Of a stretch of DNA of 47,997 nucleotides, positions 1-47,997 are shown one piece after another. Made by a program: the position numbers and the translations under genes. Below the pieces are notes generated by a model. That model was not told the origin of the DNA, made no database searches, and saw only the letters and a program-made list of their open reading frames with translations. Numbering within the stretch: position 1 is the first letter of the stretch; every line of letters begins with the position of its first letter. The stretch is taken from contig JAHJIX010000007.1 in assembly GCA_018823045.1 (NCBI GenBank), positions 1 through 47,997 on the forward strand. The letters are read 5' to 3'. The DNA is from Patescibacteria group bacterium (GTDB taxonomy: Bacteria > Patescibacteriota > Patescibacteriia > Magasanikbacterales > UBA922).

Positions 1-28
1 ATATATTATGTAATTTTATAATATTTTT

Positions 29-3000
29 ATGTCAGATATACCAAAAAGAAAAATTATTGGTGCTTTGGATATTGTATCATCAGATAAACTTATTTTGTCT
101 CCTATTGAAGGAAAAGTACAAAAACATGAACAAATATCTCAGCAAGAATTATTGTTTTTGGTAGAAAGATATAAAGAACACAGAGGGTCTATTCGTATTT
201 GGGCAGAGGCTACAGGAAGATCGGAAGAAGAAAAAGATCGAAGACAGGCTGTATTGCTAAGGATTGAAAATATTTTTAATTATTTAGATGGTGTAAGTAC
301 TGATAATCTTGAAAAAAGGGGTTTGAGTTTTGAACAGTTAAAAAATAATCAAAGATTTCAAGTTGCAATAAATACTTTGCATCAACTGATTGAGGAGAAT
401 CAAATTTTGAAGGGATTGAACATAGAAATGGATGGATTGATTCTTTCTCCAGAAAAGTTTGAAGGAGAAAAAGTTTCTCTTACTGAGTTACTTCCGAGAT
501 CTTTTGATGAAACAATGTATACAAGTGGTATGATTGAATTATCCGTTGCGAAACTTGAAGTTGATATTGCAGAGCTTTTTCGTGTTGGAGGAAATTCATC
601 TCAAGCAGAACAATTTATTCACTTTTTTCATAGATTGGCAAATAATCCGGATTTATTTGATGAAAAGACTCGAGTATATAAAGAAGATTATTCTTTACTC
701 AAGATTAAATTGCGAGATCAGGAAAATTGGGAAAACATGTTACAGCTTTTTGAAAGTTCAAAAGGAAAAGATCTCATTCTTCTTATTTTGGGTCAAGTAA
801 AAGAATATAGAGATAGAGATGTAACAGAAGAAATTGAAAAAGAACGTCGAGGAGAAGTATTTTTGCGTATGGGGAATCCCTTATATATAGCATTAGCACG
901 GAGTTTAGAAAAGATGGTAGTGGGGGATGAAGAAGCAAAAGCCGTCGAGGAACTTTTTGGAGAGCTTCCAAAAGATTTTTATTTTGATTTGGATGCACTT
1001 GAAGTGCAAAAATGGGCTGAAGAAGTAGTAAATACTATAGAATTTCGGGATGAAGAAGAAAAAGCTGAGTTTTTTGAGATGTTGAAAGCTCTTGGTGCTT
1101 TTGAAAAAGGGAACTTTTTAGATAAGAAATTACAATCGGCTTTTGAATTAGGCGTTGATGCATGGAAAGAATTTCTTGTGATTATAGAGAGACGTAATTT
1201 TTCTGCAGATAGGGAGAAGCTTCAGATATTATTGAGTAAATTTTTGGATGCATTTTTGGATTATACTGGAAAAAATTTTGGTATAGAAAGGCAGGAAGAG
1301 TATCAGGCTTTATTGGAAGCTGGTGTTTTTAAAAGATTTTTTCGTTCTACTCCAACAAGTAAAATCGATATCCAAAATAAGCTTTGGGATATTCAAGAAC
1401 AAGAAAAGAAAAATTATCTTTTTTTGTATGAACTTTTGAAAGAAATAAATGAAAATTCACAAGGACAAGAAGATGAAAGAGTTCGTTTGAAAAAAAAATA
1501 TTTTGAAAAATGTTTAGGATTAAGACAAAGGATTTCAAAGGATGAACAAAATTTAGAAAGAGAATTTGGATATGGGAGTGCTTTTTTATCAGATTTTTCA
1601 GGTTGGGATTTGAAGGGTACCTTAGTGGAAACGAGTCTTTCTAGTATAAATTTTCAAAATACAATTTTGGATGAGAGTCATTTTATTTCTTTAGATTTGG
1701 AAGATATAAATTTTGAGGAAGCTTCTTTGGAACAAACAGAATTTGTTGATTGTCGTTTAAAGGGTATAACTTTTCAAAGAAATGAAAATATAGATAAAGC
1801 AAAATTTCATAATTGTGATTTTCATAATTGTGAGTTTGTCTCAAATAAAGATAAAATACGAAGAAAAATTTTAACGAGAGAAGCTTTGGGTGAAATTATT
1901 GAAGCTTTTCTTGATGATGCGAACTTTCAATCAAAGGAAAAGTATATTTCATTAGGAAAAGGTATTTTTATTCTTATTGATGGGGATATTTCATATTTTT
2001 TAGATACAAGCAAAGAAAAAAGTGATGAGGGGCTGTATCAGTTAATGCTTGGTTATAATGAAAGTGATATAGTGCAATTTATTTTTGAGAGTGGTGAAAA
2101 ATATTTACTTGATGGTCTTATTGATAATTTTTCTTCTTTTAAAAAGATAGATAATGAGTTTGCTTATTTATTGTTAGATAAGGGTTATCCTTTAGAAGTT
2201 GTATTAAGAAATAAAGAACATTTCAAAAATTGGGATGATAATATTTTTTTAAATGATATATTAGAAAATGAAAAGATATCTATAGAAGATATTATAAAAA
2301 ATTTGACTTCTTTTGAAAATATAGATTATGCTTTTATCTATAAAATGATACAAAAATTATATAATAATGAAATTCTTCAAGATATGGAAAAATATTCAGA
2401 ATTATATAATAATTCTTTTCCCAATATTCGTCCAAGCATTTTGTATGATTTGTCTAACTATGATGAATTACAAAAATATCATCAAGAAAAAGAACGTTTA
2501 GAAAAGCTACGATCAAAAATTTCTGTGATCTTGATAAAAAAAGGTTTTCTTATCGATTTAATATTAAATCTTTCCATATTTACAAATGTAAATTCTCAAA
2601 AGCCATCTTTATTTGAGGTTATGTCTGACATGTATAGAAATGAGATATTTTCTAATACAGCTCTTACAATGAATTTAAAAAATTGTAAAGATCTTGATAT
2701 TCGTGATTTTTTGTATTCTACTAAGTTTCCATATTTTTTTGAAAAACATTATAAAGACCTGTTAAATAATAAAGAACATTTCAAAAATTGGGATGATAAT
2801 CGTTTTGTTTCAACAATGATAGATAAAGGTTTGTTTTATGAGCTGTTTGGTATTTTGAATCAATTTACGGGGCTTAATCGCGATATTTTTAATCAATTAT
2901 TAAAAAAAAGTGAAAAAGATATTGATTATTGGAGATTATTATATAAAGAGAGAAAAAGTTTTGAAACAGTAGATGAAAAAGATTTTTTGTATCATATTCC

Positions 3001-3373
3001 TTCATTTGTTCGTGCTGGAGAATTAGAATCTCTGATACAAAATATTTCAAATTTAGATAAGCATGTGTTCTTGACTTTATATGATAAATTTTTTGGATAC
3101 GATGAATTGAGTTTACTTATTAAATATAGAGAAAATTTTGGTATTTCTGATAATGTTCTTGTAGAAACTTTTTTATACAGAAATGATAATGTAATGACTC
3201 AATTTACTAGAATGCATCTTGTAGTCGATAATCTTTCTTCTTTTCATGATCTTTCTCGTGTCGATGCTTATTTTTTGGCAAAAAATGGATATTTTGAACA
3301 AGTCGTTCAAAATAGAGAGAGTTTTAGAGATTTAGATTTAGAACAACTTGAATTATATAAGGAAAGTGCCTAA
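29..3373 (+). CDS. Large hypothetical protein (1114 aa) with a central pentapeptide-like stretch and C-terminal degenerate helical repeats
   Basis: Long ORF; 'FSGWDLKGTLVETSLSSINFQNTILDESHF' region resembles pentapeptide repeats; recurring 'NKEHFKNWDDN'/'NRESFRDLD' units. Confidence 0.75.
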   Translation: MSDIPKRKIIGALDIVSSDKLILSPIEGKVQKHEQISQQELLFLVERYKEHRGSIRIWAEATGRSEEEKDRRQAVLLRIENIFNYLDGVSTDNLEKRGLSFEQLKNNQRFQVAINTLHQLIEENQILKGLNIEMDGLILSPEKFEGEKVSLTELLPRSFDETMYTSGMIELSVAKLEVDIAELFRVGGNSSQAEQFIHFFHRLANNPDLFDEKTRVYKEDYSLLKIKLRDQENWENMLQLFESSKGKDLILLILGQVKEYRDRDVTEEIEKERRGEVFLRMGNPLYIALARSLEKMVVGDEEAKAVEELFGELPKDFYFDLDALEVQKWAEEVVNTIEFRDEEEKAEFFEMLKALGAFEKGNFLDKKLQSAFELGVDAWKEFLVIIERRNFSADREKLQILLSKFLDAFLDYTGKNFGIERQEEYQALLEAGVFKRFFRSTPTSKIDIQNKLWDIQEQEKKNYLFLYELLKEINENSQGQEDERVRLKKKYFEKCLGLRQRISKDEQNLEREFGYGSAFLSDFSGWDLKGTLVETSLSSINFQNTILDESHFISLDLEDINFEEASLEQTEFVDCRLKGITFQRNENIDKAKFHNCDFHNCEFVSNKDKIRRKILTREALGEIIEAFLDDANFQSKEKYISLGKGIFILIDGDISYFLDTSKEKSDEGLYQLMLGYNESDIVQFIFESGEKYLLDGLIDNFSSFKKIDNEFAYLLLDKGYPLEVVLRNKEHFKNWDDNIFLNDILENEKISIEDIIKNLTSFENIDYAFIYKMIQKLYNNEILQDMEKYSELYNNSFPNIRPSILYDLSNYDELQKYHQEKERLEKLRSKISVILIKKGFLIDLILNLSIFTNVNSQKPSLFEVMSDMYRNEIFSNTALTMNLKNCKDLDIRDFLYSTKFPYFFEKHYKDLLNNKEHFKNWDDNRFVSTMIDKGLFYELFGILNQFTGLNRDIFNQLLKKSEKDIDYWRLLYKERKSFETVDEKDFLYHIPSFVRAGELESLIQNISNLDKHVFLTLYDKFFGYDELSLLIKYRENFGISDNVLVETFLYRNDNVMTQFTRMHLVVDNLSSFHDLSRVDAYFLAKNGYFEQVVQNRESFRDLDLEQLELYKESA

Positions 3374-3377
3374 AAAT

Positions 3378-3789
3378 ATGCGAGAATCAATAAAAAACAT
3401 ATTTGAAAAATGGCTAAAGAAAAAACTTCATTTTCATACAAAAAAAGAAAAAAATCCAAAATTTTTTCGTGAAAGGGAAGTTTGGTGGGCTTCCCTCGGA
3501 AAAAATATAGGATATGAAATGGATGGAAAAAATGATTTATTTGAAATACCTATTTTGATATTAAAAGGATATTCTATAAGGAATGGTTTTTATCCTTCCA
3601 ATAAGTACTCAAATAAAAGAACCAAAGCCTTGGTATCATGAACATGTTTTTGTAAATGGAAAATTGCGTTTAGTTAATTTAACGCAAGGGAGAGTAATAA
3701 GTACTAGGCGTTTTTTGAGAAAACAAGGAACGTTGGATAATAAAGATTTTCAAAAAGTAAAAAATGCTTTTATTAAACAATTTTTATAA
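3378..3789 (+). pseudogene. Frameshifted PemK/MazF-like toxin
   Basis: Frame 1 encodes 'FREREVWWASLGKNIGYEMDGKNDLFEIPILILKGYS'; the +1 frame continues 'FILPISTQIKEPKPWYHEHVFVNGKLRLVNLTQGRVISTRRFLRKQGTLDNKDFQKVKNAF'. Together they resemble one PemK-like protein; switch near the T5 run at 3587-3591. Confidence 0.65.
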
Positions 3790-3797
3790 AAAAATAA

Positions 3798-3841
3798 TCC
3801 TCCATAGAAGGAGGACGGAGCTTCTTGCAAATGCAAGAAGC
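3798..3841. repeat. Double hairpin in the intergenic region upstream of ligA
   Basis: tcctcc-atagaa... /ggagga (6 bp) followed by gcttcttgca-aa-tgcaagaagc (10-bp perfect stem). Confidence 0.6.
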
Positions 3842-3901
3842 GAAATGTACTTTAAGTATAGCATATTTTGACAATTTTGTCAAGATTTATCCACAAAATG
3901 A

Positions 3902-5950
<2,049 letters not shown>

Positions 5951-6127
5951 AAAGGGTTAGGCATTGAATTTTGGTGGGCAGATATGTATGAAGTCCCAAT
6001 TATATATGTATATAAAAGCGGTTCAAAAATATCTGATTTGCTTAAGGGCGTATCTAATCATTTTTTTGAATATAGAGATCAAAACGAGTTGATTGTGGGT
6101 ATTGAAATGATAATTAAGAGCATGTAA
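5951..6127 (+). pseudogene. 5'-truncated remnant resembling the C-terminus of a nucleoside 2-deoxyribosyltransferase-like protein
   Basis: Open frame directly after the ligA stop: KGLGIEFWWADMYEVPIIYVYKSGSKISDLLKGVSNHFFEYRDQNELIVGIEMIIKSM*; no start codon for a full-length gene. Confidence 0.4.
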
Positions 6128-6132
6128 AAAAC

Positions 6133-6161
6133 TTGCATCTTAAGCAAAAAATAGGTACACT
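6133..6161 (+). promoter_or_regulatory. Putative sigma70-type promoter for gatCA
   Basis: TTGCAT-17 bp-TACACT. Confidence 0.45.
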
Positions 6162-6196
6162 ATCTCTACTATGTGTTTGTTTTTATTTTTCAGTAT

Positions 6197-6496
6197 ATGA
6201 GTTTAACTATAGCGGATATTGAACATGTGGCTATGCTCGCCCGTATTTCATTAAGCCAAGAAGAAAAAGAATATTATATGCAGGAGTTAACTGCTGTTTT
6301 TGGCTATATTGAGCAATTAAAAGAAGTTGATACCGATGATGTTGATGAAACGGTCCAAGTGACTGGTTTAGAAGATGTGGTGAGAGATGATGAAGTAGCC
6401 CCATATAATGAAGATATGGTTGCTGACATTCAATCACAATTCCCAGATAAGATGGGGCATTTGCTCAAAGTAAGTGCAGTATTTAATCGTAAATAA
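6197..6496 (+). CDS. gatC: Asp-tRNA(Asn)/Glu-tRNA(Gln) amidotransferase subunit C
   Basis: 'MSLTIADIEHVAMLARISLSQEEKEYYMQEL...LKEVDTDDVDET'; precedes gatA. Start chosen at the internal Met (ORF opens at 6173). Confidence 0.92.
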   Translation: MSLTIADIEHVAMLARISLSQEEKEYYMQELTAVFGYIEQLKEVDTDDVDETVQVTGLEDVVRDDEVAPYNEDMVADIQSQFPDKMGHLLKVSAVFNRK

Positions 6497-6497
6497 T

Positions 6498-7925
6498 ATG
6501 TTAAATACCTTAACGATCAAACAAGCCGCAGAAGGATTGCGTGCAAAAAAATTTACTGCAGTGGAGCTGACCAAAGCCTGTCTTGTCCGTATTGAAGAGA
6601 GAAATGAAGAATTGAACGCATTCATTAGTGTCAACGCTGAGTATGCGCTTGAAGCAGCGAGACGTGCAGATGAACGATTGGCTGCAGGAGACAATATCAC
6701 TATGCTGACAGGGATTCCATATTCAGTAAAAGATGCAATTTGTACAAAAGATCTTCGCTCAACAGGTGCGGGGCAAATTTTAGATAATTATATTCCATCA
6801 TTTCAAGCAACTGTGATTGATAAATTAGAGCAAGCTGGCGCAGTGATGCTCGGAAAAACAAATTGTGATGCATTTGGTCATGGAGCGAGTAATGAGAACT
6901 CTATGTATGGGCCAGTAAAGCACCATCTTGATCAGACAAAAGTGTCAGGTGGGTCATCTGGTGGCTCTGCAGTGTCTGTTGCTGATGATATGTGTATTTT
7001 TTCTATTGCAGAGGACACCGGCGGATCTATTCGTCAACCAGCTGCATTTTGTGGTATTGCTGGGCTTCGAGCAAGTTATGGCCGTAATTCTCGTTATGGG
7101 ATTATGCCAATGGCGAGTTCTTTTGATACGGTAGGGCCTATGGCAAAAACGACAGAAGATCTTGCATATATTATGGAAGTAATGGCAGGGCATGATGAAA
7201 AAGATGCCACTACTGTAGAAGAAGCGGTGCCAACATATTCAAAAGAGTTATCTTCTGGGATACAAGGATTAAAAATCGGTATTCCAAAAGAATATTTTGA
7301 AATAGAGGGCATGCAAAAAGAAGTGCGTGAAAAAATAGAAGAACAATTAGAAACACTAAAAAAACTGGGCGCGGAGCTCGTACCGGTTTCTTTGCCATAT
7401 ACAAAATATGCTATTTCTGTGTACTATATTCTTGTGCCATCAGAAGATAGTTCAAATATGGCACGGCTCGATGGTATCCGTTATGGTGTGCGTTCAGAAG
7501 GTGATTCTCTCATCGATGTATATGCAAATTCTCGTGCACATGGATTTCCTGAAGAAGTAAAACGACGTATTATGGTGGGGACTTATGCACTATCAGCAGG
7601 CTATTATGATTCATATTACCGAAAAGCACAAAAAGTACGAACAAAGATTATTCAAGACTTTGATCGTGTCTTTGATGAGGTTGATGTATTAGTGACACCA
7701 ACATCTCCATTTACGGCTTTTGGTATTGGAGAAAAGAAAGACGACACTATCTCAATGTATTTAGCCGATGTGTTTGCAGCTCCTCCGGCCATTGCGGGTT
7801 TGCCAGCATTATCTGTCGATGCTGGTGCTGATGCGTCAGGTCTTCCTATTGGGTTACAAATTATTGGTCCACGTTTATCTGAAGAGGTGTTATTTCGTGT
7901 TGGCCATACATTAGAAAAAGCATAA
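6498..7925 (+). CDS. gatA: Asp-tRNA(Asn)/Glu-tRNA(Gln) amidotransferase subunit A
   Basis: Amidase signature 'KVSGGSSGGSAVSVADDMCIFSIAEDTGGSIRQPAAFCGIAGLRASYG'; start chosen at MLNTLTIKQAAEGL. Confidence 0.96.
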   Translation: MLNTLTIKQAAEGLRAKKFTAVELTKACLVRIEERNEELNAFISVNAEYALEAARRADERLAAGDNITMLTGIPYSVKDAICTKDLRSTGAGQILDNYIPSFQATVIDKLEQAGAVMLGKTNCDAFGHGASNENSMYGPVKHHLDQTKVSGGSSGGSAVSVADDMCIFSIAEDTGGSIRQPAAFCGIAGLRASYGRNSRYGIMPMASSFDTVGPMAKTTEDLAYIMEVMAGHDEKDATTVEEAVPTYSKELSSGIQGLKIGIPKEYFEIEGMQKEVREKIEEQLETLKKLGAELVPVSLPYTKYAISVYYILVPSEDSSNMARLDGIRYGVRSEGDSLIDVYANSRAHGFPEEVKRRIMVGTYALSAGYYDSYYRKAQKVRTKIIQDFDRVFDEVDVLVTPTSPFTAFGIGEKKDDTISMYLADVFAAPPAIAGLPALSVDAGADASGLPIGLQIIGPRLSEEVLFRVGHTLEKA

Positions 7926-7947
7926 ACTATATATAACATAAATATTT

Positions 7948-8030
7948 GTTATCCTGAACAATAGTAGTGGCAGAACGAATGGATCCTTCGACTGCTCCCG
8001 TACATTTCATGTTGGGATTCGCTCAGGATG
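7948..8030 (-). repeat. Palindromic intergenic element, copy 1
   Basis: On the minus strand: GTCATCCTGAGCGAATCCC...CAGTCGAAGGATCC...TTCAGGATAAC; terminal inverted repeat GTCATCCTGAGC / GTTCAGGATAAC. Confidence 0.65.
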
Positions 8031-8046
8031 ACAGAGTAACTCTGTC
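8030..8046 (+). promoter_or_regulatory. Small hairpin immediately upstream of the LOG-family start codon
   Basis: gacagag-taa-ctctgtc, 7-bp perfect stem ending 3 nt before ATG. Confidence 0.35.
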
Positions 8047-8049
8047 ACT

Positions 8050-9405
8050 ATGAAAGAAGAAACAATTAAGAAGGTCAAACAAGACGAAGATAAAGATTAT
8101 ACCTATCACATTAATGAAACCGGAGATTATCGAGAGGCATGGCGTATTTTTCGGATTATGTCTGAGTTTGTTGAAGGGTATAGTTTTTTAAATTCACTCA
8201 AAAAAGAAGTGACCATACTTGGATCAGCTCGTTTGGCAGAAGATCATAAATATGGGAAAATGGCACGTGATTTAGGAAAGTTGCTTGCAGAGCATGGGTA
8301 TACGACTATTACTGGCGGTGGTCCTGGAATTATGGAAGCCGCTAATCATGGTGCATATGATGGAAAGGGAGTTTCTGTTGGATTAAATATTCAATTGCCA
8401 TTTGAGCAACGAATTAATCCATATGTCAATAAATCAACAGCATTCTATTATTTCTTCACAAGAAAAGTCATGTTGACTTCCCCAGCAAATGCCTTTGTGT
8501 ATTTTCCTGGTGGTTTTGGCACTTTTGATGAATTTTTTGAAGTTGTCGACCATATGGAGCTTGGTAAAATGTGTCGCGTTCCAATCATTTTGGTTGGAAA
8601 AGAATTTTGGAGTCCAGTGTTAGAATTTTTAAATACCACCTGTTTCGACGTCGGAAGTATTGCTGGAGATGAATCAAAAAATTGGCATTTAGTTGATTCT
8701 GCAGAAGAAGCAATGGAAATTATTGAACAAAATAAAGATAACAAACAAGTCTGTGAGTTGTCTCCAATGGATGTACATCATGGATCAAATGTGGATTGGA
8801 AAGTATTTCGTATCATGGCTGAGTTGGTTGAGGGATTTGAATTTTTAACTGGTTTGATCGAAGATGTTACTATTCTTGGTACAAAGTCTATTAGTAAGAC
8901 AAGCCCATATTACGTAGCTGCAGAACAATTAGGAAAACGTTTTGCAGAAGATGGGTATGCTGTGGTGACAGGTGGTGCAGAAGGGACAGCCGAGGCAGCT
9001 AATAAGGGAGCACACAGTGTTGGTGGGCAATCAATTGGTATTGGAATGGATGTGCGTGGTAAAGCGCGTATGAATGAGTATGTGAATAAATCAATTATGT
9101 GTAGTTTTCCATTTACTCGAAAATTATTAGTTACAGCACCATCAAAAGGGTTTGTCTTTTTTCCAGGAGGACTTGGAACAATGCATCAACTTGCTGAAAT
9201 TTTAACATTGATTCAAACAGGAAAAATGGAAAGAATTCCGGTGATTTTGTATGATCGTGCATTTTGGGCACCATTGGTTGAGTACATCAAAACAATGTTG
9301 GTAGATAAGTATCAAACAATTTCACTAGAGGATATGGATATTTTTACAGTAATTGACTCAGTAGATGAGGCCGTGAATATTATCAATGGGTTTAGAAATA
9401 AATGA
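8050..9405 (+). CDS. Tandem LOG-family (Rossmann, lysine-decarboxylase-like) protein with two fused domains
   Basis: Domain 1 'TGGGPGIMEAANHGAYDGKGVSVGL...FPGGFGTFDEFFE'; domain 2 'TGGAEGTAEAANKGAHSVGGQSIGIG...FPGGLGTMHQLAE'. Confidence 0.88.
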   Translation: MKEETIKKVKQDEDKDYTYHINETGDYREAWRIFRIMSEFVEGYSFLNSLKKEVTILGSARLAEDHKYGKMARDLGKLLAEHGYTTITGGGPGIMEAANHGAYDGKGVSVGLNIQLPFEQRINPYVNKSTAFYYFFTRKVMLTSPANAFVYFPGGFGTFDEFFEVVDHMELGKMCRVPIILVGKEFWSPVLEFLNTTCFDVGSIAGDESKNWHLVDSAEEAMEIIEQNKDNKQVCELSPMDVHHGSNVDWKVFRIMAELVEGFEFLTGLIEDVTILGTKSISKTSPYYVAAEQLGKRFAEDGYAVVTGGAEGTAEAANKGAHSVGGQSIGIGMDVRGKARMNEYVNKSIMCSFPFTRKLLVTAPSKGFVFFPGGLGTMHQLAEILTLIQTGKMERIPVILYDRAFWAPLVEYIKTMLVDKYQTISLEDMDIFTVIDSVDEAVNIINGFRNK

Positions 9406-9409
9406 CGAA

Positions 9410-9496
9410 GTTATTCTGAGCGAGTGAAACGATTCGAAGGATCTTCTAATAAGTAGGAGATCCTTAGATTTCATTCCGTAATTAGTTGGAATGACG
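9410..9496 (+). repeat. Palindromic intergenic element, copy 2
   Basis: GTTATTCTGAGCGAGTGAAACGATTCGAAGGATCT...AGATCC...GGAATGAC; shares GTYATYCTGAGCGA and TCGAAGGATC with the element at 7948-8030 in opposite orientation. Confidence 0.65.
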
Positions 9497-9527
9497 TTTA
9501 AAATGATAGATTAATTAATAATCATAT

Positions 9528-9614
9528 GGAAAGATGGCAGAGTGGTTGAATGCGCAGCCTTGGAAAGGCTGTGTACGGGAAACCGTACCACGGGTTCGAA
9601 TCCCGTTCTTTCCG
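9528..9614 (+). tRNA. tRNA-Ser (anticodon GGA)
   Basis: 7-bp acceptor ggaaaga/tctttcc, anticodon loop ttGGAaa, long variable arm, T-arm cgggttcgaatcccg; class II layout. Confidence 0.95.
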
Positions 9615-9634
9615 CAATAATTTTTATAAACTAT

Positions 9635-9766
9635 ATGAAATACACAATACTTACACCTGCACTCTTCGTCACATTTTTTGCTGGGTGTGGCACAAAAGAA
9701 GTGGACCCTGATAGAGTAAAAAATACTGCGCCTGCAGGGATTCAAACAAGTGTTATGGTTGAATAG
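9635..9766 (+). CDS. Small predicted lipoprotein (43 aa)
   Basis: MKYTILTPALFVTFFAGCGTKEVDPD: short signal with lipobox-like FAGC. Confidence 0.5.
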   Translation: MKYTILTPALFVTFFAGCGTKEVDPDRVKNTAPAGIQTSVMVE

Positions 9767-9794
9767 CGATTTTAATAGATATTGACCAAGGGTA

Positions 9795-9823
9795 TTGACA
9801 AAATGCTTATTTTGTGCTATACT
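9795..9823 (+). promoter_or_regulatory. Strong sigma70-type promoter for the VanW-like gene
   Basis: TTGACA-17 bp-TATACT about 20 nt upstream of ATG 9845. Confidence 0.75.
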
Positions 9824-9844
9824 GAGCGGTTTATCATATATACT

Positions 9845-10720
9845 ATGAAAAAAGAAATCCTCACACAATTGGTAGCGCAATATGAATCTCCTGCACGGAT
9901 AGCCTTATCTCGTCGTTTTCCTATACTAAAACGACCGATTATTTCAACACGTCGTGCACTGCGTATACTCTATCACGTGCTTCATCCAAAGATTCGTCGT
10001 CGTATTTCAGATACTTTTTTTACTCATGTGGTTGCTCGTCACCAATCATTGCTTCGTCGAAAGTTGGGGACAAGTGATCCACGTTTGCAAGAGCAAAAGA
10101 TTCAAAATCTTGCTCAAGCAGTAAAACGCCTTAATGGAGTTGTGATTCAACCAGGAGAAATCTTTTCTTTATGGCATATTGTGGGTAAGCCGAGCTATAA
10201 AAAAGGCTATGTTGATGGTATGCTCTTATCAAACGGGCAAGTAGTTGAGGGACTTGGTGGTGGCTTATGTCAACTTTCTAATTTTTTGTGTTGGATATTT
10301 TTGCATGCGCCAATTGAAATTGTAGAGCGATATCATCACTCTAAAGATGTGTTTCCGGATTCAGGACGTGTACTTCCATTTGGAAGTGGAGCAACTATTT
10401 TGTATAATTTTGTGGATTTGAAGGTAAAAAACACCTCAGATGTTCCACTACAGTTAAAAATATGGTTGACTGATAATCACTTAAAAGGACAAATTGTTTC
10501 ATCAAAACCTGTGTTTTCAAAATTTCATGTGTATGAAAAAGAACATTTTTTTGTAAAGAAACAGGACGCATATTTTCGGTATAATGAAATTTATCGTGAT
10601 GAAAAAATAGAAGGAATTTTGCAAGGTACAGCAAAATTATTCACTAATTTCGCCCCAGTTTTGTATGACATTGATCAAGGGTATATAGAAAAAAATAACT
10701 TGAGATTAATTGAGTTATAA
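9845..10720 (+). CDS. VanW family protein
   Basis: 'LNGVVIQPGEIFSLWHIVGKPSYKKGYVDGMLLSNGQVVEGLGGGLCQLSNFLCWIFLHAPIEIVERYHHS'. Confidence 0.88.
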   Translation: MKKEILTQLVAQYESPARIALSRRFPILKRPIISTRRALRILYHVLHPKIRRRISDTFFTHVVARHQSLLRRKLGTSDPRLQEQKIQNLAQAVKRLNGVVIQPGEIFSLWHIVGKPSYKKGYVDGMLLSNGQVVEGLGGGLCQLSNFLCWIFLHAPIEIVERYHHSKDVFPDSGRVLPFGSGATILYNFVDLKVKNTSDVPLQLKIWLTDNHLKGQIVSSKPVFSKFHVYEKEHFFVKKQDAYFRYNEIYRDEKIEGILQGTAKLFTNFAPVLYDIDQGYIEKNNLRLIEL

Positions 10721-10739
10721 CAAAAAGGGGATAACAAGC

Positions 10740-10769
10740 TTGACTTTTGTATACGTTTAGGTATATAAT
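10740..10769 (+). promoter_or_regulatory. Promoter for the cold-shock gene
   Basis: TTGACT-18 bp-TATAAT, leaving a long 5'UTR of about 75 nt. Confidence 0.65.
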
Positions 10770-10784
10770 AGGCTCAAGCAAATA

Positions 10785-10853
10785 ACCCGCATAGGAAAAA
10801 GTCGTCGAGGTTCCTGGGTACGTTTGTAATTATATTGTAAAATTTTCCTATGC
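10785..10853 (+). promoter_or_regulatory. Structured csp 5'UTR: 11-bp inverted repeat sequestering the start codon, with a competing upstream hairpin
   Basis: GCATAGGAAAA (10789-10799) is the exact reverse complement of TTTTCCTATGC (10843-10853), which includes ATG 10850-10852. AGGAA (10793-10797) can instead pair with TTCCT (10811-10815), with ACCC/GGGT flanks. Confidence 0.55.
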
Positions 10854-11053
10854 AACAAGGAACAATTAAACGCCTTACTGACCGTGGATTTGGTTTCATC
10901 GCTGTTGATGGACAAGATACTGATATCTTCTTCCACGCAAAAGAACTCGTTGACATTGAATTCAATGATCTTCGTGAAGGTGACGCATTAGTATTTGATG
11001 TCGTAGAGACAGACAAAGGAATGAATGCTGTCAACGTAAGACGTGCAGAATAA
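10850..11053 (+). CDS. Cold-shock (CspA-family) protein
   Basis: MQQGTIKRLTDRGFGFIAVDGQDTDIFFHAKEL...: RNP1/RNP2-like motifs. Confidence 0.93.
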   Translation: MQQGTIKRLTDRGFGFIAVDGQDTDIFFHAKELVDIEFNDLREGDALVFDVVETDKGMNAVNVRRAE

Positions 11054-11072
11054 GCACTCAAAAAAAAATTAT

Positions 11073-11105
11073 AAAAAGACAGGTTATTTACCTGTCTTTT
11101 TTTTT
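11073..11105 (+). terminator. Rho-independent terminator of the csp gene
   Basis: aaaaagacaggt-tatt-acctgtcttttt followed by a T tract. Confidence 0.9.
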
Positions 11106-11148
11106 CTGATAGTATATAGGAGAATCTGTTTATTTTTTAGTACATGAT

Positions 11149-11823
11149 ATGAAGTATTTGTTTGCTCTATTGGCTGTGATATGTTTTATTCCACAAGTTG
11201 TTTTTGCACATACACCGACATTTGTAGAAGAAAGTACCGTTGATATATCTGACGCGCATGCAAAGCAAGTTTTTTATAGTCGTATTCAAGAAGATGCGCA
11301 GACATATACTATTCATGCAGATAAACCAATTGAGTTGTATATTGCTTTATTGGTTCCAGATACACTTGAGGCATATACAGATATTTCTGTCATGATTAAT
11401 ACAGTAAATACCCGAAGACAATTTGCTGATGCATTAAACGGAAAGACGGCTCAGTGGCAACCGTATAAAGAAGAGTATTCAGGTGACATATATTTACTTG
11501 GTCCAGAGTTTGGAGAAAAGACAATTGAACAAGGGCAAAAACCACAGGGAATGTTTCTTCCATATGGAACATATACTATTCGTGTAGAAGGGGAGCATGT
11601 TGGAAGTCCGTATGCATTGGTTATTGGTGGGGGAGATGCATTTGTCTTATCTGATAATTGGCAAACGGCAAAAACATTAATGACGATAAAAAAAGATTTT
11701 TTTGATCAATCATTTTGGACTATTTTTCAGTCTCCATTGGGGTTTGGACTATTTTTATTTCTCTTTGCGAGTGTGGTGATTATTGGTGGAGTGGTCTTTG
11801 TTTATCGTCGTGTACGGGTATAG
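11149..11823 (+). CDS. Hypothetical exported protein with C-terminal TM anchor
   Basis: N-terminal signal MKYLFALLAVICFIPQVVFAH; C-terminal 'GFGLFLFLFASVVIIGGVVFVYRRVRV'. Confidence 0.75.
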   Translation: MKYLFALLAVICFIPQVVFAHTPTFVEESTVDISDAHAKQVFYSRIQEDAQTYTIHADKPIELYIALLVPDTLEAYTDISVMINTVNTRRQFADALNGKTAQWQPYKEEYSGDIYLLGPEFGEKTIEQGQKPQGMFLPYGTYTIRVEGEHVGSPYALVIGGGDAFVLSDNWQTAKTLMTIKKDFFDQSFWTIFQSPLGFGLFLFLFASVVIIGGVVFVYRRVRV

Positions 11824-11832
11824 TAAGTTTAT

Positions 11833-11861
11833 TTGACAATATGCTTATGTTAGTTTATATT
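11833..11861 (+). promoter_or_regulatory. Promoter upstream of the large secreted-protein gene
   Basis: TTGACA-17 bp-TATATT. Confidence 0.6.
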
Positions 11862-11883
11862 ACTGATAATAGAGGAGACATAT

Positions 11884-11952
11884 ATGATAAAAAAAATATC
11901 ATGGGTAACATATATGATGGGTAAAAATTTCGCACATATTATTTGTGTTTAG
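11884..11952 (+). CDS. Putative 22-aa leader peptide MIKKISWVTYMMGKNFAHIICV
   Basis: agaggag Shine-Dalgarno 6 nt upstream of ATG; stop TAG 2 nt before a terminator-like hairpin. Confidence 0.35.
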   Translation: MIKKISWVTYMMGKNFAHIICV

Positions 11953-11978
11953 ATCGACTAAATAGTCGGTTTTTTATT
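11953..11978 (+). terminator. Terminator-like hairpin between the leader ORF and the 1463-aa gene
   Basis: atcgacta-aa-tagtcggt followed by a T-rich tract. Confidence 0.5.
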
Positions 11979-11993
11979 ATATAAAAAATACAT

Positions 11994-14900
11994 ATGAGAT
12001 TTTTTCAAAGGGGTGTTATTATAATATTAAGTATATATTTGGCATGTTTTCAGACAATTGCGGTTTTTGCGCAGTCACCAGAAATAGAGGATAAGAATGA
12101 AGATTCATCATATATGTTTTATACAGACATAATGCATGAAATAGCAATAGTGAATGGTGCAGATGCTTCAGATGAAGAAAGAACGGTATTAGCTCAAAAA
12201 ATACAGCAATTTATTGATCAAGAAGAAAAAAAATTAGCAGAACTTCAAGTTTCTTCTAAAAAAGAATCTGAGTATATTACATTTTTAAAAAGGCAGATTG
12301 AAATGCTTGATTCTAATGAATTAGGTCTGTGGGATACTTTAAAATTTGGTATTCAAGATGTGTTTTCTAAAGATGAAAAGGTCTTGGGGGAGAGTGAAGG
12401 AATCTTTGATGTTGATATTCCCGAGAATCCTTCCACATTTAGTAAAGCAAATGCTTCTGAACAATACTTAGGAGATTTTTTATTAAAAAGAGATAAAGAC
12501 CCCTCAGATTTATTTGTGTATTCATATAAGAATGCACAAAAATATATACAATCTAATTTGCCAACTCTTGAAGATATTGCAGCAAGTGATGATGTTGTCA
12601 TTACATCAGATATTGAGAGTCTTGCTTTGCAATTGGAATATAATCCAGTAAATATTTTAAATTTTATTCAGGAACACATTGAATATGAACCATATTATGG
12701 TGCGAAGAAAGGTGCTGATGGTTGTTTAGCACAGAGAGTATGTAATGATATTGATGCTGCCACTTTAACAATAGCACTCTTGAGGGCTTCTGATATTCCA
12801 GCAAGATATAAAACAGGGATAATTCAATTATCAATGGAGCAACTAAAATCTCTTATAGGGGTTGAGACAGCCAAGGGAACATTTTTAGCATTTGTTGATA
12901 CGGATTTTCCTATATTTATAGATGAATCGATTGATGGTACCCTTCAAGAGATGACAGAAGAGCAAGCAGAAAGTATCTCATCTATTTTTTTAGAATGGAC
13001 TGTGGCAGAGGCTTTTTTTCCTCAAAATAGAACAGGAGGAAATATATCAAGTCCGTTTGATTTTGAATATGTAGAATCAGTAGATGATTTACTTGGAATT
13101 CTTGATGAAGAATATGGGATGGAATGGATTGATTTGGATGGTATATTTAAGGGAATGAATCATCATCAGGTAGAAATTGTTCCTGAAACTTCAGGATTTA
13201 TTGCTGATAATTTTTGGGAAGACTATTTTGCTTATCAGGGGGAGGAGTCACCTTTACAGCGAATGCGAAATATATTACTAGCTGATACAGGGAAAGATAT
13301 ATTTGATGATACATATCATTCTACTCTTGGTGTTTATGTTTCACCAGTGGATGTATTACCACCAACGGGTCCATATAATCGTATAGCCGATGGATCAAAT
13401 GGTGGAATAGTGTATACAACACGTTCACATTCAGTATTAGAAAGCAATCAAAAAGCACGGGTTGCTATTCGTTTATTTGATAAAGAAACAAGAAATATCG
13501 TATTTGGTCAAACATTTGATGCAGTCGAGATAGATAATATACCCATGGAGTTAACATATGTCGGAAAAACAGATACAGATAAAGCCATAATTGAATCATA
13601 TGGTGGTATTCATGCAACACCTGTGCATTTGGTAGAAATTGTACCTGTGTTAGATGTTGGAGGATATGAATATATTTTTGATACAAGTGTGTCTATTGGA
13701 CAAAATCTTATTTTAGAAACAGATTATATTTTGCATGGTACAAGTAAGCGCGCACATGAAAAGTTTTCTATTGCAGGAAATAATGAAGGAATATTTTTTG
13801 TATTTTCAGGGTTAGAGTTTCATCCAGTGTATGATAACGAAGAAGATGTTAATCGTCAGTCAAAAGTATTATTAGGAGGAAATGCTATTATCGCACGAGA
13901 ATATATAAAGAAAGAGTTACAAGATAGTGATATTTATGAAAAGGTTTTTGATGTTGATGATAACATTGAATTTAATCGTGCAGTTGTAACACAAAATCGG
14001 TTGTTAAATAGTATAGATGGTGTTCCAACGATATTTGATTTTAATGGATTAACCATTGATTCTATTACGTATTCAAATATTTATTCAAGAAGAACATATC
14101 AACCACAAAGTGAATATGATTATGGACAATTAACAACGCAAAATGCATCGTATTATGAAGCTGAAATATTTAAAAATGTCGCAGGATTAGAATCAATGGC
14201 AACGGTTCAAGGAATTCAGTATGCATATGCACATCCAGAAGAATATACTGTTCATAAAATTACTTCAGATAATATTGATGTTATTAATACACTTGAATTA
14301 TCAGCAAACACAAAAGCAAATTTACAGACAGAGATATCTAATGGTGCATATGCAATTGTTCCAAATAAATTAGTTGAACATGAAAATTGGCGAGGTGTTG
14401 TGTATATTACAGTAAAACCTGGTGTATATTGGAAATATGCAATTGGGGAGCAGGTGCAAAATGGAGGTTGGAGTATACAATTTCCTGATGATAAAATTGT
14501 TTTAGTGGACCCAGATGGAAATAGAATAGATCAATATCAATATACAGTCGAAAATGGACAATTTGCATTTACAGATGGAAATGCAAATACAAAAGATAAA
14601 ATGTGTCGTATTACTCATGATGATATTCAATTTGCTGCAGATCAGGGATTGCTGGGCGAGTATGGTCTCCTTTGTATGGTTGAGCGTCTTTATTTTGGTG
14701 ATCATGATCATACGCTTATTTTGGCAATGAATGCGGCGAAGTTTAAAAGTGTCAGTGATGGGTATGATTATTGGAAGCGGGAGAGTGATATTTTTGATGC
14801 TATTAGAGATCAACGACCTGCATCATATATTAACAGCAATGATATAAGTGTATATTGGGGAACTTATGCTTATAGTGGTGAATTATATCCAGGTACTTTA

Positions 14901-16385
14901 GGTGCAGAAAATAAAATTGATTCTATTATTATCTATAGTCCTAAGAAAGAAATGGCGTATAATATATATGAAAAGGACATTGCTCGTAAATATGTTTCTA
15001 AAAATACAATTTTAGGTAAACATATTCCTGAAAATTTAGGTTTTCCTATAGATGATATTATAAATGCTGATGAAACATATTCAGGAACAGATGGTTGGTA
15101 TATGAATTTTACAAACGGTCAATTATATTTAGAAAAAGAGTGGATAGATAATGTTTATGTGTTATTTGGTAAGATGTCTAATTTTTATAATGGAATAGAT
15201 AATGAAAGAAATGGACTTAGTGGTGTACAAGGAATTGTTGGTTTTCCTGAATCAGATTTAAAGTATTATTCTTCTAATCTTTATAAACAATCTTTTGAAG
15301 AAGCTGATATTGAATATAATATCCTTACAGAAAATATTAGGGTTGTACCTAGATCAGTGGAGGCTCGAAGATATCAAAATAAAGAATTTGCTCGAAAAAT
15401 GCTTAGAAAAGTTTGGGGAGGTAAAATTGTCAATAACAATAATGATCTTGATCGAAGTTTTGAAAATGAAATTATCACAGATGTAGAAGCTTTTGTTGAA
15501 ATTGTTGATTATATAGCTAATAAAGATGGTATAAGTACAGATGATTTTGTGAAGGATGTAACAGTAGTTTTTGCAGGAGCCGAGAAAATTAATATTTGGT
15601 ATGCTGCAGATTTATTAAATGGAAGGATAGAAAGTGATTATGATGTATATGGTTTCTCTGATACAGGTTTTAGACGTATGTATAGAGATAGTCAATATTG
15701 TGTTGACCCAAATTATGATTGTGTTTCGAATCAATTAAATCATTCAATGTTAGGTTTTAGTCAGGCATATTTTAAGAATAAGGAAAAAGCTGATAAAGAA
15801 ACTTTACGACATGATAAAAATCCTTCACCATTAGGTGTTAATAGCAAGAAAACAGGAGTTAGTTATGAAGATATTTGGTTAGGTATGCGAATTGCTATGT
15901 TTGGGGAATCTTTGAAAAATGGAACAAAGACAAAGGAAGAAATGGGCGAGTGGATTTTACAAAATCTTGCTTTATCTCCTAATATATCAAGTAGTGATTA
16001 CAATTCTTTAAGAGTACATAGAGACGATTATCTTATAACAAAATCATATAGAAAAAAATTCAGAGTATTAGAGTATCAATTTAATGGAAATAATCTATTT
16101 AAATGGGGATATACGGATGAAATGGAAAGATACATTTGTCCAAATGGTTCAGATGATTTTTATTATCAAAATTATGATTATTTTTTTGTAAATAGTGAAA
16201 ATGTTGGAGATGCTAAAGCTATTTGGGATGATAATAATAAAAAAATGGTGCTGCTCTATTGGGGACTAAAAGATGAGTATAATACAAATAATAAAATTTG
16301 TGGTAATCTAGAATCTTTATCTAATCAATATGGTATTACATTAAACTACACTTTTTTAGATATGATAAATGAAATTTTAGAATAA
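11994..16385 (+). CDS. Giant exported protein with a transglutaminase-like domain and LGFP-like repeats
   Basis: Signal peptide 'GVIIILSIYLACFQTIAVFAQ'; 'NPVNILNFIQEHIEYEPYYGAKKGADGCLAQRVCNDIDAATLTIALLRASDIPARYKTG...WIDLDGIFK' matches the transglutaminase-like layout of YD/Rhs-associated proteins; 'ENLGFPIDD', 'VQGIVGFPESD' are LGFP-like. Confidence 0.75.
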   Translation: MRFFQRGVIIILSIYLACFQTIAVFAQSPEIEDKNEDSSYMFYTDIMHEIAIVNGADASDEERTVLAQKIQQFIDQEEKKLAELQVSSKKESEYITFLKRQIEMLDSNELGLWDTLKFGIQDVFSKDEKVLGESEGIFDVDIPENPSTFSKANASEQYLGDFLLKRDKDPSDLFVYSYKNAQKYIQSNLPTLEDIAASDDVVITSDIESLALQLEYNPVNILNFIQEHIEYEPYYGAKKGADGCLAQRVCNDIDAATLTIALLRASDIPARYKTGIIQLSMEQLKSLIGVETAKGTFLAFVDTDFPIFIDESIDGTLQEMTEEQAESISSIFLEWTVAEAFFPQNRTGGNISSPFDFEYVESVDDLLGILDEEYGMEWIDLDGIFKGMNHHQVEIVPETSGFIADNFWEDYFAYQGEESPLQRMRNILLADTGKDIFDDTYHSTLGVYVSPVDVLPPTGPYNRIADGSNGGIVYTTRSHSVLESNQKARVAIRLFDKETRNIVFGQTFDAVEIDNIPMELTYVGKTDTDKAIIESYGGIHATPVHLVEIVPVLDVGGYEYIFDTSVSIGQNLILETDYILHGTSKRAHEKFSIAGNNEGIFFVFSGLEFHPVYDNEEDVNRQSKVLLGGNAIIAREYIKKELQDSDIYEKVFDVDDNIEFNRAVVTQNRLLNSIDGVPTIFDFNGLTIDSITYSNIYSRRTYQPQSEYDYGQLTTQNASYYEAEIFKNVAGLESMATVQGIQYAYAHPEEYTVHKITSDNIDVINTLELSANTKANLQTEISNGAYAIVPNKLVEHENWRGVVYITVKPGVYWKYAIGEQVQNGGWSIQFPDDKIVLVDPDGNRIDQYQYTVENGQFAFTDGNANTKDKMCRITHDDIQFAADQGLLGEYGLLCMVERLYFGDHDHTLILAMNAAKFKSVSDGYDYWKRESDIFDAIRDQRPASYINSNDISVYWGTYAYSGELYPGTLGAENKIDSIIIYSPKKEMAYNIYEKDIARKYVSKNTILGKHIPENLGFPIDDIINADETYSGTDGWYMNFTNGQLYLEKEWIDNVYVLFGKMSNFYNGIDNERNGLSGVQGIVGFPESDLKYYSSNLYKQSFEEADIEYNILTENIRVVPRSVEARRYQNKEFARKMLRKVWGGKIVNNNNDLDRSFENEIITDVEAFVEIVDYIANKDGISTDDFVKDVTVVFAGAEKINIWYAADLLNGRIESDYDVYGFSDTGFRRMYRDSQYCVDPNYDCVSNQLNHSMLGFSQAYFKNKEKADKETLRHDKNPSPLGVNSKKTGVSYEDIWLGMRIAMFGESLKNGTKTKEEMGEWILQNLALSPNISSSDYNSLRVHRDDYLITKSYRKKFRVLEYQFNGNNLFKWGYTDEMERYICPNGSDDFYYQNYDYFFVNSENVGDAKAIWDDNNKKMVLLYWGLKDEYNTNNKICGNLESLSNQYGITLNYTFLDMINEILE

Positions 16386-16389
16386 TTAT

Positions 16390-16740
16390 ATGAATAAGGT
16401 ATTAAAAATGGCAATAATAGTTTGCATAATTATAGGTTTAGTTATGGGATGTTATTTTACTTGGAGTTTTTATAATTATAAAAAAATATGCAAAAATCCT
16501 GATGAAATAGGTAATTTAGGAGAGGGATATCATAAACGTTGGGGAAATCTGTATAAGTATGAGCTTATCAATAATGATCCATGTATTTTTGATGGAGTTG
16601 AGCTTACTGGAATAGATATAGAAACATTTGAGATAATTGATAGACAATATTTTAGAGATAAAAATGGAGTATATATTTTTCATATTTATCCAGAACTGAT
16701 TTTTACCAAGTTGGATGAAGATATGAAAAATAACGAATAA
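16390..16740 (+). CDS. Small membrane-anchored protein with a DKNYY-like segment
   Basis: N-terminal TM MAIIVCIIIGLVMGCYFTW; 'ELTGIDIETFEIIDRQYFRDKNGVYIF'. Confidence 0.6.
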   Translation: MNKVLKMAIIVCIIIGLVMGCYFTWSFYNYKKICKNPDEIGNLGEGYHKRWGNLYKYELINNDPCIFDGVELTGIDIETFEIIDRQYFRDKNGVYIFHIYPELIFTKLDEDMKNNE

Positions 16741-16771
16741 TAAAAAAACGGCCAATAGATTTCATGAGTTA

Positions 16772-17272
16772 ATGGATGATGCAAGCCCTGCTGATTTAGA
16801 AAAGGTTGTAAATGATACATTGTTTACACAGCGATTAATAGAAGATGATGTATTTTATGAATTTAATAATAATTCACGGGATTTTGGACGATATAATCAT
16901 GAATTTAAAGGAGATGCTAGTGGTGGTTGGCATTATTTGCATACAGGAAGATCTGGAAATCGTATTACTAATAAGGTTGTGGGTAATAATGGAGTATATA
17001 AAGCAGATGTGGAGTATTATGATGAATTTGGTAATTTACATACAAAGTCAGATAATAGTTTTTTCCCAGATTCTTGGAGTGAAAAAGATGTATTGGAAGC
17101 TATTAATGATGCATATATTAATAGAGGTAATCCAATTAGCACTTCTCATCCTTTTAATAATGTGCATGAAGTTAATAGGGGTGGTATAGATATCCGGATT
17201 ATTGTCGAAAAAAATACAAATAGATTTGTTTCAGCATTTCCTATAAGAGATCCTGGTTTTAACGGTTTTTAA
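16772..17272 (+). CDS. EndoU-type nuclease toxin domain (polymorphic toxin module)
   Basis: 'YNHEFKGDASGGWHYLHTG' (two-His motif), 'SFFPDSWSEKDVLEAINDAY', 'GGIDIRIIVEKNTNRFVSAFPI' match the bacterial EndoU layout; no signal peptide. Confidence 0.75.
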   Translation: MDDASPADLEKVVNDTLFTQRLIEDDVFYEFNNNSRDFGRYNHEFKGDASGGWHYLHTGRSGNRITNKVVGNNGVYKADVEYYDEFGNLHTKSDNSFFPDSWSEKDVLEAINDAYINRGNPISTSHPFNNVHEVNRGGIDIRIIVEKNTNRFVSAFPIRDPGFNGF

Positions 17273-17273
17273 T

Positions 17274-17777
17274 ATGAAAATAATTATAAATAGACGTGTT
17301 TTCAATATGCAGCATATGCATGCTGAAGATATATATAAAAATGGGCTCTATTTTTTGCTAAGTGAGTGTTACAATACTCAAGATTTTTTAAATTTTCTTA
17401 ATGGAGAATTTAAAGAAAAATCAAGCTGGCTAGAAGATTTTGTTTTAGCAAAATTAGAGCATAAAAATGGAATAAAAAGATTATGTGTATATTGGTTGGA
17501 CGTGATAGGTGGAAAGCCTATAGAAAAGTTATCTACTTGTCTATCAATTGAAGAAGTTAAAATTCTCGTAACACACTATATACAAGAAAAAAATAAATTT
17601 ACAGATGATCCAGTGAAGTATAAATTAAATTTAATAAAACAAGGGGCCTTACTTATTACTACAGAAGATTATAAAGATAATCACGCCTTTGTAAAAGTTT
17701 TAGATGAAACAAAAAATAATATTGTAGTTGTAAATACAAAAGAAGAAAAGGAAAAATTATTAAATATGATACATTAA
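17274..17777 (+). CDS. Hypothetical protein, candidate cognate immunity for the EndoU-like toxin
   Basis: Starts 2 nt after the toxin stop; cytoplasmic, 167 aa; immunity role from position only. Confidence 0.5.
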   Translation: MKIIINRRVFNMQHMHAEDIYKNGLYFLLSECYNTQDFLNFLNGEFKEKSSWLEDFVLAKLEHKNGIKRLCVYWLDVIGGKPIEKLSTCLSIEEVKILVTHYIQEKNKFTDDPVKYKLNLIKQGALLITTEDYKDNHAFVKVLDETKNNIVVVNTKEEKEKLLNMIH

Positions 17778-17782
17778 ATGCT

Positions 17783-19684
17783 ATGAAAAATAGACAAAAA
17801 ATAATGTTGTTGAGTATGCTGTTATTGTTTACAACTGGTTGTTTTAGTGCTGCTACAGACAACTCTAGGGAATTATCGGTAGATACACTTGATGGACATT
17901 CTCAAGAAACTGCTATAGATGTAGAAGAAAATCAAGATGTTTTATTTGATGCTGAAATGAGTGAAGATAAAATTGAAACAGTAGAAGAATCTTGTCGGGA
18001 TGAATATAATTTTTCATCTGAGGATATTGATGCTTTTTATACAAAAACAATAAATAATCCAGGGCAACATGTATCTCTTGTACACATAAATTTTACATCA
18101 ACAAACGAGTCATTAGATCGTTTTATTATGGAATATAGTGTTTGTTTGAAGGAAGCAGAAAAACAAGATGGAGTTTCAAATCAAAATTTGCTTAGAATAA
18201 AAGCACAAGCCTTAATATTCAATTATAGAGCACTTGCTGAAAATACAGTGTTTAATCCAAAAATTTATAAAAATGATACACATGTATTTTATTTAGATCC
18301 AATGAGTAAATCATTTTATATATTTAATCACTTAGATCCGAAACAGTTTGAAGAAATACATAGTATCTCAGGAAAAGATTTTTATATTAAATTATTTGCT
18401 CATGGGAAAGAATTATATATATTTGATGGGGTAAAAATGAAGAAACATAATGGAGTAGATGCTAGTAGTTTGACAAGACATAATGATGGAACCGGTAATT
18501 ATAATCGCTCAGAACATTTTAAAGATGGTCAATCTGTATTTTATGTAGATACATCCGGTCATTTTAAAAAAATAGAAGGAGCTGATCCACAAACATTTAT
18601 AGAAAAATATACTAATTTTTTTGTAGACAAGGATACTGTATATTATTTTAATGGTGATTCGCGAGTATATCATAAAATTGAGGGTGCTGATCCACATAGT
18701 TTTTCAATCGATTGGGGGAGAAGCAATCCATTTATTGATACGCTACGATCAGATAGTCAATATGCGTATTATTACGATCATAAATTAGGTTCTTTTAGAA
18801 AAATAAATAAGCTTAATCTATCAGAGACTTATTTTTTGAGATGGAATGATGAAAAAACAAATTTAATTTCTTCAGAGGATGGTTATTTTTATATTACAGA
18901 TACTACTTCTCATCCTGTAAAAGTTGTAGATGTAAGTGATGGTGAACTGACGAGTGTCTATTATACTCGGTATGAGTCTCCTTTTTTTGTAAATAATAAT
19001 GGAGTATATTATTATGATTTTTTAAATACGCTTGTATTGAAAAAATTAGAGGATTTAGATAGAAATAGTTTTGAAATTATTGTTATGGCAGATGAGCATG
19101 CTCTTGTAAAAGATGCTTCTGGATTATATCAAGTACTCTTTGAAAATGGAGAATTTCATAAGATAGATACTATTGACAATTCTTCATTAGAAGTACTTGT
19201 TAATGATCACTATAATACAGTTATCAAAGATAAATCAGGAGTATATATAATAGATTCATCGGGAAAAATTCAACATAAGGATATTGAAGATGTTGCCAGT
19301 TTTAATGTGCTTGATACTCATTATAGATATATTATTGCCAAAGATAACAATGCTGTGTATATTGGTAAAAATAATATAGAAAAGATAGAGTATATAGATG
19401 TAGATAGTTTTGAATTCATAACATATAATTCTGTCATTGCATATGGAAAAGATAAGGATCATATTTATTATGTAACAAGAACATCTGATACTGTTTCTAT
19501 TTTGGAAGGTGCTTCCCCAAATTCATTTATGATTAAGGGTCCATTTTTATCATGGTTTTATTATGCAATTGATATTGATAGTGTTTGGTTTTACAACAAT
19601 AATGAAGATAGAGTTGAAAAAATAAATGGTGTTGATTCGCAAAGTTTTGATTTCAGTGCTCATGCACAATCGTTTTATTATTAG
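17783..19684 (+). CDS. Lipoprotein with multiple DKNYY-type repeats
   Basis: Lipobox LLFTTGC; repeated 'DKDTVYYFNGDSRVYHKIEGADPHSF', 'DKDHIYYV...ILEGASPNSF', 'VEKINGVDSQSF' units. Confidence 0.8.
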   Translation: MKNRQKIMLLSMLLLFTTGCFSAATDNSRELSVDTLDGHSQETAIDVEENQDVLFDAEMSEDKIETVEESCRDEYNFSSEDIDAFYTKTINNPGQHVSLVHINFTSTNESLDRFIMEYSVCLKEAEKQDGVSNQNLLRIKAQALIFNYRALAENTVFNPKIYKNDTHVFYLDPMSKSFYIFNHLDPKQFEEIHSISGKDFYIKLFAHGKELYIFDGVKMKKHNGVDASSLTRHNDGTGNYNRSEHFKDGQSVFYVDTSGHFKKIEGADPQTFIEKYTNFFVDKDTVYYFNGDSRVYHKIEGADPHSFSIDWGRSNPFIDTLRSDSQYAYYYDHKLGSFRKINKLNLSETYFLRWNDEKTNLISSEDGYFYITDTTSHPVKVVDVSDGELTSVYYTRYESPFFVNNNGVYYYDFLNTLVLKKLEDLDRNSFEIIVMADEHALVKDASGLYQVLFENGEFHKIDTIDNSSLEVLVNDHYNTVIKDKSGVYIIDSSGKIQHKDIEDVASFNVLDTHYRYIIAKDNNAVYIGKNNIEKIEYIDVDSFEFITYNSVIAYGKDKDHIYYVTRTSDTVSILEGASPNSFMIKGPFLSWFYYAIDIDSVWFYNNNEDRVEKINGVDSQSFDFSAHAQSFYY

Positions 19685-19708
19685 TTTAAACATTTTACAC
19701 AAATACAT

Positions 19709-22700
19709 ATGCCCAAAAAAATATTCTCATCCATCATTATAATTATGATGTTGATCGTGCAACTGATTCCATTTGCACCAGTGTATTCTTATTCAGTTCC
19801 TGCAAAAGTAGGAAGTAGTGTAGAACCGTATACAAATGTTGCTTCCTCTGCGATTCCAGTATCAGAGCCTGTATCTGTATCCATAAAAGATACAGGGGCA
19901 CAAGATTTTACATTCAAAAAAACAAAGTCAACTTCAAATAAAGTTACAGTCAATCGTGTAGATCTCTATGAAGAATCAGAAAAAAACATACCGTTGAAAC
20001 AACAAAAAAATACAAGTAATTTTATTATTGAATATTATGATGAAATTGGAGATTATCCGATAGATTCAGCGTTATATTATATAAGTCAATCACAAAATGA
20101 TGACGGTAGTTTTGGTGATGTTAATACATTTAAATACACAACAGAAGTAATGGATATGCTTGCTGCACTTGGGCGAGGTGATAATCTACAGTATCAAGAT
20201 GCATTAACATATGTTTTAAATACAGAACCAAAAGATAATATTGATATCGCAAGAAAAGCAAGAATACAAAAAGAACATGGTCAACAAGAAGAAGTATATT
20301 TAGGAACGTTAGCTCTGTTAGATGATGATATTAATGCAGATGGTGGTTACGGGTTTAAAGAAAACCATGCTAGTGATATTATGACAAGTTTGGAGGTATT
20401 TAATGCAAGCATGAGAATTGGAACAATAAATACAAAAGTATTTCAATATGTTGATAATCAGATTCCTAGTTCAGGTAATTTTTCTGGAACAACATTTGGT
20501 AGTGTGCCAACGTATACTGATTTAGTTCAAGCAATTATGTTATTAAAGCCATTTAAAGATCTTATTGTTCAATATACATATACAAGTGGAGAAGAAAGAC
20601 AGGTGGCAATTCAAGAAAAGATTAATATATTATTGGCAGAATTACAGAATAGATATAGTGAACAAGAAGGATTTATGTCTGGTAATCCTTCTTTATTAGA
20701 TTTAGCACAAATTATATATGTATTTGAAGAAATGGGAGTGCTTCCCGATGTGCTAGATGAATGGCGTTTATATATTGAACAAGCACAACGATTTGATGGA
20801 AGTATACTTGGAAAATCATGGGAGACGTTGTATGCATGTTATGCACTCCGACAAACAGATCTTATTGTGAGAAATATAGGGACATTAGGTGATGTGCAAA
20901 CGCGTGGAGAGATGAGTATCACATTTGAGTTGAAGAATTATGGTTTTAAAACAATAGATGATGCACATATACGTTTTTTCTTTGATGGGTATAATCCTAA
21001 TTATACATTTTCTTTTACAGATCAAGATTTTGTGATGCCACCAGGTTCTGTTGCACAGGTAGAAATTGCATTGAGTGCACAACAAACGGGTATGTTTTTA
21101 GGAGACACAAAAGTACAATTATTTGCAGATGTTGCATATGATAGAAATTATGATAATAATTGGGTATCTCAAGTCATTCACTTTGTCGCAAATACAAATG
21201 GTGAGCCAGCATTACCATTATATTCGGTTGCATATAAATCAGATGTAGATATTGATGGATTGGTGACTGCACAATTTATTTGGGAAGAACGAGAAGATGC
21301 AAACAGAGGAGGGTATGTACTGCTTTATCGTACACCAGGAGCAACAGATTGGGGGTATATTGTGTTAGGGCAAGATGTTGTAGATTCTGCCGCACTAAAA
21401 GGTTTCCCAGAAGATAGTACATATGAATTAGCGGTGTCTGTGCATGATGGATCGTCTATTTATCTGCCAGTAACATACGATACCGTTACGTTAAGCACGG
21501 ATGATAGCCTTTATAAAGGGGGAATGAGTGGACAAATATTAATCGATGGAGAATATCCTTCAGATATACAAATTGGTGGATATATATATGGGACTACTTC
21601 TCAGGAAGATGGGCAGTATAGTATTTCAAATTTACCAAATGGGGGAAATATTGCAACAGTATTTACACCAGAATATGAACCAATTTATACCAAATATCAA
21701 ATCGAGTCCAATAATATAACAGAAAATGTATTATTGTACAGTCATTTAAAAGAAGATGCGATAAGACCAGAAGTAAATAGTATAGATATTTCATTAATAG
21801 ATGGACAAGTATATACGAATACTTCAGTAAACATTGATATAACAGGAAGTGATAATATTGCCATTGATTATTTTGACTTATATTATTTTGATCCTATTGA
21901 ATCATACTGGGCATATATGGGGAGTCAAGATGCTGAAACAAATACAACAACATTTAGTTGGTATGTTTCTGAATCTATTGTTGGGAGTGGGTATAAGATA
22001 AAGGCGCATGCTGTAGATTATCGTGGGAATATTTCTGAGAGTCTTGAATCGGTCGTATTTGATATTGTTAATCAACCATTAGGAAGTGTACAAGGAATTA
22101 ACGTAGAGAGTGTTAATAATGGTGTATTAGTTACATGGAATAGTACAGTGATTCCAAACAATTTTGTTGGGTATAATGTATATAAAAGTCCTTCTGAAGT
22201 CGATATTACAACGCTGGAACCAATTGCCACTGTATTTGATGCACAACGGGATTATTTTAGAGATGTCACTGAAGGAAGTCAGGGGTATTATTATACCGTC
22301 ATATTTTTAAATGATGAAGGAGAAGAAAGTGCTGAATATACCTGGGTTGGTCCTGTTATTCCAGGTGCAAAGATTATAAATATCGTTGGTGATGGAGATA
22401 TGGAACAAGAAGAAAATACTTGGAGGCGTTGGGGTATGCCAATAAGTTGGGATAAAACAATTGATGATAGTTATAGTGGTGTCTATTCGACGTATTTGAA
22501 TGCACAAGAAGGACATGCTGGGATTCAGCAATTAGATATTCCTGTAGAAGCTGGAAAATCATATATATTTTCTTTTAGATATAAACATGATGCAGGAGAA
22601 GTGTATCCAATACTTGGAATACAAAATTCAAATGGAGATTTTGAACAGAGAAGAGATGTATTAACAAGTACCGGAGATTCTTGGGGGTATTATGAACGTA

Positions 22701-23764
22701 AATTTATTGTTCCAAGTGATTTTGTTGAAGATTTTCGTGTGCGTATTAGTGTATTATATGGTCAGGTACATATTGATGATATTGTAATTACAGAAGTTGA
22801 ATCTTTGCCAATTATTCGAGATGGTGATTTTGAATTAGATACTCTTGATTCTTGGAAGGGTTGGGGAGGAAATACAAATTGGAAAAAGGTCACAAGTACT
22901 GTATCTTCTGGTATTCAAGCGCTTCAAATAGGTTCTGCGGATAGAGTTGGTGGTGGAGTAACGCAAAATTATATTCCATTTGAACTAGGGCATAATTATG
23001 ATTGTTCATTTGATTATAATGTGGTTAATGGCGTGTTATATAATACTATTGGTGATTCAAGTGCTAATAGAGATATAGAAGGATTGTCGATATATTTTAG
23101 AAATACACAAGGAGAATGGAGGACATATCATAGAACTATTTCTGGTGATGTGTTTCAAACGGCCAATTCAATTATGAGATTTAGTACTAGAAATGGAATG
23201 GCATATATTGATAATGTGAGTTGCACGGTTATTGATGAGCAATATTTGATTTTTGATGCTAATATGGAAGAAAATGGATTAGCAAGTTGGGAGAATTATG
23301 CAAACTCATTAACAATAGAAAAAGTGACAGATGATATACATGAAGGTGAACAGGCACTTCATGTGGTAACGGAATTTAGTGACTCATATATTTTGGGTGG
23401 TATACAATATAGAAATATTTCTGTTGAAGCTGGAAAAACATATACGGTATCATTTTTCTATAAGACAAATGGTTCTATTGTGCCACGTCTTGGTATAAAT
23501 ACTTCTAATGATGATTTTGAATTAAGTGAAATGAATATTCCTGAGTTACAGGCAAATGCAGAATGGCAAGAATATAGCAGAACATTTACTGTTCCAGAAG
23601 ACTTTGACGGAGATTTTCGTTTTGTGCTTCGTTTACAAAATTGGTATATTGACGGAACAGAACAAATAGAATATGAAGGGCAATTCTATGAAGCACCACA
23701 TCATGAATTTGTAGGTAACGGAGAGATGTGGATTGATAATGTTGATTTAGTAGAAGTATTGTAG
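19709..23764 (+). CDS. Large multi-domain surface protein (prenyltransferase/cyclase-like repeats, CARDB-like, carboxypeptidase-regulatory-like, FN3, three carbohydrate-binding-like modules)
   Basis: Signal peptide; 'YYISQSQNDDGSFGD' repeats; 'SGQILIDGEYPSDIQIGGYIYGTTSQEDGQYSISNLPNG'; FN3 'SVQGINVESVNNGVLVTWNST...YNVYKS'; three 'GDGDME.../RDGDFE.../FDANMEENG' modules ending 'IDDIVI/IDNVSC/IDNVDL'. Confidence 0.75.
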   Translation: MPKKIFSSIIIIMMLIVQLIPFAPVYSYSVPAKVGSSVEPYTNVASSAIPVSEPVSVSIKDTGAQDFTFKKTKSTSNKVTVNRVDLYEESEKNIPLKQQKNTSNFIIEYYDEIGDYPIDSALYYISQSQNDDGSFGDVNTFKYTTEVMDMLAALGRGDNLQYQDALTYVLNTEPKDNIDIARKARIQKEHGQQEEVYLGTLALLDDDINADGGYGFKENHASDIMTSLEVFNASMRIGTINTKVFQYVDNQIPSSGNFSGTTFGSVPTYTDLVQAIMLLKPFKDLIVQYTYTSGEERQVAIQEKINILLAELQNRYSEQEGFMSGNPSLLDLAQIIYVFEEMGVLPDVLDEWRLYIEQAQRFDGSILGKSWETLYACYALRQTDLIVRNIGTLGDVQTRGEMSITFELKNYGFKTIDDAHIRFFFDGYNPNYTFSFTDQDFVMPPGSVAQVEIALSAQQTGMFLGDTKVQLFADVAYDRNYDNNWVSQVIHFVANTNGEPALPLYSVAYKSDVDIDGLVTAQFIWEEREDANRGGYVLLYRTPGATDWGYIVLGQDVVDSAALKGFPEDSTYELAVSVHDGSSIYLPVTYDTVTLSTDDSLYKGGMSGQILIDGEYPSDIQIGGYIYGTTSQEDGQYSISNLPNGGNIATVFTPEYEPIYTKYQIESNNITENVLLYSHLKEDAIRPEVNSIDISLIDGQVYTNTSVNIDITGSDNIAIDYFDLYYFDPIESYWAYMGSQDAETNTTTFSWYVSESIVGSGYKIKAHAVDYRGNISESLESVVFDIVNQPLGSVQGINVESVNNGVLVTWNSTVIPNNFVGYNVYKSPSEVDITTLEPIATVFDAQRDYFRDVTEGSQGYYYTVIFLNDEGEESAEYTWVGPVIPGAKIINIVGDGDMEQEENTWRRWGMPISWDKTIDDSYSGVYSTYLNAQEGHAGIQQLDIPVEAGKSYIFSFRYKHDAGEVYPILGIQNSNGDFEQRRDVLTSTGDSWGYYERKFIVPSDFVEDFRVRISVLYGQVHIDDIVITEVESLPIIRDGDFELDTLDSWKGWGGNTNWKKVTSTVSSGIQALQIGSADRVGGGVTQNYIPFELGHNYDCSFDYNVVNGVLYNTIGDSSANRDIEGLSIYFRNTQGEWRTYHRTISGDVFQTANSIMRFSTRNGMAYIDNVSCTVIDEQYLIFDANMEENGLASWENYANSLTIEKVTDDIHEGEQALHVVTEFSDSYILGGIQYRNISVEAGKTYTVSFFYKTNGSIVPRLGINTSNDDFELSEMNIPELQANAEWQEYSRTFTVPEDFDGDFRFVLRLQNWYIDGTEQIEYEGQFYEAPHHEFVGNGEMWIDNVDLVEVL

Positions 23765-23788
23765 TATTATTAAAAATAACATTTTGTG

Positions 23789-23820
23789 AAAAAGAAAGTT
23801 TATTTTGAGCTTTCTTTTTT
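23789..23820 (+). terminator. Rho-independent terminator after the surface-protein gene
   Basis: aaaaagaaag ... ctttcttttt with T tract. Confidence 0.8.
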
Positions 23821-23869
23821 ATTATTATATGTATATTTGTCGTTAGACGTATGCGTGCTATAAAACATA

Positions 23870-23898
23870 TTGTGGATAGAATGTAATCATGGTATACT
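23870..23898 (+). promoter_or_regulatory. Putative promoter
   Basis: TTGTGG-17 bp-TATACT upstream of ATG 23931. Confidence 0.45.
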
Positions 23899-23930
23899 AA
23901 AGAAGAATTTACGCAATTATTATATTTTGT

Positions 23931-24653
23931 ATGCCCAAACATCATCACACCATGAATGTTGCTTTGCTCATGTTGATTGTCGCCATATTTGTTGGAGGTG
24001 TTGTCTTTTTTTGGCAAACAAAAATACAGCGTTCTTTAGAAAATTCAGTTGACAAGTTGTCTACTGAGCTGATGAAAACGCAAGAAGAGCGTGCTGATTC
24101 ACAATCTCATATTCAGACGTTTGAAGTGGGTAAAAAAACAGCAGAGCAAGAGCAGAAACAATTGCAAGCTGAACTAGAAGCAGCAGAAATGAAATTATTG
24201 CATACACAATTTAATTTAGCTATGCATGAAAAGCACATTAAACCGCCATTTTTTTATTATAAAGATCTAGGTATCTTTGTGTTTCTTGATACTCTTGAGC
24301 AAGAGGGAGAATGGTATGATGTGTTGTTTCAATATGATCCACAAGAAGATGAAAATTTCAAAGAAAAAAAAGAAGTTGATGTGTTTCGTGTAGCAACAAT
24401 GCTTCATAGAGAGTTGGTAACAGAAGAGCGTGAGATGCGTTTGTTAGGGCAAGAAGATGCAAAAGTAGTTTATGCTTTTATTGATACAGAATCATCTGTG
24501 ACAGATGATTGTATGCCGTTATGGACACGAGATGAGTTGTGGAGTATTGATCTAAATCAAGAAGAAATAACAGCAGAATTGTATATTGCACCAAGAGAAG
24601 AGGTTCAAAAAGAGACTCAACGTTTAGCGGCTTGTGCGGTTGATGAAGAATAG
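23931..24653 (+). CDS. Membrane-anchored coiled-coil protein, hypothetical
   Basis: N-terminal TM 'VALLMLIVAIFVGGVVFFW' then an E/Q/K-rich coiled coil. Confidence 0.7.
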   Translation: MPKHHHTMNVALLMLIVAIFVGGVVFFWQTKIQRSLENSVDKLSTELMKTQEERADSQSHIQTFEVGKKTAEQEQKQLQAELEAAEMKLLHTQFNLAMHEKHIKPPFFYYKDLGIFVFLDTLEQEGEWYDVLFQYDPQEDENFKEKKEVDVFRVATMLHRELVTEEREMRLLGQEDAKVVYAFIDTESSVTDDCMPLWTRDELWSIDLNQEEITAELYIAPREEVQKETQRLAACAVDEE

Positions 24654-24676
24654 AATTATACTAAAATAAGAAAAAT

Positions 24677-24710
24677 AAAAGAGTGTGTTTGTTGACAAAT
24701 ACACTCTTTT
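24677..24710 (+). terminator. Hairpin terminator
   Basis: aaaagagtgt ... acactctttt; short T run. Confidence 0.55.
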
Positions 24711-24772
24711 GGTATATATTTACAATTAATCCCAGCAATCAAGCTTGGGATGTCACAGGCAAAGGACTCATA

Positions 24773-24970
24773 ATGTTTAGAGAAGAATTAATTACTCTCT
24801 TCGTTCATTTGTTGGGCAGGGGCATTTTTTTCTCTGTAGGTTATGGACCTACTCGTACTAGTGATACTATTAATATCGAAGTGCGTTGGACAGATCCTGT
24901 TCATGGAGAAGAAATAAGACAAATTATTTCTACTCTGGGATTACCAAAAATAAATATACTAGACAATTAG
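24773..24970 (+). CDS. Small hypothetical protein (65 aa)
   Basis: ORF MFREELITLFVHLLGRGIFFSVGYGPTRTSDTINIEVRWTDPVHGEEI...; start inferred downstream of the terminator hairpin. Confidence 0.4.
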   Translation: MFREELITLFVHLLGRGIFFSVGYGPTRTSDTINIEVRWTDPVHGEEIRQIISTLGLPKINILDN

Positions 24971-25037
24971 TAGGTACAGAAGTGACAAGAGAAGGTAGTC
25001 CTTTTTAAGAAGACGTCCTTCTTCCACTCCTTTCCTA

Positions 25038-25090
25038 GAGCTACCCGCTTGTACTGTCTCTTCTGCGAGATAAAGTGCACCGGGTAGCTC
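25038..25090. other. Structured element: 10-bp stem enclosing a nested hairpin, upstream of mraZ
   Basis: gagctacccg (25038-25047) / cgggtagctc (25081-25090); inner tctc-ttctgc-gaga. Confidence 0.5.
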
Positions 25091-25202
25091 AAATCCCCCC
25101 ATTTTTTAAGACATGTTAAACGGTCTTTTTTTATTTGTTTACATGTATTTCTGTGGATAATTATCTCTTTATGATTGTAAATGTTAGCAAAGTGTTGTAA
25201 AC

Positions 25203-25227
25203 TGGAAGTAAGTGGGGAATTGTGGGG
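25203..25227 (+). promoter_or_regulatory. MraZ operator repeats
   Basis: TGGAA-gtaag-TGGGG-aattg-TGGGG: three 10-bp-spaced TGGNN repeats upstream of mraZ, as expected for MraZ autoregulation. Confidence 0.75.
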
Positions 25228-25286
25228 AAAAAATAAATGTCGTGCTTGTCTGTTTATTTTTCCCCATTCTCACTTGATCACTACAT

Positions 25287-25718
25287 ATGTTTATTGGTGA
25301 ATACAAACACAATTTAGATGAAAAAGGACGAATAGCAATCCCAAAAAAGTTTCGAGTTGCATTAGCACAAGGTGCTGTGGTTACCCGTGGACTTGATGAT
25401 TGTTTGTTTTTGTACACGATTGAAGAATGGCAAGTCCTTGCTGAAAAACTAGCAGGCCTTCCTTTTTCTCAAGCAAATACACGGGCTTTTGCACGGCTCA
25501 TGCTTGCCGGAGCCATGGAAGTTGCGCTTGATAAACAAGGGCGCATCGTGTTGCCAGAGTATTTACGAACATATGCAACACTCCAAAAAGAGGCTACTGT
25601 TGTAGGCCTCTATAATCGATTAGAAATTTGGGATCACGCTGTATGGGGTGAATATACAAAACAAACAGAAGTAGCGCGAAATGAAATAGCGGAGCAATTA
25701 AGCGAATTAGGAATTTAG
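25287..25718 (+). CDS. mraZ: Transcriptional regulator MraZ
   Basis: MFIGEYKHNLDEKGRIAIPKKFR ... MEVALDKQGRIVLPEYLRTYA: duplicated DKKGR(I/V)xxP motif. Confidence 0.96.
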   Translation: MFIGEYKHNLDEKGRIAIPKKFRVALAQGAVVTRGLDDCLFLYTIEEWQVLAEKLAGLPFSQANTRAFARLMLAGAMEVALDKQGRIVLPEYLRTYATLQKEATVVGLYNRLEIWDHAVWGEYTKQTEVARNEIAEQLSELGI

Positions 25719-25729
25719 TAACGATTTTT

Positions 25730-26635
25730 ATGCGACATATACCGGTATTACTTGAAGAAGTGATTGAGTACTTAGATATACATGCAGGAGACACAATTAT
25801 TGATTGTACCTTAGGTGATGCTGGGCATACAGAGGCTATTCTCGCTAAGAATGGGCCATATGGCAAAGTAATTGGTATTGATGCAGATGCAGAAGCACTG
25901 CTTCGGGCAAAACAATTTTTGTATGCATTTGAAGGGCGAGTAGAATTTGTGCGAGATAATTTTGTTCATTTGAAAAATATTGTTACCGAGCATGCACCAG
26001 ATGGTGTGCAGGGAATACTTATGGATTTTGGGTGGTCAACTCCACAGTTTGAAGATCGTGGAAGAGGCTTTAGTTTTACCAAATCAGATGAGCCACTTGA
26101 TATGCGATATGGGAAGCAAGTGAGTGATAGAACCGCCGAAGAAATATTGATGCAGGAAGATCTTGATACATTGCATGATATATTTGCAACGTATGGAGAA
26201 GAAAAATTTGCGAAAGATATTGCACAAGAAATTATCGCTGTTCGTAAAACAAAAGATATACAAAAGGTAAAGGATTTTGTTGATATTATTTTAACTGTAT
26301 ATCGACAGAAGTTAAAAACAGATAAAGATATCCCGTGGATTGGTGGACTTCATCCAGCAACAAAAGTGTTTCAAGCATTAAGAATTGCGGTAAATAAAGA
26401 ACTTGATGTGATTAAATCAGTATTACCTGACGCTATTGATGCGTTAGCTCCAGGTGGACGTTTAGCGGTCATCTCATTTCATTCATTGGAAGATCGCATT
26501 GTAAAGCATATATTTAAATCAGAACAATCACGTATAAAAATCATTACCAAAAAACCTGTGATAGCAACTGAGCAAGGTGTACGAGAAAATCCACGTGCGC
26601 GTAGTGCAAAATTACGAGTTATAGAAAAAATATGA
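25730..26635 (+). CDS. rsmH: 16S rRNA (cytosine(1402)-N(4))-methyltransferase RsmH
   Basis: MRHIPVLLEEVIEYLDIHAGDTIIDCTLGDAGHTEAIL ... DFGWSTPQFEDRGRGFSF ... PGGRLAVISFHSLEDRIVK. Confidence 0.97.
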   Translation: MRHIPVLLEEVIEYLDIHAGDTIIDCTLGDAGHTEAILAKNGPYGKVIGIDADAEALLRAKQFLYAFEGRVEFVRDNFVHLKNIVTEHAPDGVQGILMDFGWSTPQFEDRGRGFSFTKSDEPLDMRYGKQVSDRTAEEILMQEDLDTLHDIFATYGEEKFAKDIAQEIIAVRKTKDIQKVKDFVDIILTVYRQKLKTDKDIPWIGGLHPATKVFQALRIAVNKELDVIKSVLPDAIDALAPGGRLAVISFHSLEDRIVKHIFKSEQSRIKIITKKPVIATEQGVRENPRARSAKLRVIEKI

Positions 26636-26967
26636 AACGTCAATCTCTGACAATTAGAGAGCAAAAACAAGCATTAAAACGTTTGTTTGTCAGTACCACT
26701 TTTCGTGTGATTCTTTTGGGCGCAATGATATTTGTATTGGTACTTGATGTGATGCAGACATCTGTGGTATCAACGAAAGGATATGATATTAGTTTGTATG
26801 AGCGAAAAATTGAACAACTTGAGCATGAGCATCGTCGTTTGCAAGTACAAATTGCAGAGTATCGTTCTATGAAAAGTATTCAAGAAAGACTGGCGAGTTT
26901 AGAGTTAGTTTCAGCAGACATGCCAGAGTATGTGATTTTAGTTGGAAGTACTGTTGCATCAAGATAG
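26632..26967 (+). CDS. FtsL-like cell-division protein
   Basis: Single TM then a short coiled coil 'YERKIEQLEHEHRRLQVQIAEYRSMKSIQERLASLELV'; position after rsmH. Confidence 0.65.
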   Translation: MKRQSLTIREQKQALKRLFVSTTFRVILLGAMIFVLVLDVMQTSVVSTKGYDISLYERKIEQLEHEHRRLQVQIAEYRSMKSIQERLASLELVSADMPEYVILVGSTVASR

Positions 26968-27071
26968 TGTCTATATCTTTTTATGTATAAAGCAGAACAT
27001 GCTTTATTTTTTTATATATTATTCTCATACTTTTTATGGTATACTATTCATATAGATCAACATAATATTGT

Positions 27072-27446
27072 ATGGGGCTTGTCATTTTTTCACGTTTACT
27101 CGTCGTTGCTTTTTTAGATATAGTATATGTTCCGTTGTGGTGGTATACACGCGGATTTTTGCGTGTCTGGAATTTTTTTATTTCTTTATGTTCTTACGGA
27201 AATCAAAATTTTGCTCCATTTGTTTGGATAAAGAATTTATTTGTTCCAATGTATGGTCAATATGATATTCAGGGGAGATTGGTCAGTTTTTTTATGCGGG
27301 TGATGAATAGTATTATTCGTTTATTTTTATTAGGTATTTGGATAGTATTAAGTGTTATTCCACTTATACTTTGGTGTGTATTTCCGCTTATTATTTCTTA
27401 TTTATTTTTTCGTTCATTTACTTTAGGGAGTTTCTATGGAAGATAA
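27072..27446 (+). CDS. Multi-pass membrane protein, hypothetical
   Basis: Several hydrophobic segments; overlaps the start of the Clp-like gene. Confidence 0.6.
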   Translation: MGLVIFSRLLVVAFLDIVYVPLWWYTRGFLRVWNFFISLCSYGNQNFAPFVWIKNLFVPMYGQYDIQGRLVSFFMRVMNSIIRLFLLGIWIVLSVIPLILWCVFPLIISYLFFRSFTLGSFYGR

Positions 27447-30156
27447 ACAAACAATCCTTCCGTCTATTTCCGTGTGTGCTGTGTGCCAAGGAAAAGGGAC
27501 TGAAACCTGGGGGACATGTCGCGAGTGTCATGGAATACATACCTGGTATAGTGCTCGAGGTACTGTTTATTTTTTTGGAAATGTGCTTAGTACTTATCAT
27601 GTGCGTTATAGACAATGGAAAAGAATATTGCGTCAATTTGAATTAATTGGTGCTTTGATTTTTAGTATTATGTTTCTTGGGTTTTTTGCCCATCGTGTGT
27701 ATCGTTATGATTTATTTTCTTTAATTGGGACTGATGCATTTTGGCAAATAAATCCGTATTATGTCCAAACATTCTTTTTTGCAGGATTAATATCTTTGTG
27801 TTTTTTAGTGTATCGTATTTGGAATATGCATACGCCAGTAAAAACCGTTGAATCATTATCATATCTTGCAAAAAAAGAAGAAGAATATATATTTCTGTCA
27901 GAAGAACAATTAAAAAAGGCAAAAAAAATAGATGTTACAAAGATATATGCCGACGAAGTTTGGCGTGTGGTTGAAAAAGGATATATGCAAGCAAGAAACT
28001 CAGGGACTTCACTGGTATTACCCGAGCATATATTTATTGCACTCTTAGATACAATTACGGTGCAAAATATGTGTTTGCGTTTAGGAGTAGCACCGTCATC
28101 TGTGCGTTTAAAAACATTATTGTTACTCGAAAAAAAAACAAAAGTATCTGATCCTGTGTTATCAGAAGTCGTTGCCCAAGCATTACTTGGAGCGTATGAA
28201 TATGCACGAATACACGGAGATGATCATATATATATTACATCATTGCTTCAGGCAATTGTGGCTTCTTCTTATGCCATTCAACAGGTCTTATATGATGTTG
28301 CTATTGATCAACATAAATTAGAACAAGTTGTTGGCTGGGTACGTATTCGTGAACAATTACGACGACAATACAAGGCATTTAGTTCAGCTGCAGGACACAC
28401 AAGTAAAAAAGGAATGGACCGAGCAATGACTGCTATTGCTACACCATTTTTAAATAATTTTAGTATTGATTTAACAACTGCTGCTGTGCGTGGGCACATT
28501 GCTGTTTGTGTTGGGCGAGATAAAGAATTAGATGAAATATTTCGTTTAGTCGATAGTGGCTCTCCAGGGGTATTATTGGTGGGAGAGCACGGTGTTGGAA
28601 AAATGAGTATTATAGAAGGAATGGTTTCTAGGATTATTAAAGGGGATGTCCCAAAATTTTTAGAAGAAAAACGTGTGGTACAAGTGTCTTCAAGTGCACT
28701 TCTTGCGGGAACTACTGTGTCTGGTGCACAAGAGCGATTGTTACGCATGATGGCAGAAGTACGTCGTGCAAGAAATATCGTCTTGTTTATCAATAATATT
28801 CATGATCTCATGGAGGGAGCCGGAGATAAAGAAGGGCTTGATGTATCAGAAACATTGGCAGAATATATGGGGAATGGACAAGTAATGGTTTTTGCAACAA
28901 CAACGCCACAGGGCCACAGTACCTATGTTGCTAATTCTCAATTAGCGCAAAGTATGCAGGTAATTACTATAAAAGAAATGGAAAAAGAACAAGCCATTGC
29001 TGCTTTAGAAGGACATATTGGAGGTATTGAATATCATCATCATGTGTATTTTTCATATGATGCACTTGAATCAGCCGTCGTGCTTGCAAAACATTTTTTA
29101 CATGATACACCATTGCCAAAGAGTGCAATTTCTCTTGCAAAAGAAGTTGCGACATTTGTTGCACGCTCTTCTGGGAAAAAGCATCTGATTCAAAAAGAAG
29201 ATATTGCCTCAATTGTGCATGAAAAAACAGGAGTGCCAATTACAAGTATTACAGAAGATGAATCAGGGAAATTATTATCACTTGAAAAAGAAATGCACGA
29301 AAGAGTTATTGGGCAAAATATGGCTGTGGAGCAAGTGGCAAATGCACTTAGACGTGCACGTGCAGGGGTGAGAGAAACAAATAGGCCTATTGCGAGTTTC
29401 TTATTTATGGGGCCAACAGGAGTTGGTAAAACAGAATTAGCAAAAACAATGGCTGAAGTATATTTTGGGGGAGAAGCCCAAATGCTTCGCTTTGATATGA
29501 GTGAGTTTCAAACGCCTGAGTCAATGTATCGTTTAATTGGAGAACCAGGGAAACAGGGGAGTGGACTGTTAACTGAAGCTATTCGTAAAAAACCATTTTC
29601 ATTACTACTACTCGATGAGTTTGAAAAAGCAAATCCTTCAATTTATGATTTATTTTTACAAGTATTTGATGATGGACGATTAACGGATGGTATTGGTCGT
29701 GTGATTGATTTTACGAATACCATTATTATTGCAACCTCAAATGCTGGGACAAAAGTATTGCAAGAGCATATACGTCAAGGAGATGATATGGAGCAAATTG
29801 CAGATGATATGAAACGGCATGTGTTGCAAGAATATTTTCGTCCAGAGTTGTTAAATCGTTTTGATGGTATTATTGCATTTACGCCACTGAGTCGAAAAGA
29901 AGTTGAGCAAATTGCAGTACTTATGTTGCGCCGCATAGAAAAAGAACTCGATGTTCGTGGTATAGGCTTTACTGTAAATGAAGAAGGATTAGCTGTTTTG
30001 GCTGAAGCGGGTTACGATCCTGAATTTGGTGCGCGACCAATGCGTCGGGCTATTCAAGATATAATTGAAAATCCGTTAGCAACACTATTAGTATCAGGCG
30101 CCATAGGAAGAAAAGATCATTTGGTCTTTGATGGACGTACATTGCGTAAAGAGTAA
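27436..30156 (+). CDS. Membrane-anchored Clp-type AAA+ ATPase (ClpA/B/C-like) with N-terminal DnaJ-like zinc motif
   Basis: 'CAVCQGKGTETWGTCRECHG'; two TM segments; Clp N-like region; D1 'LLVGEHGVGKMSIIEGM'; D2 'FMGPTGVGKTELAKTMAEVYFGG', 'LLLLDEFEKANPSIYDLFLQVFDDGRLTDG'; D2-small C-terminus 'YDPEFGARPMRRAIQDIIENPLA'. Confidence 0.9.
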   Translation: MEDKQTILPSISVCAVCQGKGTETWGTCRECHGIHTWYSARGTVYFFGNVLSTYHVRYRQWKRILRQFELIGALIFSIMFLGFFAHRVYRYDLFSLIGTDAFWQINPYYVQTFFFAGLISLCFLVYRIWNMHTPVKTVESLSYLAKKEEEYIFLSEEQLKKAKKIDVTKIYADEVWRVVEKGYMQARNSGTSLVLPEHIFIALLDTITVQNMCLRLGVAPSSVRLKTLLLLEKKTKVSDPVLSEVVAQALLGAYEYARIHGDDHIYITSLLQAIVASSYAIQQVLYDVAIDQHKLEQVVGWVRIREQLRRQYKAFSSAAGHTSKKGMDRAMTAIATPFLNNFSIDLTTAAVRGHIAVCVGRDKELDEIFRLVDSGSPGVLLVGEHGVGKMSIIEGMVSRIIKGDVPKFLEEKRVVQVSSSALLAGTTVSGAQERLLRMMAEVRRARNIVLFINNIHDLMEGAGDKEGLDVSETLAEYMGNGQVMVFATTTPQGHSTYVANSQLAQSMQVITIKEMEKEQAIAALEGHIGGIEYHHHVYFSYDALESAVVLAKHFLHDTPLPKSAISLAKEVATFVARSSGKKHLIQKEDIASIVHEKTGVPITSITEDESGKLLSLEKEMHERVIGQNMAVEQVANALRRARAGVRETNRPIASFLFMGPTGVGKTELAKTMAEVYFGGEAQMLRFDMSEFQTPESMYRLIGEPGKQGSGLLTEAIRKKPFSLLLLDEFEKANPSIYDLFLQVFDDGRLTDGIGRVIDFTNTIIIATSNAGTKVLQEHIRQGDDMEQIADDMKRHVLQEYFRPELLNRFDGIIAFTPLSRKEVEQIAVLMLRRIEKELDVRGIGFTVNEEGLAVLAEAGYDPEFGARPMRRAIQDIIENPLATLLVSGAIGRKDHLVFDGRTLRKE

Positions 30157-30191
30157 TGGCGATCTATGAGAGCGCGTGAGAGATGATTGTA

Positions 30192-30220
30192 TTGCAATAG
30201 GCTGATCTTCTTGTTACAAT
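30192..30220 (+). promoter_or_regulatory. Putative promoter
   Basis: TTGCAA-17 bp-TACAAT upstream of ATG 30249. Confidence 0.5.
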
Positions 30221-30248
30221 AGCCAAAATACATAGACATACTTTTATT

Positions 30249-31304
30249 ATGATATATTTACTGTTTATTGTTGGAGCTGCCATTGGATCGCTGTTGTGTA
30301 CAGGTGTTGTACGCGGTATTATGCTTCGTCTTGCTATTGTTGATGATCCAAAAAAAGCAGACAGAAAGATTCATAAACAACTCATGCCCTTAGGTGGAGG
30401 ATTGGCTATTTATGTTTCATTATCTTTATTTTTAGCTATTGCAGTGTATTCCGGTTTGATTGGGACTGACATTCCGATATCATCTTTGATTGGTTTAGCT
30501 ATTGGTGGAGCCATTATTATGGCTGGAGGGTTACTTGATGATAAAAAAACATTGAAACCAAAACAGCAAATCATTTTTCCTATTATTGCTGCAGTGATTG
30601 CAATTGTAAGTGGTGTTGGTATTGAAAGTATGACAAATCCAACAGGAGGAATATTGCATTTAGATATGTATAGTATCTCCATTAATGGTTTGGGTCAGTG
30701 GATGCTTTTGGCAGATACTATTGTCTTTGTTTGGTTAATAGGAATGATGTTTACGACGAAATTACTTGATGGGCTTGATGGCTTAGCAACTGGGATTGTG
30801 GCTATTGGAGCATCTATCATTTGGATCATGGCTTTATCTCCACAATGGTTTCAACCAGAAGTGGCATTATTTGCCAGTATCTTTTTAGGGTCTTGTTTGG
30901 GATTTCTTTATTGGAATTTTTTTCCTGCAAAAATATTTTTAGGAGAAGGTGGTAGTATTTTTATTGGGTATATTTTGGGGAGTTTAGCGATTATTTCAGG
31001 AAGTAAAATTGCGACAACTGTATTGGTTATGGGAATACCTATGCTTGATATGTTTAGGGTCATGCTCCGTCGTTTTAAAAAAAAATCTTCTGTATTTCAT
31101 GGAGATTCAGAGCATATTCATTTTCAATTACTTGAAACAGGTTTGAGTCACAAGCAAGCGGTATTATTGCTTTATAGTATTTCTTTTTTATTAGGGTTTT
31201 CTACATTTTTTTTACAACAAATCGCTCAATTAATTGCACTTAGTTTTTTATTTGTTCTTATGCTTATCTTGGCAACATGGTTTCAAGTACATAAGAAAAC
31301 ATAA
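30249..31304 (+). CDS. Polyprenyl-phosphate glycosyl-1-phosphate transferase (WecA/TagO/MraY superfamily)
   Basis: 'DDPKKADRKIHKQLMPLGGGLAIY', 'GGLLDDKKTLKPKQQ', 'KLLDGLDGLATGI', 'FLGEGGSIFIGYILG'. Confidence 0.9.
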   Translation: MIYLLFIVGAAIGSLLCTGVVRGIMLRLAIVDDPKKADRKIHKQLMPLGGGLAIYVSLSLFLAIAVYSGLIGTDIPISSLIGLAIGGAIIMAGGLLDDKKTLKPKQQIIFPIIAAVIAIVSGVGIESMTNPTGGILHLDMYSISINGLGQWMLLADTIVFVWLIGMMFTTKLLDGLDGLATGIVAIGASIIWIMALSPQWFQPEVALFASIFLGSCLGFLYWNFFPAKIFLGEGGSIFIGYILGSLAIISGSKIATTVLVMGIPMLDMFRVMLRRFKKKSSVFHGDSEHIHFQLLETGLSHKQAVLLLYSISFLLGFSTFFLQQIAQLIALSFLFVLMLILATWFQVHKKT

Positions 31305-31313
31305 TATATTTAT

Positions 31314-31787
31314 ATGAAAATTAAAGAAGCTATTGGTAAATTGAGTATTGTCTTTATCCTTATATTTATTGGTGGAAGTATCTATTTATTTCGTGCAAGT
31401 AAGGTACTTGATGTTGTTGGTGTACGTATTCATGATCATGATTTGCAAGTGTTGGTGGCAGAGACCATTACACAAAAACATAAAGGATTAGGGAAAAGAG
31501 ATACACTTGATCCATATGATGGTATGCTCTTTTCATATAAAAAGGCAGGAAGATATGGTATTGTGATGAGAGATATGCGTTTTCCTATTGATGTTGTTTG
31601 GTTAAATGATGCTGTTATTATAGATATGGCAGCACATGTGGCCTTAGAGCCTGGGGTAAAAGAATGGGAGCTGACCCCATATTATCCTCGTGGTGATGCG
31701 GATGTGTTTATTGAATTTCCTGCAGGAGCGATAGAAAAGTATGGAATGGCACTTGGGGATACATTTGAGCCAATTTATCAAGAATAA
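31314..31787 (+). CDS. DUF192 family protein
   Basis: 'GLGKRDTLDPYDGMLFSYKKAGRYGIVMRDMRFPIDVVWLND'; N-terminal TM. Confidence 0.88.
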   Translation: MKIKEAIGKLSIVFILIFIGGSIYLFRASKVLDVVGVRIHDHDLQVLVAETITQKHKGLGKRDTLDPYDGMLFSYKKAGRYGIVMRDMRFPIDVVWLNDAVIIDMAAHVALEPGVKEWELTPYYPRGDADVFIEFPAGAIEKYGMALGDTFEPIYQE

Positions 31788-31807
31788 GGGAAAAAATGGT
31801 AAATACT

Positions 31808-31836
31808 TGACAAAATCTCTATTATTTACTATACTA
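31808..31836 (+). promoter_or_regulatory. Strong sigma70-type promoter for rplU
   Basis: TTGACA-17 bp-TATACT. Confidence 0.8.
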
Positions 31837-31900
31837 ATTCCGTCTCTTCTTATATCTTAGCTAGAAGCGATTATTTTAGAGTTATTAATTCTTATTATAT

Positions 31901-32212
31901 ATGTTTGCTGTTATCGAAACGGGTGGAAAACAATATCTAATCCAAGATGATCAATTTCTTGATATTGAAAAATTGGAAGCCGAAGTCGGTACAGATGTTG
32001 TCTTTGATAAGGTACTCCTTATTGCAGAAGATGATGGAAGCGATGTGAAAATCGGAACTCCATATCTAGAAGGTGTCAGTATTACTGCATCAGTAACTGA
32101 TCAAAAAAGAGACAAAAAAATACGTGTTGTAAAATATAAACGAAAAGTTCGTTATAAACGTGTGCATGGGCATAGACAACATAAAACACGTGTTGATATC
32201 AAAAAAATCTAA
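31901..32212 (+). CDS. rplU: 50S ribosomal protein L21
   Basis: MFAVIETGGKQYLIQDDQFLDIEKL ... YKRKVRYKRVHGHRQHKTRVDIKKI. Confidence 0.97.
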   Translation: MFAVIETGGKQYLIQDDQFLDIEKLEAEVGTDVVFDKVLLIAEDDGSDVKIGTPYLEGVSITASVTDQKRDKKIRVVKYKRKVRYKRVHGHRQHKTRVDIKKI

Positions 32213-32236
32213 AATCCCTTCATTGGGATTTTTTTT
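32211..32236 (+). terminator. Terminator of rplU
   Basis: aaaatccc-ttcatt-gggatttt followed by T tract. Confidence 0.85.
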
Positions 32237-32326
32237 ATTAGAAAATTATTTCTAGGTAGGTGTTTTTTTTGCTTAAATAGCGTATAATGAAAGAAATATG
32301 GTTTATTGTGCGTATAGATAAAGAGT

Positions 32327-32878
32327 ATGGTATACGATTGTACAGAAAAAACAGATGCTGAGTTGGTTGCGCTTGCTTTAGAAGATCAAGAGGCCTTTTT
32401 GTGTATCATTAATAAATTTCAGGGACCATTACTTCGCTATATTAAACGGATTTCTGGTGTTTCTCATGATGATGCTCAAGATGTCTTACAAGAGGTTTTT
32501 ATTAAAATATATACTCATTTACATGATTATAAGCCTGCATTACCTTTTTCTTCTTGGGTGTACCGTATCACTCGCAATACAACAATTAGTTATTTTAGAA
32601 AAAAGAAACCACTCATTCACATGGAGCAAGAAGATATGGAACGATTAGTCCATACGATAGGTGAGCATATTGTGATAAAAAATGATGTAATTGATCCAGT
32701 ATTAAAAAAAATGGATAAGAAATATCGAGAAATATTAGTTCTCAAATTTTTAGAAGAAAAAAGTTATGAAGAGATTTCTGATATTATTCAAAAACCAATT
32801 GGAACTGTTGGTACATGGGTTAATAGAGCAAAAAAACAATTTTTAGCAGCATATAAAGCACTATATGGAGAAAAATAA
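32327..32878 (+). CDS. ECF-type RNA polymerase sigma factor
   Basis: 'DDAQDVLQEVFIKIYTHLHDYKP...FSSWVYRITRNTTISYFRKKK' (region 2) and 'KKYREILVLKFLEEKSYEEISDIIQKPIGTVGTWVNRAKKQF' (region 4). Confidence 0.95.
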   Translation: MVYDCTEKTDAELVALALEDQEAFLCIINKFQGPLLRYIKRISGVSHDDAQDVLQEVFIKIYTHLHDYKPALPFSSWVYRITRNTTISYFRKKKPLIHMEQEDMERLVHTIGEHIVIKNDVIDPVLKKMDKKYREILVLKFLEEKSYEEISDIIQKPIGTVGTWVNRAKKQFLAAYKALYGEK

Positions 32879-33584
32879 TGATAAACTTGGACAAAAAGTT
32901 CTTGATACAATTCAACAAAAACAAGTAAAACCCTTACCAAAAGTATGGTTTTTAGGTAAGGAAAGTTTTTGGTGGGGTGGTGTAACCGTGAGTATCCTTG
33001 CTGCATTTGCGAGTATGGCTGTATTTGTGTTTATCTTATTTAGTCAAGATTGGGATATTGGGTCTGAGTTAGGGCGTGGTTGGATTCCTTTTATTTTGCG
33101 TGTTTTTCCATTTTTTTGGATGTTGATGATTATTTTGTTAGTATATTTGATTTATATTTCTTTGCGTCATACATCATCTGGATATAAATATAAGACTTCA
33201 ATGATTATATTGTTGAGTGTTATTATTATTGCTGGTGTCGGTATAGGTCTTCATTTTTTAGGTGGTGGGCAAAAGACAGAAGAATTTGCACAAAGACATA
33301 TGCCAGTATATGGAGCAATTCATCAGCAACGAATGCAATTATGGCATCAACCAGAGCGAGGCTTTTTAGCTGGAAGTATTGTGGCTATAGAAGGGAAACA
33401 TGTATGTATATTAGAAGATTTAGGAAAAAATATTTGGCATGTTCAATTAAAAGATGTTGATAAACCTATTATTTTGCATATTGGCATGCAAGTGAAAGTG
33501 AGAGGAATAGTAGGGAATGAACAATGGTTTTTTGCAGAGTCAATTCGTCCATTTTTTCCAAAAAGAATCATGCTAAACAGGTGA
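32865..33584 (+). CDS. Membrane protein, candidate anti-sigma partner
   Basis: Overlaps the 3' end of the sigma gene; three hydrophobic segments; C-terminal beta-rich domain. Confidence 0.55.
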   Translation: MEKNNDKLGQKVLDTIQQKQVKPLPKVWFLGKESFWWGGVTVSILAAFASMAVFVFILFSQDWDIGSELGRGWIPFILRVFPFFWMLMIILLVYLIYISLRHTSSGYKYKTSMIILLSVIIIAGVGIGLHFLGGGQKTEEFAQRHMPVYGAIHQQRMQLWHQPERGFLAGSIVAIEGKHVCILEDLGKNIWHVQLKDVDKPIILHIGMQVKVRGIVGNEQWFFAESIRPFFPKRIMLNR

Positions 33585-33661
33585 AGTGAAATAAAATAGA
33601 GAGTATATGCGTATATATTAATACGCGCGTAAACAATTTTATTTATAGTTAATAGAGACAT

Positions 33662-34099
33662 ATGAACAATAAATTTTTAGTAACAGGATTAGTACTTGGG
33701 GGAGTTGCACTGGCAGGGACTACATTTGCTTTTCAAGGAGATATGAGTCTTCGTCTTTCTGAAGATAGAGATGCTCATCGTGCTTCTATGCAAGAAGTTA
33801 TGGATGAAAAAGATTATGATGGATGGAAAGTATTAGTAGAAGAACGACATGCTGCAGCAGAAGCACGTCATCAAGATATGCAAGAAAGACATGCACAAGT
33901 ATTGTCAGCAATTGATTCTCCAGAAGATTTTGCAAAAATGACTCAAATGCATGAATTACGTCAATCAGGAGACATAGAGGCTGCTGAAGTTATTCGCGTT
34001 GAGCTTGGGCTTCCTGAAATGGGTAATGGAGAGGGAAGAAAAATGGGAAATCGTCAAAAACGTGATGGTAGCGGCGCACAGTACCATAAAAATCAATAA
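33662..34099 (+). CDS. Exported small Spy/CpxP-like helical protein
   Basis: Signal 'FLVTGLVLGGVALAGTTFAF' then a His/Glu/Met-rich helical region; downstream of the ECF operon. Confidence 0.5.
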   Translation: MNNKFLVTGLVLGGVALAGTTFAFQGDMSLRLSEDRDAHRASMQEVMDEKDYDGWKVLVEERHAAAEARHQDMQERHAQVLSAIDSPEDFAKMTQMHELRQSGDIEAAEVIRVELGLPEMGNGEGRKMGNRQKRDGSGAQYHKNQ

Positions 34100-34142
34100 A
34101 GATCTATTTCTTCATTCATAAAAAAATAGTATTAATATGTGC

Positions 34143-34176
34143 AAAAAACATGAGACTAAACATCTCGTGTTTTTTA
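34143..34176 (+). terminator. Rho-independent terminator
   Basis: aaaacatgaga-ctaaaca-tctcgtgtttt with T tract. Confidence 0.75.
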
Positions 34177-34190
34177 TTCACACAATATGA

Positions 34191-34219
34191 TTGACAATTA
34201 TGAGTATATTTGCTATAGT
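34191..34219 (+). promoter_or_regulatory. Promoter for rplJ-rplL
   Basis: TTGACA-17 bp-TATAGT. Confidence 0.75.
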
Positions 34220-34225
34220 AGAGGC

Positions 34226-34368
34226 ACCCATAGACAGTAGCTTCCTTGCTTTATGTAAGGATTAAATAGGCTACCGAGGAATCTCTTATTGTGTTTTTAT
34301 CTAAAAATACATAAAAACAAGGTCGAAGAGTAATCCTAAAGGTCTGTGGAATAATCCACAGTTTTTTT
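34226..34368 (+). ncRNA. Ribosomal protein L10 leader-like RNA with terminator/attenuator
   Basis: Long structured 5'UTR before rplJ ending in ctgtgga-ataa-tccacag + T7 (34344-34368); position and layout as in L10 leaders. Confidence 0.65.
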
Positions 34369-34423
34369 ATTAGACTTGAAGATGCTGGATTTATTCAGTA
34401 TATCTAAGAGAAATTAGTCCATT

Positions 34424-34945
34424 ATGGCTAAAACACGTGTACAAAAAGAAGAATCAATTTCAAAGATAGTGACAAGTATCAACGAAGCAAAAGCTGTTGT
34501 ATTTGCAAATTATCAAGGATTGACTGTTTCAAAAATGGAAGAATTGCGTGGAAAATGTCGAGAAGCTGGAATTACTTGTGTTGCAAGCAAAAAAACATTG
34601 GTAAAACGAGCGCTTCATGATGCGGGAATGGATGTTGACACCAAAGCCTATAAAGGTGGTGTTGTTGCATTTTTCTGTGCTGAAGATGAAGTATCTCCTG
34701 CAAAAATCGTAGCAGAATTTGCAAAAGAAAATGATATTGTTACTATTTTTGGTGGAGTTCTTGAAGGACAATATATCGATGATGTAAAAGTCAAGGAATT
34801 GTCATCACTTCCAAGCAAAGAACAATTGCTTGCACAGTTGGTTGGATCACTTAATGCCCCTATTTCAGGATTTGTTCATGTCTTGGCAGGAAATTTACGT
34901 GGTTTAGTAACAGTGCTTGATGCAATTAAAAAACAAAAAGCATAA
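34424..34945 (+). CDS. rplJ: 50S ribosomal protein L10
   Basis: 'VTSINEAKAVVFANYQGLTVSKMEELRGKCREAGITCVASKKTLVKRAL'. Confidence 0.97.
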   Translation: MAKTRVQKEESISKIVTSINEAKAVVFANYQGLTVSKMEELRGKCREAGITCVASKKTLVKRALHDAGMDVDTKAYKGGVVAFFCAEDEVSPAKIVAEFAKENDIVTIFGGVLEGQYIDDVKVKELSSLPSKEQLLAQLVGSLNAPISGFVHVLAGNLRGLVTVLDAIKKQKA

Positions 34946-34976
34946 TTTAATTATTTTATAGATTTAATATACGTAT

Positions 34977-35393
34977 ATGACAGAAGAAAACGTAGAAAAA
35001 AAAGAAGTTGTTGTACCTGAACAATTCAAATCTCTTGTTGCTGAAATTGAAAAAATGTCAGTGCTTGATTTAGCTGAATTAGTAAAAGTACTTGAAGAAA
35101 AATTTGGTGTTTCTGCAGCAGCACCTGCAATGATGATGGCAGCTCCTGGAGCAGCTGGAGCTGTTGCAGCTGAAGAAGAACAAAGCGAATTTACTGTTGA
35201 ATTAACAGAAGTTGGTGATAATAAAATTGGTGTAATTAAAGCAGTAAAAGCAGCAACAGGTCTTGGACTTGCTGACGCAAAAGCTGTTGTAGATGGTGCA
35301 CCTGCAGCTGTGAAAGAAAATGTAGCAAAAGCTGAAGCTGAAGAATTGAAAAAATCTTTAGAAGAAGCTGGAGCAAAAGTAACATTAAAATAA
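34977..35393 (+). CDS. rplL: 50S ribosomal protein L7/L12
   Basis: 'EKKEFTVEL'-type '[70 protein letters not shown]'. Confidence 0.97.
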
Positions 35394-35408
35394 GGATTTT
35401 CTTTTTTA

Positions 35409-35451
35409 AAGAAATCAAAAAACTCCCATATAGGGAGTTTTTTGATTTCTT
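35409..35451. terminator. Long bidirectional terminator between rplL and recR
   Basis: aagaaatcaaaaaactccc-atata-gggagttttttgatttctt: 19-bp perfect stem between convergent genes. Confidence 0.9.
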
Positions 35452-35485
35452 ATATCCTTAATTTCCTTGTGATTGAATAAAAAGA

Positions 35486-36085
35486 TTATGGTCGAGTGGT
35501 TCTGTGACGAAATGCACTAGCAAGAGTCGTGTCATCAGCATATTGAAGGTCGCTACCCATAGGAAGGCCACGTGCAAGGCGTGTAAGGATAATATCAGGA
35601 GTTTCTTTGCGCATAAACTGTTCAATATACATTGTGGTCGTTTCCCCGCGCATATTTTGATTTAAGGCTAAAATAACTTCTTTAATTTTACCAGATTTTA
35701 AGCGGGTAAATAGATCAGGGATTTTTGTATATTCAGGACTATGTTCTGAGTCAACGGTACCTCTGAGTACATGGTATAGGCCCTTGTATGTGCCCATGCG
35801 TTCAATGACCTCTACATCTTGTGGTTCAGCCACGATGCACAAGCAGCTGTGATCTCGGTTCGTATTAGCGCAAATAGGGCAAGGGGAGCTCGTATGAAAT
35901 ACCCAACACTTTGAGCAGCTTTTCATTTCTTGTATTAATCCTTTGAGAGCAAGGGTGAGCTCTGCGGCATCTTTTTTTCCAGATTTTAAGAGTGAAAAAA
36001 CAAAGCGTTCAGCACTTCTTTGCCCAACGCTTGGTAATTGTCTAAATGCACGGATAAGTTGTTCTATTGGATCGGCGTAAGACAT
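35486..36085 (-). CDS. recR: Recombination mediator RecR
   Basis: 'LIRAFRQLPSVGQRSAERFVF', four-Cys Zn motif 'CSKCWVFHTSSPCPIC', Toprim 'CIVAEPQDVEVIERMGTYKGLYHVLRG'. Confidence 0.96.
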   Translation of the reverse strand: MSYADPIEQLIRAFRQLPSVGQRSAERFVFSLLKSGKKDAAELTLALKGLIQEMKSCSKCWVFHTSSPCPICANTNRDHSCLCIVAEPQDVEVIERMGTYKGLYHVLRGTVDSEHSPEYTKIPDLFTRLKSGKIKEVILALNQNMRGETTTMYIEQFMRKETPDIILTRLARGLPMGSDLQYADDTTLASAFRHRTTRP

Positions 36086-36114
36086 GCAAATACACGGTCA
36101 AAAAATAGAAGTTG

Positions 36115-36417
36115 TTATGAAAGTCCTGGTAAATTACCAAATCCACCCATATCTTTCATTTTCATTGCCATGACTCGTTGAATTTTCTTTTGTGCTTCTG
36201 CAAATGCTTTTTTGAGTCCATCTTGTAGTTTTTCTTTTTGTGATGGGTCAAGAAGGTCGTCATCAATAGCAAGTCCTGTGATGGCTAAATTTCCGTCCAT
36301 AGTCAAGAGAATTTTGTCTCCGGCTGCTTTAACGGTAATACTTTCTTCTGCAAGCATTCCTTGTAGTTTTTTAGCTTCACTACGGATATCTTTGATTTGT
36401 TTGAGTTTGTTTAGCAT
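36115..36417 (-). CDS. YbaB/EbfC nucleoid-associated protein
   Basis: 'MLNKLKQIKDIRSEAKKLQGMLAEESITVKAAGDKILLTMDGNLAITGLAIDDDLL'; precedes recR. Confidence 0.92.
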   Translation of the reverse strand: MLNKLKQIKDIRSEAKKLQGMLAEESITVKAAGDKILLTMDGNLAITGLAIDDDLLDPSQKEKLQDGLKKAFAEAQKKIQRVMAMKMKDMGGFGNLPGLS

Positions 36418-36526
36418 ATGTGGTTTTTATTAAATAAGGAGGTTATTACCTCTATAACTGATGAGTATTATAGCGTATGGTAGGGGAATAATCAAGAGCC
36501 ATAGTTCTTCTTGAAGTATAAATACA

Positions 36527-36558
36527 AAACAGAGTCTATTATATAATAGACTCTGTTT
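36527..36558. terminator. Perfect-palindrome terminator
   Basis: aaacagagtctatta-ta-taatagactctgttt, 15-bp stem at the 3' end of the Cache gene. Confidence 0.8.
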
Positions 36559-36576
36559 ATTTTTATGGATGTATTG

Positions 36577-39396
36577 TTATTTTGGGCTATTTTCCCCTTT
36601 TTTCTTTTCTTTTTCTTCAATTTCCTTTTTTAATTGAACCATTTTTAATTCTCGTCCGACCATCAATTTTTGAAATGATTCAAGTTCTTTTATCTTTTTT
36701 TCGAGTTGTTTTTTGTTGAGTGTTTCTTTTTTTGCTAATTGTTTTTCAATACGGACTGTTTCTTTTGCTTTGTCTTTTATTTCTTTTGTTTTTTTATTTA
36801 CTTCTAAGCGAAGTGATCTGGTTAAAAAATAACTAAAGATGGAGCCAAATATGACAAAGAGCGCAAAGGTAATGATGGTAAATATCCAGATAGTCGTTAG
36901 TGTTTTATCAAGACCATAATATGCATCTTGTTCTTGACCAGAAAAAGCAATAAACCATGTATTATCCAGTAAGGTAATTGGTAAATAGATAAATATTTCA
37001 TTTTCTTTTTCTGTGATAACATTAGTCTTATTTCCATCTGTAGCTGGTAATTTTTTATCTCTAAATACTTCGAGGTCAAAAATATTTTGGTGTTTTACTT
37101 CTTTTACATTTGAGGTAATGATTTGTCCATTATTATCAAATAAGAAAGAATCATGTGGATAGATATTGCTTGTAAATTGTGAAATGAGACTACTTAATTT
37201 ATCGACATTAATCAAAAAAGCTACTGTTCCGTCATATTCTCCGTTTTTGATCACTGGATAATGAAGTGTTACTCCTTGAAACCCCTCTACAGTATCAAAA
37301 ATATTACTGAGTACAGGTTCTTTTGTTTGTTTTATTTTTTGCATGTGTTCCTGTTCACTAATGTCGGCGCCAATTGAATTAAGGTCAATTGGATACATAT
37401 CAGTGATAATGCCATGTTTATTAATACGATAACTGGCATGGACATATGTTTTGTTTGTTTCAAAAGAACTTTTGAGTAATAGGGATAATATTTCAGGATG
37501 TGTCTGTTCTGAGTCATGTATTTCAGTTTCAGATGTATATGCTTCTGCCAATGTGTCTAAATCATCACCCATATTTTTCAGTATGCTAGAAAATTCTTCA
37601 GACAGGAGTTCTTCCAGCTGGGTAAATTGTTCAATGTAGTTGTTTTTAAAATAATCCTTTAATTTATTAACGGTATAAAAAGATCCATTAAGAAATACAG
37701 CACTAATGAGTATGAAAATAAGACTTAAGAATATCAGTAGGGTTATTCTTTCAATGCGAATTATTTTAAAGTAGTACAATAGAGCGATAATAAAAAATAT
37801 AATAACAATTGCACCGAATAGCCAATAAATAATATGGATATAGTTGTCAGTTTTTGATAATGGTGATAAAAACTGATTATTTGTTTCTTCACCCAGATAA
37901 ATAAATTCATCGAGGTAGGTTGTTGCGGCAACACTTAAGCCAACACCATCTGCTGTTTTAGCGTCAACAATAGCAATATACATGTATTTTTCATTGATAC
38001 TCCCATCGGCATCTTTCCAATCATAGATTCCTTCGGCTTCTTGTCCTCCAATGGTAGTTGAAATAATACGATAAAATTCTGGGAGTTTTTCTGCTAAATC
38101 ATGTAAATTTGAGTCAATAATTGCAGGGTTTGTATGAAAACGATTATATAAAGTGGTATAATCAGTCACTGCTGTATATCCTGTTTTTCCAACTGGTTGT
38201 ACCGCAATGTCAGTAAAATATTCGTCTTGTTGTAGTTCCTTAATGGTTTTTTCTGGGTTTGCTTTAATATAAATTTCTATTTGTTTGGCAACATCTTTTG
38301 CTTTTTGTTTTATGGCATCTTTTGCATATAGAAAGTCTTTTGTAATTTCATATTTTTCAATATATTTGCTTGCATCTTGTTGATCAATATAGTTGGTTGC
38401 GCCAACAAATAGTTTTTTACCATCAGCGGTGGTGTTTTTAACACAAGCCGTACTTAAAAATTTTTCAGTTAGGCTATCATCTCCTTCTTTCCATGTATAA
38501 TATCCAGAATTAGGTTGACATTCTTCACCCATGGTTCGTTCAAAAATAGCCCACCAATCAGGGAGTTCTTCTTTTAATAAATGAGAATCAGTATTTTCTA
38601 ATCGTTTTTGTGGGTGAAAATAAAAATATCCTGTTTCTGAATCAATAACACCTGTGTATCCTGTTTCTCCCACAGCTTGAATGGCTATTGTTTGAAATAG
38701 TTCGTCTTCTTGTAGATCAGCAAGAGTTAATTCAGGGTGAGTTATTAAGTATTCATTAATGTGTTGTGCCGTTTCTTTTGCTTTTAATTCAGTAGCTAAT
38801 TCGTCAATTGATTTTTGAGGGTTTTGAACGGTGGAAGTTTGAGTATATTCATCAAGGTAGGTTGTTGCTGAAATAATTAAACCTTTATTATCGGCTGTTT
38901 TTTCATGTACGACTATTTGATAATTATATTTTTCTCGTGAAATTCCGTTTTCGTCTTTCCATAAGTAATAGCCTGAAGAATCATTTCCTTCTTCACTCTG
39001 TATTAATATGTCAAATAATTCGGGGAAATCTTCTTGAAATAAATGGGCATCAAAATCAATGAGTGTGGGTTGTTTATGAAATTGGACAATCAAATCAAAA
39101 TCAAGAATAGCAGTGTATCCTGTTTTGCCAACTGGTTGAACTGCAATTGTTTGAAATGCGGGATCTTCTTTTAATTCAGCTAATGTTTTTTCTGGGTGAT
39201 CTTCTAGATAAGTTTCTACTTCTCGAGCAACTTCGATGGCACGTAGTTTGATAGCGGTTTCTTCAAAGGTAGGGGGTTGAATTTCTTGAGTTGTAGTATT
39301 TTTTTCTTGCGCAATAGTTATTTGCCCAAAAGAAAGTGTAAATAAAAGGACAACAAAAAACAGCCATGGTTTTGATAATGAAAATATTTTGTTCAT
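36577..39396 (-). CDS. Exported/membrane sensor-like protein with three tandem Cache-like units plus a double-Cache-like domain and C-terminal coiled coil
   Basis: Three repeats with 'FQTIAVQPVGKTGYTA...', 'YLWKDENGISREKY...', 'GLIISATTYLDEY'; then TM, dCache-like region, TM, and a coiled coil ending 'KLMVGRELKMVQLKKEIEEKEKKKGENSPK*'. Confidence 0.82.
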   Translation of the reverse strand: MNKIFSLSKPWLFFVVLLFTLSFGQITIAQEKNTTTQEIQPPTFEETAIKLRAIEVAREVETYLEDHPEKTLAELKEDPAFQTIAVQPVGKTGYTAILDFDLIVQFHKQPTLIDFDAHLFQEDFPELFDILIQSEEGNDSSGYYLWKDENGISREKYNYQIVVHEKTADNKGLIISATTYLDEYTQTSTVQNPQKSIDELATELKAKETAQHINEYLITHPELTLADLQEDELFQTIAIQAVGETGYTGVIDSETGYFYFHPQKRLENTDSHLLKEELPDWWAIFERTMGEECQPNSGYYTWKEGDDSLTEKFLSTACVKNTTADGKKLFVGATNYIDQQDASKYIEKYEITKDFLYAKDAIKQKAKDVAKQIEIYIKANPEKTIKELQQDEYFTDIAVQPVGKTGYTAVTDYTTLYNRFHTNPAIIDSNLHDLAEKLPEFYRIISTTIGGQEAEGIYDWKDADGSINEKYMYIAIVDAKTADGVGLSVAATTYLDEFIYLGEETNNQFLSPLSKTDNYIHIIYWLFGAIVIIFFIIALLYYFKIIRIERITLLIFLSLIFILISAVFLNGSFYTVNKLKDYFKNNYIEQFTQLEELLSEEFSSILKNMGDDLDTLAEAYTSETEIHDSEQTHPEILSLLLKSSFETNKTYVHASYRINKHGIITDMYPIDLNSIGADISEQEHMQKIKQTKEPVLSNIFDTVEGFQGVTLHYPVIKNGEYDGTVAFLINVDKLSSLISQFTSNIYPHDSFLFDNNGQIITSNVKEVKHQNIFDLEVFRDKKLPATDGNKTNVITEKENEIFIYLPITLLDNTWFIAFSGQEQDAYYGLDKTLTTIWIFTIITFALFVIFGSIFSYFLTRSLRLEVNKKTKEIKDKAKETVRIEKQLAKKETLNKKQLEKKIKELESFQKLMVGRELKMVQLKKEIEEKEKKKGENSPK

Positions 39397-39535
39397 TTTG
39401 ACAGGATTATATTTGAGTTAGGTGTAAACAAAAAGCTTTCTATAGTTGAAGAAATATATTTGTTTACGTTATTAATGTAATTATACCATTTTTTTGTATT
39501 GCGTGCGAATAAATATATTGTTGTATATGACAACA

Positions 39536-39568
39536 TAAAAACAGTCTTATGTTATAAGACTGTTTTTT
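39536..39568. terminator. Terminator hairpin at the dnaB 3' end
   Basis: aaaaacagtcttat-gtt-ataagactgttttt. Confidence 0.8.
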
Positions 39569-41033
39569 AAAATGAAGGTACGCGAGGAGAAGGTGGTGCA
39601 CCAGATGGAGCCATGGATTGTGGTGGGGGAGGGGGTGCATTAAATCCACCATGATGTTGATCTAAATCACCAAAACTTGCTCTGGTTGCATCCCAAAAGA
39701 GTTTTACTACTCCAGTTGGTCCGTTACGATGTTTTGCTACATGAATTTCTGCTAAATGTCTTTCGTCTGGTGGAATATCTTCGAGTTTGTAATTTCGGTC
39801 AGCTGTTTTTCTGTAAATAAACATCACCACATCAGCATCCTGCTCAATACTCCCTGATTCACGTAGATGAGATAGTTTTGGAATAGCTGGCTTGGTTTGT
39901 TCTACTGCACGAGAGAGCTGAGACAGGGCAATAACAGGAACTTCTAGTTCACGGGCAATACCTTTTAAGTTACGACTTATTTCTGCCACCTCTTGTACAC
40001 GATTATCACTACCACCATTACGATGAGAGGTCATTAACTGCAAATAGTCGACAATAATCATGCTTAATCCTTGTTCTGCCTGTAAGCGTCTTGCTTTTGC
40101 ACGAATTTGCATCACATTATTATTTGGATTATCATCGATGTAAATTGGTGCTTCAGAGAGTACTCCCATTGCGTTTCCAATACGAGGAAAGTCATCACTA
40201 TCTGGGCTGTCAGACAAGTTTCCTGTTCTCATTTTCCATAAATCAACACCGGCTTCTGCACAAAGCATACGATCAACAAGTTGTTCTTTGCTCATCTCAA
40301 GAGAAAATACGCCAACAGGTGCTTTTCCTCTAATCGCAGCGTTACGGGCAAGGTCCAAACAAAAGGCTGTTTTCCCAACAGAAGGACGGGCAGCGAGAAT
40401 AACAAGATCAGATTTTTGAAATCCTGCAAGTAAGTTATCTAAATCACGAAATCCACTTGGAATACCACGAAGTTTCCCTTTATCGCGATGGAGTTCATCA
40501 ATACGTTCAAATGCGTTGCTTAATACATGTTTAATAGGAGTAAAGTTTGCTTTAATGTTATTGTTGGTAATAGAGTGAATTTGTTTTTGTGCTTGATCAA
40601 GTAAAGAGTCAATATCAGCATTTTCTTCTTGGTAACCAAGTTTTGTAATTTGTTCTGCGGCAGAAAGGAGTTGTCTATGTGTTGCTTTTTTTTGTACAAT
40701 ACGAGCATATTCTTCAATATGTGATGCTGTTGGGACAATATTCGATAAACGGACGATATAGCTGTTTCCACCAATATTTTCAAGTAATTTCTTTTCACGC
40801 AGGCGGTTTGAGAGTGTTAAAACATCAATCGGTTCATTTTTAGAATATAATTCCATCATAATTTCAAAAATACGCTTATGCGCATTTTTATAAAAATGAT
40901 CAGCTTCTGTTACATCTGTTATCTTAAACATGGCTTCTTTATCGAGAAGAATGGAGCCTAACAGAGACATTTCAGCTTCAATATTTTGCGGTGGTATCCG
41001 CGCTAATTCAGTTGTATTATTTGTTATTTGCAT
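39567..41033 (-). CDS. dnaB: Replicative DNA helicase DnaB
   Basis: 'RIPPQNIEAEMSLLGSILLDKEAMFKI', Walker A 'LAARPSVGKTAFCLDLARNAA', 'IIVDYLQLMTSHR'; start set at MQITNNT (ORF opens at 41279). Confidence 0.96.
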   Translation of the reverse strand: MQITNNTTELARIPPQNIEAEMSLLGSILLDKEAMFKITDVTEADHFYKNAHKRIFEIMMELYSKNEPIDVLTLSNRLREKKLLENIGGNSYIVRLSNIVPTASHIEEYARIVQKKATHRQLLSAAEQITKLGYQEENADIDSLLDQAQKQIHSITNNNIKANFTPIKHVLSNAFERIDELHRDKGKLRGIPSGFRDLDNLLAGFQKSDLVILAARPSVGKTAFCLDLARNAAIRGKAPVGVFSLEMSKEQLVDRMLCAEAGVDLWKMRTGNLSDSPDSDDFPRIGNAMGVLSEAPIYIDDNPNNNVMQIRAKARRLQAEQGLSMIIVDYLQLMTSHRNGGSDNRVQEVAEISRNLKGIARELEVPVIALSQLSRAVEQTKPAIPKLSHLRESGSIEQDADVVMFIYRKTADRNYKLEDIPPDERHLAEIHVAKHRNGPTGVVKLFWDATRASFGDLDQHHGGFNAPPPPPQSMAPSGAPPSPRVPSF

Positions 41034-41193
41034 AAATCGTGCTTGTCTGTGTCCATCATATCGTATTTGCTTTGTCCAATCAAGAATTGACGTGTATAAG
41101 CTGTGATTAGTATGTGTACAACATAAAGATATTGCGAAAATAAGCGATCTTTCGTATACTACTGAATATAATATGGATGTATTGACATAATGT

Positions 41194-42237
41194 ATGGCGA
41201 AAACAATAGCACTTATCAACAATTTATATGGAGAGTATGCACGAGGTGGAGCCGAGCGAGTGGTAGAGTCTTTGGTCAAACAATATCAAACAGAAGGATA
41301 TCGTGTCATTGTGATTAGTTTAGGAAGAACAGCAAAGGTGGTTCAAGAGAATGATGTGACGGTATATTATTATAAGGCACCGCAGTTATTTTCTTATCTT
41401 GATTTAGATAAGCGTTTGTTTCCATGTAAATTAATGTGGCATCTTGTTGATGTCATAAATATTTTTTCTGCGCGTGGCATAATGAAGATACTAAAAAAAG
41501 AAAAAGTAGATATAGTACACACGCATAATATGATGGGTTTGGGGCTTCCGTTGATGAAGTGCATTCAAAAAAATAATATAGAACATCTGTATACCATACA
41601 TGACGTGCAATTGGTAGAACCAAGTGGAGTATTAGCCTGGGATCATATAAAGGATACTGTTTTTCAAAAAGCATACACAATGATGACTCGTTGTATGGTA
41701 GGTAATCCTGATACGGTTTTTTATCCATCTCAGTATATGGCTGATTTTTATACAGCGCGAGGTTTTTTTAAAAAAAGTAAGATTGATATTCAATCACAGG
41801 CACTTGTTCGTACAACAGCTCTAAAAAAAGAAAAGGGGAAAGTCTTTATTTTCGTCGGTGGTCTAACAAAACACAAAGGTGCGCATTTACTAGAAGAAAT
41901 GTTTTCAGGGATAGAAAATAAGGAATTATGTATTGTTGGTAATGGTCCATTATATAGGAGACTGTCTGACTGGGCAAAAAAAGATAGTAATGTGCATGTC
42001 TATGGTGGATTAACACATACAGAAGTTCTTTCATTATATGCACAAGCTGATACGCTTATATTTACATCAACCTGTATAGAAAACAGACCAAAAGTGCTTG
42101 AAGAAGCGGTGAATGCAGGATTACATATTATTGCAGCGAATACTGGGGGAGTAGAAGAAATGATAGGTGGTCTTGATGGTGTAACACTCGTGAATCCTGG
42201 AGACATTACTGCGTTTAGACAAGCAATAGAAGAATAA
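41194..42237 (+). CDS. Glycosyltransferase family 4 (GT-B)
   Basis: 'NNLYGEYARGGAERVVESLVKQY'; 'FVGGLTKHKGAHLLEEMF'; 'IENRPKVLEEAVNAGLHIIAANTGGVEEMIGG'. Confidence 0.9.
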   Translation: MAKTIALINNLYGEYARGGAERVVESLVKQYQTEGYRVIVISLGRTAKVVQENDVTVYYYKAPQLFSYLDLDKRLFPCKLMWHLVDVINIFSARGIMKILKKEKVDIVHTHNMMGLGLPLMKCIQKNNIEHLYTIHDVQLVEPSGVLAWDHIKDTVFQKAYTMMTRCMVGNPDTVFYPSQYMADFYTARGFFKKSKIDIQSQALVRTTALKKEKGKVFIFVGGLTKHKGAHLLEEMFSGIENKELCIVGNGPLYRRLSDWAKKDSNVHVYGGLTHTEVLSLYAQADTLIFTSTCIENRPKVLEEAVNAGLHIIAANTGGVEEMIGGLDGVTLVNPGDITAFRQAIEE

Positions 42238-42239
42238 GA

Positions 42240-44366
42240 TTATCGTGTATATTCATATACCCATACTTCATCATTGCCAAAGGTCCACCATGCATCGGCT
42301 TCAATTTTTGCATTATCTCGAATAGGGGCAGCGGGTGCCCAATAGCTTGTGTGAATAAAATAGGCTTTGTCTACACCCGCATAATCCATTGCTTCTTCTA
42401 TCCAAAGTCTCTGTTGTCCTTGATAGACCATTTTTGCAAAGTAGGTATACATGCGTGATCCTGTTGGAATTGAATAAATATATTGTTCGCCATCTGCAAC
42501 TTGGTGGTACGGTAAAAAGCCAAATTCTTTCATTGCAGTGATACCGAGCATCTGATTAGATAATACAATATAGTCTGTTTGTTCATTATTTTTTTCGTGA
42601 ATAAAGTGTACGGCTTCAATATCTGCATCTCTTATAGATACCCCTGTATAATAGGAGAGTCTATTTCTTGTTGGGTAGGTAAAAAACCATGAAATAGTTA
42701 AGAAAAGGACTAAAAAGAGTATAGTAACAATTTGAGTTCTATTTTGTTGAGTTAAAATCCATGTATAGAGTTTTTTGAGTATGTAAGCAAATGCAGGAAG
42801 TAAAAAGAAATATGCCATCATCACAAGGCGTTTAGCATAGTTGCCTGCTTCATAATGCACAATATTTGAAAAGTGTATTGTCGTTGCAATAAGGGCTGCT
42901 GAAAGAAATAAGCCAAAGGCACTGGTAATAAAAAAGAGTTGTTTCTTTTTTTCTTTTATATGAAAAAGACCAATGCCCATAAGTGTAAGTATAATGATCG
43001 GGATAATGGCCTTGTATCGATAAAAAATAACCAGATTGAGTGGTGCTTGATCAAAACGTTCCCAATGTGGGGGAGTAAATAATGAAATAAATGTTTGCAT
43101 GTCTGCCCAGGGGAGACTGAGCGTAATAGATTGTTTTAAATATATAGTAAGTATCAGTGGAAGGGCAATCGCGAGTATGAACGTATAGATGATACTTGTG
43201 TAGATACTAACATGTTTTTTGTTGTACCATGCAAAAGCAATAATACAGAGTGGAATACCTGCAATAGCGTGTGTTCCAACAGTCATAAGACAGAGCAGTG
43301 CAATAAGGAAGTGATCTGTACCAGTGGCATTGTTCCATCTGCGCCACATCCAAATAGCTGTGAGTGTAGATAAGAGAAGGGTAAGATTAAAAGGAGTTGT
43401 AAAGATAAACCAAGATAACACCATGAGTGGAATCATGAATATGGCAAAGAGGCTTGTGTAGTCTTGTTCTTTTTGTTGAAAAAGAAAGAGTGGTAGTGTG
43501 ATACTTGAGAGTATTGGTACAAGAAAACTATCGATGTGAGCAATAGAAATATTACTAATACTATGTAGAAATAACACTAACATATATTGTCCGAGGTAGT
43601 ACGGATTTTTTGGGAGAATCATGCCATGGTCGCGGATATATGTTTCACTGGCTTGATGAATAATTGGGTCATAGCCATAGCCGTTTTTAAATAAAAGAAT
43701 AACAACACTCAGTAAGAGTATATATTGCAGTATACTCCCAATAAAAAGTAATCGAGAAGATGATTTCTTTTTGATAATACTAAAGAGAAAGAGTATTGTG
43801 GTGATGGCAAAGAGTATAAAAAACTTTGGACCAATCTGTGTCCATGGGGAATACAGGGTGCCGCCAAATTGTTTTGAGTAGAGTGTTCCAAGAAGAATAA
43901 GAGTGAGTATAATGGGTGCAAGGCCCCAGAGTGTTTTTTTTATATCAATATGTGGTGGTACTTGAACTGTTGGGAAAATTACTGTATGTTTGGTAGATAA
44001 ATAGATAGAGATACTCGTGGTTATACACATGAGGATAAGTGCAACACTATTGCTCCAGCCAAAAAACCAGTATATAGGGATAGCAATAATACTTTGGCTG
44101 AGAATGATTGTGAGTATGCCCAAAAAGGTTTTTTGTGTTTGAGAAAGATCAATATTCCATATATTTCTCCAAGTATAGCCATGTATAAGAAAGTATCCTA
44201 TATAAATAATGGGTCCAAGCATGCTTGGTAGTATAGAAAAAAGACTGAAAATAGACGATATTGTTACAATAAGAAGGATGATGGTATACTGTATACGACT
44301 ATTTTGCATAAAAATTGGTATGTTTAGGAGTATGCAATATATGAATATTATTATGCACAGACTCAC
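42240..44366 (-). CDS. Large multi-pass membrane protein (GT-C-like topology), hypothetical
   Basis: Many TM segments and a C-terminal soluble region. Confidence 0.7.
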   Translation of the reverse strand: MSLCIIIFIYCILLNIPIFMQNSRIQYTIILLIVTISSIFSLFSILPSMLGPIIYIGYFLIHGYTWRNIWNIDLSQTQKTFLGILTIILSQSIIAIPIYWFFGWSNSVALILMCITTSISIYLSTKHTVIFPTVQVPPHIDIKKTLWGLAPIILTLILLGTLYSKQFGGTLYSPWTQIGPKFFILFAITTILFLFSIIKKKSSSRLLFIGSILQYILLLSVVILLFKNGYGYDPIIHQASETYIRDHGMILPKNPYYLGQYMLVLFLHSISNISIAHIDSFLVPILSSITLPLFLFQQKEQDYTSLFAIFMIPLMVLSWFIFTTPFNLTLLLSTLTAIWMWRRWNNATGTDHFLIALLCLMTVGTHAIAGIPLCIIAFAWYNKKHVSIYTSIIYTFILAIALPLILTIYLKQSITLSLPWADMQTFISLFTPPHWERFDQAPLNLVIFYRYKAIIPIIILTLMGIGLFHIKEKKKQLFFITSAFGLFLSAALIATTIHFSNIVHYEAGNYAKRLVMMAYFFLLPAFAYILKKLYTWILTQQNRTQIVTILFLVLFLTISWFFTYPTRNRLSYYTGVSIRDADIEAVHFIHEKNNEQTDYIVLSNQMLGITAMKEFGFLPYHQVADGEQYIYSIPTGSRMYTYFAKMVYQGQQRLWIEEAMDYAGVDKAYFIHTSYWAPAAPIRDNAKIEADAWWTFGNDEVWVYEYTR

Positions 44367-44494
44367 GTAGTTTTACTCGTGTAGCTTGTTGCAACAGCAG
44401 TACAAAACAATATTCATATATGACATATATATTAGTATAGAGATACCAATATTATGCCTAAGTATACCGACATTTTGTTGAAATAACAAGATAT

Positions 44495-46726
44495 ATGAAA
44501 AAAATATTATTACAATCAATGGGTAGCCTTGTATTATTGGGTGGGCTTCTTGGAAATATGTATCTTTGGCATCAAACCGTGCTTGGGGTTTTGTTGTTGT
44601 TTTTATTTTCTCTGTGGCTTGCATGGAAATGGCAGCCGAGTATTGCTAGGCTATTAAAAATCAAAGAAAAAACAATAATGACCTATGTTATTGCTGTAAC
44701 TGTTGTGATATATAGCTATGCGCTTTTATCTGGAATTTCTGTCATGTGGCATCATCTGACTATGGCGCATATTACTGGAATTTTGAGTATCAATGCAGTG
44801 CTCCCAGTATTGTTTTGGGTAATCATGAAGAAGAAAAAGACAAAGAGAGATAGAGGAGTGCGTTTACTCGTTGATAAGTATGCTTGCAGTGCACACGCTG
44901 TATTTGGAAGAAGTCCTTTGTATTTAATTGCCTTTATTTTTTTATGGGCGATTGGGATGGCATTGTTATTTAGTTCAACTAGTGATGCGGTGTTACTGTC
45001 TCCTTGGCAAACAGTGCATCATCTATTCTCGTATATATTTGCCTTAGTGACCTTGTTAGTAGGTATTTTATTATTTTCTCGGCATAGTACAGGAGTATTA
45101 CTCATTGTACTTATGTTGTACGGGGTATTACTTCATGCCTATGTGCCATTGTCTCATGTTTTACCATGGGGTGGAGATGTGTGGCGCCATATTGCAATAG
45201 AAGAAAGAATTGTCAATGAGGAGTTTATTCATCCCGTGTTGTTTGGTGAGATGAACGATGTTATTTCTGTTTGGAGTCTTGATATTCCACGAGTATTGGT
45301 TCATCCACAAAAATATAGTTATAGTTTACTTTGGGGCTTAACGTCTATTATTCATACGTTGACTGGTCTTTCTTTAGAATGGATTCATATTTGGTTGGTG
45401 CCATTACTTTTTGCATTAATTGTTCCTGTATTATTATTTCGTTTGGGGCATCTCTTATTTAATCATCCACGGCGTGGGCTTTGGTTTGCTGCCGGGACTT
45501 TTGCAGTGTATCCGTTTCAAGCAGCAGGGTCTCTGACTATTCCTGTGAGTTTGAGTTTTGTCTTTTTTCTGTTGACCCTTATTGTGTGGGCGACATATTT
45601 GCGTTATGGCTATCGTTATATGCGAATACTGCTTTTGTTTTTAGGAATACTTTTGTGTTTTGCTTATAGTCTGTATGCGATATTATTTTGGGGGCTACTG
45701 TTATGTACTGTTGTGTATCAAAAAATAAAACGGATAAAAAATATTGGATTACGACGGGTATTGTTTTGGCTACTGATGATTGCTTCTATGGGAGTTATTC
45801 CATTGATTGAATGGCTATTTGGTACTTGGCACATGACGTCATTTTCGCTAAATAATGTGGTACAAGCACTTGGACAGTGGAGTGGGTGGTATTATGTGAC
45901 TGAGATTCGCGATCATGATATATTGAGTGGGAATATTTTGATAAACCACACACCAAGCTATGCCTATGTTGCTTCTTTTCTTACGATGTGGCGTTGGTGG
46001 ATTTTGGCCGTATTAGCAGGTATATATGCGTCAGTGGGTGCTGGTATATTTTTTGTTATAAAAGATGCCATGGATGATCGTTGGCGTGTATTGTGGTGGG
46101 CATCTGTTTCGTTATTTGGTGGCTATATTATTGGTTGGCATTTTGGAGCCGGTGATTTAGCACTTGTGCGTCGCCTAGATATTGTGCTTGCATTGCTTGT
46201 TGTATTATTTGCTGTTCGTGGTTGGGGAGATCTTATGGATATTTTACGGACACGAGTAGCCAAAAAAACGTATCGAGTGATATTACTTACATGTGTGTTA
46301 TGTTTTATTGCTTTAGGTCTGCAAACATATCTCAGTGGGCCTGATGAGCATGTGATCAGTAAAGATGAGTACGATGCCGGTCAGTTTATCTCAGAAGAAT
46401 TGTCTTGGCATGAACCTGCTTGTGTTATTGCAGATACCTGGGTACTTTTAGCGCTAGAGCGCTCTACTCATGCGTATGTGGTCGGAGGAGGATTCCCTAT
46501 GGAACATCAATATGGACAAAGAGAGCGAGTAGCGCTTTTTGAAGATATCGAACAAGGTACATTTACAACATCGTCACTTGCTCACGCACATACATTAACT
46601 TCTTCTACGGAGTGTTTTGTCGTAACAGAAAATGATGTTGTTTTAGATGAATTATTTGAAGAGCAAGAACGTATTGGTTCATTGCATGTATGGAAGGAAA
46701 AAAGGCAAGAAGTTGTCACAGAGTAA
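44495..46726 (+). CDS. Large multi-pass membrane protein (GT-C-like topology), hypothetical
   Basis: Many TM segments, 'WGGDVWRHIAIEERIVNEEFIHP' extracytoplasmic acidic loop; layout similar to 42240-44366. Confidence 0.7.
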   Translation: MKKILLQSMGSLVLLGGLLGNMYLWHQTVLGVLLLFLFSLWLAWKWQPSIARLLKIKEKTIMTYVIAVTVVIYSYALLSGISVMWHHLTMAHITGILSINAVLPVLFWVIMKKKKTKRDRGVRLLVDKYACSAHAVFGRSPLYLIAFIFLWAIGMALLFSSTSDAVLLSPWQTVHHLFSYIFALVTLLVGILLFSRHSTGVLLIVLMLYGVLLHAYVPLSHVLPWGGDVWRHIAIEERIVNEEFIHPVLFGEMNDVISVWSLDIPRVLVHPQKYSYSLLWGLTSIIHTLTGLSLEWIHIWLVPLLFALIVPVLLFRLGHLLFNHPRRGLWFAAGTFAVYPFQAAGSLTIPVSLSFVFFLLTLIVWATYLRYGYRYMRILLLFLGILLCFAYSLYAILFWGLLLCTVVYQKIKRIKNIGLRRVLFWLLMIASMGVIPLIEWLFGTWHMTSFSLNNVVQALGQWSGWYYVTEIRDHDILSGNILINHTPSYAYVASFLTMWRWWILAVLAGIYASVGAGIFFVIKDAMDDRWRVLWWASVSLFGGYIIGWHFGAGDLALVRRLDIVLALLVVLFAVRGWGDLMDILRTRVAKKTYRVILLTCVLCFIALGLQTYLSGPDEHVISKDEYDAGQFISEELSWHEPACVIADTWVLLALERSTHAYVVGGGFPMEHQYGQRERVALFEDIEQGTFTTSSLAHAHTLTSSTECFVVTENDVVLDELFEEQERIGSLHVWKEKRQEVVTE

Positions 46727-46772
46727 ATAGTAGGTTATAATAGAGATCAATTACATAAGGTAACATTTTTTT

Positions 46773-47126
46773 ATGCAAAATATACAAGAAGTATTTGCTC
46801 GCGTACAAGAAAACAAAAAACAACTAAAAGATCTTAAAGCGTCATATAATGATGCGCTTGATATGACCAGTGGGTATAAAGAAATTGCAGAAGAATTAAA
46901 AACACTTCGAGAAAAGAAAAAACAAGTTGAAGCACAAGTGAAAGAACAATTTATCAATGAGTTTACTCAAATGGAAGATTTGAAAATCGATATCCAAAGT
47001 GATATGGAGTTAATTAGCGATATTGCTATGACGCAAATTATGAAAGGGGAGACGGTTGATATTACTGATAAATATGATAATCAGTATGAACCGATCTTTA
47101 AAGTTTCATTTAAAAAAATGACCTAG
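46773..47126 (+). CDS. Small coiled-coil hypothetical protein
   Basis: 'MQNIQEVFARVQENKKQLKDLKASYNDALDMTSGYKEIAEELKTLREKKKQVEAQVKEQF'. Confidence 0.7.
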   Translation: MQNIQEVFARVQENKKQLKDLKASYNDALDMTSGYKEIAEELKTLREKKKQVEAQVKEQFINEFTQMEDLKIDIQSDMELISDIAMTQIMKGETVDITDKYDNQYEPIFKVSFKKMT

Positions 47127-47151
47127 TTTTTATTTATTAAGAAAGAATTAT

Positions 47152-47382
47152 ATGGCTGTTATTGTATATTCTACGCCAACGTGCCCGTTTTGTCATCAAG
47201 CAAAAGATTACTTATCACAAAAAGGTGTTGAGTTTGAAGATGTCAATGTTGCAGAAGATCAAACTCGTGCAGAAGAAATGGTAAAAAAATCAGGACAAAT
47301 GGGAGTGCCCGTGTTAGATATTAATGGAGAAATCTTAGTTGGGTTTCAACCGGTCTTGATTGATCAAGCACTTGAGAAATAG
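47152..47382 (+). CDS. Glutaredoxin-family protein
   Basis: 'VIVYSTPTCPFCHQAKDYLSQKGVEFEDVNV...GVPVLDINGEILVGFQP'. Confidence 0.93.
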   Translation: MAVIVYSTPTCPFCHQAKDYLSQKGVEFEDVNVAEDQTRAEEMVKKSGQMGVPVLDINGEILVGFQPVLIDQALEK

Positions 47383-47444
47383 AGAAATTGGTAAAAAATC
47401 ACAAAAAAGCCCTTAAATAATGTTGTAGTGACCCGGGTGGGACT

Positions 47445-47470
47445 CCCGCCTTCGCTAAAGCTATGGCGGG
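47445..47470. repeat. Short REP-like palindrome
   Basis: cccgcc-ttcgctaaagctat-ggcggg. Confidence 0.55.
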
Positions 47471-47516
47471 TAAACTTCTCACCCCACAAATAGGGTGTGT
47501 TGTTATCTGTATAAAT

Positions 47517-47550
47517 AAGAACAATCTCCATTGATATGAAGATTGTTCTT
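47517..47550. terminator. 11-bp hairpin between repeat remnants
   Basis: aagaacaatct ... agattgttctt; no strong T tract, so terminator role uncertain. Confidence 0.45.
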
Positions 47551-47551
47551 T

Positions 47552-47675
47552 GTGACCCGGGTGGGGTTCGAACCCACGACCATTCCAGACACTAAAGTGT
47601 CGGGACTGCTCTACCGGCTGAGCGATCAATGAGAGCTTGTATTCTTGTATGATTTTTCCATTTTTTAATTTGGTA
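47552..47675 (-). repeat. Direct repeat copy A: tRNA-3'-half-like sequence plus GIY-YIG C-terminal coding sequence
   Basis: 124 nt identical to 47874-47997; contains D-arm GCTCAGCCGGTAGAGC and T-arm GTGGGTTCGAACCCCAC but no matching 5' acceptor strand. Confidence 0.85.
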
Positions 47676-47867
47676 TTCTCTTTTTCGGGCTTCGGTGTGT
47701 GTTTCAAAATTTTCTGTGTATACCAAAATCCACGGCTTATGAATCCGTGTTGTTTTGGTATTGCCACGAGCGTGGTCTTGTAATCTTTTTTCTAAATCTT
47801 TGGTAGAACCAATATAAAATTTATTGGTTTCCTTTGATTGTAGAATATAGAATGTTCCTCCTATCAT
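47592..47867 (-). CDS. GIY-YIG nuclease family protein
   Basis: MIGGTFYILQSKETNKFYIGSTKDLEKRLQDHARGNTKTTRIHKPWILVYTENFETHTEARKREYQIKKWKNHTRIQALIDRSAGRAVPTL; C-terminus runs into the tRNA-like repeat. Confidence 0.82.
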   Translation of the reverse strand: MIGGTFYILQSKETNKFYIGSTKDLEKRLQDHARGNTKTTRIHKPWILVYTENFETHTEARKREYQIKKWKNHTRIQALIDRSAGRAVPTL

Positions 47868-47873
47868 ATTGTA

Positions 47874-47997
47874 GTGACCCGGGTGGGGTTCGAACCCACG
47901 ACCATTCCAGACACTAAAGTGTCGGGACTGCTCTACCGGCTGAGCGATCAATGAGAGCTTGTATTCTTGTATGATTTTTCCATTTTTTAATTTGGTA
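47874..47997 (-). repeat. Direct repeat copy B, cut by the window edge; encodes the C-terminus of another GIY-YIG copy
   Basis: Identical to 47552-47675; reading minus gives YQIKKWKNHTRIQALIDRSAGRAVPTL. Confidence 0.85.

What the first reader, a model, noticed from the sequence alone, without database searches (positions are those of the whole stretch)
16754..17777. EndoU-type toxin with adjacent immunity candidate
Seen: the 166-aa ORF has 'NHEFKGDASGGWHYLHTG', 'FFPDSWSEKDVLEAI' and a C-terminal 'DIRIIV...SAFPI', the layout of bacterial EndoU toxin domains (CdiA-CT/polymorphic toxins). A 167-aa ORF starts 2 nt after its stop. The toxin ORF has no signal peptide, and its frame extends upstream without an ATG ('KITNNKKTANRFHEL-M'), as expected for an orphan C-terminal toxin module cut from a larger carrier. 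Inference: an antagonism module, noteworthy in a reduced, probably episymbiotic lineage.
Basis: partly seen in the sequence, partly recalled or inferred. Interest (0 to 1): 0.8.

Follow-up and report, generated by a model that had tools for sequence, protein, structure and literature searches.

The report
Displaced EndoU toxin with its immunity gene
A tiny-genome bacterium related to Magasanikbacteria keeps, just behind a large secreted carrier protein, a cut-off RNA-cutting toxin tip (EndoU) and its probable antidote gene, which in two relatives is still the tip of that carrier; it suggests that these reduced bacteria swap toxin tips as larger bacteria do.

Summary
ORF 16772-17272 is an EndoU nuclease (Pfam PF14436, 61 bits against a 25.3 cut-off), the only one in its 1.16-Mb genome, and the 167-aa ORF starts one base after its stop. 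In two relatives in the same family the same EndoU domain (47% identical in one) is still the C-terminal tip of a large secreted carrier. That carrier is homologous to the 1463-aa ORF 11994-16385 immediately upstream in this window. Each relative's EndoU is followed by a short gene related to the 167-aa ORF (shuffle z = 9.0 and 4.5; unrelated immunity candidates from sister loci about 0). Here the carrier bears a different tip and a different downstream gene (116 aa, DKNYY-like), so the EndoU pair is a displaced, orphan toxin/immunity cassette. The carriers (11 aligned; Magasanik-, Komeili-, Uhr- and Peregrinibacteria) share a constant core with swapped tips. They carry the transglutaminase-like domain known from RHS toxins but no detectable RHS repeats, and sit beside a conserved partner protein. 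The cassette is a new member of a known kind; the carrier looks like an undescribed variant. Toxicity, binding and delivery are untested; the catalytic lysine is only tentatively placed.

The parts
11994..16385 (+). Carrier (1463 aa): signal peptide, transglutaminase-like domain (aa 218-278), conserved core and LGFP-like repeat region to about aa 1115, then a variable C-terminal tip
   Evidence: core homologous to carriers of relatives (30-38% identical); conservation stops after the LGFP-like region; signal peptide read by eye
15340..16385 (+). Present-day variable C-terminal tip of the carrier, without recognisable family (putative toxin that replaced EndoU; boundary approximate)
   Evidence: alignment, (no credible Pfam family; no match to other tips)
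16390..16740 (+). 116-aa ORF with a TM segment and a DKNYY-like stretch; candidate immunity gene of the present carrier tip
   Evidence: position directly after the carrier stop
16733..16771 (+). Remnant of the carrier pre-toxin segment, open in the EndoU frame but without an ATG
   Evidence: alignment with the G031 carrier begins here, about 12 codons before the ATG
16772..17272 (+). Orphan EndoU toxin ORF (166 aa); EndoU domain 16895-17245; His43 (16898-16900), His54 (16931-16933), tentative Lys92 (17045-17047), FFP motif, C-terminal SAFPI
17274..17777 (+). Cognate immunity candidate (167 aa); aa 34-125 homologous to the gene after the EndoU tip in G031, aa 95-120 to that in G003; aa 126-167 extra
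17783..19684 (+). 633-aa lipoprotein-like ORF with DKNYY-type repeats (DKNYY match 19151-19585); role in the locus uncertain
   Evidence: lipobox read by eye
19709..23764 (+). Conserved partner: large secreted protein with carbohydrate-binding domains and weak terpenoid-cyclase-like repeats; a homologue neighbours the carrier in every locus checked

Best explanation
This is a displaced (orphan) toxin/immunity cassette of a polymorphic toxin system. The ancestral locus encoded a secreted carrier ending in an EndoU RNase tip, followed by its immunity gene, as in relatives G031 and G003 today. A recombination replaced the carrier's 3' end with a new tip and its own downstream gene (116 aa), leaving the old EndoU tip and its immunity gene downstream without a carrier or signal peptide. 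Inferred function: in carrier-borne form the EndoU tip is exported, delivered to a neighbouring cell, and cleaves RNA there, most likely tRNA as characterised bacterial EndoU toxins do; the 167-aa protein binds EndoU and blocks it. As an orphan the toxin is not exported. The immunity gene still protects against kin carrying EndoU tips, and the cassette can be recombined back onto a carrier. Shown: family, homologies, gene order, tip swapping among relatives. Inferred: recombination history, activity, binding, delivery, target.
For: EndoU Pfam match. Same EndoU as the C-terminal tip of about 1550-aa and >1350-aa carriers in G031 and G003, each followed at once by a 132/143-aa gene. Carrier cores homologous to window ORF 11994-16385. 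47% identity to the G031 tip, starting about 12 codons before the ATG. Immunity homology specific to EndoU loci: z = 9.0 and 4.5 against -1.1 to 0.9 for decoys. Tip swapping: L005 (EndoU) and L012 (other tip) are 47% identical over 174 aa of pre-toxin region and diverge at the start of EndoU. Histidines invariant in 7/7. The review PMC9086364 describes orphan CdiA-CT/CdiI modules downstream of cdi loci whose toxin part lacks a start codon.
Against: The orphan has an in-frame ATG, so it could be translated in the cytoplasm. Only three EndoU/immunity examples exist in this family. Window immunity homology to G003 rests on about 26 residues, and there is none measurable directly to the Bacillota EndoU immunities. 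The structure models are low confidence (pLDDT 67.5 and 63.3). The catalytic Lys cannot be aligned with certainty. No component of a delivery route was identified.
Confidence: 0.85

Rival explanations
1. A self-contained intracellular toxin-antitoxin pair: EndoU is translated from ATG 16772 and the 167-aa protein is its antitoxin, acting in stress or phage defence rather than against neighbours.
For: Intact ORF with an ATG; toxin and partner one base apart; gene starts in this window generally lack Shine-Dalgarno motifs, so absence here is uninformative.
Against: Both relatives carry the domain fused to a secreted carrier; the homology runs upstream of the ATG; toxin-then-immunity order is usual for exported polymorphic toxins (PMC3482391).
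Confidence: 0.08
2. A decaying remnant: the EndoU part is no longer made or active, and only the immunity gene is under selection. This is a later stage of the best explanation rather than an exclusive alternative.
For: Only a short piece of pre-toxin sequence survives before the ATG; [quoted passage not shown]
Against: 181 open codons at about 28% GC with both histidines, the FFP motif and the C-terminal motif kept.
Confidence: 0.25
3. A housekeeping EndoU-like RNase unrelated to antagonism.
For: EndoU domains serve RNA processing in eukaryotes (general knowledge).
Against: Rare: 3 of 380 genomes sampled across the phylum, own included, and 3 of 59 near relatives, own included; carrier-borne in both near relatives that have it; the nearest named relatives are LXG polymorphic toxins and EndoU-domain proteins.
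Confidence: 0.02

Closest known systems
Orphan CdiA-CT/CdiI modules downstream of cdi loci (Poole et al. 2011, as reviewed in PMC9086364)
   Same: Displaced toxin tip plus immunity gene behind a carrier that now bears another tip; toxin part begins in carrier-derived sequence without its own export signal
   Different: The carrier is not a CdiA two-partner secretion protein (no haemagglutinin-type domains found); the orphan has a usable internal ATG
EndoU toxins of LXG/T7SS carriers (Priestia, Listeria innocua) with downstream immunity gene
   Same: EndoU tip 33-36% identical to the G031 tip; the G031 immunity protein is related to the Priestia koreensis and Listeria ones (z 6.3 and 6.9)
   Different: LXG carrier and type VII export there; an unrelated carrier with a signal peptide here
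RHS polymorphic toxins with an inactive N-terminal transglutaminase domain (Zhang et al. 2012, PMC3482391)
   Same: Signal peptide followed by a transglutaminase-like domain that seems to lack the usual catalytic Cys; aa 193-557 align with the Spartinivicinus RHS toxin (E = 3e-17)
   Different: No RHS repeats found by Pfam; LGFP-like repeats instead, and a shorter protein
CdiA-CT of E. coli STEC O31 (PDB 5HKQ)
   Same: EndoU-type CDI toxin; top Foldseek hit of the weak model
   Different: No significant sequence similarity in the PDB searches; its tRNA specificity cannot be carried over

Membership tests
Bacterial EndoU nuclease (PF14436) | Profile match over the curated cut-off | tested here: met
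   61.2 bits vs 25.3
Bacterial EndoU nuclease (PF14436) | Two catalytic histidines | tested here: met
   His43 and His54 invariant in 7 sequences
Bacterial EndoU nuclease (PF14436) | Catalytic lysine near the S/T-FFP motif | tested here: inconclusive
   Lys92 lies nearby but with a length change; the residue next to the S/T is Asn
Bacterial EndoU nuclease (PF14436) | EndoU fold | tested here: inconclusive
   pLDDT 67.5; best hit 5HKQ at E = 0.039, probability 0.57, with XendoU and Nsp15 among the top 50, none significant
Polymorphic toxin system | Constant secreted carrier with exchangeable C-terminal toxin domains | tested here: met
Polymorphic toxin system | Immunity gene directly downstream, specific to the toxin type | tested here: met
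   (by homology and position; function untested)
Orphan toxin/immunity cassette | Toxin module homologous to carrier tips, downstream of a carrier, without export signal | tested here: met
Orphan toxin/immunity cassette | Toxic when expressed and neutralised by the immunity protein | not testable with these tools
   Needs experiment
RHS toxin | RHS/YD repeats | tested here: not met
   No RHS family in Pfam scans of the carrier or of the other carriers' C-terminal parts
CdiA/CdiB two-partner CDI system | CdiA-type carrier (TPS domain, FHA repeats) | tested here: not met
   Pfam scan of the carrier shows only the transglutaminase-like domain above cut-off; cdiB was not searched for genome-wide

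The most novel reading that the evidence does not exclude
Several Patescibacteria lineages carry their own family of exchangeable toxin carriers, with a transglutaminase-like head, no RHS shell, and a conserved secreted partner protein, used for antagonism against kin or competing epibionts; the EndoU pair records a tip replacement in it.
Probability: 0.6. Interest if true: 0.68.

Novelty: new variant of a known kind. Interest (0 to 1): 0.52.

Why it matters
Polymorphic toxins arm bacteria against kin and competitors. I found no paper in the searched open-access library on such carriers in Patescibacteria, although that library lacks most subscription journals. A reduced genome of about 1.2 Mb that spends roughly 12 kb on a carrier, two tip/immunity sets and a partner protein suggests that kin or niche competition matters to these cells. 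The three EndoU/immunity pairs give a directly testable set, including cross-immunity, in an ordinary laboratory E. coli host.

Tried and rejected
Sequence searches of the PDB with the EndoU alignment and single sequences gave no credible hit. The viral-contig scans for EndoU and for the immunity ORF found no relative; tblastn of both window proteins against plasmids was empty, and plasmid relatives were reached only with the G031 tip. A phylum-wide search with the immunity alignment gave only marginal hits, which I do not trust. The immunity model gave no informative fold match. Direct homology of the window immunity ORF to the Bacillota EndoU immunities was tested and is not significant (z 1.5 or less); the link runs only through G031. 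Fusion of EndoU to the upstream carrier by frameshift was rejected, because a separate 116-aa ORF lies between. A pairing of the partner protein with proteobacterial RHS toxins was seen once among three annotated plasmid loci, with only weak similarity, and is not claimed.

Full report
What is there. The EndoU frame is open for 15 further codons upstream without an ATG. PF14436 matches residues 42-158 at E = 1.7e-16, 61 bits against a cut-off of 25.3. It is the only EndoU in the 1.16-Mb, 24-contig genome.

Which organism. Four same-family genomes with carriers (G031, G030, G027, G003) have contigs whose lengths equal those of records titled Candidatus Magasanikbacteria (45949, 78111, 83849 and 15620 bases), so the window most likely belongs to that group of Patescibacteria. 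The episymbiotic lifestyle is inferred from lineage and genome size, not tested.

EndoU is still a carrier tip in relatives. Of 59 genomes searched, the only others with the domain are G031 and G003, and there it ends open frames of 1573 and 1350 codons. These are carriers homologous to the window's 1463-aa ORF 11994-16385 (with a profile built from these three, each scores above 1600 bits and two more family members above 1000). The orphan matches the G031 tip at 47% identity over 169 positions, and the match starts about 12 codons before the orphan's ATG. With the first 60 residues of the extended frame as query, only the two EndoU carriers match (E 1e-11 and 3e-5). So the orphan retains a piece of carrier pre-toxin sequence, part of it now probably untranslated.

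The tips are exchanged. Eleven carriers were aligned. The core is conserved up to an LGFP-like region, after which the sequences diverge. L005 (EndoU tip) and L012 (another tip) are 47% identical over 174 aa of pre-toxin region, and the similarity ends where EndoU begins. Other tips include a phosphodiester glycosidase (NAGPA, L013) and several without a Pfam family. In the loci examined, a short ORF follows the carrier directly. In the window the carrier's present tip has no credible family and is followed by a 116-aa ORF with a DKNYY-like stretch. DKNYY matches in this genome occur only in this locus, in the 116-aa and 633-aa ORFs, and a clear DKNYY protein directly follows the Komeilibacteria carrier.

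The immunity candidate. The 167-aa ORF has no Pfam or NCBIfam match. It is homologous to the gene after the EndoU tip in G031 (BLAST E 2e-5 for the single comparison, aa 34-125) and, over a shorter stretch, in G003 (3e-5, 26 aa). With 300 shuffles the z-scores are 9.0 and 4.5, whereas immunity candidates from sister loci with other tips score -1.1 to 0.9. The G031 immunity protein is in turn related to the immunity candidates next to EndoU in Priestia koreensis and Listeria innocua (z 6.3 and 6.9). So the immunity type travels with EndoU. Toxins are 47% identical while immunities are 25% identical between the window and G031.

Active site. Aligned with the two patescibacterial tips and four plasmid-borne toxins found by tblastn, His43 and His54 are invariant, as are the FFP motif and the final Pro of the C-terminal motif. 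Position 96 is Ser where the others have Thr. A lysine lies a few residues before FFP in all of them, but at variable distance; Lys92 is the window's candidate. The STEC O31 EndoU toxin uses H187, H204, K261 and T262 (PMC9086364). The AlphaFold model is weak (pLDDT 67.5). Its best PDB hit among 350,542 chains is nonetheless 5HKQ, the EndoU CDI toxin, with XendoU and Nsp15 in the top 50; none is significant alone.

The carrier. It has a signal peptide, then a transglutaminase-like domain in which the Cys of the usual motif is not at the expected position (CNDIDAAT; by eye). aa 193-557 align with a Spartinivicinus RHS toxin (24%, E = 3e-17), and shorter stretches with Burkholderia, Methylomonas and other RHS proteins. 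Zhang et al. described inactive transglutaminase domains after the signal peptide of RHS toxins (PMC3482391). No RHS repeat is detected here, so this is not an RHS toxin by definition. Carrier distribution is patchy: 5 of 46 family genomes and 2 of 380 phylum-wide, own genome included; named loci come from Magasanik-, Komeili-, Uhr- and Peregrinibacteria. A large secreted partner protein, homologous to window ORF 19709-23764, lies next to or near the carrier in all eight loci checked.

Interpretation. The most economical history is replacement of the carrier's 3' end by a new tip with its own downstream gene, leaving the old EndoU tip and immunity gene as an orphan cassette, as known for CDI loci and other polymorphic toxins (PMC9086364; PMC3482391). 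Shown: homology, order, specificity of the immunity type, tip exchange. Inferred: direction of the replacement, RNase activity (tRNA most likely), neutralisation, delivery, and the benefit (protection against kin with EndoU tips, and a reservoir for reassembly).

Novelty. The cassette is a new member of a known kind. The carrier family with its partner is, as far as I could search, undescribed in Patescibacteria, and I rate it a new variant.

Noticed in passing
window 19709-23764 and homologues in L005, L012, L013, L016, L020, L023, L024: A large secreted protein with weak terpenoid-cyclase-like repeats and varied carbohydrate-binding/LamG ends neighbours the carrier in all eight loci checked (downstream in seven, upstream in L023): a likely partner of the carrier.
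   Followed up: partly
window 16390-16740 and 17783-19684; L016 7885-8544; L020 12450-14564: DKNYY-type repeat proteins flank the EndoU cassette, occur nowhere else in this genome, and follow carriers in Komeili- and Uhrbacteria; possibly an immunity or surface-protein type of these loci.
   Followed up: partly
L027 (G097) 38-2969: In another patescibacterial family two modules share a 62% identical pre-toxin segment but end in different tips, one EndoU-like: another apparent tandem orphan cassette.
   Followed up: no
L013 5584-6771: One carrier ends in a phosphodiester glycosidase (NAGPA) at the toxin position, followed by a multi-TM protein, which suggests a cell-surface target rather than RNA.
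   Followed up: no
window gene starts, e.g. 11994, 16772, 19709, 25287, 34977: The gene starts inspected show hardly any Shine-Dalgarno-like sequence.
   Followed up: no
window 17652-17774 (aa 127-167 of the 167-aa ORF): C-terminal extension of about 40 aa absent from the related immunity proteins; low confidence in the model; origin unknown.
   Followed up: no
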